Below the pieces are notes generated by a model. The model was not told the origin of the DNA and searched no databases. It saw only the letters and a program-made list of their open reading frames with translations. 64,000 nucleotides of DNA, taken from an uncultured Desulfomonile sp. (lineage in GTDB: Bacteria > Desulfobacterota > Desulfomonilia > Desulfomonilales > Desulfomonilaceae). Position 1 is the stretch's first letter; every line of letters starts with the position of its first letter. The translations under genes were made by a program, and so were the position numbers. Shown here in pieces: positions 1 to 64,000 of the stretch. The stretch lies in the NCBI GenBank assembly GCA_903952205.1, contig CAJBEZ010000036.1:124001-188000 (forward strand). Direction: 5' to 3'.

Positions 1-1
1 C

Positions 2-817
2 GATGAATCCAAACTAAAACCCCTGGTTGACGATCTCAAAAGCCGCAAGTTCAGTGGCGGATCTAACAAATTCCCCGTTGGCGGGACAGGGGCGGGCGTC
101 ACCAACATAGTTCACACTCAGGGCTGGGCTCATTGCCACACCCCGGCGATTGACGCTTCTGGAGTGGTCAAGGCCGTCATGGACGCAATTTATGATGAAT
201 TCGACCACATGAAACTACCGGCCCCAGTTCGCGTATCTCTTGCATGCTGCCTCAACATGTGCGGCGCAGTTCATTGCTCTGACATCGCCATTCTTGGTAT
301 TCATCGCAAGCCACCTATGGTGGATGGTGAGTGGATCGATAAACTCTGCGAATTGCCACTTGCGATAGCAGCGTGCCCGACAGGGGCTATTAAGCCGGCT
401 AAAACGGCAGATGGAAAGAAAAGCCTTGAAGTCAAAGCTGAAAGGTGTATGTTCTGCGGCAACTGCTACACCATGTGCGCAGCAATGCCTCTGGCGGACG
501 AAGTAGGAAGTGGAATAGCCATTCTGGTCGGCGGAAAGTTGTCGAATAGAATCAGCAAGCCCAAGTTCTCGAAGGTCGTTATTCCGTTTATACCCAACGA
601 ACCACCTAGATGGCCATCAACCGTCGCAGCGGTCAAGAATATTATTGACGTTTACTCCAAAGACGCCCATAAATATGAGCGGCTTGGGGACTGGGCGGAG
701 AGAATTGGCTGGGAAAGATTCTTTGAGAAAACCAATATTCCGTTTACTCATCATCTAATTGATGATTACCGTTTTGCATACACAACATGGCGGCAATCGA
801 CTCAGTTTAAGTTTTAA
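2..817 (+). CDS. dsrB: Dissimilatory sulfite reductase beta subunit, 5' end missing
   Basis: With DsrA this forms the siroheme enzyme that reduces sulfite, with DsrC as co-substrate, in the cytoplasm. The reading frame is open from base 2, and 271 residues are visible of a family length near 380, so about the first 110 residues lie outside the window. The siroheme-[4Fe-4S] ligands are visible as HCH in GWAHCHTPA and the CCLNMC motif 37 residues later. A ferredoxin-type cluster motif [11 protein letters not shown] follows. The residue after that motif is Ala where Pro is usual (CAAMPLAD). An internal GTG at 164 is not the start. dsrD follows after 20 bases, and dsrA is expected just upstream. 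Identification is secure. Confidence 0.97.
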
Positions 818-837
818 TCGGTGGAAAGGAGCTTTCC

Positions 838-1074
838 ATGACCGAGGAAGAAGCAAAAAAAATTATCCTTGAAGCGCTGCAAGGCAAATCAGCGGCTAAA
901 TCCAAGTTTTATCTCAAGGATTTTTACGCTATGATCCCTGACATGAAGGCTAGGGAAGTAAAAAACATTGTTAACCGGATGGTTTCCGAGGGTACACTGG
1001 AATATTGGTCCAGCGGGAGCACCACGCTGATCGGTCTGAAAGGTATGGGTAAACAGCATTCAGAGGAAGATTAA
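838..1074 (+). CDS. dsrD: DsrD, small activator of dissimilatory sulfite reductase
   Basis: A 78-residue cytoplasmic protein with the winged-helix fold known for DsrD. In the family it has been shown to stimulate sulfite reduction by DsrAB allosterically rather than to bind DNA. The length is typical. A strong Shine-Dalgarno (AAAGGAG) sits a few bases before the ATG. The charged N-terminus (TEEEAKK) and the central segment YAMIPDMKAREVKNIVNRM match the expected helices. It lies 20 bases after dsrB and is surely co-transcribed with it. Its presence argues for sulfate or sulfite reduction, because DsrD is generally absent from oxidative-type dsr clusters. Confidence 0.95.
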   Translation: MTEEEAKKIILEALQGKSAAKSKFYLKDFYAMIPDMKAREVKNIVNRMVSEGTLEYWSSGSTTLIGLKGMGKQHSEED

Positions 1075-1126
1075 TATTCGACCCTAGTGTTGTTGGACTG
1101 ATCTCAAAAATTAAATAGCCGCAACG

Positions 1127-1159
1127 AAGAGGGAGACCTATATAAAAGGTCTTCCTCTT
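1127..1159. terminator. Bidirectional hairpin between dsrD and the PrmA-like gene
   Basis: A 13-base inverted repeat (AAGAGGGAGACCT against AGGTCTTCCTCTT, one G-U pair) with a 7-base loop lies between two convergent genes and overlaps the stop codon of the minus-strand gene. The T-run after it is weak on both strands, so it may be an imperfect intrinsic terminator. Confidence 0.6.
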
Positions 1160-1838
1160 AATCTTTGTGACCACTATCCTTTTTTCTGAAAACCATTCCG
1201 TTCCACTCGCTCATACGGACAGTATCTTCTAGGTCTGTCTTTTCTCCGGAAAACTCTCTCTGAATTAAATCAACCATTGAGTCAGGTATCCCTGACAGAA
1301 TGAGATAATGTCCCGAGCGAGCAATGAGTTCTGTTTTAAGCCGTCTAAGGACTGGAGCGGCCAAATTTGCCACCACAAGGTCAAATGTGCATTTAACTGC
1401 GTCTAAAGGACCAACGTAAAAATGTGGGCGTCTCTCATGAGCTTCGGGACGAAGAGTATAATTGAGAACGACGTTCCTCTGGGCCAGCCAGATGGCGGCA
1501 GGATCCAGGTCACAAGCTACTATGAAACCACACCCCAAGGCTTCGGCGGCTATGGCAAGCACACCTGTGCCTGTCCCAATATCGAAGAGGGATAGCGGTT
1601 GCCGACTGCCTGCCATTTGATTGATTGTCTTTTCCAGAAGTTCTAGAGCGATCAGTGTAGTCGGATGATCCCCTGACCCAAATGAAGCGCCGGGATCCAC
1701 CACAATATTGAAGCGGTCCGATTCTGTGCGCCAACAATCCCAGTAGGGAACTACCCTCAAAGTGTCCCCTACATCAACAGAAACCAATCCACCAGTCCAC
1801 CATTTGCCCATGGATTTAGGCCTATTTCGCTTTTTCAT
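1158..1838 (-). CDS. PrmA-like class I SAM methyltransferase without the N-terminal domain
   Basis: 226 residues that match the catalytic half of ribosomal protein L11 methyltransferase. The substrate-loop region reads DPGASFGSGDHPTT, the SAM-binding motif I is FDIGTGTGVLAIAA, and VVANLAAPVL corresponds to the family's NILA motif. PrmA is normally about 290 residues with an N-terminal domain that grips L11. Here a stop codon lies three codons before the ATG, so that domain is absent rather than missed. It may still modify L11 or another protein on Lys or N-terminal amines. It lies downstream of rng on the same strand with a 59-base gap, so it may share that transcript. Confidence 0.82.
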   Translation of the reverse strand: MKKRNRPKSMGKWWTGGLVSVDVGDTLRVVPYWDCWRTESDRFNIVVDPGASFGSGDHPTTLIALELLEKTINQMAGSRQPLSLFDIGTGTGVLAIAAEALGCGFIVACDLDPAAIWLAQRNVVLNYTLRPEAHERRPHFYVGPLDAVKCTFDLVVANLAAPVLRRLKTELIARSGHYLILSGIPDSMVDLIQREFSGEKTDLEDTVRMSEWNGMVFRKKDSGHKD

Positions 1839-1897
1839 CAGACGTTACCTATCCATTTGAATGAAATCCATGAACAAAATTGGAACCACAGACTCAA

Positions 1898-3433
1898 CTA
1901 TGGGTTGGAAATCTCATATTGCTCCTGGTGCAAATTCTGGTCCGGATTCAGCTCTATGGTTATCCTGTGCTTCTTCTGGATTTCTTCCAGTTTTTCGCTT
2001 TCTTGCTCAAACAGCAATTTCACAACTTCCGGATGGGCTGTCACCTTCAAGCTGGAGGAACATCGTTCTGCAATGTGCCTGGTGATCGCTCTCAAAATTT
2101 CGTAACAAACGGTAGTCTGGGATTTGAGGAAACCTTTCCCTTCGCAGTAAGGGCAATGTTCGCATAGAGTCCGTGTCAAACTTTCTCTCGTTCTTTTCCT
2201 GGTCATCTGAACTAAACCAAGTTCCGAAATCTTTAATATGTTGGTCTTTTGCTTATCTCTCTTCAAAGCCTCCAAGAGCGAGTTAGTGACTTTTTCACGG
2301 TCGGCCGGGCGATCCATGTCAATGAAATCTACTATTATTATACCGCCGATGTTCCTCAAACGAAGCTGATAGGCTATTTCCTTGGCCGCTTCAAGGTTGG
2401 TTTTCAATATCGTTTCCTGGAGGTTTCTTTTTCCAACGAATCGTCCAGTGTTAACATCTATAGCCACAAGAGCTTCCGTGAAATCAATGTTGATGTACCC
2501 ACCCGATTTCAACCAGACTTTTCTTCCTAAGGCCTTGTTCAACTCCATTTCTATACCGAAATGGTCAAAGATCGGCTCCTCACCTTCGTAAAGCTCCAAG
2601 CAGGGTTTAAGAGAAGGCATGAATGTATCCATAAAATCGAGTACTCTCCGGCATGTTTCGGAAGAATCCACCACCAGCCTTGTCACGTTCTCGGTAAAAA
2701 GGTCTCGGACGCCTCTGAGGCAAAGGTCCAGGTCCTCATATATCAGGGACGGGGCCGGAGCCTTTTTTTCTCTTTCCATAATCCTCTGCCAGGTACCCTC
2801 GAGAAAACTAAGATCAGCTCTCAACTTGTCTTCGTTCTCATGTTCACTCACGGTTCTGACTATTAGTCCGCATACAGGCGGTTTTATATTCAGAATAATA
2901 TCTTTGAGCCTTTGTCTTTCAATCTCATTCTCTATCCGGCGTGAAATTCCCACATGGTCAACTGTTGGCATGAACACCAGATGCCTACCTGGAATCGATA
3001 TGTGCGAGGTAACTCTTGCTCCTTTACTCCCAAGAGGTTCCTTAGAGATTTGAACCAGTATGTCTTCTCCCTCGTTGATGAGTTCCTCTATCGGTGTAGT
3101 GAATTCGATCCCTTCTGAGATCCCCGACTGTAATGAGAGTTCCTCCTGTTTTTCGGAATCATCTTCGCCTTCTTCGTGGACTACCAAGTTCAGATGATCC
3201 TGAGGGTGATGGTGAACATCTCCAACATACAAGAAAGCTGCTCTGGGCAATCCGATATCGACAAAAGCGGCTTGCATGCCAGGCAGCACTTTTATGACCC
3301 TCCCCTTGTAAATGTTCCCAACTATGCCCCTTTCTCCCCTTCGTTCGAGATGAATTTCCGCAACCTGACCGTCTTCGAGAAGCGCCAGACGAGTCTCCCG
3401 ATCATTAATGTTCATAATTATTTCGTTCCCCAT
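1898..3433 (-). CDS. rng: Ribonuclease G
   Basis: 511 residues of the RNase E/G endonuclease family, which trims the 16S rRNA 5' end and decays mRNA in the cytoplasm. An S1-type RNA-binding segment (GIVGNIYKGRV) lies near the N-terminus. The metal-binding aspartates are seen in VAIDVNTGRFVG and IIIVDFIDMDRP. The Zn-link cysteines are in CEHCPYCEGKG. There is no long C-terminal scaffold, so it is G-type rather than E-type. I chose the ATG at 3433 because AAGGGA precedes it at good spacing; a GTG at 3448 is the alternative. It starts 25 bases after the radical-SAM/DUF2344 gene, a pairing common in this group. Confidence 0.93.
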   Translation of the reverse strand: MGNEIIMNINDRETRLALLEDGQVAEIHLERRGERGIVGNIYKGRVIKVLPGMQAAFVDIGLPRAAFLYVGDVHHHPQDHLNLVVHEEGEDDSEKQEELSLQSGISEGIEFTTPIEELINEGEDILVQISKEPLGSKGARVTSHISIPGRHLVFMPTVDHVGISRRIENEIERQRLKDIILNIKPPVCGLIVRTVSEHENEDKLRADLSFLEGTWQRIMEREKKAPAPSLIYEDLDLCLRGVRDLFTENVTRLVVDSSETCRRVLDFMDTFMPSLKPCLELYEGEEPIFDHFGIEMELNKALGRKVWLKSGGYINIDFTEALVAIDVNTGRFVGKRNLQETILKTNLEAAKEIAYQLRLRNIGGIIIVDFIDMDRPADREKVTNSLLEALKRDKQKTNILKISELGLVQMTRKRTRESLTRTLCEHCPYCEGKGFLKSQTTVCYEILRAITRHIAERCSSSLKVTAHPEVVKLLFEQESEKLEEIQKKHRITIELNPDQNLHQEQYEISNP

Positions 3434-3458
3434 GACGGTTCCCTTCACCTAAAATGGA

Positions 3459-5933
3459 TCACGATTCAAATTCGACCATTATTTTTGTAATATCCAGTCG
3501 TTTCGTTTCTTCATCCGTCAAGCCTAGAATAGATCTGACAGCTTCGTACGGATTAACCGAACCAGACGGGGTCATTTTAATCCTCATAGTTAGAGTTTGG
3601 TCTGAGAGAAAAATTGCAGGAATGTAGCTTTTGAGATCTCTGGTTTTTCTTTTTCTTTCAGAACCGAACGATATTATGAAGCTTTCATTCTGGAAGAATT
3701 GATCTAGTCTATCCTTTATAACATTCCCATCGAATTTGCTGGTTAGGACTATTTCATAAGAAACCGTCTGAATCTTAGCAGACACTGAAGTCTCATTCAA
3801 TGAAGTTTCAATGATTTGCAGAGGCTTCAGACCGTGAGGTAACGCGTTTTGAAGCAATTCTAATATTTGTTGCGCCGTAATGTCGGGTTCCTTCAAGTCA
3901 AAATCTACATACTCCGCAAAACTCTGAACACCCAAAGCTATTGGTGGGGAAAATCTTAATCTTGGATGAGGATGGAACCCATGCGAAAAATCCAGGCTCA
4001 TTTCAGCCCTGCGAAAAGCTCTTTCAAAACATCGCACAACATCCTGATGTCCCAACAATCTCAATGAACCAAGCTTTGAGTATTTTAATCTAAATCTCCT
4101 TATGTTTGACTCCGGCCCCTGGTCTTTAATTTGGTCGGTTTCAACGCCTGTTCCGCCCAAACAAGTCTTTTGAATAATGGGGGCAACTTTTTCGAAGTCA
4201 CATACTCCACAACCGCAACATTCCCCCAAACGACAGTCGACGGTTAACTCTTGCTCCAGGGCCTTGCGCAACTCACTAGCCAGATATTCTTTAGATACCC
4301 CAGAATGTATGAATTCCCAGGGGAGTGCGCTATCTACCTGTCGCTCCTCCAGATATTTCGTCGGATCAATTCCCGATTGATCGAATGATTCTATCCAAGA
4401 CTGCAAGTTCAATTGTTCATCCCATCCGTCAAACCTAGCCCCTTTCAAGAAGGCCGTCTCTATAACTTTAGAAAGATTTGCGTCTCCTCGAGCAAAGACG
4501 CCTTCAAGAAAACTTAAATTGGGATTGTGGAACTTTAGGGATATGGACTTCTTGCCGACGAGATTTCGGATGATGGACTGTCGTCTCATAGTCTCTTCCC
4601 GTGATATCTGACCGGCCCACTGGAAAGGAGTGTGAGCTTTTGGAACAAAAGTGGAGACCGAGGCCTTTATTTTTCCGACTCTTCCCCATCGTGCGGCCTT
4701 AAAAATTAGATCAGTGACGCCCTGCAGGTCTTCATCAGTCTCAGTGGGCAACCCTATCATAAAATACAGCTTGACTGATTTCCATCCCTCCCTGAATGCC
4801 GAGATAACGGCATTTTTCAAATCCTCCTCAGAGTTCCCCTTGTTTATTACGTTTCTAAGTCGTTGTGTTCCCGCCTCCGGGGCAAGAGTGAAACCAGTCT
4901 TTCTGACTTTCTTGATCTCCGCTGCTATTTCAGAATCAAACGTGTCGGTTCGTAAGGATGGAAGAGAAATTGCTATTTTTTTACCGCTAAATTCTCTATT
5001 AAATTCTCTGATTAGATTTCCTATTGCAGAATAATCTCCTGACGACAGTGATAACAAACCAATTTCGTCCCAACCGGTGCATGATAATAGTCTTTGCGCA
5101 ATGTTTAAAAGATTATCAGTCTTGCGCTCTCTGACTGGTCGATAAATCATCCCGGCCTGGCAAAAGCGACATCCTCTGGTACAACCCCTGGCTATCTCCA
5201 GACCAACCCTGTCGTGCGTTATTTCACAAAAAGGCACCACCAGACTCTGAGGAAAAGTTGCTCCGTCAAGGTTTGACACAATCCTCCTGGCTACTATTTC
5301 ATCAGGCTGACGAAGACTAGGAACATATACCCCGGGCACGTCTTTAAGTTCTCTCAAGAGGCTAGACCGATCACCACCATGGGTTTTCGAAAGCCTACAA
5401 ATGTCGGCTATCTCCAAGATAGCCTCTTCTCCCTCACCAATAAGGAACGCGTCAAAGAAATCCGACAGTGGCAATGGATTGAAACAAACAGGGCCACCTC
5501 CAAGAATTATAGGATCGTCACTCCCTCTGTCCCGAGACCTTAGTGGTATTCCTGCAAGATCAAGCATTTGCAGTACAGTAGTAGAGCAGAGTTCATATTG
5601 CAGAGAAAAACCTAAAATGTCCGTTCTTCTGACTTCATGCCTGGTTTCCAATGTTAGTAATGGAATGCCCCGGCTTCTCATCTGCCTTTCCATGTCGGGC
5701 CAGGGAGCAAAGACACGCTCAGCCTGTATCTCTTCCCTTGAATTCAGAATGTGATAGAGTATTTTGAGTCCAAGATGCGACATTCCGACCTCATAAACGT
5801 CTGGAAAAGCTAGGGCCACCCTAAGTTTAATTTGATCTGGATTTTTTATAACCGAGTTGATCTCTCCCCCGATATAACGCGCTGGCTTGTCTACCATAGC
5901 CAAAACATCCCAATTGATTTCTAAATCAACCAT
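3459..5933 (-). CDS. B12-binding-type radical SAM protein fused to DUF2344 (TIGR03960 + TIGR03936)
   Basis: 824 residues. The first part is a TIGR03960-type radical-SAM protein with an N-terminal B12-binding-like segment and the cluster motif CTRGCRFC. Near residue 580 comes a cysteine-rich linker (CRLGECCGCGVC), and from about residue 620 the DUF2344/TIGR03936 domain begins (RRFRLKYSKLGSLRLLGHQD). These domains occur as neighbouring genes or as a fusion, typically beside RNase G or ribosomal protein genes, which suggests a role in RNA or ribosome modification. The reaction is unknown. AGGG lies before the ATG, and a promoter candidate lies at 5967-5994. It heads the run with rng. Confidence 0.9.
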   Translation of the reverse strand: MVDLEINWDVLAMVDKPARYIGGEINSVIKNPDQIKLRVALAFPDVYEVGMSHLGLKILYHILNSREEIQAERVFAPWPDMERQMRSRGIPLLTLETRHEVRRTDILGFSLQYELCSTTVLQMLDLAGIPLRSRDRGSDDPIILGGGPVCFNPLPLSDFFDAFLIGEGEEAILEIADICRLSKTHGGDRSSLLRELKDVPGVYVPSLRQPDEIVARRIVSNLDGATFPQSLVVPFCEITHDRVGLEIARGCTRGCRFCQAGMIYRPVRERKTDNLLNIAQRLLSCTGWDEIGLLSLSSGDYSAIGNLIREFNREFSGKKIAISLPSLRTDTFDSEIAAEIKKVRKTGFTLAPEAGTQRLRNVINKGNSEEDLKNAVISAFREGWKSVKLYFMIGLPTETDEDLQGVTDLIFKAARWGRVGKIKASVSTFVPKAHTPFQWAGQISREETMRRQSIIRNLVGKKSISLKFHNPNLSFLEGVFARGDANLSKVIETAFLKGARFDGWDEQLNLQSWIESFDQSGIDPTKYLEERQVDSALPWEFIHSGVSKEYLASELRKALEQELTVDCRLGECCGCGVCDFEKVAPIIQKTCLGGTGVETDQIKDQGPESNIRRFRLKYSKLGSLRLLGHQDVVRCFERAFRRAEMSLDFSHGFHPHPRLRFSPPIALGVQSFAEYVDFDLKEPDITAQQILELLQNALPHGLKPLQIIETSLNETSVSAKIQTVSYEIVLTSKFDGNVIKDRLDQFFQNESFIISFGSERKRKTRDLKSYIPAIFLSDQTLTMRIKMTPSGSVNPYEAVRSILGLTDEETKRLDITKIMVEFES

Positions 5934-5966
5934 TCTACCCTACTTATAATACTGATTTGATTAGTT

Positions 5967-5994
5967 ATAATAGATGTCATAAGTGTGATTACAA
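5967..5994 (-). promoter_or_regulatory. Possible sigma70 promoter for the radical SAM-rng run
   Basis: On the minus strand a -35 TTGTAA and a -10 TATTAT are separated by 16 bases, ending about 34 bases before the start codon at 5933. The match is 4/6 and 5/6. The surroundings are AT-rich, so chance occurrence is possible. Confidence 0.45.
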
Positions 5995-6040
5995 TGCAAT
6001 TTTTGTTACTTTCAGTCGAAAAAATGTTAACATACTAACC

Positions 6041-6307
6041 ATGATAAATAATCTTTCGATACCTACGGTTGCGGGAGTCTCGGTAGCGCTCGCTTCATTC
6101 AGTGTCGCCATGTTTGGTCTCGTGTCTCAGGACTTCACTTGGCAAGGTTACCAAATTTTTTGGCTTTCGCTCATTTTGGGACCAACAGCGATGGTATCAA
6201 GCATGTTTGGTTACGCGGCTTGGTGGTTGAGCAAATTCTTGGCGACTCTTTTGTCAAATCAAGACACTGCCGGTTCGGACAAAACGAACCGGGACTCAAA
6301 TAATTGA
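6041..6307 (+). CDS. Small membrane protein, function unknown
   Basis: An 88-residue protein with two predicted membrane segments (about residues 8-28, VAGVSVALASFSVAMFGLV, and 35-60, ending in a Trp pair) and a short polar, Lys/Asp-rich tail. I do not recognise a family. The frame is open from 5957, but the residues before ATG 6041 look non-coding. No clear Shine-Dalgarno is seen, so the start and even the gene are less certain than its neighbours. It lies divergent from the radical-SAM gene and 77 bases before the acyl-CoA synthetase gene. Confidence 0.5.
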   Translation: MINNLSIPTVAGVSVALASFSVAMFGLVSQDFTWQGYQIFWLSLILGPTAMVSSMFGYAAWWLSKFLATLLSNQDTAGSDKTNRDSNN

Positions 6308-6384
6308 AAACTGATTGGAGCCGATGGCCCCAATAATCAATGTAACAGAACCTGAATGAAGTTGATTTTCTTTAGGAGCAATTG

Positions 6385-7836
6385 ATGAAAGATTTTGAAG
6401 ACAACCCCTTATACAAAATAATGCATCCGAAAAGTATCGCATTTTGGGGGGCTTCTAACAATTCTATGTCGATGGGAAGTATTCAGTTAGCGAATTTGTT
6501 GTCCATGGGTTTTGAAGGGGAGGTTTATCCGATTCATCCGAGGGATAAAGAAATTAATGGCCTTAAAGCTTATTCAAAGATCAGCGATGTTCCCAAGAAA
6601 ATAGACCTGGCAATACTTATTTTACCCACAGGAGTCGTGCCTGGTGTTCTGGAAGAATGTGGTTTGTCGGGAATAGACAGGGCTATCATTGTTTCGGCCG
6701 GTTTTTCCGAAAAAGAAGGAGGGGAAGGAAAACTACTTCAGAAGGAATTAGTGGACATAGCGAAAAGATATCGAATGACATTTGTAGGACCAAATTGCAT
6801 AGGGGTAATAAATCCATCTTTCAAACTCAACACCACTTTCTTTCCCTATGACGCCAGACCGGGCTTCATAGGGATGGCATCTGAAAGTGGGAGCTTCATC
6901 ACACAAATGTTCGTACACCTTGCGAAGTTCAATTTGGGATTCAGCCAGGGTTTAAGCTTGGGAAACGAAGCCATGGTTGACTTGGCGGACTGCTTAGAAT
7001 ATTTGGCCCACTGTCCAATCACCAAGGTTATTGCGCTTTACATAGAGGGCATAAGAAAAGGGAGGCGTTTCGTTGAGGTTGCCAGGAGAGTATCCAAAAT
7101 AAAGCCCATAGTGGCTTTCTATGTAGGTGGATCTGAGGCAGGGGGACGCGCAGGGCTTTCTCACACTGGAGCTATGGCAGGTCCGGACCGACTGTATGAA
7201 GGGATCTTTCGGCAGTGTGGGATAATGAGAGCGCGCTCTATCGAGGAACTTTTCGATTTTTGTTATGTGCTTGGGAGTCAACCATTGCCAAAAGGAAACA
7301 GGCTCGGGATACTCACTCATTCCGGGGGGCCTGGGGCAGCAGCAGCCGACAGCGCTGAAAGATCAGGCCTGGAGTTGGCGGAATTGACTCCTTTGACGGC
7401 CAAAGCCCTGGCCCCCATGGTTCCAAATACAGCCAGCATCAAGAATCCTGTGGATCTAACTTTTGCAAAAAATTATAGTGACTACATGGCAGCTCTGCCT
7501 AAGATACTACTTAAAGATGAAAACATTGATTTGCTTTTCATGTACTGCCTTATGCCCCATCACCGAGTTATGTCCGTAATTCTTGGGTCCGGAACGGACC
7601 TCATTCAAGCCACGCAGTTTGCGGAAGAATTTATTAAGAACCAGAGCGCGGTTACATCGTTGCTGGCGTCAGAGTCTGGGAAACCAGTGGTGGGTGGTTC
7701 CTTTTGCGACCGAACAGAATTATTCGTCCGCGAATTGCAAGACCATGGGATGCCTGTGCTGCCAAGTCCAGAGAGGGCGGTATCAGCACTGGGAGCTCTT
7801 TACAGGTATTCGAGATGGCTCCGGATTTTTTCGTGA
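6385..7836 (+). CDS. Acyl-CoA synthetase (NDP-forming), alpha-subunit type
   Basis: 483 residues with the arrangement of the alpha subunit of ADP-forming acetate-CoA ligase. A CoA-binding Rossmann domain (SIAFWGASNN) is followed by two succinyl-CoA ligase domains. The catalytic phospho-histidine is in LSHTGAMAGPD, and a loop SGGPGAAAAD follows. The family interconverts an acyl-CoA, ADP and phosphate with the acid, CoA and ATP, usually to conserve energy from thioesters. The ATP-grasp beta subunit it would need is not in this window. AGGAG precedes the ATG at 6385, which I prefer to the TTG one codon earlier. The substrate is unknown. Confidence 0.85.
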   Translation: MKDFEDNPLYKIMHPKSIAFWGASNNSMSMGSIQLANLLSMGFEGEVYPIHPRDKEINGLKAYSKISDVPKKIDLAILILPTGVVPGVLEECGLSGIDRAIIVSAGFSEKEGGEGKLLQKELVDIAKRYRMTFVGPNCIGVINPSFKLNTTFFPYDARPGFIGMASESGSFITQMFVHLAKFNLGFSQGLSLGNEAMVDLADCLEYLAHCPITKVIALYIEGIRKGRRFVEVARRVSKIKPIVAFYVGGSEAGGRAGLSHTGAMAGPDRLYEGIFRQCGIMRARSIEELFDFCYVLGSQPLPKGNRLGILTHSGGPGAAAADSAERSGLELAELTPLTAKALAPMVPNTASIKNPVDLTFAKNYSDYMAALPKILLKDENIDLLFMYCLMPHHRVMSVILGSGTDLIQATQFAEEFIKNQSAVTSLLASESGKPVVGGSFCDRTELFVRELQDHGMPVLPSPERAVSALGALYRYSRWLRIFS

Positions 7837-7886
7837 TGGATGTGGGAAAATTACCCCGCTAAGAAGAGCGCACATCTGGAAAAAAA

Positions 7887-8891
7887 TCAATCACGGGGTA
7901 GTCCATAACTTTGAGGACATCCATGTACGTGCCATTTCAAGAGTGTGTTTAAAACTGAACTCTTTTGACTTATTTCTTTAATTCGGCCTAGCGTAACCAG
8001 ATTTATCAAGCCATAGGCAATCGTATTAAGACCGAGGTTTAATATAACAACCGATTTAAGGAAATTCCTGGATGCTTTTCCATAGAATTTCTCAAAAAAG
8101 ATGTATCGGGATCGATAGAATTCGATTCGCGCGCCGGCAGGAGCCGATTTCGCGGAACCGCCCTGAAGATGTGTGGCCCTGGCCATGGGTTCGTGCTTTA
8201 CCAACCATCCAGCCAACCTAAGTCTCACGGTAAGGTCTGTTTCTTCAAAAAAGAAAAAATAACTTTCGTCAAATCCTCCTACGTCTTCAAAAGCCTTTCT
8301 TCTTATCAGCATGACAGCGCCGATCACCGTTTCGACATCTATGGGCTCCACCAGATTTTGGTTCTTACCCGGATAGCGCTTCGGAAACATTCGCTTCAAC
8401 AAACTACGATTGGTACATTCTGTCAAAAGCGTAGGTGTAGCCTCATAAGATGTCTGGTTGGTTCCATCATTATTTAGCAATTGGGGAGCTACTATCCCGA
8501 TTCGACCATTTCCCTCTGCCAATTCCAACATTTTTGACACAGAGTCCTTTTCAAGCACCACATCTGTGTTCACTAATAGCAAAAAACCTCCGCGGGTTTT
8601 AGAGGCCCCGAGATTGTTGGCTGCGGCAAAACCGAGATTTTTACCGGCCTCATGCACGTTTACCATCGGAAAAAGAGTCCTGGTCTTTTCAACTGAATCA
8701 TCATTAGACCCATTGTCTACTACAATGACCTCTGGTGGTTGTTTCAAGTCGGAATCAAAAACGCTTGAAAGACAATTGATTAACAGTCCAGAAGTATTTC
8801 TGTTGACAATTATTACTGAAACTTCCGAGTTATTAATATGTTCTGACATAAGTCGTAAAAATTGATCGTAGGTCTCAAGATTTGGCTTCAA
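7887..8891 (-). CDS. Family 2 glycosyltransferase, rhamnosyltransferase-like
   Basis: 334 residues of a GT-A glycosyltransferase that likely adds a sugar to a cell-surface glycan on the cytoplasmic face. The start is SVIIVNRNTSG, followed by VVDNGSNDDS, the metal-binding-type LVNTDVVLE, and the acceptor motif EETDLTVRLRLAGW. The pattern is that of WbbL-type rhamnosyltransferases. The stop codon of moaA (TGA) overlaps a TTG that could start this gene at 8891. An ATG at 8849, nearer the conserved N-terminus, is an equally reasonable start, and neither has a clear Shine-Dalgarno. It ends 50 bases from the convergent acyl-CoA synthetase gene. Sugar specificity cannot be read. Confidence 0.88.
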   Translation of the reverse strand: MKPNLETYDQFLRLMSEHINNSEVSVIIVNRNTSGLLINCLSSVFDSDLKQPPEVIVVDNGSNDDSVEKTRTLFPMVNVHEAGKNLGFAAANNLGASKTRGGFLLLVNTDVVLEKDSVSKMLELAEGNGRIGIVAPQLLNNDGTNQTSYEATPTLLTECTNRSLLKRMFPKRYPGKNQNLVEPIDVETVIGAVMLIRRKAFEDVGGFDESYFFFFEETDLTVRLRLAGWLVKHEPMARATHLQGGSAKSAPAGARIEFYRSRYIFFEKFYGKASRNFLKSVVILNLGLNTIAYGLINLVTLGRIKEISQKSSVLNTLLKWHVHGCPQSYGLPRD

Positions 8892-9877
8892 CCACCAATG
8901 GTGTTCATGCCGGTTTCCATTCTTTGCAAATTTGAATATCGGCTGGCGGGTTTAGCCATTACAGCCGCCTTGATAAAAGCTTCGAGCTGACTATCATCCG
9001 GATCAGTCCTGAGGAATGATCTCAAATCAATTTCCAGGGGGCTTAATAAACAGGGTCTCAATGAACCCCGTGCCGTCAACCTGAGTCTGTTGCATGTTGG
9101 GCAGAAATGTCCGGTCACTGGATCAATAATTCCTATCCTCCCCTGCGCTCCTTTGATTCTCAGCATTCTTGCGGGGCCATCCAGAGCGGAACTTTCTAAA
9201 GGAATCAAGGTTCCGAAAGACTTTTCGATTATGCCAATGGCTTCAACTGCGCCAAATGAATTGGGAGAATTGATGGGTTCCGTGTCATTTCCGAATGGCA
9301 TTCTTTCGATAAATCTTACATCCAGAGCACGATTTAAAGTGAGCCTAGCAAATTCTGCTACGTCTATTTCGTTGAACCCCTTGAGTAGTACCACATTTAT
9401 CTTGATAGGACTAAAGCCGGCTTCAAAAGATGTTTCAATCCCTTTCATCACTTTCACCAGGCCATCAACGCCGGTTATGGCAGAGAAACAGTCGCGCCTA
9501 AGTGTGTCCAAGCTAACATTTATTCTCTTCAGTCCGGCATCGCGAAGTCCCGGGGCCATCTCGTCGAGTTTAGAACCATTGGTGGTCAAGGCTACATCTT
9601 CGAGACCGATTTCATGAGTTAACCTCGATATGAAATCTACCACACCTCGTCTTACTAAAGGCTCTCCTCCGGTGATGCGGACTTTTTTGATTCCAAGTGT
9701 TTTCGACACCGAGATGATTTTCAAAATCTCTTCGTATCTCAATATATCGGAGTGCGGGATCAGTTTTACACCTTGGGGAGGTCTACAGTATATACACCTG
9801 AAATTGCACAAGTCAGTAATGGATACACGCAAGTAATCAATTGTTCTGCCGTGATGATCAATAAGATTTGGTTGCAT
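8888..9877 (-). CDS. moaA: GTP 3',8-cyclase MoaA, molybdenum cofactor synthesis
   Basis: 329 residues. It catalyses the first step of molybdopterin synthesis with MoaC, in the cytoplasm. The radical-SAM cluster motif is CNFRCIYC near residue 24. The second, GTP-binding cluster is ligated by the C-terminal cysteines in CPTCNRLR and RPCLLSP. The chain ends in the double-glycine tail (NTIGG) that MoaA needs for catalysis. Length is typical. No other moa gene lies nearby. It overlaps the glycosyltransferase gene by four bases if that gene starts at TTG 8891, so they may be translated together despite unrelated roles. Confidence 0.96.
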   Translation of the reverse strand: MQPNLIDHHGRTIDYLRVSITDLCNFRCIYCRPPQGVKLIPHSDILRYEEILKIISVSKTLGIKKVRITGGEPLVRRGVVDFISRLTHEIGLEDVALTTNGSKLDEMAPGLRDAGLKRINVSLDTLRRDCFSAITGVDGLVKVMKGIETSFEAGFSPIKINVVLLKGFNEIDVAEFARLTLNRALDVRFIERMPFGNDTEPINSPNSFGAVEAIGIIEKSFGTLIPLESSALDGPARMLRIKGAQGRIGIIDPVTGHFCPTCNRLRLTARGSLRPCLLSPLEIDLRSFLRTDPDDSQLEAFIKAAVMAKPASRYSNLQRMETGMNTIGG

Positions 9878-9946
9878 AGCTTAATTGAGCCGCTTTCTAT
9901 CAACAAAACTTGTTTTTCGATATTGAAACCTTAAACTAAGCATTTT

Positions 9947-11269
9947 TTACAGTCTGGCCACCAAGTCAACTATGGATGAAGGGGCGGTCGCAAAAAGCCT
10001 TATCAGTGGGACTTTACCTACGGCGCCCCTATCAAATATTGCGTCGGGGACCCGTCCCAGTTCTTCCATCACGTCCTGGACTCCCCATGCCAGGGTGCTG
10101 CCTTCTTCCTGCTGGAGATCCGGAGGAGTTCTGCTCCTATCAAACTCGGCCACAGAGAAACCCAACGAACGAATCCGCTTAACCAACACATCAGAATAGG
10201 AAAGATTCATCGCTGCTCGGCGTTGCGGATCATATTCCATGGCAGCGAGCACAAGGTGATGAATCTGCCGGGAAGCTCCAAATCTTGCCCCAGTAAGAGT
10301 GTCTATGGTGTTGACAAGTCGGACTATTCTGCCGGGGAATGAAGCCACATCATTGACCGTCTCCGCGTAAGGTATCGCATAAGCGAGATTTGACTGCACT
10401 TCAGGTATCAAGTGCCCTATGTTGAGACGTTTCAGCCTCTCCAAGGCTTTGTCGAGTTCTTCTATTACCTCTGACCTTGCAATCTCCCGTGCGATTGAAG
10501 CGTAATGGTTGAGAGGCCCTATTCCTTTGCCGATTCCCATGGAAAACCTTAATGCCCTATAAAGATGTCTTTTGGCCTTGTCTATACTCTCCATTACAGG
10601 CATTCCGCCCGCCAGGAATGTTGATATTGCGGCCGACAAGGTGCATCCAGTGCCGTGAGTATGTCGAGTCCTAACTCGTTGGGTCTGAAATTCGTAGTCC
10701 TGATTTCCATCGTGAAGGACATCAACAGGAGCGTCCTTTAAATGTCCTCCCTTGACCAACACAAACTTTGGTCCCATCTTCATTAGCTTCTTAGCCGCCT
10801 TTTTCATGTCCGAGACGCTGTTGATTTTCTTGCCGTAAAAAATCTCAGCCTCTGGAATATTGGGAGTAAGAAGGTAACAAATGGGGAATAGTTTCTCCAC
10901 CATCTCTTTCCTGCCGGATTCGTCCAGCAGGACGGATCCTGTCTTGGACAGTATCACGGGGTCGACAACCAGCTTTTGTACCTCATACTTCAATAGTTGA
11001 TCAGCCACTACCTTAACGATTTCACCGTTGCCCAGCATGCCTGTTTTGACACAATCAGCCCCTATATCACTTAAAACCGCCTGGATCTGCTTTGCTACGA
11101 AGTCTGGTTCAACCAGGCTGATTGCATGCGCGCCCAGAGTGTTCTGGGCTGTGAGGGCTGTGATTGCGCTCATACCATAGCCACCAAGCGACAAAATGGT
11201 CTTTAGATCAGCCTGTATTCCCGCTCCACCCCCTGAATCCGAACCAGCTATTGAAAGAACTTTCTTCAT
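9947..11269 (-). CDS. thiD: Bifunctional HMP(-P) kinase and ThiN-type thiamine phosphate synthase
   Basis: 440 residues. Residues 1-265 are ThiD, which phosphorylates hydroxymethylpyrimidine and its phosphate: the substrate loop [14 protein letters not shown] is near residue 10 and the catalytic HGTGCTLSA near 205. Residues 270-440 are a ThiN domain, which joins HMP-PP to thiazole phosphate in place of ThiE. This fusion is best known from archaea and some thermophilic or anaerobic bacteria. I found no TPP-riboswitch core (CTGAGA with ACCTGA) in the 150 bases upstream. It stands alone between moaA and the divergent hldE. Confidence 0.93.
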
Positions 11270-11418
11270 ATCTTCCCCAAATTGTTGTATCAGACCTTTG
11301 TGTGTTTATTCGATTTGGTGGGATCTATTGTAGCAACTACAAAACTATTTTCCAAACACTACGAACTATTGATTAGCTTTTCTTCGCGTGCAAAACAATA
11401 ACATCTGGAGGCGCTGAA

Positions 11419-12867
11419 TTGAACGAAAACCTCATTAACAGGATGAAACCAGCCCCAATTCTTGTCGCCGGGGATGTGATGGTTGATGAATATGTAATAG
11501 GAGACGTCGAAAGAATTTCACCCGAATCGCCTGTCCCGGTGCTTCTGGCCAAAAATAGGCACAGACGCCTTGGTGGAGCTGGTAATGTGGTACGAAATGT
11601 TGTTTCCATGGGTGGCACGGTTGCTCTTTTCGCAACTATCGGCGCCGACGCAGGCGGTGAATGGTTCAAGCAACATTGTTCCGAGATCGGAGTGGACACC
11701 TTCTGGCTGAAGTCCGAGGGATCACGACCTACAACAATCAAGACGCGTGTAGTGGCTAGAAATCAACAAATTGTAAGGATCGACGAAGAATATGACGGTA
11801 GGATATCGAAGGATCTTGAAAAGAAAGTCATTGACGACATCAAGGCCGTCAGTCCACAGGTCAAAGCCGTCATAGTTTCAGATTACGGCAAGGGATTTCT
11901 CTCAGACTCGATCCTTCAAAGTCTCTTCAAAACAGCCCGGTCTGAAGGAGCGCCTTCTTTGGTCGATCCTAAGGGAATGGATTTTACTCGTTACCGGGGA
12001 GCCACTTACGTCACACCGAATTTGAGAGAGGCTTCTCTGGCCTCCGGAGTCGAAATTAAAGACAATCCAACACTTGAAAAGGCAGGTAAAATTTTACTCG
12101 ACCAAACTCAGGCTGAAGGAATAGTCATAACTCGAGGAAAAGACGGAATCACCCTTGTAACAAGAGAGAAATCTCAGGATTTTCCCGTTAAACAGGTTGA
12201 AATAGTGGATGTCACAGGCGCTGGAGATACCGTAATCGCTACTTTAGCCCTTGCGGTAGGAAGCGGATTGTCAATCGAAGAGGCGATCCAAATGGCTAAT
12301 CTCGCAGCGTCGTTGGTAGTGGCTCGATTTGGGGCGGCTTCTGTAACTCTTGAGCAGATGCATAATTCTCTGAAGAACTGGTCTCGGGTCACAAAGATTG
12401 TCAATAGGGATGAAATTGAACGAGTTGTCAGAAATCACAGACTTCAGGGACAGTCCATTGTATTTACCAACGGCTGCTTTGACCTGTTTCATGTCGGTCA
12501 CCTTGATCTTCTCCGAAAGGCGTCAACTTTTGGTGACATATTGATAGTTGCGCTTAATTCAAATAAATCAGTTCAAAGAATCAAGAGTCCTCAACGACCG
12601 ATCGTCGATGAAAAAGACAGACTTGAAATTGTTTCCGCATTAAACTTTGTAGATTATGCGGTGCTTTTCGATGAAGACACTCCATACAATCTCATCCGAA
12701 ACATCAAACCAGATGTGCTTGTAAAAGGGGATGACTGGAAAGGCAAAAAGGTGGTGGGAGAGGACATAGTGGTGAATCGAGGTGGAAAAGTCCAATTTGT
12801 TAACATGGTTCATGGCGTCTCCACCAGTTCACTGATTGACCGGATAGTCCTGGGAGCGGGTAAATAG
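11419..12867 (+). CDS. hldE: Bifunctional heptose-7-phosphate kinase / heptose-1-phosphate adenylyltransferase
   Basis: 482 residues. It makes ADP-heptose for the LPS inner core in the cytoplasm. The N-terminal ribokinase-like domain (about 1-325) has the glycine-rich GGAGNVVRN and the anion-hole motif VTGAGDTV. The C-terminal nucleotidyltransferase domain (about 345-482) has FTNGCFDLFHVGH. The start is a TTG with a perfect GGAGG seven bases upstream (11407-11411). The gene implies LPS with heptose and fits the glycosyltransferases elsewhere in the window. It converges on the SUMF1 gene with a 42-base gap. Confidence 0.96.
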   Translation: MNENLINRMKPAPILVAGDVMVDEYVIGDVERISPESPVPVLLAKNRHRRLGGAGNVVRNVVSMGGTVALFATIGADAGGEWFKQHCSEIGVDTFWLKSEGSRPTTIKTRVVARNQQIVRIDEEYDGRISKDLEKKVIDDIKAVSPQVKAVIVSDYGKGFLSDSILQSLFKTARSEGAPSLVDPKGMDFTRYRGATYVTPNLREASLASGVEIKDNPTLEKAGKILLDQTQAEGIVITRGKDGITLVTREKSQDFPVKQVEIVDVTGAGDTVIATLALAVGSGLSIEEAIQMANLAASLVVARFGAASVTLEQMHNSLKNWSRVTKIVNRDEIERVVRNHRLQGQSIVFTNGCFDLFHVGHLDLLRKASTFGDILIVALNSNKSVQRIKSPQRPIVDEKDRLEIVSALNFVDYAVLFDEDTPYNLIRNIKPDVLVKGDDWKGKKVVGEDIVVNRGGKVQFVNMVHGVSTSSLIDRIVLGAGK

Positions 12868-12909
12868 TTTCATGCTTCCTCAACCCGCTTGATGTTCCGC
12901 TTGACGGTC

Positions 12910-15003
12910 CTAGCGTCTCTCTCTGGGCTGCTGTCTGGGGTTTCTTCTCGTCCTTTGATTGTCCTGTTCCTGAGGTCTGTTAGGTCTGGGTGGACGTTTC
13001 ATGTCTTCTAGCGCCACACCTAAAGGCCCTCCTCGTACTACAGTTGTGGTTATTTCACCGTTATTGGATACACTCACTGTCACCTGTGGACTTCGACTAT
13101 ACTCCTCCACCAGTTTTTTTACAGTCGCGACCCTTAACCCTGTTTCACCGGCGTATTCAATCAATACATCCCCGGGAACTATGCCGACTCGATCGGCGAT
13201 CCCACCTTTCTGGACTTCTAAGATCTTTACCCCCGGCGAAGTTTCCAATTCCTGTAACCGGGCAAGAATTATCCGAGCGTTAATGCTGTCACCCATCTTC
13301 CTAAATTCTGTCAGGGCTTCCGTGTAAAGTTCCTTGCTTTTGAAAGTTCTGTTTCTTTCAGCGTATATTCCAGCGAGAGTGGCCTTGATTCTGGCTATCC
13401 ATTTTGGATCGTCTCTCTTTTCGTAAAGTTTCAGTGCTTTTTCAAGGTCTTCATTAGCATTGTCCCATTGTTGTTGTTGCGCTGCGAACATAGCCTGGCG
13501 GAACAGCCTTATTCCATCTTCTTCGGTTGGTGGGAGCGGTTCGGACTGAGAAGACTCACGGATCTGGACCAGATCCGAGTTCAGGTTCTGGGCGGTCTTG
13601 ATGTCAGGCTCTTCTTCCATGACCACTCGGAAACCAAGATTCCAGAAACTCATTGTATCGCCGGAAAAGCCTCTGAATGCGCACCTGCAATCGGTTGGAC
13701 TGGCAAACCAGTTGCCCCCCTTGTTTACTCTCGATGTTCCTGTCTGTGGACCCTGAGGGTCCTTAATAGGTGAAGTTTCATAATAATTTCGGTCATAGTA
13801 ATCTTGGACCCACTCCATAACATTCCCACCCATATCATAAAGACCAAAACCATTTGGAGGGAAGCTCCCCACGGGCGAGACCTGCTCATAACCATCATTT
13901 ACAGTGGTCATACTTTCAGGCAATTTAGAATTACCGTCTCCAAAATTCGTGTCTTTATCGCCAGGAAGTTTGTCTCCCCAAGGAAACCTGGCCCATACAG
14001 CTCCTCCTCGGCAAGCCATTTCCCATTCAGCTTCCGTGGGTAGCCGGTATTTTTTTTTCTCCTTTCTACTGAGCCATTTGCAGAAAGCCTGCGCGTCGTT
14101 CCAAGAAACAAATACTACTGGTTGGTTATCAGCAATTTTCCATGGAAGGTTATCCCATTTCATATTTTTCTGAGGAACCCATCTGTTTTCCTTATTGCTG
14201 AAAATCATTCCTCCGTCGCCTTTTTCAGGGTCGGTTTTATATTTCGTATCGTTCACAAAATCTCTGAACTGTTTTACATTGACCTCATACGCGCCGATGT
14301 AAAAGGGCCGAGTTATGCGGACCGGGTGCAGTGGCGTTTCATCCTGAAACCATTGTTTATGGCCTTCTCTCCAAATTAGGCGAAAAGTTAACCTTAGCCA
14401 ATCCGATTCTTGTTTTGGACTTCCCATCATGTATTCCTGCGCTGGGATTCTCACCAGATTCATACCTATAGAATTAACGTGTACATCTGGTTTTTTCGCT
14501 GACTCCAACAACATGTTCAGTCCCTGCAAGGATCTGAGCCAATTGGAGCAGTCTCGGCTTTCTCCAGTGATTTGTTGGCATTCCTTCATGGTATTCCGAA
14601 AGACTTCAATGGCTCGATTAGAATCTCCTGACAGCGCCAGTTCTCCTGCCCTCTTGATATTTTCGGGAATAGTGGAGGCGCTTGTCTTGGGAGCATCCTT
14701 GGAACTTATTTGGGTCTCCTGACCCTGGGCGGCTATCACGCAGGGTTCCAAAAACGCTAATCCTACGGCAATTGCGATGAAATATGATTTTCCTGTTATC
14801 AGTTTCAGATTTTCTATTGATTTTCGGACTGAGACGAGGTGGGATCGTAAACCGTCCTTGATCACAGGATTAATATGTTTAAGATTAAAAGCTATTATTT
14901 TAAAAAGATGATATATTTTAGCAAGGTTTTTTGTCAGTTTTTGTTCAATTGACTTATTGATAAACATATTTATCACCTTGATATTGATTTTTATTTTGAT
15001 CAT
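12910..15003 (-). CDS. Exported SUMF1-domain protein with TPR and PDZ domains
   Basis: 697 residues. A basic N-terminus leads to a hydrophobic segment at 73-92 (signal or anchor), then a formylglycine-generating-enzyme (SUMF1) domain at 178-463, helical TPR-like repeats at 495-585, a PDZ domain at 590-665 (GIADRVGIVPGDVL) and an Arg/Pro/Gln-rich tail. In true FGEs two cysteines oxidise the sulfatase; here the first is Ala434 (NWFASPTDC) and only the second, Cys439, remains. Sulfatase activation is therefore unlikely, and the domain may be a binding or structural module in the periplasm. AGGA and AAGGTG sites precede ATGs at 15003 and 14967 respectively, so either could start it. Confidence 0.87.
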   Translation of the reverse strand: MIKIKINIKVINMFINKSIEQKLTKNLAKIYHLFKIIAFNLKHINPVIKDGLRSHLVSVRKSIENLKLITGKSYFIAIAVGLAFLEPCVIAAQGQETQISSKDAPKTSASTIPENIKRAGELALSGDSNRAIEVFRNTMKECQQITGESRDCSNWLRSLQGLNMLLESAKKPDVHVNSIGMNLVRIPAQEYMMGSPKQESDWLRLTFRLIWREGHKQWFQDETPLHPVRITRPFYIGAYEVNVKQFRDFVNDTKYKTDPEKGDGGMIFSNKENRWVPQKNMKWDNLPWKIADNQPVVFVSWNDAQAFCKWLSRKEKKKYRLPTEAEWEMACRGGAVWARFPWGDKLPGDKDTNFGDGNSKLPESMTTVNDGYEQVSPVGSFPPNGFGLYDMGGNVMEWVQDYYDRNYYETSPIKDPQGPQTGTSRVNKGGNWFASPTDCRCAFRGFSGDTMSFWNLGFRVVMEEEPDIKTAQNLNSDLVQIRESSQSEPLPPTEEDGIRLFRQAMFAAQQQQWDNANEDLEKALKLYEKRDDPKWIARIKATLAGIYAERNRTFKSKELYTEALTEFRKMGDSINARIILARLQELETSPGVKILEVQKGGIADRVGIVPGDVLIEYAGETGLRVATVKKLVEEYSRSPQVTVSVSNNGEITTTVVRGGPLGVALEDMKRPPRPNRPQEQDNQRTRRNPRQQPRERR

Positions 15004-15039
15004 ATCAAAAATTCCTTGACAAAAAGTAGAATCAGAGGA

Positions 15040-15067
15040 ATTGTAGCAGAGAAATGGGGTGAGTCAA
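15040..15067 (-). promoter_or_regulatory. Sigma70-type promoter of the SUMF1-TPR-PDZ gene
   Basis: On the minus strand TTGACT and TACAAT are 16 bases apart, with the -10 about 37 bases before the start codon at 15003. Both boxes match the consensus 5/6. Confidence 0.6.
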
Positions 15068-15128
15068 GCGTGGACTTAGGGACGAGACTCACTAATAATC
15101 GGCATGAGCAGTTTGAAAAGAAAAAAGA

Positions 15129-15157
15129 TTGACAACATTGCTTAAAAGTGGTACCGA
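15129..15157 (+). promoter_or_regulatory. Possible promoter of the Ser-rich repeat gene
   Basis: A perfect -35 TTGACA (15129-15134) is followed after 17 bases by TACCGA, a poor -10. It would give a leader of about 80-90 bases. The -35 is convincing and the -10 is not. Confidence 0.35.
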
Positions 15158-15252
15158 TTAACAAACGTTTTTTGAATCTTTAAGAGGGAGCAACTGTTTT
15201 CGATTAGAGAACAGCGAATGTATTCTCGTTTAATGAGGAGGTAATGATTTCA

Positions 15253-15648
15253 ATGAGAAGATTTGCAGTGACGCTCGCGGTTGTAGGTATGGTTATGTTG
15301 TTTGCTTCATACAGCTTTGGATTCTTTGCTTGGGCTCCTTATTCGTCCTGGGGCAATGCATCATCCAGTAGTAGCAGCAGCGGAACCTATACAGCTAGTT
15401 CATCAAGCAGCGGTTCTTATTGGCCCGCCAGCTCTTCAAGCAGCAGTGGAACAGTGGCTTATTGCTGCGCCCCGGCTTCCAGCAGCAGCAGCGGTTCTTA
15501 TTGGCCCGCCAGCTCTTCAAGCAGCAGTGGAACAGTGGCTTATTGCTGCACCCCGGCTTCCAGCAGCAGCAGTGGTTACTATTGGCCCGCCAGCTCTTCA
15601 AGCAGCGGCTACTACCCTGCAAGTAGTTCATCAAGCGGTTGGTTCTAA
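15253..15648 (+). CDS. Secreted low-complexity Ser/Trp/Tyr-rich repeat protein
   Basis: 131 residues from ATG 15253. A signal peptide (MRRFAVTLAVVGMVMLFASYSFG) is followed by a chain made almost entirely of Ser runs spaced by short aromatic or Cys motifs: SYWPASSSSSSG and AYCCAP or AYCCTP. It ends SGWF. Two 81-base DNA repeats underlie the protein. I know no family match. GGAGG at 15237-15241 is too close to the ATG at 15244 and better placed for the one at 15253. A strong terminator follows, so it is a single, probably well-expressed gene. Surface adhesion, a matrix or a cross-linked Cys/Tyr role is conceivable but unproven. Confidence 0.75.
   Translation: MRRFAVTLAVVGMVMLFASYSFGFFAWAPYSSWGNASSSSSSSGTYTASSSSSGSYWPASSSSSSGTVAYCCAPASSSSSGSYWPASSSSSSGTVAYCCTPASSSSSGYYWPASSSSSGYYPASSSSSGWF
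15406..15567 (+). repeat. Two 81-base tandem repeats in the Ser-rich gene, plus a partial third
   Basis: Units 15406-15486 and 15487-15567 differ at one base (G 15469 against A 15550, Ala to Thr). A partial third copy runs to about 15606 with a few changes. Each unit encodes 27 residues. The near identity suggests recent duplication or ongoing conversion, so copy number may vary between strains. Confidence 0.95.
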
Positions 15649-15706
15649 AGACTAATTGTTAGTGAAAAGGCTTTTTCTTAGCTTTTTAACTTAAAAAGCA
15701 TATTGG

Positions 15707-15742
15707 AAAAAAGCGATCTTTTGATTGAGGATCGCTTTTTTT
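15707..15742 (+). terminator. Rho-independent terminator after the Ser-rich gene
   Basis: AAAAAAGCGATC pairs with GATCGCTTTTTT around an 11-base loop, and a run of seven T closes it. It is the clearest intrinsic terminator in the window. Confidence 0.9.
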
Positions 15743-15764
15743 GTTTTTGATCGGGTGTCTTTTT

Positions 15765-16238
15765 ATGATTATGAAAAATCTCAGAGACCTTGCCATATGC
15801 CTTTTATGGATTGCTGGTTTTGTTGCCCTCACTTCATGTCAGGATCACAAATCCACGCAGAAAATAAAAGAACCGCCTGACGAATTGATTGGCGCATGGG
15901 TCTTGTCGGATCGGGTCATCGACGGGCAACTCTCTCCGATACAAGATGGAATAATCAAACTGACATTTCGTAAGACCGGGAAATTTCAGGCAAGTTTTCA
16001 GGGTCAACCAAACCAGAAATGGGTTGAAGCTGGTCAAGGGGTTTTTTCTTATGATCCTCCCCTCTTGTCTCTGTATTGGGATTCTGGAAGAGTGGTTCCT
16101 CTTCTCCTGAGTGAATTGAGTTCCGAAAGTTTGCGCTTCCACCACGGGAGAACAACGGTTCCATTGAAAGACCAGGAAGCTGACGAGGTGTTCAAAAGAC
16201 TTAAGCCCGAAAAGGGGCCGACTCGCGGTACATCATAA
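15765..16238 (+). CDS. Small lipoprotein, lipocalin-like, function unknown
   Basis: 157 residues with an N-terminal hydrophobic stretch ending in a lipobox (ALTSC), so likely lipid-anchored. The rest alternates short beta-like segments (GAWVLSDRVIDG, IKLTFRKTGKFQASF, PLLSLYWDSGRVVPLLL), which resembles small lipocalin-like or copper-resistance-type beta barrels, though I cannot assign a family. The frame is open to 15741, but that start lies in the preceding terminator, so I use ATG 15765 (ATG 15771 is also possible). The upstream terminator implies its own promoter or read-through. Confidence 0.7.
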   Translation: MIMKNLRDLAICLLWIAGFVALTSCQDHKSTQKIKEPPDELIGAWVLSDRVIDGQLSPIQDGIIKLTFRKTGKFQASFQGQPNQKWVEAGQGVFSYDPPLLSLYWDSGRVVPLLLSELSSESLRFHHGRTTVPLKDQEADEVFKRLKPEKGPTRGTS

Positions 16239-16398
16239 CCTTGCATCTGTAGTCGAAGAATCTTCATACAAGACGTTCGTATTTTTCTCGGTCCATTATG
16301 CAGGATGACTGAATCTAGCTGATTAATATTATGAGATTTCCCCAGCGTTCGGAAGTTTATAAGAGTTGTTTGATCTAATCTTTCTTTCGTTAGGTTAA

Positions 16399-18321
16399 TC
16401 AATGCTTGGCCAGATTAATTAGACCTCCAGCCAACAGAATACTTCGTTCCCTATTCGTTATTTCGAGTCTTACTCTTATAGTTTTACCTGAGTCGAGTTC
16501 TTTGGCTTCAAGTGTCTCCGCCCCTTGTTCAATAGATTTTCTTATGCCGGCTATTTTCAATCTCGCACCCGTATTGAAAAGCTCATAGTCATCCGGATTT
16601 TCAAATCTAAGAGGTAGTATGCCAAAGTTGATCAGATTTGCTTTGTGTATTCGTGCAAAACTCTTTGCGAACTTGGCTCGGACACCAAGAAATCTCGGAG
16701 CTATAGCCGCATGTTCTCTAGATGATCCTTGCCCGTAATTCTCGCCCCCGATAATAAAGACCGATTTTGATTCTCTTGCGCGACTTGGAAAATCGGGATC
16801 GATGTTGTTGAATACAAATTCACTGATTGCGGGGATGTTGCTCCTTAATGGCAGGATTTTGCTCCCGGCAGGCATAATGTGATCAGTTGTAATGTTGTCA
16901 TCAACTTTTAGGGCAACCACACCTTCAAGATCCTCCTCTAAAGGTCCGAACTCGGGGAACGGCTTTATGTTTGGGCCCATGATTACTTCCGTTGGTTTGC
17001 CCGGTTCGGGTGGATAAATAAGGTTGTCATCATTTATGACATAAGTTTCCGGGTTGGAAACTTCCGGACATTCTCCCAACTTTCGAGGATCAGTGATCTT
17101 ACCAAATATGGATGAAGCAACAGCTGTCTCGGGAGAACATAAGTACACTCTGTCAGGAAAGCTTCCACTGCGGCCAGGGAAATTTCTTGGGAATGTCCTG
17201 AGGGAAACATTTCCGGTTCCGGGGGCTTGCCCCATACCGATACAGCCCAGACATCCGGACTGGTGAATACGGGCTCCGCCCTTAATCAGATTAATAAGCC
17301 CTCCAAATGATGTCACATTTAACAGGGCCTGGTTACTTCCAGGATTTATTTCAAAACTAACAAGAGGATGACAGTGCCTGCCCTCCATGGCTCTGGCGGT
17401 TATCATTAGGTCCCTAAAAGACGAATTTGCGGAAGATCCTACTATGACTTGATTTACAGGAATGCCTTCAATCTCTGAGACCTTCTGAACATTGTCTGGA
17501 GAACTCGGACAGGCAATCATCGGTTCGAGCTTGGACAGGTCCATTTCAATTATGTGATCGTATACGGCGTTTGAATCCGCCTTTATTTCTGCCCAGACGG
17601 AGCCTCTGCCCTGACTCACCAGAAACTCTCTAGTCCGGTCATCTGAAGGGAAAATACTCGTCGTCGCTCCAAGCTCGGCTCCCATGTTTCCGATGACAGC
17701 CCGGTCCGTTGCAGATAGATTTTCTACACCAGGACCAAAGTACTCATAGATCTTTCCTATGCCTCCCTTGACAGACTGTCTCCTCAGGAGCTCAAGAATA
17801 AGGTCTTTCGCTGAAACCCAAGGTTGGAAATGACCAGTAAGCCACACTCCTACAACTTTGGGCATATTGAGGTGAAATGGTTCCCCTGCCATCGCCATTG
17901 CCACATCCAGTCCTCCAGCTCCAATGGCTATCATGCTCATGCCGCCATTAGTAGGAGTGTGGCTGTCGGACCCCAATAGTGTCTTCCCGGGAACGCTAAA
18001 CCTCTCCATGTGAACCTGATGAGAAACTCCATTGCCGGGACGGCTGTAAATGACTCCGAACTTGGCTGCGGCTGTTCGCAGAAACTGGTGATCATCGGCG
18101 TTTTTGAAATCTGTCTGTAACAAATTGTGATCCACGTAACTTAAGGACACTTCAGTTTTAACCCGAGGAACATTCATTGCCATAAATTCGAGAAATACCA
18201 TGGTTCCGGTCGCATCCTGGATCAGGGTCTGATCTATTTTTATGGCTATTTCCGAACCGACCTGCATCTTGCCTTTAACGAGGTGATTCTCGATGATTTT
18301 TTCAGCTACTGTATAACCCAT
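16399..18321 (-). CDS. Aconitate hydratase, Aquifex type
   Basis: 640 residues of the short aconitase class (about 650) that interconverts citrate and isocitrate. The catalytic segments include GSDSHTPTNGG and, in the swivel domain, GENYGQGSSREHAA. Two cluster cysteines are present at 357 and 360 (GCLGCIGMG). The third, normally in GSCTNS, is absent: the sequence reads GSSANSS at 295-301. Either another ligand is used or the cluster differs. I start at ATG 18321 because AGGGG precedes it well; a TTG lies two codons upstream. Sulfate reducers that oxidise acetate use aconitase, so a TCA role is plausible. Confidence 0.88.
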   Translation of the reverse strand: MGYTVAEKIIENHLVKGKMQVGSEIAIKIDQTLIQDATGTMVFLEFMAMNVPRVKTEVSLSYVDHNLLQTDFKNADDHQFLRTAAAKFGVIYSRPGNGVSHQVHMERFSVPGKTLLGSDSHTPTNGGMSMIAIGAGGLDVAMAMAGEPFHLNMPKVVGVWLTGHFQPWVSAKDLILELLRRQSVKGGIGKIYEYFGPGVENLSATDRAVIGNMGAELGATTSIFPSDDRTREFLVSQGRGSVWAEIKADSNAVYDHIIEMDLSKLEPMIACPSSPDNVQKVSEIEGIPVNQVIVGSSANSSFRDLMITARAMEGRHCHPLVSFEINPGSNQALLNVTSFGGLINLIKGGARIHQSGCLGCIGMGQAPGTGNVSLRTFPRNFPGRSGSFPDRVYLCSPETAVASSIFGKITDPRKLGECPEVSNPETYVINDDNLIYPPEPGKPTEVIMGPNIKPFPEFGPLEEDLEGVVALKVDDNITTDHIMPAGSKILPLRSNIPAISEFVFNNIDPDFPSRARESKSVFIIGGENYGQGSSREHAAIAPRFLGVRAKFAKSFARIHKANLINFGILPLRFENPDDYELFNTGARLKIAGIRKSIEQGAETLEAKELDSGKTIRVRLEITNRERSILLAGGLINLAKH

Positions 18322-18382
18322 TTTCAAGTTCCCCTATGTGTGGTCCATCCTTGCAAATGATTGCTCCCACTTCGCCATTGAA

Positions 18383-19123
18383 TCATTTTAACAGGGGAAG
18401 CCAGTATTGAACCGTATTTTTAACCATTTGATCGGCGCCCCCTTTGACGATTCGGTTGTGACAGGGCAAGAGAGTATTAATTTCTAAATCCCTAATTATT
18501 TCGAGTGATTCCTTGAGCATTTCGCTATCGGCTGAAAACAGATCATATCTTCCTATTGCTCCATCTGCGTAAATAGTGTCCCCCGATAGAAAAATCTTTC
18601 GTGTCTCATCATAGAGGCCAATACTTCCTATGCTGTGTCCGGGAATATGGATGACTTTGAATCTGTTCCCACCAACATCGAGAAATTCACCGCCTTCCAG
18701 TTTTCTAGTTACCTTGAATTCAAAAAAACGTTCTGGAATATCATATTGCGACCGAATCATAGACTCGAACATTTTATTTCCAAAAACAACCCTGTCATCG
18801 CCGCTTTCGAGGTATGTGGCCTCTTCACGGTGGACCCAAAGCTCAATATGAGGACCTCGCTCCAGAAAATCCCGGAGACATCCAATATGATCAAGGTGAG
18901 TGTGAGTCATTATTATTCTTTTAACTTGTTCAATTGAAATTCCGTAACCGTCCAATTCGTCCAGTTTATAATTCCCCATCTCAACTATGCCACAGTCAAC
19001 TATGGTTAAATCTTCAGACCCAGCGTCCCCTAAAACATAAATATGTGAATCCGGCATAAATTTATCGCGTCCGGCTACCCACAGTATACCGTCAGTAACT
19101 TTCTCCACCACTTTTTGCTCCAT
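18383..19123 (-). CDS. Metallo-beta-lactamase-fold hydrolase
   Basis: 246 residues with the MBL metal motif THTHLDHIG near residue 75, then the later His in HIPGHSIGSIG, the bridging Asp in FLSGDTIYADG, and a final His in LLPCHNRI. It is cytoplasmic, with no signal peptide. The family includes glyoxalase II and other hydrolases of thioesters or lactones, and the substrate cannot be inferred. It lies 33 bases after the double hot-dog gene and before aconitase in a same-strand run with thiolase, so a role in acyl-thioester metabolism is possible. Confidence 0.88.
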   Translation of the reverse strand: MEQKVVEKVTDGILWVAGRDKFMPDSHIYVLGDAGSEDLTIVDCGIVEMGNYKLDELDGYGISIEQVKRIIMTHTHLDHIGCLRDFLERGPHIELWVHREEATYLESGDDRVVFGNKMFESMIRSQYDIPERFFEFKVTRKLEGGEFLDVGGNRFKVIHIPGHSIGSIGLYDETRKIFLSGDTIYADGAIGRYDLFSADSEMLKESLEIIRDLEINTLLPCHNRIVKGGADQMVKNTVQYWLPLLK

Positions 19124-19156
19124 TCAAACCAAATATATTATCTCAAATCAAACCTA

Positions 19157-20095
19157 CTACATGAAAATCCATTCCCAGTCATTTTCAGGAATCAGATTCT
19201 TTTTTATCTGCTCTGTATATTGCTGCATGATGATCCACTCTCCTCCACCAAAGGCAACCGGCTCCACGCTCGCTCCATTGATGGCGTATATTGTACCCTG
19301 AGCGGTAAAAAACCGTGGAGAGGCTGGGTTTCCCCTAATACCCGATGGCTCACCGACAAAAACCAACTTCTCGTATCTTCCAACCGGCCTCAGTAGAGTA
19401 AATTCAAGTCTGACGGAAAGCCCGGCGGATTTGGTCAACATGAATCCTGCCCACGCGGTATTTTCATCAAAAATTGAGATTAGGGCAGCTGGGTGTAGTT
19501 CGTCTTTAGCAATCAGAAAAAAGGCCGCCCGGTCAAAATCGTCACTATTCAAACCCCAAGAAACAGTAACTTTAATGTCAGAGTCAATTTGATCAAATCG
19601 GAACCGACGTTGCAATCCTGGTTCATTTCTTGCGTGTCCACAAACAAAACAATTCTTGTAATAGGGCAAGTCCCTACTAACTTGCGGACTCTTCAATCGG
19701 GTTGTCGGCGGAGCGACAACCCCCGCGGTTCTTATTTCCGCCTTGAGATAAGGTTTGCGGTCTCCATGCTTTGTTATTTTTATGTCCAGTCCATCCGGAC
19801 TCGACCTGTCCCTTTGGATTTCGAAGACAGCCTCATCACCAATTAGTATGCCAGATCCTCCAAATTTAAACTTTACGTTGATTGGATAATCCGGAACTCC
19901 GACGTTTCTCCATGCGTCTAGACATAACCCCATCCCAACTCCACCATGAGGGATTCCAACAAAGCCTTCGTGTTTAGGTTCGAAACGAATCGTAGACACC
20001 GCATGATCGCATGACTTGGATTGTAGCTCAATTGCGACAAAAGGATCTTTGCCGGTTAAAAAGGATTGTTCATTGTCTTTCAACAGCATTAGCAA
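19157..20095 (-). CDS. Double hot-dog-fold protein, thioesterase-like
   Basis: 312 residues that appear to hold two hot-dog-like halves. The first contains GIPHGGVGMGLCLDAW, similar to the helix of PaaI-type thioesterases. The middle holds CFVCG followed by GL, the motif that opens many small thioesterases. The catalytic Asp or Glu of known classes is not obvious, so enzymatic activity is uncertain. It sits between thiolase and the MBL-fold hydrolase, which fits an acyl-CoA role. I cannot give a named family. Confidence 0.65.
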   Translation of the reverse strand: MLMLLKDNEQSFLTGKDPFVAIELQSKSCDHAVSTIRFEPKHEGFVGIPHGGVGMGLCLDAWRNVGVPDYPINVKFKFGGSGILIGDEAVFEIQRDRSSPDGLDIKITKHGDRKPYLKAEIRTAGVVAPPTTRLKSPQVSRDLPYYKNCFVCGHARNEPGLQRRFRFDQIDSDIKVTVSWGLNSDDFDRAAFFLIAKDELHPAALISIFDENTAWAGFMLTKSAGLSVRLEFTLLRPVGRYEKLVFVGEPSGIRGNPASPRFFTAQGTIYAINGASVEPVAFGGGEWIIMQQYTEQIKKNLIPENDWEWIFM

Positions 20096-20125
20096 AACCT
20101 GTAAAGTTATTTTTAATGATTGGAG

Positions 20126-20155
20126 GGGGCCAAACTCGCAGTTAAGGTTGGCCCC
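20126..20155 (-). terminator. Hairpin after the thiolase gene
   Basis: GGGGCCAA and TTGGCCCC form an 8-bp stem with a 14-base loop, 25 bases after the thiolase stop codon. No T-run follows, so it may stabilise mRNA or weaken read-through rather than terminate fully. Confidence 0.5.
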
Positions 20156-20179
20156 ATCCTATCGAACACAATGTTAGCG

Positions 20180-21364
20180 CTAACGATCAACAAATAATGA
20201 CACTGCCTCTCCGCCACCAAGACACAAAGACGCCATTCCGGTCTTCACGTCACGAGCACGCATGGCATATATGAGTGTTGTTAGTACACGCGCCCCACTA
20301 GCGCCGATTGGGTGACCTAAAGAGACAGACCCTCCGTTCACGTTGCACCTTTCCACATCGAGTCCCAGTTCTCTGATCACTCCTAGGGTAGAGCCTGCGA
20401 AAGCTTCGTTGATTTCCATCAAGTCTATGTTCTTAAAATCAATCCCTTCCTTGGACGCAACCTTTGGGATAGAAAGCATCGGAGCCATCAAGACATATTT
20501 CATATCTATTCCAGAGCTTCCCTGGGCTCCAACCCTTGCAAGGATCTCCAACCCCTTGTTTCTGGCAACCTCCTCGGCCATAACGCATAAGGCGCTTGCC
20601 CCATCAGATATAATGGATGCGTTTCCGGCTGTTGCAACGCCGGTTTTCTGAAACGCCGGCTTCATTTTGCTTAAAAGGTCGTAGGATGTTTCCCTAGGGC
20701 ATTCATCGGTGTCGAAAATCTTAGAGTCTCCCTTTCTTTGAGGAATCGACACCGGTACGATTTCTTCCTTGAATCTACCTGTCGAAATAGATTCCATGGA
20801 ACGAGCATAACTCAAAGCAGCGTATTTGTCTTGATCCTCCCTGGATATGCTATATTTTTCACTACACAGATCATTGCTTATTCCCATATGAAAGTCATTC
20901 ACTATGTCCCAAAGACCATCGTGCACCATGTGATCGTACAGGACTCCATTGTTCATTCGATAGCCATTCCTGGCCTTTTCTAAATAGTATGGAGCTGAAC
21001 TCATGTTTTCCATACCACCAGCAATCACAATGTCCGCATCACCCAGTTGAATCGCCTGAGCGGCTAGCATCACAGCTTTAAGACTTGAGCCGCACACCTT
21101 ATTAACGGTAATGCACTGGACTTCGTATGGAAGGCCTCCCAAAAGCGATGCCTGCCGCGCAGGGTTCTGACCATAACCACAGGGCAAAACTTGCCCCATA
21201 ATGACTTCATCAACTTCGGCCTTCTCTATCCCAGCCCTCCTGACAGCCTCTTCGATTACCAGTCCGCCTAGTTTGGTGGCGCCAATTCCACTCAAGGTAC
21301 CGTTAAAAGCCGCTAAGGGAGTTCGAGTAGCGCTTACAATTACCGCTTCACGCACAGATTTCAT
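20180..21364 (-). CDS. Acetyl-CoA acetyltransferase (thiolase)
   Basis: 394 residues, the usual length. It condenses two acetyl-CoA or cleaves 3-ketoacyl-CoA in the cytoplasm. The nucleophile is Cys91 (VNKVCGSSLKA). INEAFAG, GHPIGASGAR and the acid/base Cys in SLCLGGG complete the active site. ATG 21364 is chosen because GGAAAGGAAG lies seven bases before it; the frame reaches back to 21415. Its neighbours (MBL hydrolase, hot-dog protein) suggest fatty or short-chain acid metabolism, although none is specific. Confidence 0.95.
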   Translation of the reverse strand: MKSVREAVIVSATRTPLAAFNGTLSGIGATKLGGLVIEEAVRRAGIEKAEVDEVIMGQVLPCGYGQNPARQASLLGGLPYEVQCITVNKVCGSSLKAVMLAAQAIQLGDADIVIAGGMENMSSAPYYLEKARNGYRMNNGVLYDHMVHDGLWDIVNDFHMGISNDLCSEKYSISREDQDKYAALSYARSMESISTGRFKEEIVPVSIPQRKGDSKIFDTDECPRETSYDLLSKMKPAFQKTGVATAGNASIISDGASALCVMAEEVARNKGLEILARVGAQGSSGIDMKYVLMAPMLSIPKVASKEGIDFKNIDLMEINEAFAGSTLGVIRELGLDVERCNVNGGSVSLGHPIGASGARVLTTLIYAMRARDVKTGMASLCLGGGEAVSLFVDR

Positions 21365-21467
21365 ATGCACTTCCTTTCCGTTTGTTTCGTATACCGTAAG
21401 TTGCAAAAACAACAACCATAGTTAGTAGTAGAGGCTCGTGGCGCGCTTGTCACACATGAGCGACATA

Positions 21468-22544
21468 TTAGATATAACGCTCGACCAATATTTCGGCAAT
21501 CTGTACAGCGTTCAATGCGGCCCCTTTAAGAATGTTGTCCGAAACCACCCAGAGATTAAGTCCCTTATCAATTGACTCATCCTCGCGAATTCGACCAACC
21601 AGAGTATAATCCTCACCGGCGGCCAACGCTGTAAGCGGGTATTCACTCCGGGACGGATCATCCAGAACCTTTACCCCAGGGGCCTTGCTTAATATATCTT
21701 TGGCGTCTTGGGCACTGAGTTTTTTTTCGGTCTCTATGTTAACAGACTCAGAATGACCAAAAAATGTTGGGACTCTGACAGTCGTGGCAGTAACCCTTAT
21801 GTCGGGATCCAGTATTTTACCGGTTTCCCATACCATTTTCATTTCTTCCTTCGTGTAGTCATTAGGCATGAAAACGTCAATTTGAGGTAAGCATTCAAAG
21901 GCTATTCTGTGTGGATACACCTTTGTTTCAAGCGTTCGGAAAGGCTTGAGGCCGGACCACAATTTATCGAGACTGTCTTCTTTATTCCAATGAATACTAT
22001 TCGCCATGTCGCGCGACTGATTTAACATTTCATCCAGAGCGTCTTTCCCTGTTCCGGAGACAGATTGATAGGTTGAAACTACTATCCTCTTGATTTTTGC
22101 TACGTCGTGAAGAGGCTTCAAAGCAACCAGCATCTGGATAGTAGAACAATTAGGATTAGCTATTATGTTTTTTACCGTATACTTGGCAATCTGCTCTGGA
22201 TTGACTTCAGGGACTACTAGTGGAACATCCGGGTCCATTCTGAAATGAGCCGTGTTGTCTATCACTATACAATGGGCCTTAGATGCAAATGGAGCGAACT
22301 TTGCGCTAATTGACCCACCAGCCGAAAACAGTCCTATGTCAATCCCTTCAAAAGAAGATTCAGTCAATTCCAGGACAGGATAATCCTTTCCTCGGAATTG
22401 CGCCGTTCGCCCAGAAGAACGACCAGAGGCCAGCATCAATAATTTTTTCACAGGAAATGACCGCCGTTCCAAAACGTTGATCATCATATTTCCTACCGCG
22501 CCAGTCGCTCCTACAACGGCGACATTATAACCGTCTTTTTTCAT
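21468..22544 (-). CDS. asd: Aspartate-semialdehyde dehydrogenase
   Basis: 358 residues. It reduces aspartyl phosphate to the semialdehyde for lysine/diaminopimelate, threonine and methionine. The N-terminal NADP site is VVGATGAVGNMM, and the catalytic Cys is in ANPNCSTIQM. The His/Arg substrate residues lie around PHRIAFECLPQID. GAGG precedes the ATG. It follows a small exported-protein gene by 57 bases on the same strand and ends 103 bases before the thiolase start. Length and motifs are typical. Confidence 0.95.
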   Translation of the reverse strand: MKKDGYNVAVVGATGAVGNMMINVLERRSFPVKKLLMLASGRSSGRTAQFRGKDYPVLELTESSFEGIDIGLFSAGGSISAKFAPFASKAHCIVIDNTAHFRMDPDVPLVVPEVNPEQIAKYTVKNIIANPNCSTIQMLVALKPLHDVAKIKRIVVSTYQSVSGTGKDALDEMLNQSRDMANSIHWNKEDSLDKLWSGLKPFRTLETKVYPHRIAFECLPQIDVFMPNDYTKEEMKMVWETGKILDPDIRVTATTVRVPTFFGHSESVNIETEKKLSAQDAKDILSKAPGVKVLDDPSRSEYPLTALAAGEDYTLVGRIREDESIDKGLNLWVVSDNILKGAALNAVQIAEILVERYI

Positions 22545-22601
22545 TTGTACCTCAACTATAGATAGACTTGATGATTCTCAGTCAAAGATCTGAATACTCT
22601 T

Positions 22602-22934
22602 CTAGTTCTTGGGGCGATTGCTTCTGAGGCTCTCCGATTCGTTGAGTTGATCCACGGGGATCCTCTGAACTGTCATTTCGCCGGAGGCGTTATCTTTCTT
22701 GAAAATCCAGAGTCTCCCGGTTTCGGCGTCCAACATGAAAGTGTGACCTTTTATGTTGGGAGAGACAAATATTTGAAATCTACCCGAACCCGTCAGATAA
22801 CCCCCTAATTCTTGTGGTTTGGTCGATCCGGAGGTGGTGTCTTTTCCCAGCGGCCATTGAGCGAAAGATTCGACACAAGAAAATGTTATGATCACGAACA
22901 AGGCAAAAGATAGTAGCAATAAGTTCCGCGCCAT
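22602..22934 (-). CDS. Small exported protein, function unknown
   Basis: 110 residues with a signal peptide (about 1-25, cleavage likely after SFAQ or nearby) and a mature part with a beta-rich segment: GSGRFQIFVSPNIKGHTFMLDAETGRLW. The pattern of a short beta sheet with DxETGRxW suggests a repeat or blade motif seen in some secreted proteins, but I recognise no family. It is upstream of asd on the same strand and may be co-transcribed. Confidence 0.6.
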   Translation of the reverse strand: MARNLLLLSFALFVIITFSCVESFAQWPLGKDTTSGSTKPQELGGYLTGSGRFQIFVSPNIKGHTFMLDAETGRLWIFKKDNASGEMTVQRIPVDQLNESESLRSNRPKN

Positions 22935-23294
22935 GTCTGTTTCTCCAGAATCTCTAGTATGCTTTAGTTATACCCATCAAGTTACCAACCGTCAAAGGTC
23001 AATTGTCTAGTTTGGATGATCATTTGTCGATTCATGATTCCCCCAGAGTAAGCGCAGGGCGGCCAAGTAACCTGGTAATCGCTTTGACCAATATCCCCAG
23101 GGTGTTTTGTATATTTCACGCCACGTCAGAGGCTTGCTTCAAATTTACAATAGACTTGACCCAGCTGTCGGTTTTGTGGTATTGTCTCTCACATAACTCT
23201 ATTGTTTATATGTGTAATCATAAGCATTTAACTCACTTTGCAAGATACAGCTTTAGTTAAGTTTAGTCTTGTATTCTTCTAGGTTGCAAAACAC
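22935..23294. other. Divergent intergenic region, 360 bases
   Basis: This separates two divergent genes. I see no RNA gene. An open frame at 23003-23260 has no ribosome site and a composition unlike the neighbours. A promoter candidate is listed at 23156-23185. Confidence 0.6.
23156..23185 (+). promoter_or_regulatory. Possible promoter of the LolA-like gene
   Basis: TTGACC and TATTGT are 18 bases apart, 110 bases before the ATG at 23295. The boxes match 5/6 and 4/6. Confidence 0.4.
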
Positions 23295-24077
23295 ATGAGA
23301 CACAATGTTTTTGCGTTAATTATTACAGTAATTTTGGGAGTGTGCTTCCTAACACTCGGTTTTTGTGACATGAGCGCGGAAGAAATACTGAAGAAAGTGG
23401 CGGAACTCGGCTTTAAGGAAAATTTTCGGCTGGCTTTGACGATAAAGACCTACCGAGGGAAGAAAAATGAGTCAACCCGATCTCTTTGGGTATCCGGAAG
23501 GTTGAAACAGGATAAGGCTGATTTCTTTTTTGATTTCGATGAACCTCAAGAATCGAAAGGGCTTCGCTTCTTGTTGCAGATTCAACCAAACCAGCTTCCC
23601 AAGGTTTACATGTACTTACCCGCAACAGGCAAGACTCTTCCGGTCATTACCGATGACCCTTCCGCAGACATTGGCGGAACGGGACTAAATGTTGACGATA
23701 TCCTGGGTTTTGCCCCAAAACCGGGCGAGAATTATTCCATTTCTAATGACGACAAGGTAGATGGTCAAGAATGTTGGGTAATTAGGATCAACAGACCTAA
23801 CAACGGTGGTGAACGTCTGGTTTGGGTGCGCAAGAAGGATTTTGTCATTGTTAAGTCTCGAGACCTCGACGCCAATAAACAGGTAACCAGAACATATCGT
23901 GTTACAGATTTCTTCAAAACTGAAGATGGTAGAGAATTCCCAAGGGAAGAAGAAATAACCATGCCAAAGAAAAATACTCGAATTGTAGTCCGACAGGAAC
24001 ATGCGGTGTTTGGAATTGAGCTTTTTGATCAGCTCTTCAATCCTGAAGAATTTGGGACTTTCAAGTGGAAAGATTAG
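23295..24077 (+). CDS. LolA-like outer membrane lipoprotein-sorting protein
   Basis: 260 residues with a signal peptide (about 1-24) and a LolA/LppX-like beta half-barrel, the class annotated as outer-membrane lipoprotein-sorting proteins (TP_0789 type). Visible family features are the start SAEEILKKV, then KVYMYLPATGKTLPV with VDDILGF, and GQECWVIRI followed by VWVRKKDFVIVKS. Such periplasmic proteins carry lipids or lipoproteins, often near RND-type exporters, although no exporter lies here. A lipoprotein gene follows after 45 bases and may share the transcript. Confidence 0.82.
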   Translation: MRHNVFALIITVILGVCFLTLGFCDMSAEEILKKVAELGFKENFRLALTIKTYRGKKNESTRSLWVSGRLKQDKADFFFDFDEPQESKGLRFLLQIQPNQLPKVYMYLPATGKTLPVITDDPSADIGGTGLNVDDILGFAPKPGENYSISNDDKVDGQECWVIRINRPNNGGERLVWVRKKDFVIVKSRDLDANKQVTRTYRVTDFFKTEDGREFPREEEITMPKKNTRIVVRQEHAVFGIELFDQLFNPEEFGTFKWKD

Positions 24078-24122
24078 CTGATTACGCCCCTATTCAAGAA
24101 TCGAGTTGACAATTAAGTTTGT

Positions 24123-24656
24123 TTGAAAATCGTGAGATTAAGACCGATGACATATTTAAGAATTTTTTTGAGCGTCGTTCTGTTTACCCTACCTCTATCG
24201 GGGTGTGTTGGTTTGTCTTCCATTAGCCGAATGGGAAGCAATATGGAGCAAATGAGCTATTACATGGGTGTAATGGCTTCATCAATGCCTCAGATGGCTT
24301 TCAGCACCAAGCGGATGGCAGACACGGCTGAAGGTCTTCAAAGAAAATCCGACGGGATGATTAACGAATTCCAGAAAAAAGGCGTATCAACAGAAAAGGC
24401 CGTCCAGAATTACGCCCAGACTTTTATGGATAACGATAAAGCAATCATCAAGAATTTGCATGGAATCAAGGACGAGTTGGCTCAACTGAAACAGACTCAA
24501 CCTCAGACTAAACTTTCCAGCGCTCCTTCAGAAAATCAGGAGAAATTAAATTCTGTAATTCTGGAAAGAATAACCAGGCTTGAAGCTCAAATTCAGGCCC
24601 TCAGTTCGAAGATTGGCGGTCAGTCAAGTACAGGCCCGAATACCTCCAACAGGTAA
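24123..24656 (+). CDS. Coiled-coil lipoprotein, function unknown
   Basis: 177 residues from TTG 24123. The lipobox LSGC near residue 27 shows export and lipid anchoring. The mature part begins with a Met-rich amphipathic stretch (MGSNMEQMSYYMGVM) and continues as a likely coiled coil, ending in a Gln/Ser-rich tail. The start is uncertain: ATG 24147 would give a shorter but complete signal peptide, and neither has a clear ribosome site. I recognise no family. It follows the LolA-like gene, so a shared role in outer-membrane lipid or lipoprotein traffic is possible. Confidence 0.65.
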   Translation: MKIVRLRPMTYLRIFLSVVLFTLPLSGCVGLSSISRMGSNMEQMSYYMGVMASSMPQMAFSTKRMADTAEGLQRKSDGMINEFQKKGVSTEKAVQNYAQTFMDNDKAIIKNLHGIKDELAQLKQTQPQTKLSSAPSENQEKLNSVILERITRLEAQIQALSSKIGGQSSTGPNTSNR

Positions 24657-24702
24657 TTATAACACAACTTGTTCGTTGACGAATCGTCTATACCCGGATT
24701 CG

Positions 24703-25860
24703 TCAATGAATTTCCAAATGAATTTCTTTGCCCATACCTTTCAACATAGAAGCTATAGACTGCACACTGCGACTCTTGAAGCCCATCTCTTGAGGTAAAT
24801 TGGGATTTAGATGGGCGGGGTTGATCGCTTGCCCAAGAAATATATGGATACAATCGGCAACCAAAAACTCTTTTGCTAGCAAACTAGCTCCATCCCTCAG
24901 CCCTGATAATTCATCTATATCTTTAATTTTATTGAGTATTTCTAAGGTATGGTTCACAGTGTGAACCCCTTCCGTCACCAGATCAATTCCTTCCATTTTC
25001 CCTGTGGGGGGTATCTTATTCGTCATGGTCGACAGATCTACGGTAACATCTTTGCCCAGAAATTTGGCAAGGATTCCAGCAGTGGTGCCCCCGCTAATTA
25101 TTTTTCGTCCTGGCAAAGAAAAGAATCGATTTGCAACCTGCAAATCGTCCTCTCTCCGAACTGGAGGGCCTATCATGAAAGCCCCAAATCTTTTGGGCCT
25201 TATTTTTAGGACCCCTACAGTAGTGTCATCTCCGGGGCGATCCTCATATAGTTGCCTGGCCTGATCTACCAGGACCTGGGCTACCTTCTGCGCCGACACA
25301 TCTTCATACACCTGTGTCTCAAGAAATTTGGCTATCTTTTCCCAATCCCAACCGAGATTTAGAAGACCTCCAATACCGGCGTGAATTTCTCCATCACTTA
25401 CCGTAACCAGCCAATCACCGGCTTCCGCATGTACATGCGCCTCCCTTATTTTTCGTGACCCTATTGTCTTGTCTTTGTAGTTTAATTTGCTTATGTATCC
25501 TTTTTTCAGGAAAAAGGTCGGAGGATTGTCGAACTCCGCAAGATACACTCTTCCGTCTTCCTTAACTTTCAGTAAGGTGAAAGTACTATAGGCAATCTTC
25601 CTAACTTTACATTCCGGTAGGGTGTCCGTAAGAGTTTCAACAACTTCTTCAAGTGGGAGTCCTCTCTCCATCAATCGCGTGGCTATCTTTGTAGTAAGTG
25701 TGGCCAGGATATTAGCTTTGACTCCGCTACCCAGACCATCCGACAATACCATCAGTTTCCCATCACCTATCGAAGATACGGATAAAGAATCCCCACACAG
25801 GATTTCCCCATATTTGCAAACAGACGCGCCCCCCGATTCAATATAAAGAGGTAGACTCAT
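24703..25860 (-). CDS. SpoIIE-type PP2C serine/threonine phosphatase
   Basis: 385 residues of which the first 220 or so are a SpoIIE/PP2C-type phosphatase. The metal-binding aspartates are in LSDGLGSG, VSDGE and PGDDTTV. The C-terminal 150 residues are unlike the catalytic domain and I cannot name them. Such phosphatases usually act on an anti-anti-sigma factor or similar partner. Its ATG overlaps the stop of the upstream sensor gene (ATGA), indicating translational coupling. The same trio (2Fe-2S protein, sensor, SpoIIE phosphatase) commonly accompanies [FeFe]-hydrogenase genes, which are not seen here. Confidence 0.87.
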   Translation of the reverse strand: MSLPLYIESGGASVCKYGEILCGDSLSVSSIGDGKLMVLSDGLGSGVKANILATLTTKIATRLMERGLPLEEVVETLTDTLPECKVRKIAYSTFTLLKVKEDGRVYLAEFDNPPTFFLKKGYISKLNYKDKTIGSRKIREAHVHAEAGDWLVTVSDGEIHAGIGGLLNLGWDWEKIAKFLETQVYEDVSAQKVAQVLVDQARQLYEDRPGDDTTVGVLKIRPKRFGAFMIGPPVRREDDLQVANRFFSLPGRKIISGGTTAGILAKFLGKDVTVDLSTMTNKIPPTGKMEGIDLVTEGVHTVNHTLEILNKIKDIDELSGLRDGASLLAKEFLVADCIHIFLGQAINPAHLNPNLPQEMGFKSRSVQSIASMLKGMGKEIHLEIH

Positions 25861-28157
25861 CTGGTCGCTCCCCCTTCACCTGCAAGTTTTATGAGTTCAA
25901 ACAGGGCGGCCTTGGTCTCCGCTGTCGTTTCCCCCAACAAGCCTGCTATCTCCTGCGCTACGCGCATCTGTTCATGAATAACCTGGTGAGCCTTGTTAAT
26001 TGTTTCTGTCTTGAAGACGTCGGCCTGTTGATTCTTCATCACTGTTTCAGTGATATCCAACAACATGAGGACCCTTAAATCCTCTTCCGGTAGACTGAAG
26101 TTGTAAAGCTTGGCGGTTCTTCCCACCTTCTCGAGCTTCAACCATTGGGACCCTCCTGACTCCTCTGAATCATCCAGTGGGTCAATACCAAAGAGTTCCT
26201 TGAATTCTTTGCCTTGCACCTCTTCCTGAGATTCCAGAGACGCGAGCTCTAGAAAAGCCCTGTTATTGTAGACAACCCTGTGCGCATCATCGGCCAAGGC
26301 AATGGCTACCGGCAGCCTTTGGAATATCGTCTCCGCTCTCTGGGCCGCATGTTCCCTTCTTGTTCGAGCAAGCATGAGCCGCGTCTGCAAGGCAGTGTAG
26401 ACCATCAAAAGTAATTGGTGTGGACCAAAAGGTTTTGGTATGTAATCGTACGCACCAAGCTTGACTGTTTCCACGGCCTCTTCCATGGCCTTGAAAGAAG
26501 CTGTTAGAATCACGAGCATTTCCGGCTGTCTTATTTTGATCTCTTTGAGTAGATTCTTGCCTCCCATCTCAGGCATTTCTATATCAATCACCACCACGTC
26601 ATAGAATTCGCTTTCCAGTTCTGAAAAAGCCTTGCGGACAGATTCTGTAGTCTTGACTTCAAATCCATCATTTTCAAGAATACGCTTTGAAAGCTCCAAA
26701 ACTTTTTCGTCAGGGTCGACAAGTAAGATTTTAGAATTAGCTAGTGACGAGTCTTCCCCTGCCGGGGTCGGAACCAACGGGTCCGATATGTGAGCCATTA
26801 TGTGGGCCATACCGTCTGCCATCTTCTCCAACGACGCGAGCTTCTTGACTCTTTCAACCTGTTCTCTGGCCTGATCTAATTGACCCGTTTGCTCTGCAAC
26901 TTTTGAAGCAAGTTGAGTGCCCCACTCTTCCAGTTTCTTTCGGGACTCGGCGAGATTCCTAATCATAAGGTTAAAAGTAGCGGCAAGTTGACCAATCTCA
27001 TCTCTTGCCACGACCGGAACCTCATGCGTCAAATCACCTTCCGCAGCCCTCTTAGCTGCATTTAGCATCTGCTCAAGCGGCCGGTTGATCCAGTTGACCA
27101 GAAAATAGGATATGGAGCCCATCAATATCACCCCGCAAAGGGCAATTATTAAGAAAGCTCCCACAAGACGATCTATCACATTAAGTATGGGCCTCTCCAA
27201 CGTGGCGACTTGAATGGCCCCGATGATCCTTCCCTCGAAGTCTCGGAGGGGTTTGGTTGCGGCTAGATAGTCTTCTTGAAACTCTCTTTCAGGTCCTAAG
27301 ACCGTTTCTCCTTTTTCCAGAACCTCGGACCTCAAACTCTGGTTCAATTCAAAGCCTACGAGAGGTAGTCTGTCTTGACCACGTAGGGAGGAACTTATTG
27401 CTACCGTTCCTTGGAAGATGGCTACAAAACCAAGCTCTTTGTCTTTGTGAGCAGCGTCATGAAACAATCTCTGGGCAATACGTTCTACGATAAGATGGTT
27501 GTTGTTTATTAAAATTCCGCCGTAGATTACTCCTATGACATTCGATTCGCGGAAGACAGGATAAGCGGCTACTAGCATGAGTCCATCTTTGGGAAGGTTT
27601 GTCCCAAACCGTTGCGCTAAAGTGGGGTTCTCCTCAATGAGGCCCTTGACATCCGCCAACCTCATTCCTGACGCGCCTTTTCCACCCTTCGCAGCGTTTA
27701 CTATTGAATTGTCAGCCAAATCTACCGAGTTACATTCCAGTTGAAAGGCACGAGCCTTGTATTGACCTTCAGGACTGATCAAAGACAAAAAATCAAGATC
27801 ATTCTCCAGGCTCATTACTGCCAGACGATTGCGGATTGCTGGAAAATCTCCCCGTTCCACGTATTCCTTAATTTTATCCGCGCCGGCGATCATTCTAATT
27901 TTAAGTTCAAGATTTTCTTGATGACTTTTGACGATGAAATCGGCCGTGGCCAAATCACTGGATACTTTTTTTTGCGCCTCTTCGATGATAGTGTATCTGG
28001 CGAGTCGCATACCTATAATTACGGTAAGCAACCCGACGAGTATAGCCACCCCCAGGAATCCCCCCAACACTTTCTGCTTCAGGGAGAAATCTTGGGCCCA
28101 ACGCGTGAAGTTGTCCCAGTTTTTCCAAGGCATGCGTATGGTCTTTTCTGTGTCCAT
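25857..28157 (-). CDS. Membrane sensor with Cache, HAMP, receiver and PAS domains
   Basis: 766 residues. A transmembrane helix at 30-50 is followed by an extracytoplasmic Cache-like domain (about 55-330), a second helix near 345, HAMP, and a coiled coil. Next comes a receiver with the phospho-acceptor Asp in VVIDIEMPEMGG and KPF at its end, and a C-terminal PAS domain. Just before the receiver, GMAHIMAHISDPL looks like a worn-down histidine-kinase H-box, but no ATPase domain is present. It may relay an external signal to the SpoIIE phosphatase, with which it overlaps by four bases. Confidence 0.88.
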   Translation of the reverse strand: MDTEKTIRMPWKNWDNFTRWAQDFSLKQKVLGGFLGVAILVGLLTVIIGMRLARYTIIEEAQKKVSSDLATADFIVKSHQENLELKIRMIAGADKIKEYVERGDFPAIRNRLAVMSLENDLDFLSLISPEGQYKARAFQLECNSVDLADNSIVNAAKGGKGASGMRLADVKGLIEENPTLAQRFGTNLPKDGLMLVAAYPVFRESNVIGVIYGGILINNNHLIVERIAQRLFHDAAHKDKELGFVAIFQGTVAISSSLRGQDRLPLVGFELNQSLRSEVLEKGETVLGPEREFQEDYLAATKPLRDFEGRIIGAIQVATLERPILNVIDRLVGAFLIIALCGVILMGSISYFLVNWINRPLEQMLNAAKRAAEGDLTHEVPVVARDEIGQLAATFNLMIRNLAESRKKLEEWGTQLASKVAEQTGQLDQAREQVERVKKLASLEKMADGMAHIMAHISDPLVPTPAGEDSSLANSKILLVDPDEKVLELSKRILENDGFEVKTTESVRKAFSELESEFYDVVVIDIEMPEMGGKNLLKEIKIRQPEMLVILTASFKAMEEAVETVKLGAYDYIPKPFGPHQLLLMVYTALQTRLMLARTRREHAAQRAETIFQRLPVAIALADDAHRVVYNNRAFLELASLESQEEVQGKEFKELFGIDPLDDSEESGGSQWLKLEKVGRTAKLYNFSLPEEDLRVLMLLDITETVMKNQQADVFKTETINKAHQVIHEQMRVAQEIAGLLGETTAETKAALFELIKLAGEGGATR

Positions 28158-28172
28158 TTTCCGCCCACCTTC

Positions 28173-28418
28173 TTAGATTTTTTCGATAATCTCTTTTTGA
28201 AAAATTTCTTTTGCAACATCGACGGAATTGGCGTGAAACAAAACATCGTCAACCAGGAGATTCGCCCCGTCCGTACAATGGTCCATGCAAAAGGTCCCTT
28301 TTAACTCAACTTTGTTTTCGAGTCCTGCTTCTTTGATCGCGTCTTTGAAATAATTTATGATTTCATGGGATCCTTTTAAGTGACAGGCGCTTCCCACGCA
28401 AACGGTGATCACACGCAT
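28173..28418 (-). CDS. Thioredoxin-like [2Fe-2S] ferredoxin
   Basis: 81 residues of the NuoE/HymA-type thioredoxin-like ferredoxin family. The four cluster cysteines are CVGSAC near the N-terminus and CMDHC mid-chain. It is a small cytoplasmic electron carrier or redox sensor. ATG 28418 has AAAGGAG nine bases upstream; the TTG nine bases earlier is too close to that site. It lies 15 bases before the Cache-REC-PAS sensor gene, so a redox input to that sensor is plausible. Confidence 0.88.
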   Translation of the reverse strand: MRVITVCVGSACHLKGSHEIINYFKDAIKEAGLENKVELKGTFCMDHCTDGANLLVDDVLFHANSVDVAKEIFQKEIIEKI

Positions 28419-28473
28419 AAGGCTCAACTCCTTTCACAGGCTATATATTTTGAAAACCAAAAACGAATTTGAA

Positions 28474-29346
28474 TCACAGAGCTCTAAGGAATTCCGGTCT
28501 GAGCTTTCCTGGGTCTTTCGAACTGAGAACAGCTTCTATTGCAGTCAATATCCTTTTTTTGTCCCCGGGAAGGGTCGCCTTAACAGGCAGATAATTCGAA
28601 GCATGATTGGACCTGAAAACGCAGTTTGAGAATGAAGACTCGGCTATCATGATCCTGAGTTCTTCAATAAGACCGAAAGGATCCGGCAAACTAAATAGTC
28701 CTCTGGAAAACTCGTCATGCAAAGGAGTACCTGGAACAAGAATGACACTCAACGCTCCCACGAAATCTGGATCCATATCCGTCAGTATCCTTGCAGTTCC
28801 CTTAGCATGGTCAATACTGCCGTCTATCCCGCCAATTCCAAGGAGGATCGTTACCGACAAGGCTATGTTTGCTTCTTTGACTTTTTTTGCCGCTTCCACA
28901 AGTTGACCATAGTCAGCGCCTTTGCAGATTTTTTTCAGCAGACTCTCGTCTCCCGTCTCCACACCCAAATAAACAATTCCCAGTTTTAATCGATTGAGTT
29001 GTCTGAGATCATCCACAGACTTGCGAAGAACATCCTTCGCACTTCCATATATTCCTATTCTTTCAACTTCAGGGTGATAATGGTTGACCAGTTCAAGGAC
29101 TTCCACAAGCCTCTTTTGGGGGATACATAGCGCATCCCCGTCTGCCAGAAAAATTTTCCGAACTGGTCCCATATGCGCAGATTCGGCAAGGTCTTCTTTT
29201 ATGTCCTGTATTTTCCTGATCAAAAAAGGTTTATTCAGATAACTGCCGCAAAATGAGCAACGGTTATGGCTACAGCCTAGTGTTGCCTGGATTATCAGGC
29301 TTTCCGCTTCGCTAGGCGGCCGGTATACTGCGCCAATGTATCTCAA
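28474..29346 (-). CDS. Radical SAM protein of unknown reaction
   Basis: 290 residues. The cluster motif is CSHNRCSFC near residue 25, followed by GSYLNKPF, and a glycine-rich SAM site is around GVETGDESLL. It resembles HemN/Elp3-related radical-SAM proteins found in anaerobes, without extra Fe-S cysteines. It begins with TTG, supported by AAAGGA seven bases upstream. It starts 19 bases after a lipoprotein gene and 55 bases before the [2Fe-2S] gene. The substrate is unknown. Confidence 0.85.
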   Translation of the reverse strand: MRYIGAVYRPPSEAESLIIQATLGCSHNRCSFCGSYLNKPFLIRKIQDIKEDLAESAHMGPVRKIFLADGDALCIPQKRLVEVLELVNHYHPEVERIGIYGSAKDVLRKSVDDLRQLNRLKLGIVYLGVETGDESLLKKICKGADYGQLVEAAKKVKEANIALSVTILLGIGGIDGSIDHAKGTARILTDMDPDFVGALSVILVPGTPLHDEFSRGLFSLPDPFGLIEELRIMIAESSFSNCVFRSNHASNYLPVKATLPGDKKRILTAIEAVLSSKDPGKLRPEFLRAL

Positions 29347-29365
29347 GTAATGATCCTTTCGTTTA

Positions 29366-29971
29366 TCACCGATAACCTATGCCTTCCCTGACAAATTTGT
29401 CGAAACCTTTTATAGCGTCCTCGTGATTTGTCCCCTCAACTGTCAGCAACAAGTAGTATACACTCTCCGGGCCGGGGACGACATAGAGTATTTTTTTCTG
29501 AGGGATTACCGGCCCAACCAACACCGGTATTTTTTTTCCAATAAGTGTGTCGTCCAGAGTAGATTCAGTCCATCCATCCGGCGCCTTATTGTCATCATTG
29601 CCCAATTTTTTGTCCAGGCGCTTACGTTTCCGAATGTACTTGGTGTTGAATATTACCTTATAGGCCATTTTATCGCCAATCGACACATACTCCTCCCTGT
29701 CTCCAGGCTTAACTGTTTCACCTTCTGGAAAGAGAGCTGGATAATGAATTGCAAGGTTTTCGATTGGCTTGGAGACCGGAGCTTTTCGCAGTTCAATCGA
29801 AACATCATCCTTTGAGTCTCTGAACTTAACTAGGCTGTTGTCTTCGTAAACTGTAAGGAAAGGTTTGTATTTTATTTCAGTCATTCCCGCAGGCCGGAAA
29901 CAACTCTGAAGAAGAACCGTTCCGATCCCTGCAGAAAAAAGAGTCAAGATAATCCTTAGTAAGGTCGGCAT
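29366..29971 (-). CDS. Putative lipoprotein, function unknown
   Basis: 201 residues with a hydrophobic N-terminus ending in a lipobox-like LLQSC. The mature part is rich in Lys and Asp with beta-like segments (KPFLTVYEDNSLVKF, MAYKVIFNTKYI, ILYVVPGPESVYYLLLTV). I recognise no family. The context (same strand, between a CBS protein and a radical-SAM gene) does not reveal its function. Whether the anchor is the inner or outer membrane cannot be read. Confidence 0.65.
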   Translation of the reverse strand: MPTLLRIILTLFSAGIGTVLLQSCFRPAGMTEIKYKPFLTVYEDNSLVKFRDSKDDVSIELRKAPVSKPIENLAIHYPALFPEGETVKPGDREEYVSIGDKMAYKVIFNTKYIRKRKRLDKKLGNDDNKAPDGWTESTLDDTLIGKKIPVLVGPVIPQKKILYVVPGPESVYYLLLTVEGTNHEDAIKGFDKFVREGIGYR

Positions 29972-30040
29972 ATTTTGTCACTGGCTGTGGCCCATTTACT
30001 CGCAACCCGATGAACAGTCAGCCTTAAGCCGTATCAGAAA

Positions 30041-30589
30041 TTATTCGGTTGTTATATCCGCTACTGCCAAAAACAGATCGGACTCTCTCAGGACTCCTAT
30101 GAGTTCTTTGTTTTTATACACGGGCAAAACCGTGACCCTGTTCCCATACATAAGTGTGAGAGCTTTCAAGAGATCGTCTTCCGCTTGTATGATCCCCCTA
30201 ATTTTTAGCATTACTTGCTTAACTTTAGTGTCGGCGTTTTTTATTACCCGTGCACGAAAACTCAGGAGTGACTCATCGAGCTCCTCCGTTCCTGCCTCGG
30301 CAAACGCCGCCGATACTCCAAGAGCCATAAGACGTTCCGTCACTCCCCCGGCAATTTCTGGAATTAACACTCTGAGCATGGTCCGAAAATCGAGAATACC
30401 GACAAGCTTGTTCTGGGAATCCAGTACAAGTATATTCCGATGACCGGCTTCTGTACATTTCCCGATCTCCACCTGGCAATATACTTTTCTCAATGCCATG
30501 ATTGCGTCCGACAACGGCCTGTCTTCATTTACTATGGCATAATCCTTGATCGGCACTAACAGGTCTTTGACTTTTCTCGTTAATGGCAT
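30041..30589 (-). CDS. Two-CBS-domain protein
   Basis: 182 residues, essentially a tandem CBS (Bateman) pair: the first about residues 5-75 (VKDLLVPI to LVGILDFRTMLR), the second 125-180 (VKQVML to LIGVLRESDLF). CBS pairs bind adenine nucleotides or S-adenosyl compounds and tune partner proteins. No effector domain is attached. It lies downstream of the TauE/SafE and DUF1634-like genes, so it may regulate that transport pair. Confidence 0.85.
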   Translation of the reverse strand: MPLTRKVKDLLVPIKDYAIVNEDRPLSDAIMALRKVYCQVEIGKCTEAGHRNILVLDSQNKLVGILDFRTMLRVLIPEIAGGVTERLMALGVSAAFAEAGTEELDESLLSFRARVIKNADTKVKQVMLKIRGIIQAEDDLLKALTLMYGNRVTVLPVYKNKELIGVLRESDLFLAVADITTE

Positions 30590-30658
30590 GGAATAACCTC
30601 TTTTTGATCAAATTTGTGAAAAAACCTCAAAGATTTGTTTCGCGAATTTAAGTCCGGT

Positions 30659-31087
30659 TTAGTGTCCTCCAGACCCTAAAATTCCGCTAGCCGCAACGCT
30701 CAAAATCAACGCCTCAAGTACCGATAAGACCGCGTATAGTTTGTCATTATTCTTCCAAAGAACTGGAACAATTACAAGGAAACAGACTATGGTTACACCG
30801 GCTAGAAACGCAATTCCCACAAAATTGAGGAAATCTCCATACCCCAACATACCGACCCAAGACCATCCGGCATGTATGTTGGTGGTGTGTAAATACTCAT
30901 CAACACTTAAACCCCAATATTTTGATATTTGGTCAACAGGAATGTATGGTTTTATAATTCCCAGAACATACAGGGCAAAAGACAATAGAATCAAACCCAA
31001 TCCCAATAGCATTCCTTTTTCCAGCACCTTTGCATATACAACCTGCTCTGGTGACGCCTGCAACGATTTATGATGATTAGCCGTCAT
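30659..31087 (-). CDS. Small membrane protein, DUF1634-like
   Basis: 142 residues with three predicted membrane helices (about 23-47, 82-110, 118-140). The arrangement and position directly after a TauE/SafE gene match the DUF1634 family, a frequent partner of such exporters; that assignment is by context and topology. The ATG at 31087 is chosen for its GGGAGAG site, because the frame upstream of it begins right after the TauE stop codon and lacks membrane character. It could be an accessory subunit of the exporter. Confidence 0.7.
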   Translation of the reverse strand: MTANHHKSLQASPEQVVYAKVLEKGMLLGLGLILLSFALYVLGIIKPYIPVDQISKYWGLSVDEYLHTTNIHAGWSWVGMLGYGDFLNFVGIAFLAGVTIVCFLVIVPVLWKNNDKLYAVLSVLEALILSVAASGILGSGGH

Positions 31088-31161
31088 GTGTATCTCTCCC
31101 AAAATAGATTCTTGACCTTGATCAACCGGCAAGACATTTTTGTTCGGTAAATCCAATCAAT

Positions 31162-32118
31162 TCAGAAGCCTAAGCCTTTGGTAAGCGCTTTTAATCCGGC
31201 AAAACCGAGCATTCCTATGACTATCCACCTGACCAGGCCGGGTTTGGCCACTTTCAGCAGTCTAACCCCGACAAATGAACCAGCCATGATTCCAATCAAC
31301 GAAGGAACAACCATCATTGGAATAACGCAGCCTTTGTTAAGGTATATCCACGCGGCTGAAGTATCGGTTATGGATAAAAGGAATTTGCTCGTCGCCACAC
31401 TTATCTTGAGAGGAGCGCCCATGAGAAGATTCAGGACCGGAACATTGGCCCATCCAGCTCCTAAACCAAACATTCCAGCCATTATCCCTATAGCGATAAA
31501 TAACACCAGTCCCTGCCAGGTTCTATGGATCTTCCAATCTATTATCTCTCCTGTGCTGGCTTCCTGATAGACCCCATAAATTCTAAGGACCGACGATATG
31601 TTGTCGGCTTTAGGAACATCCGGCACTACGGACTTTTTGGCCACAAGCATTAGCACGCAAATACCTAAAATTGTAACTCCTAAAGCAATTTGAACTATCT
31701 GCGTTGGAAGAGCCAATCCTATCATGGCCCCTATTATAGCGAAGGAACTAGCTATCAACGCCACCGGCATAGCTAGCCTGAGGCTAGCCAGATTCATTTT
31801 CAACAAACCTGGTCCAGCCGCTAATGCTCCTGCAAGCGCCACGAGCAATCCGGCTCCTCTTACAAAATCCAAGTGAAAAGGGAAAAATCCGCTGATAATT
31901 GGCACAAACAAGACTCCTCCACCGACTCCTCCCAATACAGCCGCAACCCCCATAACAAAAGTGACCACCAGAAGAAGAAGCGGCCACATCCACCATGGAG
32001 CGGAAGACGCTGAATCGGCCGCCATCAAGCCTTCACCGGCATAACCATTCCCCGCTAGAAGAACAACCGACAATAAGAGCGCAACGAAAAATACGCCCTG
32101 TTTACCGGTCTTTGTCAT
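31162..32118 (-). CDS. TauE/SafE-family anion exporter
   Basis: 318 residues with an N-terminal signal-like helix and about eight membrane segments in the two-half TauE/SafE pattern: GGVGGGVLFVPIISGFF in the first half and MAGMFGLGAGWANVPVLNLL in the second. The family moves sulfite, sulfoacetate or similar sulfur-containing anions across the inner membrane. In a sulfate reducer, export of sulfite or related anions is a reasonable inference. It is followed by the DUF1634-like and CBS genes and preceded by receiver genes, so it may be regulated by that phosphorelay. Confidence 0.88.
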   Translation of the reverse strand: MTKTGKQGVFFVALLLSVVLLAGNGYAGEGLMAADSASSAPWWMWPLLLLVVTFVMGVAAVLGGVGGGVLFVPIISGFFPFHLDFVRGAGLLVALAGALAAGPGLLKMNLASLRLAMPVALIASSFAIIGAMIGLALPTQIVQIALGVTILGICVLMLVAKKSVVPDVPKADNISSVLRIYGVYQEASTGEIIDWKIHRTWQGLVLFIAIGIMAGMFGLGAGWANVPVLNLLMGAPLKISVATSKFLLSITDTSAAWIYLNKGCVIPMMVVPSLIGIMAGSFVGVRLLKVAKPGLVRWIVIGMLGFAGLKALTKGLGF

Positions 32119-32255
32119 AATTCACCTCTTGATTAAGCATATTTTTACAGACTGGCCTTCCCTCAATTAGACCAATCCTAAACACTTGCAATGACCGTGA
32201 AGATAACTTCTGAGAAAACAGGTGTAATCCCACCCTGCTCTGGTCTCTATTTGGA

Positions 32256-32684
32256 TTACCAACCCTTATGCTCAATTATCTTGTTTATTTCCGCCTGCCT
32301 GATCCTTTCTTCGTGCTCTGATTTCCTCTGATAGGCGTTTTTCAGCTTCACTGAAAGGTCTTCCGTGCCTGTGGGCTTTAGCAAATAGTCATAGGCTCCA
32401 ATTTTCATACCTTCTATAGCCGTTTCGACTGTTCCATGGCCCGTAAGCATTATAACTTCAATCAATGGCCATAACGCTTTTATTTCCTTAAGGGTTTCTA
32501 CGCCGGTTTTCCCTGGCATCATAACGTCAAGCAACACTACGTCCGCAGCTTCCTCGTTGAGACGTGCAATTGCCTGATCACCATCGTGAGCTACTCTTAT
32601 TTTAAATCCACGAGTTTCCAGACGCTCGGATAGCAACTCTGTGAATTCTTCCTCATCATCAACTAAAAGGACCCTGATTGACAT
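32256..32684 (-). CDS. Stand-alone response regulator receiver
   Basis: 142 residues: a receiver domain with acidic VDDEEEF, phospho-acceptor in VLLDVMMPG, Thr in MLTGHG and Lys in LLKPTG. A charged, partly helical tail of about 20 residues (EHEERIRQAEINKIIEHKGW) follows and no DNA-binding domain is attached. It likely passes or stores phosphate in the local relay. It starts 16 bases after the neighbouring receiver gene. Confidence 0.9.
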   Translation of the reverse strand: MSIRVLLVDDEEEFTELLSERLETRGFKIRVAHDGDQAIARLNEEAADVVLLDVMMPGKTGVETLKEIKALWPLIEVIMLTGHGTVETAIEGMKIGAYDYLLKPTGTEDLSVKLKNAYQRKSEHEERIRQAEINKIIEHKGW

Positions 32685-32700
32685 TGGAAAACGCTCCCCC

Positions 32701-33156
32701 TTATTTTTTTTGGCCTTGTTTCATGATTTCTCTGGCAGATTCAAAATCTCCTTCTTCGGCAAAAGACGCAGCCACCATGGCCTGTTCCAGTTTCTTTTTG
32801 TAAGCGGCTTTGAGCGTTCTCATGAGCTGATCAATGGGAATAGGCTTGCGCAAATATTCAAATACCCCCAAGCGTCGGGCCTCAGCTTCGTCGGCCTCTG
32901 AGCCATGACCCGTAAGCATCACTACCTGCACCCCAGGGTAAGCCTCTCTAGCCCTTTTAAGAACTTCCATACCATCCATCCCCGGCATCTTCAGATCGAC
33001 CAGAAGCACGTCTGGTGGATCTTCTTCCAGTTTTTTCATGGCTTCTTCACCGCTCAAGGCGACAGATGTATCCAGATTACGCATCTGCATCCGCTCATCC
33101 AGCGTCCGGACAAAATCCTCCTCATCATCAACCATCAAGACTTTGAATTCTTTCAT
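32701..33156 (-). CDS. Stand-alone response regulator receiver
   Basis: 151 residues: a receiver with MVDDEEDF, phospho-acceptor in LLVDLKMPGMDG, MLTGHG and LRKPIP. The C-terminal 35 residues are helical (FAEEGDFESAREIMKQGQKK), a tail that may mediate dimerisation or partner binding. No output domain. It belongs to the same gene row as three other signalling genes upstream and one downstream. Confidence 0.9.
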   Translation of the reverse strand: MKEFKVLMVDDEEDFVRTLDERMQMRNLDTSVALSGEEAMKKLEEDPPDVLLVDLKMPGMDGMEVLKRAREAYPGVQVVMLTGHGSEADEAEARRLGVFEYLRKPIPIDQLMRTLKAAYKKKLEQAMVAASFAEEGDFESAREIMKQGQKK

Positions 33157-33276
33157 TATGGTCCTCCAGCCAGCTATAAACGTTATTGTAACGCGCTATA
33201 TGTTTCCCATTGCCGGGGAAAATTCCCAATTAACTAACATCGGAACCTCAGAAGCGCTGTTTCTAACTCCTTTATG

Positions 33277-33921
33277 TCACTTCCCAAAATTTATCAGAAG
33301 CGCATTTAATTCAACTTTGGCGTCAATCAATGTGTTCCGCGATCTGAGTTCCTGGATGATTGAATCCCACTCGGGGAGTGATTGGATCCTCTCGATGACT
33401 GACTGACCTGGCGCCGCTGTTTTTACAAATAGCCCCAGCAGCGGGGTTCCGGTCTCATTCTTCAAGGATTTCAATTGGATTTCTGATCCTTTCCCTATGA
33501 GCGGCGCCAGAAATTCGAGAACCCTGTACAGAATCATTCTACTCTTTAGGGGATCCTCTTCCATAAAGACTGATTTCGCATTCTCCTCGATCAGGAATTT
33601 GACCCCATTTGTTCGGCTCAATTTGCCCGACAAAAGTAGCATCTGATCTATGACTGAATTCAAATCCTCATTACGAACCTCATAGTCAGGCAAATGGGCA
33701 AATGAGTTTAATGTGGAGGCAATTTCGGCTCCTCTGACGACCTGGGTGTCTATCTTGTCCATTATCTTGGAAAACCTTTCTTTGTAGGGAAAGGTTGTAT
33801 CTTGAGCCGCAACCAGAAGATCCTGGGCCAGACCTGCAGATTCTCTAATTATTGCAAGAACGTTTTTTATTTCATGCGTCATCGCTGCGGTGACTTTTCC
33901 CATGAAAAGGGTTTCTTTCAT
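33277..33921 (-). CDS. Histidine-kinase-like protein with only the dimerisation/His domain
   Basis: 214 residues. The N-terminus has a good H-box, MTHEIKNVLAIIRESAGL, with a following helix as in DHp (HisKA-type) domains. The C-terminal half has a rough ATPase-like layout, but the N, G1 and G2 boxes needed to bind ATP are missing. It may accept phosphate from another protein (a phosphotransfer role) or act as a phosphatase or scaffold. I start at ATG 33921 (GGGGA upstream), because the longer frame overlaps the preceding receiver gene. Confidence 0.78.
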   Translation of the reverse strand: MKETLFMGKVTAAMTHEIKNVLAIIRESAGLAQDLLVAAQDTTFPYKERFSKIMDKIDTQVVRGAEIASTLNSFAHLPDYEVRNEDLNSVIDQMLLLSGKLSRTNGVKFLIEENAKSVFMEEDPLKSRMILYRVLEFLAPLIGKGSEIQLKSLKNETGTPLLGLFVKTAAPGQSVIERIQSLPEWDSIIQELRSRNTLIDAKVELNALLINFGK

Positions 33922-33934
33922 TTTTATCCCCGAT

Positions 33935-34315
33935 TCAGTTTGTCGATGAACCTTTACTGATCGCCAACCCAATCTTCTGAATTAGTTCATCTATTTGCAG
34001 TGGTTTCATGAGGTAATCAAAAGCCCCCAGTCGCATGCCCGTAAGACCTTCTGAGGTTGATCCTATTCCAGTAAGCAAGATTACTTCAATTTTTGGATAA
34101 AGCTTTTTAACCTTTTCCAGGACTGTCAGGCCACTCATGCCCGGCATCATCAGGTCTAATACCATGACATCGGGTTCGTAAGTTTCAAGCTTTTTTAGGG
34201 CTCCGTCGCCTTCAAATACTGTCTCCGTATGGATTCCTCTCATTCCTAAACGTTCAGCCAAAGTTACGACGAATTCTTTTTCATCGTCCACCAAAAGCAC
34301 TTTCCAGTCTTTCAT
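33935..34315 (-). CDS. Stand-alone response regulator receiver
   Basis: 126 residues: a plain receiver domain with VDDEKEF, phospho-acceptor in MVLDLMMPGMSG, LLTGIG and LMKPLQ. No tail domain. Its ATG lies one base after the sensor kinase stop codon, so it is the likely direct partner of that kinase. Translation coupling is expected. Confidence 0.92.
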   Translation of the reverse strand: MKDWKVLLVDDEKEFVVTLAERLGMRGIHTETVFEGDGALKKLETYEPDVMVLDLMMPGMSGLTVLEKVKKLYPKIEVILLTGIGSTSEGLTGMRLGAFDYLMKPLQIDELIQKIGLAISKGSSTN

Positions 34316-34316
34316 T

Positions 34317-36035
34317 TTACACCCCCGACTGCGCTGGAGTCTTTTTGGGGAGGTAAACTGTGAAGCGCGTCCCTGTTCCGGTTTTGCTTTGCACCTCGAT
34401 ATCCCCGCCCAGTCGCTTAACTATCCCGTATGTTATGGATAACCCCAGACCGGTTCCCTCGCCTGATTTCTTTGTAGTAAAAAAGGGTTCGAAAACATGT
34501 TTTAGGGTTTCATCGGACATTCCGTGTCCGGTGTCTTTTATGGTCACCCCAATCATTTGGGAATCCCGTTCAAAACTCGATATGGCAATCGTTCCTCCAT
34601 CGCCTATGGCGGCCATGGCATTGTTCAAAATGTTTAGAAAAACCTGCTGTAACTGTCCTCTGTCAGATTCAATTTTGCTCAGGTTTTTCGAAAGATCAAG
34701 ATCGAGTTTGACATTTTTGTAGAGAGCCTCTTTCTCCAGAAATCCCAACGTTTCTTGAAGGACCTCGTTGACATCAAGGATTTGAACCTCCACATCCATC
34801 CTTCTCGCAAAACCAAGGAGACGATGAGTAATTGTTCTGCATCTTTCAACCGATTGAATAATCGCCTTGACCAGATTTACGAATCTATCTTTATCCGGAA
34901 AATCAGGATTATATTGTATCAAGTCTTGCATCAAGCCGGCCTTTTCATTGATTACGGCAAGAGGATTATTGACCTCATGAGCTACACCTGCCGCCAATCG
35001 CCCGATTGACGACAATTTGTGGGAATGTTCCACCTCCCGTAAAGCCAGTGTCCTTTTGTCATCACTTTCCTTCATTCGTTTCATCATTATATTTGTGAGT
35101 TTGAGTACTGCCAAAATGATTACGGCCAATCCTATCACAAAAACTATCAGCAAATCAGCCCTGAGTGTATACCAAACCTTCAGCACATCAGATTTAGGTT
35201 TGACGAGTACAAAAACGAAATCATTCTGATTGAAATAAACGTATCCAAGAAATACATCCCGGCCCAAAGGATCAATTCTCTCTATCACCGCCGGCTCGAA
35301 ACTTATGGGTGGAATTTCGGGGCATTTGTCCAACACATCGCCATAAAATCTTGATTTGGTCTGAAACACGCCTTGACGGTTAATGAGAAAAGCGTCACTT
35401 TCAGCGTCCAAACCCATTGAAGCAATCAGATCGTCAAGTTTTCCAGTATTGATTGTAGCTCTGACAATCCATTCTCTGCCGTCATCCGAAATGTGCTGAA
35501 CAGCTATCGCAATATGAGGAAATTTACGGTACCCCTTGAATACATCACTTATGTAGACACCATTTACCCTAACATGCTCAAACCAGGCTTGACCTGCGTA
35601 ATCTTTCCCCTGTAGTCCGTACGGACCGGCATAGCTCACCTGCATGCCGTTGGAATCAATAAGCCCAAGATCCACAAAACCTTCAAATTCTTTTTTCAAG
35701 ACCCTGAAGATTCTATTCAGATTTTTTTCGTCGGCCAATTCCTCAAACTTGTAGGCGGAGGCTATGAAATTAACCGTTGAGAGACGTCCGGCCAGAAATA
35801 GTTCGAAAGAATGCTTAGCCTTGTTCACCAGCGTTTTCATCGGGGCCTGTATCTCGTTTCTCAGAGCCGCCTTATATTCGAAATAATTGATTACCGTCAT
35901 GAGCGCCAGTGGCACCAAGGTGGTTATCAGCATCAGAATCGCTATGTTACGCCCGACTATACGATATCGTTCAGGTGTTGATCTCTCTTCCGGAATGCTT
36001 AGCAGATCTTCTATTAAACCTTTAAGGGATCTCAT
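34317..36035 (-). CDS. Membrane sensor histidine kinase
   Basis: 572 residues. Two transmembrane helices (about 28-50 and 293-315) flank an extracytoplasmic Cache-like sensor. The cytoplasmic part has a DHp with the phospho-His in VAHEVNNPLAVI, followed by an HATPase domain with N box (NILNNAMAAI), G1 (DTGHGM), F (FEPFFTTK) and G2 (GTGLGLSI). Unlike its short neighbour it is a complete kinase. It heads the run of signalling genes, and the upstream intergenic gap of 241 bases should carry its promoter. The signal is unknown. Confidence 0.93.
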   Translation of the reverse strand: MRSLKGLIEDLLSIPEERSTPERYRIVGRNIAILMLITTLVPLALMTVINYFEYKAALRNEIQAPMKTLVNKAKHSFELFLAGRLSTVNFIASAYKFEELADEKNLNRIFRVLKKEFEGFVDLGLIDSNGMQVSYAGPYGLQGKDYAGQAWFEHVRVNGVYISDVFKGYRKFPHIAIAVQHISDDGREWIVRATINTGKLDDLIASMGLDAESDAFLINRQGVFQTKSRFYGDVLDKCPEIPPISFEPAVIERIDPLGRDVFLGYVYFNQNDFVFVLVKPKSDVLKVWYTLRADLLIVFVIGLAVIILAVLKLTNIMMKRMKESDDKRTLALREVEHSHKLSSIGRLAAGVAHEVNNPLAVINEKAGLMQDLIQYNPDFPDKDRFVNLVKAIIQSVERCRTITHRLLGFARRMDVEVQILDVNEVLQETLGFLEKEALYKNVKLDLDLSKNLSKIESDRGQLQQVFLNILNNAMAAIGDGGTIAISSFERDSQMIGVTIKDTGHGMSDETLKHVFEPFFTTKKSGEGTGLGLSITYGIVKRLGGDIEVQSKTGTGTRFTVYLPKKTPAQSGV

Positions 36036-36276
36036 GAGTTCTATCTCGGCCAGTTCGAATCATTGATATCGAGATGATAAATTGCCTTAATGTTGCAAAT
36101 TATCAATCACCGACAATCAGTAGAATATTTTGGGAAACGTTATGTGATTCTTGATAATCAAAAATATATATAGCGAGTATAATTTATCACAACTTGGTTT
36201 AAACTTGAACTAGAACTTATATCTTACAAAAACTTGACATCCACAGAACGAACATAGCGCTGGCAGGCATTAGAAT

Positions 36277-36504
36277 TTGAAAAAGCTTGATGATTGGGCA
36301 TTGAAGGAAAAGATCGAAGCTAAGAAATTTGTCATTTCTGACAACATAACCAATGTTCCCTGTTTAGAACATCTGCATTCAAGCTCCAGAGGCATGATTT
36401 TGGGAACATACAACGGCGGCCCACTGGGACAAAAACTTTTAAGCGATGGTTTTGACGCTTGCACCTTTGAAACTGCGGGCAAGATAAACACTGTGTTGAC
36501 ATGA
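36277..36504 (+). CDS. Small hypothetical protein
   Basis: 75 residues from a TTG start with an in-frame stop two codons upstream. The first 25 residues are charged and helical, and the rest reads like a folded protein (NVPCLEHLHSSSRGM, GTYNGGPLGQKLL). An antisense frame of 81 codons covers the same DNA but has no ribosome site. A weak AGG lies ahead of the TTG. Coding-like codon use is the main support. It converges on the acyl-CoA synthetase gene with a gap of seven bases. Confidence 0.4.
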   Translation: MKKLDDWALKEKIEAKKFVISDNITNVPCLEHLHSSSRGMILGTYNGGPLGQKLLSDGFDACTFETAGKINTVLT

Positions 36505-36511
36505 CCCTGCT

Positions 36512-38320
36512 TCAATTCTTATACATCTCTTTGATCAGGTCCCCGAAATTCCTGTTCACATGACGCCGCTTGACTTTCATCGTCGGGGTTACCTCTCCAT
36601 CCTCTTCGTACAGCTTCTTGGGAACAATCCTAAACTTCTTGATGGTCTCAACATGGGAGAGAGTCTTGTTGATTTCCTGAATCTCGGAGTCAATCAGATC
36701 GATTATCTCAGGAGCTTTAGTTAGACTTTCATAGGTCGTGAAAGGAATTTTGTGGTCTTGAGAGAATTGGACAACGTTTTCTTCGTCAAGCACTATCAAC
36801 GCCGACAAGAATTTGAGCCTGTCACCAATTACAATTGCGTCATTTATATATGGGCTGAATTTGAGTTGATTCTCAATATTCTGGGGAGCTATGTTCTTGC
36901 CACCAGCGGTTATTATCAGATCCTTTTTCCGATCCGTTATCTTAAGGTAACCCTTTTCGTCAAGTTCTCCAACATCCCCAGAACACAGGTATCCGTTAAC
37001 CAATGTCTCAAGAGTGGCCTTGGGATTCTTGTAATATCCCATAAAAACATTGCCGCCCTTAACGAGAATTTCCCCGTCATAGGCTATTTGGACTTCAACT
37101 CCAGGAAGAGGAGGCCCAACGTTACCCAGTTCAATGTTCTCCCCCTGGTGCATACAGGTAGGGCCAGAACCCTCAGTTTGGCCGTAAACTTCCCTCAGCG
37201 GAACACCTATTCCATGAAAATATTTCAGAACATCAGGCGAAATGGGGGCCGCCCCCGACACCGCCAGACGAACCCGCTCAAATCCGAGGCGTTCCCTAAG
37301 TTTGTAGAAAATAAGGACGTTGGCTATAGCTCGTGATACTTTCAAGTATAGGGGAGCTCCGCCTGGTTGAAATCTCATTTTACCGTATTTGAGACTTATT
37401 TTCTCAGCCGTAGCGTAACATATTTTCTTGAACCAAGAGGAGTTAGCCATTTTGATTCGAATCGTTGAGTAATACTTTTCCCAGATTCTTGGAACCGCAA
37501 AAATTATAGTTGGTGAAATTTCCTGGAAATTAGCCTGGATTGTGTCCGTACTTTCCGCAAAATTGACCGCATAACCGAAAGTAATTGGAAGGAATACGCT
37601 GAACATCCTTTCCGCAATGTGACTGAGCGGAAGAAACGACAACAGTTCATCCGTTTCACGTATGGGAATAGCCTTCCCAATAGACTCAGACGTCCAGACG
37701 ACATTTCGATGGGAGAGCATGGCCCCTTTCGGTGGTCCTGTAGTGCCAGAGGTGTAGATAACAAGCGCCAGATCGTCCTGACTGGTTCGATTGACCAACT
37801 GTTCAAACAAATTTGGATCTTTTTGGTCCATGGATTCGCCCAGTTTCAGCAACTCATCGAAGGTCATCACCATCGGATCGGAGAAACGGGTAAGTCCTTT
37901 GGAATCCATTATGATTATTTTTTCCAGTTCTGGGGTGTTTTTCCTAAATTCCAAGGCCTTATCGAGTTGTTCTTCGTCTTCTCCTATGTAGAACCTGGCT
38001 CCAGAATGCTGAACAACATATTCACACTGACCTGCCGAACTGGTTGTGTAGATTCCAACGGTGACTCCTCCTGAGGACATGACGGCTATATCCGAATACA
38101 ACCACTCTGGTCTGTTTTCACCAATTACCGCTACTCTATCACCTTTCCGAAGCCCGAGGCTGATTAGTCCCAGACAAGTGAATTTGACGTTTCTCAGATA
38201 ATCTGACCATGTCAAATCTCTCCATATACCTAGATACTTACTTCTTAGAGCTACCTTTTCAGTCGAGTGTTTTGCTCTGTCTACAAATATTTTCGGGATG
38301 GTTGGTTCAGTGTCTGTCAT
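36512..38320 (-). CDS. Long-chain-type acyl-CoA synthetase (AMP-forming)
   Basis: 602 residues of the AMP-forming acyl-CoA synthetase class. It activates a carboxylic acid to acyl-AMP and then to acyl-CoA in the cytoplasm. The AMP-binding motif YTSGTTGPPKG, the GQTE of the A5 motif, the SGDVG and the DRKKDLI of the hinge are present, and the C-terminal catalytic Lys lies in TPTMKVKR. It is the last gene of a liv-type ABC operon and overlaps livF if the GTG at 38362 is used; I prefer ATG 38320. The transported acid is likely its substrate. Confidence 0.9.
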   Translation of the reverse strand: MTDTEPTIPKIFVDRAKHSTEKVALRSKYLGIWRDLTWSDYLRNVKFTCLGLISLGLRKGDRVAVIGENRPEWLYSDIAVMSSGGVTVGIYTTSSAGQCEYVVQHSGARFYIGEDEEQLDKALEFRKNTPELEKIIIMDSKGLTRFSDPMVMTFDELLKLGESMDQKDPNLFEQLVNRTSQDDLALVIYTSGTTGPPKGAMLSHRNVVWTSESIGKAIPIRETDELLSFLPLSHIAERMFSVFLPITFGYAVNFAESTDTIQANFQEISPTIIFAVPRIWEKYYSTIRIKMANSSWFKKICYATAEKISLKYGKMRFQPGGAPLYLKVSRAIANVLIFYKLRERLGFERVRLAVSGAAPISPDVLKYFHGIGVPLREVYGQTEGSGPTCMHQGENIELGNVGPPLPGVEVQIAYDGEILVKGGNVFMGYYKNPKATLETLVNGYLCSGDVGELDEKGYLKITDRKKDLIITAGGKNIAPQNIENQLKFSPYINDAIVIGDRLKFLSALIVLDEENVVQFSQDHKIPFTTYESLTKAPEIIDLIDSEIQEINKTLSHVETIKKFRIVPKKLYEEDGEVTPTMKVKRRHVNRNFGDLIKEMYKN

Positions 38321-38352
38321 ACCGTTTTCTCTATCCGGATTTTCAAAGTGGT

Positions 38353-39117
38353 TCAACGCCACCTCTTTTTACGTTTATACCGCTGGTAACCTTTGACGGA
38401 TGTTTCCTGTCTGACCCCCAGATAGAACTCCTGAACATCTTCATTTTCTGAGAGCTTCTCCGGTGATCCTTCCAGGACTATTCTTCCTGATTCCATTATA
38501 AAAGCGTGGTCCGCAATACTTAGAGCCTTGCGGGCATTTTGTTCGACCAATAGAATTGTTGTCCCGGCACGGTTAATTGAACGAATTATTTCAAATATCT
38601 CCGATACCAGTAATGGTGATAAACCCAAAGACGGTTCGTCAAGTATCATCAATTTGGGTCTGGACATCAAAGCGCGCGCTATGGCGAGCATCTGCTGTTC
38701 ACCGCCCGAAAGAGTCCCCGCTAGTTGTTTCAATCGATCTTTTATGACTGAAAAATAATCAAAAACTTTCACCAGGTCCGTATCAACATCTCTGTCTTTC
38801 CTGGTATAAGCGCCCATCATCAGATTTTCCCTGACAGTCAACTCCGGAAAAACCTCTCGTCCTTCGGGAACGTAAGCAATTCCTCTAGGAACTATTTTCT
38901 CGGTCTTCATACCATCGATACGTTCTTCCTCAAACCAAATCGAGCCTTTTTCAGGCTGATCTTCGATGTACCCCATGATAGTCTTAAGCGTCGTGCTCTT
39001 TCCCGCGCCGTTGGCTCCAAGGATAGCCCTTATTTCCCCCTCCTCAACTTTTAAAGACAGTCCTCGAACCACCATGATTTTTCCGTAATAAATTTCTACA
39101 TTTTTTAGTTCGAGCAT
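38353..39117 (-). CDS. livF: Branched-chain-amino-acid-type ABC transporter ATPase LivF
   Basis: 254 residues: ABC ATPase with Walker A GANGAGKST, the Q-loop region, signature LSGGEQQML, Walker B LMILDEPS and H-loop. The short LivF form matches the family. It couples ATP hydrolysis to import by LivH/LivM. The C-terminal tail is basic (YKRKKRWR). It lies after livG with a 60-base gap and before the acyl-CoA synthetase gene. Confidence 0.92.
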   Translation of the reverse strand: MLELKNVEIYYGKIMVVRGLSLKVEEGEIRAILGANGAGKSTTLKTIMGYIEDQPEKGSIWFEEERIDGMKTEKIVPRGIAYVPEGREVFPELTVRENLMMGAYTRKDRDVDTDLVKVFDYFSVIKDRLKQLAGTLSGGEQQMLAIARALMSRPKLMILDEPSLGLSPLLVSEIFEIIRSINRAGTTILLVEQNARKALSIADHAFIMESGRIVLEGSPEKLSENEDVQEFYLGVRQETSVKGYQRYKRKKRWR

Positions 39118-39177
39118 AGTTTTGGCTCTTGTTCAGTTTCTATTGATGAGATGTGTTGCAAGCCGGTCTCAAGTGAA

Positions 39178-39948
39178 TCAATCCCTGCCAAGATAAGCTT
39201 CCAGGACCTGGGGATCGTTCCGCACTTGCTCCGGTGTCCCCTGAACCAATTTGACCCCAAAATTCAGTGCCATAATTTCATCGGAAACATCCATCACAAG
39301 GTTCATATCGTGTTCAACCATGATAATCGTAACTTTAAAATCATCACGAATGTCACGAATCCAGAACATCATGTCCCTCTTTTCTTCCTGGTTCATGCCC
39401 GCTGTAGGCTCATCCAGCAGGAGAAGGGTCGGTTCCATGGCGAGCGCTCTTCCGAGCTCAACCAGCTTCCGAATTCCATAAGGTAAAGAGGAAACCAATG
39501 AGTTCCTGTAGGCTTCAATTTCGAGAAATTCTATGATTCGTTCGACTACTTCCCTGTGATGGCATTCTTCGCGGGCAGCCGGGAAACTTTTGCCAAAGAA
39601 GAAAGCTCCGGAAAAAACTCCTGACTTCATGTGGATGTGCCTTCCGAGAAGCAGGTTGTCAATAGTAGTGAGATGACCAAACAGTTCTATGTTCTGAAAG
39701 GTTCTGGCAATTCCCATGCCGGCGGAGTAATGAGACTTTTTGCCGGTTATTTCGCGGTCCCTGAAAATTACTTTCCCTTTGGTGGGCTTATAAATACCGC
39801 TGATGCAATTGAATATAGTGGTCTTACCCGCGCCGTTTGGTCCTATAATGGAGAATATTCTGCCTTCCTCCACATCCATAGAAACTCCATGCAGGGCTAC
39901 CAGACCTCCGAAAGACACCCACAAATTCTGTATTGAAAGAAGCGCCAT
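39178..39948 (-). CDS. livG: Branched-chain-amino-acid-type ABC transporter ATPase LivG
   Basis: 256 residues: ABC ATPase with Walker A GPNGAGKTT, a signature region reading SSLPYGIRKLVELG (LivG-type, with SLPYG in place of LSGGQ), Walker B LLLLDEPT and MVEHDM after it. It acts with LivF as the energising pair. I start at ATG 39948; the frame reaches TTG 39963, which sits directly on the only AGGA-like site. Confidence 0.92.
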   Translation of the reverse strand: MALLSIQNLWVSFGGLVALHGVSMDVEEGRIFSIIGPNGAGKTTIFNCISGIYKPTKGKVIFRDREITGKKSHYSAGMGIARTFQNIELFGHLTTIDNLLLGRHIHMKSGVFSGAFFFGKSFPAAREECHHREVVERIIEFLEIEAYRNSLVSSLPYGIRKLVELGRALAMEPTLLLLDEPTAGMNQEEKRDMMFWIRDIRDDFKVTIIMVEHDMNLVMDVSDEIMALNFGVKLVQGTPEQVRNDPQVLEAYLGRD

Positions 39949-40046
39949 CTGGGGTAATAACAATCCTTATGTTATTGTTTGAGGCGTCGAGACAATAGCA
40001 TAAATGATCCTGCCTTCAACGCCTCGTTTGCAAGATGATCAAAACA

Positions 40047-41231
40047 CTATTCACCCTTGTAGGTCATCCAATCTGATATTTTGATTTGTTGTCCTTCAGG
40101 GCCACACTTCGAGATAAACGTTGATTTCATACCCTGATGATCTTGAGGAGTGAAAGTGCAATCATAGCCTAGCCAATCATTCCAGTTTCGGATAGTCTCC
40201 ATGGCCTTGACAAATGTATCAGGAGTAAGGTCTTTCCCTGCCCTTTTCAGGCCTTCTACCATGGGTTCCACAAATACAAAACCGGCAAGGAAGAAAATTC
40301 CCGTATATTGTTCGTTTGGTGCGAATTTTTTCTGAGCCTCCAGATATTTCTTTGCCAATGGGCTCTCAATGTTGAGGAAATTCGCGTAAATGACTCCTTC
40401 CCACAGACCTTTCGTGATCTTGTACATCAAGTGCGAGTCTGACAGAGTCGAACTTGCAACCCACTGAGGCTCAAACCCGATGGCTTTTGCCTGACCAAGT
40501 ATTATGGGGGCGTGTTTGGGAAGTATCCAAAGGATTACAGCTTCCGCTCCACTCTCTTTCAGTTTAAGGGCGTGGGATTTCAGGTCGGTGTCGGTAACTT
40601 CAACCGGAATTTCCGCAGCCAATTGCAATCCGGCCCTTTTCGCGTAATTTTGAGCGCCCTCCAGGCCTTCCTTCCCATAATCATCGTTTTGATAGAAGAA
40701 GGCTATTTTTTTCTTCCCCAATTTTTCAACAAGGTATTGGGTCAGAAGAGAAGCTTCATCCGTATAGCGGGGATAAACAGCAAACAGGTATTTTTGCAAA
40801 GGATCTGACCAATGCTTGGACCCGGTAGCTGGTCCTACCCAGGGAACTTTATTTTCCATGAGATAGTCCCGTGCGGCCATACCGGTGGAGGTCCCCACGC
40901 CTGAGGCGACTCCGAAAACCCCTAGATTCTCAACGAATTCTTTGGCTATCGCTTTGGTCTTTGACGGTTGATAAGCGTCATCCCTCATGAAATATTTAAT
41001 TTTCCTACCAGCGATGCCACCTTCCTCGTTGACCAGATCAAAGAAGACTCCTGTGCCGCGGGCCACTGCTCCCCATGCGGCTGCAGGGCCAGTCTGGGGA
41101 CCCCATTGACCTATCAAGATTTCGGTGTCGGTTACGCCGCGGACCTTATCCGCCGCCCAACCAAATTGAGCCGGAATGAGGGTCGCAGAGAGGACCACTA
41201 ATACCAACGCGAGTTTTAGCCTTTTTTTCAT
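40047..41231 (-). CDS. livK: Periplasmic substrate-binding protein of the liv-type transporter
   Basis: 394 residues with a signal peptide (MKKRLKLALVLVVLSATLIPAQFGWA) and the two-lobe type I periplasmic-binding fold: DTEILIGQWGPQTGPAAAWGAVARG, then KIAFFYQNDDYGKEGLEG. It delivers the substrate to LivH/LivM. Leu/Ile/Val proteins of this family also bind aromatic acids, amides or fatty acids, and the attached acyl-CoA synthetase favours an organic acid. GGAGAAGGAG precedes the ATG at 41231. Confidence 0.9.
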   Translation of the reverse strand: MKKRLKLALVLVVLSATLIPAQFGWAADKVRGVTDTEILIGQWGPQTGPAAAWGAVARGTGVFFDLVNEEGGIAGRKIKYFMRDDAYQPSKTKAIAKEFVENLGVFGVASGVGTSTGMAARDYLMENKVPWVGPATGSKHWSDPLQKYLFAVYPRYTDEASLLTQYLVEKLGKKKIAFFYQNDDYGKEGLEGAQNYAKRAGLQLAAEIPVEVTDTDLKSHALKLKESGAEAVILWILPKHAPIILGQAKAIGFEPQWVASSTLSDSHLMYKITKGLWEGVIYANFLNIESPLAKKYLEAQKKFAPNEQYTGIFFLAGFVFVEPMVEGLKRAGKDLTPDTFVKAMETIRNWNDWLGYDCTFTPQDHQGMKSTFISKCGPEGQQIKISDWMTYKGE

Positions 41232-41356
41232 GAAACACTCCTTCTCCAATGCGCTTGACTTGACCAATAATACTAGTTTTTTGGACTGTTGTCGGGTTAC
41301 TCGAGTTTCGACAATCTCAGCCCCTTACAAAAGGAACGAAGGTCAGTTTTAAAGTT

Positions 41357-41791
41357 CTACCCCTTGTACCAACGCCCGTTTTCAAAAAGAAAAACAAAGA
41401 CGCTTATGTGTTCGCTCTCCTTTCCATTTTCGCCCTGGATACGGACTCTTACGACCACAGAGGCTAATTTTTCTACGTTCGGCAAATTATCTCTGTCCTG
41501 GTTTTCAGATATCTCCGGTTGAAATTTAAGTTCATAATCTATGACTTTTATGGGATTCAACCGAGACAACTCCAGATAGTCTTCGTAAGAATAGAACCTC
41601 CTGAAAATGGATGACGGCGCCAGTAAACTCCATACGGCATCGGCGTTACGAGTCATTTCAGCTTTGAAATAGCTCTTAACTGCAACCTCCAAATCCTCAG
41701 AATCGGAACCCCATGTGGTTGAAGTGTCATAAACACAGATCACAGTAAACAGACAAATGGCCAAGTTGATGCGCCAAGTTGTCATTTTCAT
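41357..41791 (-). CDS. Exported NTF2-like protein inside the liv-type operon
   Basis: 144 residues with a signal peptide and a mature part starting DSEDLEVAVKSYFKAEMTRNADAVWSL, the opening helix and strand pattern of NTF2-like/SnoaL proteins, followed by beta strands and a final VFVFLFENGRWYKG. It sits between livH and livK on the same strand, an unusual interposition. It may be a periplasmic accessory factor for the same ligand or merely a passenger. I cannot name a family. Confidence 0.68.
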   Translation of the reverse strand: MKMTTWRINLAICLFTVICVYDTSTTWGSDSEDLEVAVKSYFKAEMTRNADAVWSLLAPSSIFRRFYSYEDYLELSRLNPIKVIDYELKFQPEISENQDRDNLPNVEKLASVVVRVRIQGENGKESEHISVFVFLFENGRWYKG

Positions 41792-41827
41792 GTCAAATTA
41801 CCATAGGTCAAACAATCCCTCAAAAAC

Positions 41828-42706
41828 TCAGACTTTTCTCTTGTAATGTTTCACAAACAAACCAGATGGCTTAACGCACAGAATTAAAACGATCACGCCG
41901 AAAGCCACTACGGACTTAAATTCCAGAGAGACGTATCCTCCGAATAGATTTTCGATTATACCAAGCAAATATGCTCCCGCAGCGGCGCCAGGCAAGCTTG
42001 TCAGTCCGCCAAGGACCCCACCGGCAAAACCCTTCAGCATCGGGTCAAGCATCATATTGGGGTCAAGCGTGGCAATTGGAGCGATCAACATCCCAGCAAT
42101 CGCCCCGGTCATTGAACTCAACCCCCAGGTGAAAGTAAGGATTCGCCTAGTCGGTATACCCATAGCCTTGGCGGCGAAAGGGTTTTGTTGAACAGCCTTC
42201 ATTGCTGTGCCTAGCTTGGTAAATCTAAAAAATAAAAAGAGGATCAGCATAACCGCTAGACTTACTGTCAAAGTCCAAAAGTTAATTTCAGTTATTACCA
42301 CACCAGAAATCGTTACACCTGAATATTCTGAAAAAGGTACAGGAAATGGATTCTGGTTTGCTCCCCATTTCCAACCAGCTATTCCGTAAAGAATCATTTC
42401 AGCGCCAAGGGTTATTACTATGGCGCCCAATACGCCAGGATCTTCCGCAGGCCTCAGGAAACAAATTTCCAACAAAGCGCCAAGGGCGAAAGCAAAAACC
42501 ATTGTAATAATCACGGATGTCCAAAAACCAGCGCCATAATTCGCCATCATGGTATACGCCACAAATGTGGCCAGCATGGCCATTTCACCCTGAGCGAAGT
42601 TGGGGACTTCAGATGTTTTGTATATAATGACCATTGCCAAAGCGATCAAAGCGTAGCAAGCCCCAATTGCCAAACCGCCTACAATTAAGTCCATGAAAAA
42701 GTTCAT
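41828..42706 (-). CDS. livH: ABC transporter permease LivH
   Basis: 292 residues of the LivH permease family with about eight membrane helices. The coupling region is around GGVLGGLTSLPGAA, and GTAMKAVQQNPFAAKAMGI is the typical cytoplasmic loop. It forms the membrane channel with LivM. AGAGGA lies six bases before the ATG. It lies ten bases after livM, in the usual M-H order. Confidence 0.9.
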   Translation of the reverse strand: MNFFMDLIVGGLAIGACYALIALAMVIIYKTSEVPNFAQGEMAMLATFVAYTMMANYGAGFWTSVIITMVFAFALGALLEICFLRPAEDPGVLGAIVITLGAEMILYGIAGWKWGANQNPFPVPFSEYSGVTISGVVITEINFWTLTVSLAVMLILFLFFRFTKLGTAMKAVQQNPFAAKAMGIPTRRILTFTWGLSSMTGAIAGMLIAPIATLDPNMMLDPMLKGFAGGVLGGLTSLPGAAAGAYLLGIIENLFGGYVSLEFKSVVAFGVIVLILCVKPSGLFVKHYKRKV

Positions 42707-42716
42707 AAAAGTCCTC

Positions 42717-43766
42717 TCAGAACGGCCACATTCTCCAATAGCGCTTGAATCTCAGATATATTCCCCTCATTCCAAGAGGCTCAAAGATGACTATGCCAAT
42801 CATGATGCCTCCGATTATGATGCTTTGTATGTTTGGCAGCCCCTCGGCTGTAAAAAACCTTTTCGAAATGTCCAAAAGTATCGGACCAACAATTGGGGCT
42901 TCCTGAATAACCTGTAGCTTGATTTGAAGGTATGTCAGTAAAGCGGCTCCAAGTATGGAGCCCATTATTGAGCCAAGTCCACCCACGATTATCATGGCCA
43001 GAAATGTTATGGAAAGGATCAGATTGAAACTGCCGGCGCTAATATGAGCTAGGGCAAACGCCATCAGAGCGCCTCCCACGCCCGTGTAAAAAGCGCTGAT
43101 TGCGAAGGCCAGTGTCTTATATTTAAGAACATTGACTCCCATAGCCTCCGCCGCTATCTCGCTATCCCTGATCGCCACAAGAGCGCGACCAACTCGAGTT
43201 TTCATAAGATTTATGGCTGCTATGGTCATTATTGCGGCGACCGACATTATTATTGCGTATTGCTCCAAACCGGTATCAGCAACGAAAGGACCAATCGACA
43301 TTTTCGGAGCCGCCAACCCCATATGTCCACCGGCAAAATCCCAATGGCTTATGATCTGAGTCACCGCCATGCCAAAGCCAAGGGTTGCTATGGCCAGATA
43401 GGGGCCTTCCAGTCGTAAGGACGGAAGGCCGAGCAAAAACCCAAAGCCCGCTGAAACAAATCCAGCGGCCAACAGAGCTACTGGAAAGGGAACTCCCCCT
43501 TTGACCATTAACAACACACTGGTGTAGGCGCCTATAGCAAAAAAACCCGCGTGTCCAAGCGATATTTGGCCGGTATACCCCACAAGTATGTTTAGTCCGA
43601 TCGCCACGATCGCGTGGATGGCAATCAGATTGACTATATAGATATTGTAATCGCCCAAGAGAAAAGGGATTATCATCAGGCAGCAAAAAAGAGCTATTGT
43701 CAGAACCAGAGCTGTGCGTGTTTTGCACAGTTGTATGTCTTCGTAATAGTCCCGCTTCATATCCAT
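42717..43766 (-). CDS. livM: ABC transporter permease LivM
   Basis: 349 residues from ATG 43766. About nine membrane helices with the LivM-type core NILVGYTGQISLGHAGFFAIGAY, the loop GRALVAIRDSEIAAEAMGV and GGLGSIMGSILGA. AGGTG lies eight bases before the ATG. The open frame runs to 43928, but the first 54 residues look non-coding, and a promoter candidate (43855-43882) lies in that stretch. It is the first gene of the liv-type operon. Confidence 0.9.
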   Translation of the reverse strand: MDMKRDYYEDIQLCKTRTALVLTIALFCCLMIIPFLLGDYNIYIVNLIAIHAIVAIGLNILVGYTGQISLGHAGFFAIGAYTSVLLMVKGGVPFPVALLAAGFVSAGFGFLLGLPSLRLEGPYLAIATLGFGMAVTQIISHWDFAGGHMGLAAPKMSIGPFVADTGLEQYAIIMSVAAIMTIAAINLMKTRVGRALVAIRDSEIAAEAMGVNVLKYKTLAFAISAFYTGVGGALMAFALAHISAGSFNLILSITFLAMIIVGGLGSIMGSILGAALLTYLQIKLQVIQEAPIVGPILLDISKRFFTAEGLPNIQSIIIGGIMIGIVIFEPLGMRGIYLRFKRYWRMWPF

Positions 43767-43854
43767 AGTGAGACACCTATACGTTTCTGAGTCTTTTCCT
43801 ACCCATGTCAACAAATTAGCAATTGGTAGGATGGCTTCTCTACGTCTAAAAAAC

Positions 43855-43882
43855 AAGATAAACAGATCGTTTTTTTGATCAA
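43855..43882 (-). promoter_or_regulatory. Possible promoter of the liv-type operon
   Basis: On the minus strand, TTGATC and TATCTT are 16 bases apart, about 90 bases before the livM start. Each box matches 4/6. It supports the shorter livM start. Confidence 0.4.
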
Positions 43883-43924
43883 CTTGAAGCGCGTGAGGAA
43901 TAACGCTGTTATTTTTCCGCGAAG

Positions 43925-45220
43925 TCAACCTTTTATGTCAACTAATTTCTTTCTTGGTCTCGGACGATCGGCAATAAAACAGGAGGGATCCTCCGCCAGA
44001 TAATCTCCAGAAATTGCCATAGACCGACCACGACATCCTCCACAAATGTAGTTGTACCTACAGTCGCCGCATTTTCCATGAAGCAGTTTTTCACGATCAC
44101 GTAAATTTTTAAAAACCTGTGAATCACTCCAAATTTTCAAAAACGAACTCTGTTTCACATTTCCGCAGTTTACCGGAACAAATGGGCATGGCCAGACATC
44201 ACCGTTAGGTTTTATGTACACGAAACCGCGTCCAGCGGAACAACCGTGAAAAAGTTTTTCAGCAAAAGAGATTGCGATATCACTTGTCATACCATTCTTT
44301 TCAAGTAAATAAGGCCAGTACTGTGGTCCGGCCACAGGTTCCACTATTGTGTGAGCGGTTTTCTGTTTCTCGGCAAGAAAAGTCAGCAACTTCTTGTTCT
44401 GGTCCAAGTCCAGGGTCATATCTTCGATTCCCTGTCCTCTCCCGACAGGAACGAGTTGATACATTAGCATTATGCTCGATCGTAGCTGGTCAGCGACGTC
44501 GATGATTTCACCCAAAAGATTGAAATTATGCTCCATCGCCGTCACGTTTATTTGTAACAGAATCCCTGCTTTATTTATCGCCCTTATCCCGCGCATTGCC
44601 AGTTCATAAGCACGGGAACTGTTTCGGACAAAATCATGAATTTCAGGATTAGGGGCGTCGAGGCTCACTGCAGCGCCTACGAGACCAACTTTCTTTAGCT
44701 CTTGCGCAACCCTATCATCGATAAGTGTTCCGTTGGTCGCTATTACATTTTTGAAACCCACCGAATTGGAATATTCCATCAATTCAAAAATGTCCTGTCG
44801 CACAAGAGGCTCACCGCCGGTGTATACCAGCATCCTGAAATCAGACACACCAGCCAGGTCTCTAATGAATTGCTTGGCCTCCTTCGTGTCCATTTCATCG
44901 TCCGCTCTTTGCCCTCCGGAAGCGTGGCAATGAATGCATTTGAGGTTACAAGCGGAAGTAACCTCCCAGGCGGGATGAGAAGGAAAACCGATACATCCCA
45001 TTCCTATGGCTCCAGCCGAAACAGGCATTGCCTTGAAACCAGCTCTAAAAAACCATTCCGGCATCCTACGCCAACCCACCAGATATCCAAAAAAAAGAGC
45101 GCTCGCCGCTTGTTTAAGTAGTAGTGAAGGCGGCCAATAAAAAGGTTTACAGATTTTTTGCACTTTTTGATTCCATTTGAGTGCGCTGTCAAAGGGCCAA
45201 AGGATGACCCAGGAAAGCAA
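43925..45220 (-). CDS. SPASM-domain radical SAM enzyme, heme-d1/AhbD-like
   Basis: 431 residues. A basic, partly hydrophobic N-terminus of about 80 residues precedes the radical-SAM cluster CNLKCIHC. The C-terminal SPASM region has the cysteines HGCSAG, WPCPF, KCGDCRYNYICGGC and DPSC, as in NirJ/AhbC/AhbD-type enzymes, which decarboxylate or deacetylate porphyrin side chains. The porphyrin role is by resemblance only. The start (TTG 45220) is uncertain, as no ATG fits. It overlaps the upstream UbiA-family gene by 32 bases, so the two are likely made together and may act in one pathway. Confidence 0.8.
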   Translation of the reverse strand: MLSWVILWPFDSALKWNQKVQKICKPFYWPPSLLLKQAASALFFGYLVGWRRMPEWFFRAGFKAMPVSAGAIGMGCIGFPSHPAWEVTSACNLKCIHCHASGGQRADDEMDTKEAKQFIRDLAGVSDFRMLVYTGGEPLVRQDIFELMEYSNSVGFKNVIATNGTLIDDRVAQELKKVGLVGAAVSLDAPNPEIHDFVRNSSRAYELAMRGIRAINKAGILLQINVTAMEHNFNLLGEIIDVADQLRSSIMLMYQLVPVGRGQGIEDMTLDLDQNKKLLTFLAEKQKTAHTIVEPVAGPQYWPYLLEKNGMTSDIAISFAEKLFHGCSAGRGFVYIKPNGDVWPCPFVPVNCGNVKQSSFLKIWSDSQVFKNLRDREKLLHGKCGDCRYNYICGGCRGRSMAISGDYLAEDPSCFIADRPRPRKKLVDIKG

Positions 45221-46145
45221 TCAAGAAGGATAGGGAAGTTCCCACATTTACCAGGATCCCTAAACCACACATTAATTCGAGCCATCGGCGGTCCCGCCAC
45301 TTTCCAGCAAGAAAAGCCATAGTGACCAAAAAAGAAACAATAAAAGGAATTGAATAATAAATCAGGAAAGACGGCGGCGTCCCAAAGCAAACCGCCAGAA
45401 TTGCGGCCATCCAACTTAGCATAGCGACGAGGAAGTAGATTCGCGCGCCGTTCCGCTTCCCGGTCTTTACCAGCAGGTTTAGTTTGCCGGCCGACCTGTC
45501 ACTGTCATAGTCCGGAAATTCATTGGCCAATATCACATTGAATATGGTAGCCGCTATTGGAACTGAAACAATCAACAGCAACGGTTCAAACTCTTCTGTC
45601 GGAAGATAGTATCCCACGATAACAGGCAAAAAACCGTAACAAACCCCTATCCACAATTCTCCAAAACCAGTTGAAACCCATCTTACAGGTGGGGTCGAAT
45701 ACAGAAACCCTCCCAGTATCCCTATTGTTCCGAGGGGAATTGTCCATGGACCAGTCCTGTATACAAACTGTATGACAAGTCCAACCAAAACTGCCAGTAA
45801 AATACATATTATGCTTGCCTTTCGCGCTGAGGAAGGTAGGGCCAATCCCGCGGGAATCGCTCCAGATCCTCCGGCGAACCTGCTTTTTCCCATATTATAA
45901 GATGACATGTCTTCATTGTAATCAAAACACTCTCCGGCAAAATGAGTGCTCAACATGATCAAAACGACAGCAAGTTCCGCTAAGCAAAACAATCCTAAAT
46001 CGAAAATCCCCTTCATGCGCCAGGCAATTGCGAAGCCCAGAGCCAAAGGCAACATACCTACAAGGAGAAAGGGAATTCGACACATTATAGCCCATCCACG
46101 CAGTTGTTGGGCATATGTCAAAGTGGCTTTCATAGACCTGTCCAT
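45189..46145 (-). CDS. UbiA-family prenyltransferase
   Basis: 318 residues with about nine membrane helices. The first Asp-rich motif reads FDYNEDMSSYN and the second NEFPDYDSD, in the positions of UbiA/MenA prenyltransferases that attach an isoprenoid tail to an aromatic ring. A heme-O synthase or menaquinone role is possible; the typical DDxxD of either is not exact. AAAGGAG lies just before the ATG. Its overlap with the radical-SAM gene is the best clue, but no quinone or heme gene lies beside them. Confidence 0.8.
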   Translation of the reverse strand: MDRSMKATLTYAQQLRGWAIMCRIPFLLVGMLPLALGFAIAWRMKGIFDLGLFCLAELAVVLIMLSTHFAGECFDYNEDMSSYNMGKSRFAGGSGAIPAGLALPSSARKASIICILLAVLVGLVIQFVYRTGPWTIPLGTIGILGGFLYSTPPVRWVSTGFGELWIGVCYGFLPVIVGYYLPTEEFEPLLLIVSVPIAATIFNVILANEFPDYDSDRSAGKLNLLVKTGKRNGARIYFLVAMLSWMAAILAVCFGTPPSFLIYYSIPFIVSFLVTMAFLAGKWRDRRWLELMCGLGILVNVGTSLSFLIAFLGHPLAL

Positions 46146-46188
46146 GTCTCCTTTTAATATAATGACGTGACGTCAATGTGTTTTATCG

Positions 46189-46887
46189 CTAATTTGCCAA
46201 AGTCCTGTTCAATGTTCCGACGAGCTTTACGGCTGCAGGTGAAAGCTCCCCTCTATTGTTGAAAAAAATGTCAATTATTGAGATATCGGAGCCGTAGTAG
46301 GCTTCGTTGGCGCTCCAATCGGTATCCAGAACCGAGCCCTGTATGGTCACGCCGGCGAAAAGCCCCCGTGCTCTGGAATACGATAATATTCCGGCCGATA
46401 ATGAAATGTCGGTTTCGGCTGAAGCTTCCCGTCCAACGGGTCCAGCGGAAATGGAAGCGTCCAGACCAAGGGTAAATCTATTTTTGAAAAGATTTTTCAA
46501 ATCCACGCCACTCATAACCAGAAGGGTCAAGTCCGTGGACTGAACTCCTATTTGCCAGCCGAAGCTTCCCCCAATCAAAGTGACAAATGCGGGTGGACCC
46601 CATTTCCGATTAGAAGAGTCAAGGCGCAAGGCTACGCCTTTCCCATACTGGCCTCCTATACCCATGCCGGCCTTGATGAGCGACGGAAAGATAATCACCG
46701 CCTTACTACGACGAAGAAGGTCCCGGGGTATCCCGCCGTCCGGCGCCTGAATCATTTCGTTAATTATCCTGTTAGCATCATGCAGTCGGTTCTCAATTTC
46801 CAGGTTTTCAGCGCACACTTCTTTCTGAAAAAAAAATCCCAGGGCCAAAAGCGCCATTAAGAACTCGACAACCCTAATTGGCTTCAT
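46189..46887 (-). CDS. SYLF/Ysc84-domain lipid-binding protein, exported
   Basis: 232 residues with a signal peptide and a SYLF domain (DUF500/Ysc84-like). The SYLF core includes SKAVIIFPSLIKAGMGIGGQYGKG, then SFGWQIGVQSTDLTLLVM and the SYSRARGLFAGVTIQGSVL that ends the domain. Members bind lipids in eukaryotes; in bacteria the role is unknown. It is divergent from the orphan binding-protein gene at 47066 and upstream of the UbiA gene on the same strand. Confidence 0.85.
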   Translation of the reverse strand: MKPIRVVEFLMALLALGFFFQKEVCAENLEIENRLHDANRIINEMIQAPDGGIPRDLLRRSKAVIIFPSLIKAGMGIGGQYGKGVALRLDSSNRKWGPPAFVTLIGGSFGWQIGVQSTDLTLLVMSGVDLKNLFKNRFTLGLDASISAGPVGREASAETDISLSAGILSYSRARGLFAGVTIQGSVLDTDWSANEAYYGSDISIIDIFFNNRGELSPAAVKLVGTLNRTLAN

Positions 46888-46983
46888 AGTTCGTCCTCAG
46901 CTACTAGTCCTATCTATTACGTTTAACATCTTTCCATGTAAATAGGCAACGCGTCCAGGGTCTCCAAAACCGGGTCAATTCCC

Positions 46984-47012
46984 TTGACAATTCAAGCGAG
47001 TCTCTGTATTTG
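46984..47012 (+). promoter_or_regulatory. Promoter of the orphan binding-protein gene
   Basis: A perfect TTGACA is followed after 17 bases by TATTTG, 53 bases before the ATG at 47066. The -10 matches about half the consensus. Confidence 0.5.
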
Positions 47013-47065
47013 GTTGAAGAGTGTATCCTCTCTGAATTCCATCACAAAATTTTAAGGAGACCCAG

Positions 47066-48259
47066 ATGAGAACGGGCACTTGTATTTTGTCCATGGTTGT
47101 TGCGTGTCTGATGATCGGTCTCAGTATAGGTTGGGCTGATAATAGCCCCATAAAGGTAGGGGTCGTTCTGCCACTGACCGGCGACCAGGCTAAATTCGGA
47201 GAAATTGAAAAAAACTCACTTCTAATGGGATTGGAGGAAATCAATAAAGCGGGCGGCGTTAATGGCAGGATGATTGAGCTATTGATAGAGGATGACACAG
47301 GCAAGCCAGATGTTGGACGATCCGCAGTGGAAAAGCTGATTTCTCAGGACAAAGTCGTGGCTCTGACGGGCGGTTACTCTTCTGCCGTGACTTATGCGGT
47401 TTGCGCTGTCGCTCAACAACGGAAAGTTCCTTTTCTTGTTTCTACCGGCTCAGCGGACAAAATGACAGAACAGGGCTGGGATTACGTATTCAGGATTGCT
47501 CCTCCAGTGAGTGAATATCCAAAAGCATTAAATTCTTTCCTTGCGGAAATAGTTAAACCACGGAGCGTTGCGATACTTCACGAAAATACTCTTTTTGGTC
47601 AGTCAGGGGCAAAGGAATTTGCCGAACAGTGTGAGAAGGCCGGTATCAAAGTTCTCATAAAAGACGGTTACGAGTCTGGAGCCGTTGATTTCAAGCCTTT
47701 GCTGATCAAGGTTAAGGCAGCGAAACCTGATTTGGTTTATATGATTTCATACGAGATGGACGCTGCGCTTCTGATGGTTCAATCTAAAGAGTTAAACTTC
47801 AATCCTAAACTATTTGTTGGGGGAGGGGGCGGATTCACTCTTCCAGAGTTCGCCAAAAATGCCGGTGACGCTGCCGAGCTTGTTTTCTCGGCTGATTTGT
47901 GGTCTGCACATCTCCCTTATCCTGGAGCCAAAGAATATTCTGAAAATTTCCAGAAAAGGTTCGGTTCCGCGACCGAATATCATGGAGCTGAGGCATACGG
48001 TTCCATTTATGTTGTAGCCGATGCTTTGAAACGGGCTAAGGAATATACCCCAGCGGCAGTTAGGGATTGCCTCGCGTCAACGGACATGATGACCGCTTTC
48101 GGTCCGGTCAAATTTGTGTCATATGGAAAGAAAAAACAGCAAAACGCTTTGCCGACTTATCTGGTCCAATGGCAGAAAGGGATTCTTGAGACCGTTTGGC
48201 CACGCAATGTAGCTACGAAACGGTATATTTTCCCTATCCCCGAATGGACTCAGAGGTAA
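47066..48259 (+). CDS. Orphan periplasmic binding protein, LivK-like
   Basis: 397 residues with a signal peptide (to about residue 24) and a type I periplasmic-binding fold. KVGVVLPLTGDQAKFGE and GGVNGRMIELLIEDD are typical of the family. It has its own promoter candidate and a good AAGGAG, and no permease or ATPase genes lie beside it. It may feed the liv-type transporter at 38-44 kb or serve another one. The ligand is unknown. Confidence 0.9.
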   Translation: MRTGTCILSMVVACLMIGLSIGWADNSPIKVGVVLPLTGDQAKFGEIEKNSLLMGLEEINKAGGVNGRMIELLIEDDTGKPDVGRSAVEKLISQDKVVALTGGYSSAVTYAVCAVAQQRKVPFLVSTGSADKMTEQGWDYVFRIAPPVSEYPKALNSFLAEIVKPRSVAILHENTLFGQSGAKEFAEQCEKAGIKVLIKDGYESGAVDFKPLLIKVKAAKPDLVYMISYEMDAALLMVQSKELNFNPKLFVGGGGGFTLPEFAKNAGDAAELVFSADLWSAHLPYPGAKEYSENFQKRFGSATEYHGAEAYGSIYVVADALKRAKEYTPAAVRDCLASTDMMTAFGPVKFVSYGKKKQQNALPTYLVQWQKGILETVWPRNVATKRYIFPIPEWTQR

Positions 48260-48295
48260 ATCGTCGTTGAAGCAATGAAATTAATGGGAAGGGTG

Positions 48296-48334
48296 TTTCA
48301 GCGCGGCCGCTGCTGAGGCGTCGCCGCGCTGAAA
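48296..48334. terminator. Strong GC-rich hairpin between the binding-protein gene and rpmA
   Basis: TTTCAGCGCGGC pairs with GCCGCGCTGAAA, a 12-bp stem with an imperfect inner part. No T-run follows on either strand, so it may terminate both convergent genes only partly. Confidence 0.6.
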
Positions 48335-48338
48335 AGAT

Positions 48339-48599
48339 TTATTCAGTGACGGGAAGAACTGAAACCAGTTTTCGATGTTTGTCCTTGGCTCTGAACGCCA
48401 CTACACCATCGATTTTCGCAAACAGAGTATAGTCTTTGCCCAATCCAACATTCAATCCCGGATGAATTTTTGTTCCCTTTTGTCTCACCAATATGTTGCC
48501 TGCCTTAACAACCTGACCGGCAAACCGTTTCACTCCAAGGCGTTGACCAGGACTATCCCGACCATTTCGTGAACTTCCACCTGCTTTCTTGTGAGCCAT
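48339..48599 (-). CDS. rpmA: Ribosomal protein L27
   Basis: 86 residues. It is a large-subunit protein near the peptidyl-transferase centre. The start is [16 protein letters not shown], followed by the family signature [15 protein letters not shown]. It lies 16 bases after rplU, the universal order. No N-terminal extension (as cleaved in Firmicutes) is seen. Confidence 0.98.
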
Positions 48600-48615
48600 G
48601 GTCTAACCTCCGTTT

Positions 48616-48990
48616 TTAAATTTGTTGAGCGGAATCCGTCGCAACTGAACTACCGCCAACCTGATCATTTGTATTTGCGGACTGATTGATTTGTTCAACT
48701 TTTAAGAGAGAATACCATTGTCTATGTCCCTGTTTCTTATGGTACCCCTGCCTTCTTTTTTTCTTGAAGACGATTATTTTTCTATCTCGAGCGGTCCGGA
48801 TCATTCTAGCTGTCACAGTAACGTCCTGCAACAATGGGGTTCCGAATACAGGGCCGTCTTCATCAACCACGGCTAGGACCTGTGACAGTTCAATTGTTTC
48901 ACCGGGTTCACCGGGAATTTTCTCAATTTTCAGCTGATCACCAGGGGCCACCTTATATTGCTTCCCGCCGGTCTGAACTATGGCGTACAT
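48616..48990 (-). CDS. rplU: Ribosomal protein L21
   Basis: 124 residues from ATG 48990 (AGGAGG upstream). The start MYAIVQTGGKQYKV and the KKRRQGYHKKQGHRQ signature are typical. The C-terminus is about 20 residues longer than the 103-residue E. coli protein, and the extra tail is Ser/Asn/Gln-rich. The frame reaches 49071, but that part covers the promoter. It leads rpmA. Confidence 0.97.
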   Translation of the reverse strand: MYAIVQTGGKQYKVAPGDQLKIEKIPGEPGETIELSQVLAVVDEDGPVFGTPLLQDVTVTARMIRTARDRKIIVFKKKRRQGYHKKQGHRQWYSLLKVEQINQSANTNDQVGGSSVATDSAQQI

Positions 48991-49018
48991 AATAAACCCT
49001 CCTTGGCAATAACGTTTT

Positions 49019-49047
49019 AATAAACCATTACTATCAGCGAATGTCAA
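49019..49047 (-). promoter_or_regulatory. Promoter of rplU-rpmA
   Basis: On the minus strand a perfect TTGACA and TTTATT are 17 bases apart, about 30 bases before the rplU ATG. The spacing and position are good. Confidence 0.65.
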
Positions 49048-49095
49048 GCCAAATCTCGGGATCTGAACCAATCCGAGCCCGGCCCCCTTCGCAGA

Positions 49096-49593
49096 TCAAT
49101 ATCCAAAAGCCCAAGGTAAACCCCATGAGGCGACTTTAAGAAACAGTACCGCATACACGGAAGCAATCAGGTCATCAATTAATATTCCCCAACCTCCGTG
49201 CGCGTTTTGGGCCTCATTTGCAGGAAAGGGCTTTAAAATATCAAAAAACCGGGTTGCGAAAAATGCCCATACTATAGTCAAAAAGGCGTTTGGCGTATTG
49301 AAAAAAAGCACTGTGAACCAAAAACCCGCGATTTCATCAAGCACAAAGGTTCCTGGGTCCTTTTTGCCATAGCGTTTTTCGGCCCATTCACCCAACACAA
49401 CACATCCAACACAGGCTGCAGTTAAGAAGATCAGAATTACAATCCGTTGAAGTTCCGGATTAATAAAATAGCGTATGAATATATAAATTATTATCGCCGG
49501 TATCGTTCCGACAGTGCCGGACGCTATTGGCGAATAGCCCAACCACATCCCGGTTGAGATTATTTCTTTTGTTTTATCCAAAACACTCTTCAT
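49096..49593 (-). CDS. pgpA: Phosphatidylglycerophosphatase A
   Basis: 165 residues of the PgpA family, which removes phosphate from phosphatidylglycerophosphate in the inner membrane. The signature GTVGTIPA near the start, the central DPGTFVLDEIAGFW and FDILKPFP with the final DDLIAS are typical. About four membrane helices are seen. It lies upstream of rplU on the same strand, but rplU has its own promoter. The 213 bases upstream show no clear feature. Confidence 0.93.
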   Translation of the reverse strand: MKSVLDKTKEIISTGMWLGYSPIASGTVGTIPAIIIYIFIRYFINPELQRIVILIFLTAACVGCVVLGEWAEKRYGKKDPGTFVLDEIAGFWFTVLFFNTPNAFLTIVWAFFATRFFDILKPFPANEAQNAHGGWGILIDDLIASVYAVLFLKVASWGLPWAFGY

Positions 49594-49806
49594 GTGGTTC
49601 TTTTGACCTGATTCTCCAAACTCTTCAAATATCCTTTTACTCTTTTCCTAACTTTTTTGCATTTATTATGCTGTACTGTTTTGTTTATAAATCCTTTGCG
49701 AATGAACTGTTCAGGAACCATGGTTTTCTTGCTCACGGATTTTTTGGTATAAGATTTCTATACATTTTTCATGTTTGAGCTAAAAAACAACTGAGAGCGT
49801 AAAAAT

Positions 49807-50415
49807 TTGCATCGCAACATTATTCTCTGCCGTCACGGACAAACTCATTTCAACAGAACCGCCAGGATTCAGGGTCAATCTGACTCTCCACTAACAAAGA
49901 CTGGGCTTGAGGAAATCAAGAAACTGGCGAAAATCCTTTACCCGGATATGCCCGGCGTTATTTATTCCAGCGCCTTGGGTAGGGCTGCCTATAGTTCCGC
50001 AATTTACTCACAGATTTTAGGAATACCTGTCCATTTCAGGCAAGACCTTGTAGAACTCTCCTGTGGCGAATGGGAAACGTCTTTGAGAACCGATGTAATA
50101 GGATCAGACGTGTTGATCAGATCCAGTTGGGTTGATAGACCGCCTGGAGGTGAAAGTTATCAAGACGCGGAGAAAAGGTTGGGCGTTTTCATCAATGAAC
50201 TGCTAACCGCTTCCGATTCTGTGTATGTAATGGTCCTGGCGCACTCAGGTCTCAATCGGGCCCTAGTTAGGTCTTTGCTGGGATTACCGATTGATGAAGC
50301 CCTATATATAAGATTTCCCCATAATACAATTTATAAAATCAACATGGACGGAAATGTTAATTGGATAGGATTGTCAAACAGGTCAGGAAGTGGATTTCTT
50401 AGGGAAAAGGAGTGA
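49807..50415 (+). CDS. Histidine-phosphatase-family (phosphoglycerate-mutase-like) protein
   Basis: 202 residues with the family RHGQT motif right at the start (LCRHGQTHFNRTARIQGQ) and the second His in LAHSGLNRAL. It is a soluble phosphatase or mutase, with substrates ranging from sugar phosphates to alpha-ribazole phosphate. The start is a TTG (49807). Its 3' end overlaps the convergent methyltransferase gene by 33 bases, so both C-termini are coded on opposite strands. It may belong to the sugar/lipid cluster that follows. Confidence 0.87.
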   Translation: MHRNIILCRHGQTHFNRTARIQGQSDSPLTKTGLEEIKKLAKILYPDMPGVIYSSALGRAAYSSAIYSQILGIPVHFRQDLVELSCGEWETSLRTDVIGSDVLIRSSWVDRPPGGESYQDAEKRLGVFINELLTASDSVYVMVLAHSGLNRALVRSLLGLPIDEALYIRFPHNTIYKINMDGNVNWIGLSNRSGSGFLREKE

Positions 50416-51282
50416 TTCCCTGTTTATAGATACTGGAGCGGCAGGAAAACCAGGATCGAGTATAGGCCCAAACCGAATTTTAGTTTTAACCAGTCGGGAT
50501 GCCCTAGCTCGAACTATGACATTCCAACCCAATCTATTGTAGGGGAATACGGATCCCAAGGTTCGGTCAATCCAACTTAAAGCGTCAAGTCTATAGAATT
50601 TCTTGTCCGAAGTTCTGATTCGAGGGATTTTGTACGGCACTAAGTAAACTGATCTCCACGCCTCACATTCTAGCCCCACTTTCCTTAATTTTTTTGCCAA
50701 TCCTACAGGTGTGTAAAACCTAAGGTGAGTTTCATCCCAACCAAACCATTTTTTGTCCCCACGCAAGACCCTATGATAGGTCCCCTGAATTACGTAGTTG
50801 ATAGAAAGAGAGTTCTGGGTACTTATGACCAGAATACCGCCTGGGGTCAAAATCCTGGAAGCGGCCTCAAGCAGTATGTGATCGTCGGAAGCATGCTCAA
50901 TGACGTCCTTCATGAGGATTACATCGAATCCCCTCTTGAATGCAAAGCTAGGAAAGCCCGAACTCCGAACAAAAACGCATTGCCGCGATACTCCCTCACG
51001 TTCAGCAAAGTATCGGGCCGTCGACAAAACAGAATCTTCAACATCAACGCCGACTACTTCTAGAGCTCCGGCTTTGGCGGCATGAACGCAAAAAAAACCC
51101 GCCCCGCAACCATAATCAATAACCCGTTTCCCCTTAAGATCGCCAAGTAATTCTGTTACAAAATCGTTCTTGACCCGGCTATAAGCTTTGGATTGCTGCT
51201 CCAGGTAAAAACCTAACGCTTTCTCCGAGTCGTACGACCTCAACCAATGGTCTTCAGGGTATCTTGGGGGTTGAATTGACAT
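50383..51282 (-). CDS. Class I SAM-dependent methyltransferase, UbiG-like
   Basis: 299 residues. Motif I is VIDYGCGAGFFCVHA, and motifs II and III follow (DVILMKDVIEHASD, LTPGGILVIST). The pattern is that of UbiG or other small-molecule methyltransferases. ATG 51282 has GGAG three bases upstream. It overlaps the phosphatase gene at its 3' end by 33 bases. Located at the edge of the glycosyltransferase cluster, it may methylate a sugar or lipid intermediate, but the substrate cannot be read. Confidence 0.85.
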   Translation of the reverse strand: MSIQPPRYPEDHWLRSYDSEKALGFYLEQQSKAYSRVKNDFVTELLGDLKGKRVIDYGCGAGFFCVHAAKAGALEVVGVDVEDSVLSTARYFAEREGVSRQCVFVRSSGFPSFAFKRGFDVILMKDVIEHASDDHILLEAASRILTPGGILVISTQNSLSINYVIQGTYHRVLRGDKKWFGWDETHLRFYTPVGLAKKLRKVGLECEAWRSVYLVPYKIPRIRTSDKKFYRLDALSWIDRTLGSVFPYNRLGWNVIVRARASRLVKTKIRFGPILDPGFPAAPVSINRESLLFPKKSTS

Positions 51283-51359
51283 GATCTCCAATCAATTTGC
51301 TTAGTTCGCCGGAAGAAGGTCTATCATCAAATTATCAATATAGTCGTCTATTCAAGAAT

Positions 51360-52544
51360 TTAAATTTTGACGAATCTCTTGTAAACCTTTTCCCAGTCAT
51401 TTCGTTCCTGTAAAAGTGAAAAAGCCTTCATCTTTTGCCTTCCAAAATCGCCTAGCCTCTTTGCCAGCGCATCATCACTGAGAATTCTTTCAACTGCTTT
51501 AGCCAGTGCGGACGCGTTTCCCGGCGGGACCAGTAATCCTGAAATTCCATCGTCAATCAACTCAGGCATTGCCCCCACCGAAGTGGCCACGCAGGGAACC
51601 CCGGCAGCTAGAGCTTCCATTAAAATATTTGGGCAGCCCTCTGTTACGGACGGAAGAACAAAAACATCGAGTGAACTCAGCCACTCGGTGATAGTGTGAT
51701 GAGGAGCAGGGTCAAGAAGGGTAACTCTTTGATGAATTTGCGTTTTGTTAAGTATTTCATCAAAAGCCCGTTTTTCCGAATCACGGAGTATACCCCGCAA
51801 CTCAAACCTGACATTCCATTTTTCTGATAGGTCAGCCACAGCCTTGAACATATACGGCAACCCCTTGGCATATTTGAAAATCCCTCCACATCCAATTTTC
51901 AAACAGTCTTTGGGGGTTGGTTTCAGACTCCACGATTTATCTGGAATTTCAACTGAATTGTATATTACACACGATCTGTCAAGAATTGGAGAAAGGGCGT
52001 TTGCCAGATTTATCAGATCCTGGCTAAGCCCCACAACACAATCCGAATTTTCGAGACCACTTCTGCAAACGGCAACCTTTTCCGGACTGAAAAAATATCG
52101 GTTCACGTCATTGCCTACTATGCATGATATCATGGGCTTGTTTAATTTTTTTGCCAACATGCCTGTCACGTATCCCGTCGGGTACAGGAAAAAAGATTGA
52201 AACAGGTCGTATTCTCTTTCTGCCGCAAGGTATTCCAGAGACTGAAACATCATTTGCAAAGAAAGGTTATGAGGGCAGTCCCACAGATCTCGCTCGCCAG
52301 ATTGGAAATTTTCCCTCCCAACCACTATGTCGTGAACTGTCATTCCGCCAAGGTTAACTGTTTTCCGGTTTTCATCAAGTAGAACCATCCGACCTGGATC
52401 TACTGTCAATTTTGCAACCTCGGTCTCAAGGCCCATGTTTGCTGCGTGGGTCGCCACCTTGAACGCTGTACGGGCCAAGCCGCCCCAATGTTCAGGTGGA
52501 AATTCAGGGGTTACTATAAGAATTCTGGCGTTATAGTCTTTCAT
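51360..52544 (-). CDS. Family 4 glycosyltransferase
   Basis: 394 residues of a GT-B enzyme. The N-terminal LIVTPEFPPEHWGGLARTA and the C-terminal nucleotide-sugar site with FVLPSVTEGCPNILMEALAAGVPCVAT are typical of GT4 (the latter holds the E-x7-E motif). It transfers a sugar in the cytoplasm. The start is uncertain: ATG 52544 gives the usual N-terminus but has no ribosome site, and the frame goes to 52589. It is divergent from the next glycosyltransferase-like gene. Confidence 0.88.
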   Translation of the reverse strand: MKDYNARILIVTPEFPPEHWGGLARTAFKVATHAANMGLETEVAKLTVDPGRMVLLDENRKTVNLGGMTVHDIVVGRENFQSGERDLWDCPHNLSLQMMFQSLEYLAAEREYDLFQSFFLYPTGYVTGMLAKKLNKPMISCIVGNDVNRYFFSPEKVAVCRSGLENSDCVVGLSQDLINLANALSPILDRSCVIYNSVEIPDKSWSLKPTPKDCLKIGCGGIFKYAKGLPYMFKAVADLSEKWNVRFELRGILRDSEKRAFDEILNKTQIHQRVTLLDPAPHHTITEWLSSLDVFVLPSVTEGCPNILMEALAAGVPCVATSVGAMPELIDDGISGLLVPPGNASALAKAVERILSDDALAKRLGDFGRQKMKAFSLLQERNDWEKVYKRFVKI

Positions 52545-52742
52545 TGGGCCACGTATAATTTGGAAAATCCTTACTTGTCCAACGCACAATGCTCACAATC
52601 TTTTATCATCTAGTCAACGAAACTGGAATACCGTTCAAACTTCACAAACTTCAATTTTGGTCAAATCCAAACCTTCCTGCAAATTGTATTACCCTTGAGA
52701 TCAATCACTCAAGGGTATAAATATATCTTGAGACTTATCAAA

Positions 52743-53777
52743 ATGCGTGTAGCTTTAGTATTTCACAAAAACCCCTTTGCGCCGCCGGCGGGCATTGATC
52801 TGATAAGGTTGAGGGCCATATCTGCGGGCCTTAACAAAAGGGGAATCGAAACCGACATAGTCGCTCCAGTCTCCCGCCGTGGTGTGCTGGAAGGTAACAT
52901 TAAAGTGTACGGCGTCGAACGCCTCCATGATTCTTCGGCCTATGACATCGTCAAAACCTGCTACCATGATTCCATAAGATTTGTACCTCCCGCTCAAAGA
53001 ATTGTTGTTTCCCGAATAGTCCGTGTTGTCGACAGCAAGTTTCCCGAGAGAGATCAAAAATTTAGATCCAGTTTACTGGAATGTCAGAAAATGATCAGCG
53101 AGAGGGCTTGCGCAGTAATATTCAATAACAACGAAAACAGGTCCAGATGGACAAGCCTTTACGGTGAATCAACAGAAACAGAATTGGTGCCTACAGGCTG
53201 TCCTTCCGTCACTCCAGTTCAGAATAAGACCCCGTACAGCGCCGGCAAGAAAATATTGCTCTTTCTTGGAAGCTTAGCGGCGACAAGAATGGCGCAGATT
53301 ATGAACGAACTGGCGGAGCGCGTTTCGGACGTGGCCGAAATTCACCTGGTGGGCCTTAACAAAACTGAGATGTATGGCTCTGGGGCTGCACTTAGCCCTT
53401 TAATTGTAAACCACGGGGAAAAGACCGAACAGGAAACTTGGAACTACATTTACAATGCTGACCTGGGACTGGCGTTTGCTACAGGGTCCCTTCCTTTTGA
53501 CAATGACATTTCAAAAATCTATAGTTATTTACGTGGCGGATTGCCCACGCTTTCTGAAGAACCAATTTTGAACAACAAATTGGTAGAGGGCCTTGGATAC
53601 GGGTCTACCTTTGGATACGGGGATATGGAAGCGCTCGTTTCATCTTGTAGGAGGCTCTTGGCCAACCCCCCTCTAGGAAAAAGGGAACACGTCATGCGGA
53701 TCATGGCAAGAGACCACTCCTGGGATGAACGAGTCGGAAGATACGTCAAGTTGTTTAACAAGCTCATGAAGCGTTAA
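52743..53777 (+). CDS. Glycosyltransferase-like GT-B protein
   Basis: 344 residues. The N-terminus MRVALVFHKNPFAPPAGIDLIRLRAIS and the later KILLFLGSLAATRM with EIHLVGLNKTEM suggest the two Rossmann halves of a GT-B glycosyltransferase. The usual E-x7-E is replaced by a GGLPTLSEEP loop, so the family is uncertain. GAGA precedes the ATG weakly. It leads a plus-strand run: B12 radical-SAM, GNAT-like and second radical-SAM genes. Confidence 0.7.
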   Translation: MRVALVFHKNPFAPPAGIDLIRLRAISAGLNKRGIETDIVAPVSRRGVLEGNIKVYGVERLHDSSAYDIVKTCYHDSIRFVPPAQRIVVSRIVRVVDSKFPERDQKFRSSLLECQKMISERACAVIFNNNENRSRWTSLYGESTETELVPTGCPSVTPVQNKTPYSAGKKILLFLGSLAATRMAQIMNELAERVSDVAEIHLVGLNKTEMYGSGAALSPLIVNHGEKTEQETWNYIYNADLGLAFATGSLPFDNDISKIYSYLRGGLPTLSEEPILNNKLVEGLGYGSTFGYGDMEALVSSCRRLLANPPLGKREHVMRIMARDHSWDERVGRYVKLFNKLMKR

Positions 53778-53807
53778 TTTTAGAGATCAACGAACTAGGA
53801 AAGCGAT

Positions 53808-55271
53808 ATGAAGTTTGTTCTTGTCCGCCCTCCATTCTATTCACTGTTTGGGTTGTGCAGCCCTAAAATGAAGACATATCCTCTCAACCTTCTGTACCTG
53901 GCAACGTATGTTAAACAGAATTCAGATTGGGAGGTAGCAATATTTGATGGAGAAAATCTGATTCTTTCAGACAGACCCTTGCCCGTCAATACTGCCCCTG
54001 AACTGGTGATGAATTCAGAAATACCCCGAATGAAGAAATTGCTCAATAACCCAGATCACGAAATCTGGAATATGGTCGAATCCCAGATCGTTGCCCATAA
54101 ACCTGACCTTGTTGGTATTACCTGCAATTCTGGTAACATGGACACAGTTCGCATAATTGTAAAGAGATTGAAGAGGATTGGTATTCCTGTTGTGCTTGGA
54201 GGTAGTCACCCTACAGCCTTGCCGGAACAAAGTCTTTTTTACACTTCCGCTGATATGGCGGTCACAGGGGAAGGCGAACTTGCGCTGCTAAGCCTGCTGA
54301 AGGCGCTGGAAAGCAAGGCCGATTTGTCATCTGTTCCATCGCTGGTATGGAAACGTCTTGGGAAAATAGTAATTAATCACAGGGCCGAACTTATTAGTGA
54401 CATTGATTCTTTGCCAATTCCCGACAGATCATTAATTGATAGGCGTAAATATTTTGGGGAAGTCCTTTTGACCGGCAGGGGGTGTCCTTTCAATTGCGCG
54501 TACTGCGCTTCCAGGAACATCTGGGGGAAAAAGACTAGACTGAGGTCGGTCGGTTCTATCATCCAGGAGCTTTCTGAAATAAGAAGCGACATAGGAAAAT
54601 TACAAAAAAAGGACAAAGATGTTTCTTCGAGCGCATCTCTCTCCGACAATGCAATGATCGACCTCAGGCCGGGAATATGGGTAGTCAAGGTTGTAGACGA
54701 TACATTTACCGTGGTGAAGTCAAGAACCATGGAATTACTCGACACCATAATCAACAATCGACTAAATTGCTTTGAATTTACCGGCGGCGTGAGGGCCGAC
54801 ACCCTTGACGAGAAGCTTGTAAGAAAAATGAAAGAAGCAAACTTCAAACGCGTGACCCTCGGAGTTGAGAGTGGAAGCCCGAAGATATTAAAATTGATCA
54901 GAAAAGGCGAGAGCAACGATCATGTTATTAGGGCCGTGAAAATGCTCCGGGAAGAAGGCATAATGTCGCACGCTTTTTTCATGATAGGTTTTCCCGGTGA
55001 AACGAAAGAAGACATTGAACTGAGCAAGAAGTTGATACTTGAAGCGCAACCGGATCACGTCGAAATAAACATGGTGACCCCTTATCCGGGGACAGACATC
55101 TTCACACAAATAATTACGGAAGAACCCAATAATATAGATCGCTGGTACAGATGGTTCCATCAGGGGCTGGCTACACACTCTGAAGCTCTGGGATATGATC
55201 TCGACGAGGCCTACAGGGAATTTCTCGAATTTGCTCGAGACTATCACGTGTCGAGACAAAATGTCTCTTAA
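53808..55271 (+). CDS. B12-binding-domain radical SAM protein, BchE-like
   Basis: 487 residues. The N-terminal B12-binding-like domain spans about 1-185 (MKFVLVRPPFYSLFGL, later VLGGSHPTALPEQSL and VTGEGELALLSLL). The radical-SAM cluster is in GRGCPFNCAYCASRNIWG near residue 225. Between the cluster and the usual DDTFT strand sits an unusual insert of about 30 residues rich in Lys, Asp and Ser (residues about 265-295). Such enzymes methylate, cyclise or rearrange lipids and tetrapyrroles. The start lies 30 bases after the glycosyltransferase-like gene, so they are likely co-transcribed. Confidence 0.85.
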   Translation: MKFVLVRPPFYSLFGLCSPKMKTYPLNLLYLATYVKQNSDWEVAIFDGENLILSDRPLPVNTAPELVMNSEIPRMKKLLNNPDHEIWNMVESQIVAHKPDLVGITCNSGNMDTVRIIVKRLKRIGIPVVLGGSHPTALPEQSLFYTSADMAVTGEGELALLSLLKALESKADLSSVPSLVWKRLGKIVINHRAELISDIDSLPIPDRSLIDRRKYFGEVLLTGRGCPFNCAYCASRNIWGKKTRLRSVGSIIQELSEIRSDIGKLQKKDKDVSSSASLSDNAMIDLRPGIWVVKVVDDTFTVVKSRTMELLDTIINNRLNCFEFTGGVRADTLDEKLVRKMKEANFKRVTLGVESGSPKILKLIRKGESNDHVIRAVKMLREEGIMSHAFFMIGFPGETKEDIELSKKLILEAQPDHVEINMVTPYPGTDIFTQIITEEPNNIDRWYRWFHQGLATHSEALGYDLDEAYREFLEFARDYHVSRQNVS

Positions 55272-55399
55272 CAGGCGGATCAAGATGTGGCCATAATTTG
55301 GGCCTGCTTTGCGTGCACTGGAACATTATCCACGCAAGACTGTTTCGGGGCTCAAATTGGGATTTTCTCTTTTACTCCCTGACGAAAGGATTTGGGATA

Positions 55400-56545
55400 A
55401 TGCTGGACATAGAAATTGTTACCGTTCGGACCCGCAATGATTTAAAAGAATTCGTGAATTTGCCTTGGTCGATTTATCACTCCCTGGACAACTGGGTCCC
55501 TCCTCTAAAGAGAGATTTCAGAAGACTCCTGGATACAAAAAAGCATCCTTTTTGGAAATTTGCTCAACGCGAACTCTTTATTGCAAAGAAAAACGGACAA
55601 ACGGTTGGAAGAATAGCCGCTATAATAGACACTAATTATAATCAGTATCACAAAGAGAAAATGGGAATCTGGGGGTTTTTCGAGTGTTTTAATGATCCTG
55701 ACGTCGCTACAACTCTATTCGCATCTGCTGAAGACTGGGTCAGATCAAGGGGCATGGAGTTTATCCGGGGTCCTCTCAATCCGTCCACCAATTATGAGGT
55801 TGGTCTTTTGGTCGAAGGATTTGAACACCTTCCCAGCATCATGATGCCATGGAACTTTCCATACTACCGGGATCTTGTCGAAAATTCGGGGTACGTTAAA
55901 GAAAAAGATTTGTTCACTTTTAGGATTGCTCAAACAGATCCGATAGGAGCGCGTATTGAAAGACTCAGCAGGAGAATTTTAAGACAAGGACATGTGAGTG
56001 TTAGAAACATTTCCAGAAAGGACTATGCCGCAGATATAAGGCTTCTCGCTAGTTTGTACACCGATGCATGGTCAACAAACTGGGGATTTGTACCGATGAG
56101 CGATGGTGAAATTCGTGAAATGGGGAGAAACTTGATACGAATTCTGGAAGATAATCTGGTATTTTTTGTCCTTTACGATGGAAAACCGGCAGGGATAGGC
56201 ATGATGTTACCTGACATGAATCCTTTTCTTAAACAGGCCAATGGACGTATCGGAATTTCTTCTGGAATCAAATTCTTATTCAGACGGAGATTTAACGCAG
56301 GCTTGCGAGTCGCCATGGCTGGAGTAAAAAAACAGTTTCACAGATTGGGGCTGCCACTCGTTATGTATCACTATATGAACCTTGTTTTTCGCAAAAATCA
56401 AAATGTTAAATTTGTAGAATTTGGATGGACTCTGGAAGATAACAAAGAAATTAATGACATAGTGATCGAGGTAGGGGCTAAAAAATCCAGCGTGTACAGA
56501 ATTTTTCGTAAGTCCTTAATCCAGGAACCAGGTATCGCTCACTAG
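55400..56545 (+). CDS. Large GNAT-like acyltransferase
   Basis: 381 residues from ATG 55400. The N-terminal half has a GNAT-like pattern with ELFIAKKNGQTVGRIAAIIDTNYN; the second half (GWTLEDNKEINDIVIEVG) also resembles an acetyltransferase core. It may be a double-GNAT or FemX-like protein, and the substrate is unknown. The frame reaches 55298, but those 34 residues show no ribosome site and low coding quality; GGATTTGGGATA precedes ATG 55400. It sits between the two radical-SAM genes, so an acyl or amino group could be added to the same product. Confidence 0.72.
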   Translation: MLDIEIVTVRTRNDLKEFVNLPWSIYHSLDNWVPPLKRDFRRLLDTKKHPFWKFAQRELFIAKKNGQTVGRIAAIIDTNYNQYHKEKMGIWGFFECFNDPDVATTLFASAEDWVRSRGMEFIRGPLNPSTNYEVGLLVEGFEHLPSIMMPWNFPYYRDLVENSGYVKEKDLFTFRIAQTDPIGARIERLSRRILRQGHVSVRNISRKDYAADIRLLASLYTDAWSTNWGFVPMSDGEIREMGRNLIRILEDNLVFFVLYDGKPAGIGMMLPDMNPFLKQANGRIGISSGIKFLFRRRFNAGLRVAMAGVKKQFHRLGLPLVMYHYMNLVFRKNQNVKFVEFGWTLEDNKEINDIVIEVGAKKSSVYRIFRKSLIQEPGIAH

Positions 56546-56675
56546 AATGGTCTTTCCAATCTCTTTCAGCAATGCATGGTGGGAACAGAAGATCTTAAGT
56601 GATTGGGCAGAGGGCCACGTTGCGAAAGACTCATCGATTTTATATTAATTTCTCATTGTAGGAGTGTATGGATCA

Positions 56676-58250
56676 TTGAAAATTCTGATGATAAATCCAG
56701 ACTTTCCGCCATCTTATTGGAGTTTCCCTGAGCAGTTGAAGTTTCAGGCGGCAAAGACAATGCTACCTCCCCTGGGACTATTAACAGTTGCAGCCATATT
56801 ACCCCAACACTGGGAGATCCGTCTTGTAGACTTAGCGGCGCAACCAGCGACGGATTTAGACTGGGCTTGGGCTGACCTGGTAATGTTGTCGGGAATGCTG
56901 ATTCAAAAAGATGAACTTCTGGTTCTCATTCGGGAAGCGAAGAGACGCGGTAAAACCGTAGTGACTGGAGGACCTTACGCCACTTCGGTCCCTGATGAGC
57001 CTCTTGCGGCTGGATGTGATTTCGTTGTCAAAGGAGAAGCTGAAAACACCATTCCAATTCTTATTGAAACGCTAAAGCAAGGGCAGTTGAACGGCGTCAT
57101 AGAATATCCTGAAAAACCGGACGTTTCTCAAACACCTGTTCCACGATTTGACCTGATTGACTTCGGAAATTACGCTTCTCTGGGCATTCAAACGTCAAGA
57201 GGATGTCCTTTTGACTGTGAGTTTTGCGACATCGTAAATTTATATGGTTCTAAACCAAGATATAAAACATCTTCCCAGATTATCAGTGAACTTGACGCCA
57301 TATACAAACTTGGATGGCGAAGTACCGTCTTCATCTGTGACGATAACTTTATCGGTAGCAGGAAGCATGCAAAGTCCCTGCTGAAAGACATGAACACCTG
57401 GATGAAAGATCATTCCAGCCCATTTTCCTTCATTACCCAGGCTTCAGTAAATTTGGGGCAGGACAAAGAAATGATAGATCTTATGACTGAGCCAAATTTC
57501 TCTACCGTGTTTGTTGGACTGGAGTCTCCCGATGAAGATGTTTTGGCGATTGCCAACAAATTTCAGAACATCAGAAATCCGATGTTGGAATCAGTTCGCA
57601 ATATTAATAAAAATGGACTCACGGTGTTGGGAAGTTTCATAATAGGGTTTGACGGTGAAAGACCAGGCGCAGGTCAAAGAATAGCCTCGTTTGTGGATAT
57701 TGCGAACATTCCCGTTGTCATGATCAACAAACTTCAGGCTGCCCCAAATACGAAGCTCTGGGATCGATTGAAAAAGGAGAAAAGACTTTGCGAACAACTC
57801 GGATCTGGAAATTCCACTATTGGCGAGATGAATTTCTTACCGTCAAGACCGGAAACCGATATTGATCGAGAATTTGTGGCATTGTGGGATGAAGTCTACG
57901 ACGCGTCAAATTTTTTGAGACGTACCTATAATTATTACTTAACGATGAGGCCCACTAGAAAAGCGATGGCAAAACTCAAGGGCAGAAAATCGGCGCCCGA
58001 ATCAATAACTCCCCGCTCAGGTGTTTCTTTGTACAAATCTTTGTTGGATCTTTCACATCTGCTAAGGCTTTGCTGGCTGCAGGGTGTGGTTTCAAAGGCA
58101 CGAGTTCAGTATTGGAAACAGTTTTTAGGTATTCTAAGGAGAAATCCGAGCCGGTTCGTCCAGTATCTTACGGCTTGCGCTATGGGCGAGGACATGTTTG
58201 AACTCAGAAGAAAGATTATTGAAGCGCACCTGAGGGAAGAAATTAAGTAA
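56676..58250 (+). CDS. B12-binding-domain radical SAM protein with DUF4070-type C-terminus
   Basis: 524 residues. The N-terminal B12-binding-like domain begins MKILMINPDFPPSYWSF, a pattern shared with HpnP, the hopanoid C-2 methylase, and its relatives. The cluster motif is in SRGCPFDCEFCDI, followed by KPRYKTSSQI. The C-terminal half fits DUF4070. HpnP itself needs hopanoids, and no squalene or hopene genes lie here, so I do not call it HpnP. AGGAG lies 11 bases before TTG 56676; the GTG at 56664 overlaps that site. Confidence 0.83.
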   Translation: MKILMINPDFPPSYWSFPEQLKFQAAKTMLPPLGLLTVAAILPQHWEIRLVDLAAQPATDLDWAWADLVMLSGMLIQKDELLVLIREAKRRGKTVVTGGPYATSVPDEPLAAGCDFVVKGEAENTIPILIETLKQGQLNGVIEYPEKPDVSQTPVPRFDLIDFGNYASLGIQTSRGCPFDCEFCDIVNLYGSKPRYKTSSQIISELDAIYKLGWRSTVFICDDNFIGSRKHAKSLLKDMNTWMKDHSSPFSFITQASVNLGQDKEMIDLMTEPNFSTVFVGLESPDEDVLAIANKFQNIRNPMLESVRNINKNGLTVLGSFIIGFDGERPGAGQRIASFVDIANIPVVMINKLQAAPNTKLWDRLKKEKRLCEQLGSGNSTIGEMNFLPSRPETDIDREFVALWDEVYDASNFLRRTYNYYLTMRPTRKAMAKLKGRKSAPESITPRSGVSLYKSLLDLSHLLRLCWLQGVVSKARVQYWKQFLGILRRNPSRFVQYLTACAMGEDMFELRRKIIEAHLREEIK

Positions 58251-58362
58251 TTGATGGTCATAAACAAGATGGGTAGTTTTCATCATGTCGCGACCTATCA
58301 ACGTCCTGATACGCCTTGAATAGAGGAGCGGAAGATTAATTTCATAAATATGCGTAAAGGTG

Positions 58363-58390
58363 TTGACAGTTGGATTCATTTTGTTAAACT
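58363..58390 (+). promoter_or_regulatory. Promoter of the initiator tRNA
   Basis: TTGACA is followed after 16 bases by TAAACT, 11 bases before the first tRNA base. The -35 is perfect. Confidence 0.75.
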
Positions 58391-58400
58391 AAAAGGATGC

Positions 58401-58477
<77 letters not shown>

Positions 58478-58493
58478 TTTTCTAAGAGGTTAC

Positions 58494-58518
58494 AGGTTAA
58501 TTCCGGTGGCCTTTTTTT
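58494..58518 (+). terminator. Terminator after the initiator tRNA
   Basis: AGGTTA pairs with TGGCCT (two G-U pairs) around a 7-base loop, and seven T follow. It ends the tRNA transcript. Confidence 0.7.
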
Positions 58519-58820
58519 ATCGTACCCCTTCCTCTCCATTAACTACCAAGAATAGATCTCCATAGTTCCTTTCTTTTAGAATATTGTTTACTGATATTCC
58601 ATTCGGGTCTATCATCAAACCATCCAAATTTTTTGGAGCGGTTTGCAATAAGTTGGAGTATTTCACCGAATATTTATCAGAACTGGAAATTTTTATTTGG
58701 CATACGAATTGCTTGGTCTAAGATGCTGTATTCATCTAACTAGTTGGAACAGGCGGGTAGAATATCGAAGTTCAGCCTGTTTAGCTGTAGCAAGGTTGTT
58801 ATTCAGGCAGGAGGTAATCA
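58519..58820 (+). other. Intergenic leader before the CBS-ACT gene, with an inverted repeat
   Basis: 300 bases with no gene. AACAGGC (58748-58754) and GCCTGTT (58775-58781) form an inverted repeat. A second CAGGC at 58804-58808 sits just before the GGAGG (58810-58814) of the next gene. The GCCTG could pair with either copy, so mutually exclusive folds near the ribosome site are possible. Confidence 0.4.
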
Positions 58821-59498
58821 ATGCTGGTTAAAGATTGGATGAGTAAAAAAGTCATTACCGTTGACGTGAACGATTCAATGCAACACGCGATAAACCTTTT
58901 GATGGAAAATGACATAAGCATTATGCCTGTATTGGAAGAAGGGAAACTGGTTGGAGTTGTCACGGACCGGGATTTAAAAAGAGCCTCACCTTCCGACGCA
59001 GTCATGCTGGACATTCAGAGAATACTCTACCTTCTGTCTAAACTTGAGGTTGGAGCAATCATGAGCAGGTTTCCCGTAACCTTGGCCATAGATCACACCG
59101 TTGAAGAAGCGGCTGAAATCATGGTTAAAAATAAGATTTCCGGGGCCCCTGTTGTTGATGAGTCAGGAGAAATTAGAGGAATCATCACAAAAAATGACTT
59201 GTTCAAGGCAATGATGGCATTGAGTGGGCTTGCTCACAAGGGAGTTCAGTTTGGGTTTTTATTGGAAGACAGACCCGGTTCAATTAAGGAAATAACTGAT
59301 GTGATTCGTGGATACAACGCCAGGCTTGTGAGTGTCTTGAGTTGTTATGAACAGGCCCCCGAAGGTTATCGCAACGTCTACATCAGGGCATTCAATATTG
59401 ACAGGGAAAACATGCAAAGCATGAAGGAAGAACTAAGGAAAAAAGCCAAGATGCTTTATATGGTAGACCACAGGGATAATTTTAGAGAAATATACTGA
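58821..59498 (+). CDS. CBS-CBS-ACT regulatory protein, AcuB-like
   Basis: 225 residues. Two CBS domains (about 5-60 and 75-135: [12 protein letters not shown], then [13 protein letters not shown]) precede an ACT domain (about 142-220, [13 protein letters not shown]). The order matches AcuB, which in Bacillus belongs to the acetoin locus; here no acetoin genes are seen. CBS domains bind adenylates and ACT domains bind amino acids, so it is probably a cytoplasmic sensor. GGAGG stands six bases before the ATG. The macro-domain gene follows after seven bases. Confidence 0.85.
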
Positions 59499-59505
59499 AG
59501 ATTGC

Positions 59506-60018
59506 ATGAAGGAGCAAATTCATCTGACCCTTGGAGATTTGACGAGACTTAAGGTGGACGCCATAGTCAACGCCGCCAACAAGAGTCTTCTGGGTGGAGG
59601 TGGAGTCGACGGCGCCATACACCGTTCCGCCGGCCCAGGATTACTCGAAGAATGCCAAACCTTGGGAGGATGCGAAACAGGTGACGCAAAGATTACAAAA
59701 GCCTACCAGTTGTTGGCTCGGCATGTCATTCACACAGTTGGGCCGGTTTACCGTGGAGGCCATTCCGGTGAAGCCTTGAAGCTTGCGAGTTGTTATCGCC
59801 GCTGTTTTGAGGTAGCCGCCGGGAGCAATATCGGATCTATCGCTTTCCCATCAATCAGCACTGGCGCTTATGGATATCCTGTCGGGGAGGCCTGTCGAAT
59901 AGCTTTGACCATTTCACTTGAACAGCTTGCGAAATTCACTCAAATCGAGAGCGTGGTCTTTGTTACATTTTCCGGAAAGGACCTCTTGACCTACGCAAGA
60001 CAACTGGCCGAAATGTGA
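59506..60018 (+). CDS. Macro-domain protein, O-acetyl-ADP-ribose deacetylase type
   Basis: 170 residues: a single macro domain. The ADP-ribose site is [23 protein letters not shown], the loop [11 protein letters not shown], and the second phosphate loop [12 protein letters not shown]. The family hydrolyses O-acetyl-ADP-ribose (YmdB type) or removes ADP-ribose from proteins. It lies seven bases after the AcuB-like gene and so is likely co-transcribed, which links acetyl or ADP-ribose metabolism to CBS/ACT sensing. Confidence 0.92.
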
Positions 60019-60048
60019 AGGACAGGCTTGGTATTCAGGACGTCCCCG

Positions 60049-60672
60049 CTAAGGCCGGATTTGGATGCTAATAAATATCATTAATCCAAATGCCGCTATT
60101 ATAGCGCCGGATATCTTGTTTAGAATCAGAATGCCCGCCGTATTAAGCTTGCCATGAAACAAACTTATTATACCACTGAGGATCACCCACCACAGAGATG
60201 ATCCACAAAATACTCCCAGTATAAGGATTCCGGTCAAGTGTGGCTCGCCCGGGACCGCTACTGCTCCCGACGCTGCAAATAAAGCGGCGAAAGAGATAAT
60301 CGTTAGAGGATTGGTCAATGTCAGAATCAGCGTTGAGAGGTAGTTTCCAATGAACCCATGTTCAGTCCCTTTTGTAGTTTTTTCGCGAGGCTTGGAAACA
60401 AAAATCCTCACCCCGAGGTAACAAAGAAATGCGCCACCCATCAATCGTAAAACCAGTGAATTGTTCATCAGGAAATTAGAGAAGAGCGTTAGTCCAAAAC
60501 CTGCTATAGATCCGTAAATTCCATCTGCAGTAGCCGCTCCCAATCCAGATACCAGCCCTGCCATTCTACCATGGGTCAAAGTTCGTCTTATCAGCAACAG
60601 ACCAATCGGACCAACAGGAATTGCCAGCGAAAAGCCTATTAATATGCCTTTAATAAAATAGCTTATGGCCAT
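60049..60672 (-). CDS. LysE-family exporter
   Basis: 207 residues with about six membrane helices. The N-terminus GFSLAIPVGPIGLLLIRRTLTHG and the GLGAATADGIYGSIAGFGL loop match LysE/RhtB-type amino-acid exporters. It pushes amino acids or related compounds out across the inner membrane. It converges on the macro-domain gene and lies 38 bases after the NAGPA-like gene on its own strand. Confidence 0.9.
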   Translation of the reverse strand: MAISYFIKGILIGFSLAIPVGPIGLLLIRRTLTHGRMAGLVSGLGAATADGIYGSIAGFGLTLFSNFLMNNSLVLRLMGGAFLCYLGVRIFVSKPREKTTKGTEHGFIGNYLSTLILTLTNPLTIISFAALFAASGAVAVPGEPHLTGILILGVFCGSSLWWVILSGIISLFHGKLNTAGILILNKISGAIIAAFGLMIFISIQIRP

Positions 60673-60710
60673 GAACTCATGGGTTCATCCCTTGGGCCCA
60701 GCAAGAAGCG

Positions 60711-61946
60711 CTATTTTTCGTAGAAGGCGAAAAAATCTTTTGCGTAACCCTGGTCGTAACGTTTCATTGTATATTGAAGCTGTTCTGGAGAAAGCCGATC
60801 TCTTTTGATAATCTTGTTATTTTCGTCCCGAAAATAAAAATTGCATACGATATTATGGATGTTGGCATCACCGTGTATGGCCCTCTTGCATCCTGCAAGA
60901 ACCAGCGCTTTAGCAAGATCTTTAGTGCCAACATGGTGGCCCATGGCAAAAACCAGGTTTCCGTCATCCCTGACGCCAAAAGCGGTCCTGTTCGCCAGAA
61001 ACCAGAACTCGTTGTTCATAGTGCTTCTACCGTCGTTATCAATTAGGAAGCCACCAAGACCAAGTTCTGAATCAGTAATTCTACCATTTTTTAATACCTG
61101 GTTGACTACCTTTCCATCTCTCACGATAAGATGACGTAACTGACGAGCGTCCTTGATTGACGACACAGGTATGTCGTTAGACCATTCCAGGACATCTACA
61201 GAGTCGTCTTTATAAATGACGAGAGTCGCCATGCCTGGAACCATTGGATAGACAATCTGACCTCTAAATATTGCCCCCGCTCCCCTGGCGTGCTGCTGCA
61301 TCCACATGGCGTTAGTGATGGCCACAATTCTGGATAGAGATTCCCTGGATGAAGTATCAGATACCTGGTATATGCCGGGCTCGGTCTGACCAATAAAAAG
61401 CCTGACTTTGATGCGGCTCATGTCAAATGCCGCCATGTAAACCACTGCATTGGGGAACTCAATACTCGGGCGGTAAACTGTTTTATGTATAAGAGGAATC
61501 CCGTCGGAAGTAGAAGGAGTGTCCTGACTAACCCAGATCCCCTCTCCTTCAAGTTTTGGCGATGAATACAAAGGTGGAATGGTTTCAAGCGCGGTCTTTC
61601 GACTATCTGAATCTTCAGCGGCGCTTTTAGTCGGACTTGTAAAACTTTGTTCGATTTCCTGACCGAAATCTTCTTTCTCAAGTTTTGCGCTTAACTCTGG
61701 TGGTTGTTCCACTGGAAGTCGGTTGAGAACAGCTTCAAGCCATTCGGGCACAGGAATATAATCGAAAAGGGCTTTTTCGAGATCCTCATTCGACGCCTGA
61801 ATCCTAGCTTCGCCCCCTAGTTCCTCTGTTGATTGACGGTCGTTGGCAAGGGCTGAAACAGTCAGGAAGATACAGATTGTCGCAACAATTGGAAACTTTA
61901 CAAATATACTGAAACGCGCACCCACTATTTGACTCCCAATGGACAA
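60711..61946 (-). CDS. Exported NAGPA-like (phosphodiester glycosidase) protein
   Basis: 411 residues with a signal-like N-terminus, about 130 residues of low-complexity Glu/Ser/Pro-rich spacer, and a C-terminal domain similar to NAGPA/DUF2233. The catalytic-loop region reads ANRTAFGVRDDGNLVFAMGHH, followed by AKALVLAGCKRAIHGDANIHN where active members usually show a DGG. The loss of that motif makes activity doubtful. It is probably periplasmic or outer-membrane-associated. A LysE exporter follows. Confidence 0.7.
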   Translation of the reverse strand: MSIGSQIVGARFSIFVKFPIVATICIFLTVSALANDRQSTEELGGEARIQASNEDLEKALFDYIPVPEWLEAVLNRLPVEQPPELSAKLEKEDFGQEIEQSFTSPTKSAAEDSDSRKTALETIPPLYSSPKLEGEGIWVSQDTPSTSDGIPLIHKTVYRPSIEFPNAVVYMAAFDMSRIKVRLFIGQTEPGIYQVSDTSSRESLSRIVAITNAMWMQQHARGAGAIFRGQIVYPMVPGMATLVIYKDDSVDVLEWSNDIPVSSIKDARQLRHLIVRDGKVVNQVLKNGRITDSELGLGGFLIDNDGRSTMNNEFWFLANRTAFGVRDDGNLVFAMGHHVGTKDLAKALVLAGCKRAIHGDANIHNIVCNFYFRDENNKIIKRDRLSPEQLQYTMKRYDQGYAKDFFAFYEK

Positions 61947-62385
61947 ATTAAAATTATGAACTCGTCATTATTCACAAGCATGGAATTACGTATCTAATCA
62001 TACCAAATAACGCCAAAAAACTCAATTCCAGGATACTGATAACGCCTTCATTGTCATATTTCATGAGGGAGCGGATGTTCAAATTAATCCCCAGTATTGA
62101 AATCAATTGATGGACCCAGCCCTCATTGGAATTCAGATTTAGATTCATAAAATGATGAGATCACATCGCTCCACGACAAATTGAAGAATATGACTAAATT
62201 TGACGCTGTCAAGTAATTTTCGTTTTTTGCGCCCGAAAGGTTTCCCACTCCGACAAGTCTTTCACTGTTTATGAGACTCGATATTGAAAATAAGGGCTCA
62301 TCGTGTTAGAGGGTTCGCGAAGCCATTAGGCAATAGACTAGAATTGATTCAATTAAAGGAATTCTTCGAAGGATTCGAATAAAAA
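61947..62385. other. Divergent intergenic region, 439 bases
   Basis: Between two divergent genes. It is AT-rich with short palindromes (AATTGATTCAATT, TTCGAA twice) near the murF start, and no RNA gene or open frame with a ribosome site. No promoter stands out. Confidence 0.5.
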
Positions 62386-64000
62386 ATGTCCCATACTCCG
62401 AATCAGGAAGAACTCACCGGGTCAATCACCGGACATTGCGCCAACTCAAATGTCGCGAAGACACCGGTTATTGAAAATCACAATTTCATGGACTTGGATC
62501 AAATTATAAAAGTCATCAATCCTGCACGTCTCCAAGGGCCAGACTATGGACCGGTTTGTGGAGTTTCGATCGACACGAGGAAACCTATTGGCGACAATCA
62601 CATTTTTTGGGCGCTCAAGGGTCCTCACTTCAATGGCGGAGACTTCGCCCTGGAGGCCATAAAGTTAGGGGCCAAGGTAGTCGTGGCAGATCGGTCTGAT
62701 CTCTTCGAAAAAAAATTGCCTCAAGAGATAACGATTTTAGAAACTCACGATACTTTAGCCGCCCTCCAGAAACTTGCCTCTTACTATAGAAACCAGTTTG
62801 ATATTCCCGTCATAGGCATTACCGGCAGCAACGGAAAGACGCTCGTCAAGGAAATGTTGGCGGCCATACTGTGCCTGGATCGAAAAACGTATAGATCTCC
62901 ACTTTCTTATAATACACAGATAGGCGCCGCTCTGGCGCTTTTGGGAATCCGGCGTGAACACGAAATTGCGATCATTGAGGCCGGCATAAGCTTACCAGGA
63001 GAGATGGAGAGACTTGAACGAATGATCCGACCGGATCATGGAGTTTTAACTGTTATCAGTAAGGCGCACATCGGTGGACTTCAAAGTCTGGAGAACACCC
63101 TTGAACAAAAGGTAAAGCTATTCGCAAATTTTACCGCCGATTCTTTTTTGGCGCTTAACGCCGATGACCGTCTAAGCATGGGGTACGCTGCGGTGGCTAC
63201 AGGTAAGGTCGTAACTTTCGGTTTTTCTGAAAATGCGGACGTGCGCGCGATCGATCCAAAACCTCTGCCGGACAAGGGGCACAGCTTCTTGATGAAGATC
63301 TTTCATGAAGAGACGGAAATACTTTTGCCGGTCGCCGGCCACTTCAACATTACAAACGCACTGGCGGCGGCGGCTTCCGCCAGGATGCTCGGCGCTCCAT
63401 TACATAATATAAAGAAGGGCCTGGAAGACTTTCGCCCTTCGCCGATGAGATTGGAAATCCACACAACGGTGACAGGCGTCACTCTAATCAATGATACCTA
63501 TAATTCTGACCCGGCATCAGTTAAAGGCGCAATCGACGCCTTAACTAAAGTGGGAGAAGGCAGACGAAAAATAGCCATATTGAGTGAAATGCTGGATCTG
63601 GGGCTCCATAGCAGCGAGGAACACGTGGCCGTGGGCAAAGATGTGGCGAAGGCAGGCATAGATCATCTTATAACAGTGGGCGAAAACGCTGAATTGATCG
63701 GTAACGCAGCCTTGAAGGAGGGAATGAAACCAGGGAATATTGCGCATGCGCGCACCTACAGCGAAGCGGCAAAGGAACTCGAGAGAGTAATGAATCGTGG
63801 AGATGTCGTCCTTTTCAAAGGCTCCCGGTGGTTTCGGCTGGAACGTCTTGCGAGGGAAATGGTAGGGTCAATAGGTCCCACTCGATTACTAGTCGATCTG
63901 GACGCAATTGCCGCCAATATTAAAAAGATTAGGGCCATTGTGGGGGACTCTGTTGAAATAATGTCGGTTGTAAAAGGCTTCGGTTATGGAAATGATTCTA
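62386..64000 (+). CDS. murF: MurF-alanine racemase fusion, 3' end outside the window
   Basis: 538 codons are visible and the frame stays open to the window end. Residues about 38-480 are MurF, which joins D-Ala-D-Ala to the muramoyl tripeptide: ATP site TGSNGKT at 146-152, NDTYNSDPAS at 369-378, and SEMLDLG. Without a break, an alanine racemase domain begins near 498 (LLVDLDAIAANI), and its PLP-binding Lys530 lies in VVKGFGYG. This fusion is known mainly from Bacteroidetes. ATG 62386 gives a 34-residue lead; ATG 62488 is the alternative. AAGGA lies 13 bases before 62386. Confidence 0.93.
   Translation, partial: MSHTPNQEELTGSITGHCANSNVAKTPVIENHNFMDLDQIIKVINPARLQGPDYGPVCGVSIDTRKPIGDNHIFWALKGPHFNGGDFALEAIKLGAKVVVADRSDLFEKKLPQEITILETHDTLAALQKLASYYRNQFDIPVIGITGSNGKTLVKEMLAAILCLDRKTYRSPLSYNTQIGAALALLGIRREHEIAIIEAGISLPGEMERLERMIRPDHGVLTVISKAHIGGLQSLENTLEQKVKLFANFTADSFLALNADDRLSMGYAAVATGKVVTFGFSENADVRAIDPKPLPDKGHSFLMKIFHEETEILLPVAGHFNITNALAAAASARMLGAPLHNIKKGLEDFRPSPMRLEIHTTVTGVTLINDTYNSDPASVKGAIDALTKVGEGRRKIAILSEMLDLGLHSSEEHVAVGKDVAKAGIDHLITVGENAELIGNAALKEGMKPGNIAHARTYSEAAKELERVMNRGDVVLFKGSRWFRLERLAREMVGSIGPTRLLVDLDAIAANIKKIRAIVGDSVEIMSVVKGFGYGNDS

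Follow-up and report, generated by a model that had tools for sequence, protein, structure and literature searches.

The [G/S]Y[G/S] domains of FUS-type proteins and silk sericin are eukaryotic low-complexity sequences with little or no charge, in which tyrosines or other aromatic residues are regularly placed between serine and glycine spacers. Functional amyloids such as CsgA and FapC are small, Sec-exported proteins that are disordered on secretion and are built from imperfect repeats of variable number (PMC9268375). The disordered domain of Moraxella LbpB, which is anionic and helical, co-condenses with cationic peptides, and it provides an earlier example of a bacterial low-complexity segment that works through phase separation outside the cell (PMC11022072).

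The stretch of DNA analysed in the current study (the window, 64,000 nucleotides) carries a gene for a Ser/aromatic repeat protein that can be compared with each of these systems. Like CsgA and FapC, the protein is small, apparently Sec-exported and repeat-built with a variable repeat number, but it has no sequence relation to them and consists of PA-S5-G repeats with Tyr/Trp instead of beta-strand repeats. Besides, the chain is uncharged, whereas the LbpB domain is strongly anionic and its condensation rests on charge. By analogy, the protein would work most like the low-complexity sticker-and-spacer proteins, since it shares with FUS-type domains and sericin the little charge and the Ser/Gly spacers between aromatics, although it is bacterial, has no homology to them and differs in its Trp-Pro-Ala modules, its optional cysteines and its short chain. 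No report on this protein was found in the literature. The features of the locus are as follows:

12910 to 15003, minus strand: gene of a probably exported FGE-like, TPR and PDZ protein (Pfam), the divergent partner
15016 to 15044, plus strand: distal promoter-like element TTGACA-N17-AATTGT, overlapping the divergent promoter
15040 to 15067, minus strand: promoter-like site of the divergent FGE-like gene, TTGACT-N16-TACAAT, found by consensus scan and conserved in the leaders
15129 to 15157, plus strand: proximal promoter-like element TTGACA-N17-TACCGA, with TAGCGA in place of TACCGA in many orthologs
15194 to 15214, plus strand: 5' leader hairpin CUGUUUUC-GAUUA-GAGAACAG, with a counterpart in most aligned leaders
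15235 to 15242, plus strand: Shine-Dalgarno sequence GAGGAGGT, present in 14 of the 15 aligned leaders, L007 having TAGGAGGT
15253 to 15648, plus strand: gene of the Ser/aromatic repeat protein (131 amino acids plus stop), with orthologs in 17 of 18 family genomes and dN far below dS
15253 to 15321, plus strand: part encoding the predicted Sec signal peptide MRRFAVTLAVVGMVMLFASYSFG, kept in all full-length orthologs, with cleavage inferred before FFAWAP
15322 to 15645, plus strand: mature part, with the cap FFAWAPYSSWG, then seven aromatic modules that have S5-7 G spacers between them, and a C-terminal GWF
15406 to 15486, plus strand: 81-base unit 1 (SYWPA-S6G-TVAYCCAPA-S...)
15487 to 15567, plus strand: 81-base unit 2, 80/81 identical to unit 1
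15568 to 15606, plus strand: partial third copy of 39 bases, 92% identical to the reference
15706 to 15742, plus strand: intrinsic terminator-like hairpin with a T run
15765 (or 15741) to 16238, plus strand: lipocalin-like lipoprotein gene, the downstream partner

The open reading frame and its start agree with the original prediction, which described a secreted Ser-rich protein with a good ribosome site. The ATG at 15253 lies 10 nt downstream of the Shine-Dalgarno sequence, and an alternative in-frame ATG at 15244, only 1 nt past it, is absent from most relatives in the aligned leaders. The mature chain, predicted to begin at residue 24, comprises 108 amino acids, 44% of them Ser; aromatics number 19 and Cys 4, and charged residues are absent. 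The Ser runs reported before are also borne out, with eight runs of at least five residues in the mature part against a mean of 0.93 and a maximum of 4 in 2000 residue shuffles.

Codon comparisons of the mature part demonstrated strong purifying selection on the frame. Between the orthologous loci L001 and L004, 40 synonymous and 5 nonsynonymous codon differences were counted (dN 0.033, dS 1.28), and the corresponding values were 41 and 4 for L001-L005 and 19 and 2 for L001-L009. The Ser runs are encoded by mixed TCN and AGY codons, and between genera the codon alignments revealed up to 11 conserved serines per pair that switch between the two codon boxes, each switch needing more than one base change; the runs have therefore been selected as protein features and not produced by slippage. 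AGC-rich codons and a long exact duplication, which replication slippage or unequal exchange could generate, are what might be expected of a fortuitous low-complexity frame or a DNA repeat with no protein product, but the frame, the signal peptide, the motif grammar and dN far below dS are kept across genera, which refutes this explanation and leaves it a probability close to nil. Judged from these sequence data, 15253-15648 is a genuine gene.

The two full 81-base units differing at a single base were located as originally described (15406-15486 and 15487-15567). Within the genus, units 1 and 2 inside one genome are 92-98% identical, whereas the corresponding unit compared between two genomes is mostly 77-90% identical (93-95% for the closest pair, L005-L006), and the codon alignments contain lineage-specific synonymous changes common to both units. 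The units are therefore being homogenised within each gene, whether through conversion or because they are re-duplicated time and again. The L009 ortholog has one 81-base unit fewer.

Searches with the protein query identified orthologs in 17 of the 18 genomes of the window's family of sulfate-reducing-type bacteria, covering 10 of 11 genera and all eight high-quality genomes; an order-level search covered the identical 18 genomes. Homologous loci lacking the frame, the outcome by which the prediction could have failed, were thus not what was found. The remaining family genome, G015, also lacks the lipoprotein gene and the divergent gene, so its case is possibly an assembly gap. The class search included 24 sister-family genomes, none of which held a credible ortholog, one of them (G025) giving a weak match with internal stops. 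A profile run against 395 genomes of the phylum returned nothing credible outside the family. The two weak matches from that search were rejected, one (G117) being an unrelated short exported protein that aligned in the signal peptide and the other (G024) having an internal stop in frame. Divergent second copies occur at unrelated places in three genomes (G010, L020 1501-1869; G013, L019 1501-1842; G017, L026), and these loci have no flanking gene in common with one another; the G010 copy ends with the basic tail RRRLMRRTYW.

Sequence searches of Pfam, NCBIfam, PHROGs and PDB yielded no relative of the protein, and tblastn against plasmids and phages gave no match, a weak negative given the low-complexity filter of BLAST. 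An Rfam scan of the window found one tRNA elsewhere and nothing else. By these searches the protein has no described family and is lineage-specific, and it exemplifies a low-complexity gene missed by family databases and filtered similarity searches. Moreover, a nearly pure, charge-free Ser/aromatic polymer has been kept while neighbouring orthologous genes fell to about 40-80% identity, and the spacing grammar of PA-S5-G-aromatic is unchanged over that divergence. About 15 naturally diverged sequences are thereby available for probing which sticker-and-spacer features are selected outside the cell.

The module grammar is kept across the orthologs. The cap follows the pattern [FY][FY]AWAP[YF], typically FYAWAPYASWG, and precedes 5-7 short aromatic modules (variants SYWPA, TVAYCCAPA or AYCCxPA, YNYNCMPA, YSYGCMPA, YWPA and YYPA) separated by a Ser run, mostly of 4-8 residues, plus Gly. 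Counting the orthologs together with the G013 second copy, all 116 runs of at least four serines are followed by Gly and 80 of the 116 are preceded by Pro-Ala, and the chain ends in Trp plus an aromatic residue, usually GWF or GWY, in nearly all orthologs. Every ortholog contains aromatic residues, 15-24 per chain. Of the 15 main-locus orthologs scored for charge, 14 have none and one has a single C-terminal Arg. Alternating aromatic stickers and Ser/Gly spacers with low charge were thus found in these proteins, although the aromatics are more evenly placed than in shuffles in some orthologs only (equally even shuffles make up a fraction of 0.0015 to 0.36, and of 0.10 for the window protein). 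AlphaFold2 gave no fold for the protein (mean pLDDT 40.3, pTM 0.18), the signal peptide alone being structured, and with just 12 sequences this is weak proof of disorder.

Our preferred reading, held tentatively at a probability of roughly 0.45, is a disordered, Sec-exported protein of the sticker-and-spacer type, whose copies bind one another via Tyr/Trp at the cell envelope and are anchored or assisted by the products of the neighbouring genes. Export is well supported as a prediction because the signal peptide is conserved, and this peptide would be cleaved from the chain afterwards. The Tyr/Trp patches may then serve as the stickers, kept apart by Ser-Gly runs that would form hydrated, flexible spacers. 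Chains joined to each other in this way would build a matrix within or on the envelope, be it a gel, a coat or something fibre-like, and the lipoprotein and the FGE-like/TPR/PDZ protein would anchor the chains or help their assembly. Such assembly would need neither ions nor disulfides. The cross-linking through Cys pairs that had been proposed is not supported as a core function, since the pairs are not conserved: two orthologs (L014 and L017) have no Cys, and the remaining ones carry 2 to 10, the ten being in L010. Where present, Cys may reinforce the matrix as an optional element. Adhesion, the other function proposed originally, is a possibility. Overall, the protein is a candidate envelope material for Desulfomonile-type bacteria.

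Membership of the curli-type functional amyloids is suggested by the small, exported, repeat-built chain of CsgA-like size (PMC9268375) that is rich in Ser, Gly and Tyr, but it is improbable. The CsgG secretion pore was found in none of the 18 family genomes (four controls positive) and curlin repeats (PF07012) likewise in none (E. coli control positive), nor did the protein itself have a Pfam match, and on the absence of both from the family curli membership was rejected. Additionally, module lengths vary, which argues against a regular beta-helix register.

The main rival to the sticker-and-spacer reading is a mucin-like glycosylated surface coat, in which the Ser runs would be O-glycosylated after export and the aromatic modules would serve enzyme recognition or spacing, so that a hydrated glycoprotein layer results. 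The strict selection of the runs as runs is consistent with it, and so is the Pro-Ala that usually precedes them, a context common in O-glycosylated stretches. However, the conserved trio of genes includes no glycosyltransferase, most flanking genes common to the loci seem to encode hydrolases or enzymes of metabolism, Ser is used almost to the exclusion of Thr, and a glycosylated coat has no need for aromatic conservation; we regard it as unlikely.

The genomic context bears on the assisted self-association that we favour. In all loci long enough, the Ser/aromatic gene lies between the divergent FGE-like/TPR/PDZ gene and the lipoprotein gene, with conserved metabolic genes beyond the latter in most loci. 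The Ser/aromatic protein, the lipoprotein and the TPR-PDZ region of the divergent gene product have identical distributions, each occurring in the same 17 of the 42 genomes of the class. What suggests a partnership is that the genes are neighbours and co-occur, and vertical descent of a single locus would explain this equally well. Farther along the window, at 22602-22934, another small protein, which looks exported and has no match in Pfam, is likewise kept near the locus through much of the family.

In the lipoprotein, the lipobox Cys25 after the N-terminal signal is invariant in 16 orthologs, and 7 of the 16 members match Lipocalin_4. Its AlphaFold2 model is a confidently predicted beta barrel (pLDDT 85.5), and Foldseek related it to bacterial lipocalin-like proteins (E 2e-4 to 4gzv, TM about 0.5-0.6), with YedD among the matches. 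This fold, and a gene that always adjoins the Ser/aromatic gene in the same 17 genomes, would fit a lipoprotein that binds or chaperones the uncharged aromatic chain, the locus then serving envelope maintenance and not a matrix. A terminator-like hairpin stands between the two genes, so their co-expression is unproven, and we consider this role quite unlikely.

As for the divergent neighbour, the FGE-like lipoproteins GldK/PorK and PvdO likewise have an FGE-like fold in exported proteins; the neighbour differs in its extra TPR and PDZ parts, and the Ser/aromatic protein itself is unrelated to them. The place of the FGE-like gene beside the Ser/aromatic gene in loci long enough, and the resemblance of CAPA, CTPA and CVPA to the start of the sulfatase motif CxPxR, raise the idea that the FGE-like protein oxidises the Cys of the CxPA motifs to formylglycine. 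In the alignments, however, all orthologs have Ala or Ser at the position of human FGE Cys336 and Cys, Asp or Gly at that of Cys341. The catalytic Cys pair is therefore not conserved, which makes a formylglycine-generating enzyme unlikely, and the CxPA motifs have no Arg and the L014 and L017 orthologs no Cys at all. Formylglycine formation is largely refuted by these alignments and is very hard to credit; the FGE-like/TPR/PDZ protein probably has a structural or binding role.

A more specific version of assisted self-association would make the Ser/aromatic protein the main material of an envelope structure specific to the family Desulfomonilaceae, for instance the collar of Desulfomonile, assembled by stickers with help from the partners. 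A collar-like invagination of the cell wall is reported to be distinctive of Desulfomonile (PMC7773648). The sole link is that collar and locus are both confined to the lineage as far as examined, and this version is very doubtful.

The sequences around the gene suggest strong expression. All aligned leaders contain AGGAGGT, and the leader sequence is unique within the genome. The proximal TTGACA, part of an element below the threshold of the consensus scan, lies between -122 and -132 in the leaders of all aligned orthologs; the distal one, part of an element absent from the scan output, lies between -234 and -252 in nearly all orthologs. In the leader hairpin, 95.5% of cells are paired over 11 distinct sequences, compared with 48-64% when the pairing is slid; covariation was not significant (51/500 shuffles), and the claim is limited to a conserved hairpin, which might possibly stabilise the mRNA. 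Since the Shine-Dalgarno sequence, promoter elements and leader hairpin are conserved, the gene is probably well expressed. With selection on the frame and presence in 17 of 18 genomes added, the claims of secretion and expression are well supported, and the predicted strong terminator corresponds to the hairpin at 15706-15742, similar hairpins being readable 3' of the gene in the aligned orthologs.

Synonymous changes in three within-genus pairs affected 0, 1 and 0 of the 23 signal-peptide codons compared with 34, 40 and 41 of the 106-108 mature codons (Fisher p 0.0001-0.001 per pair, the pairs not being independent). Given a dS near 1 elsewhere, this near-absence of synonymous change at 15253-15321 makes a constraint at the RNA level likely, and suggests one on translation initiation and high expression. 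Upstream, the plus-strand and minus-strand promoter-like elements at 15016-15067 are conserved, overlap and have their -10 region in common, and they possibly form a bidirectional promoter.
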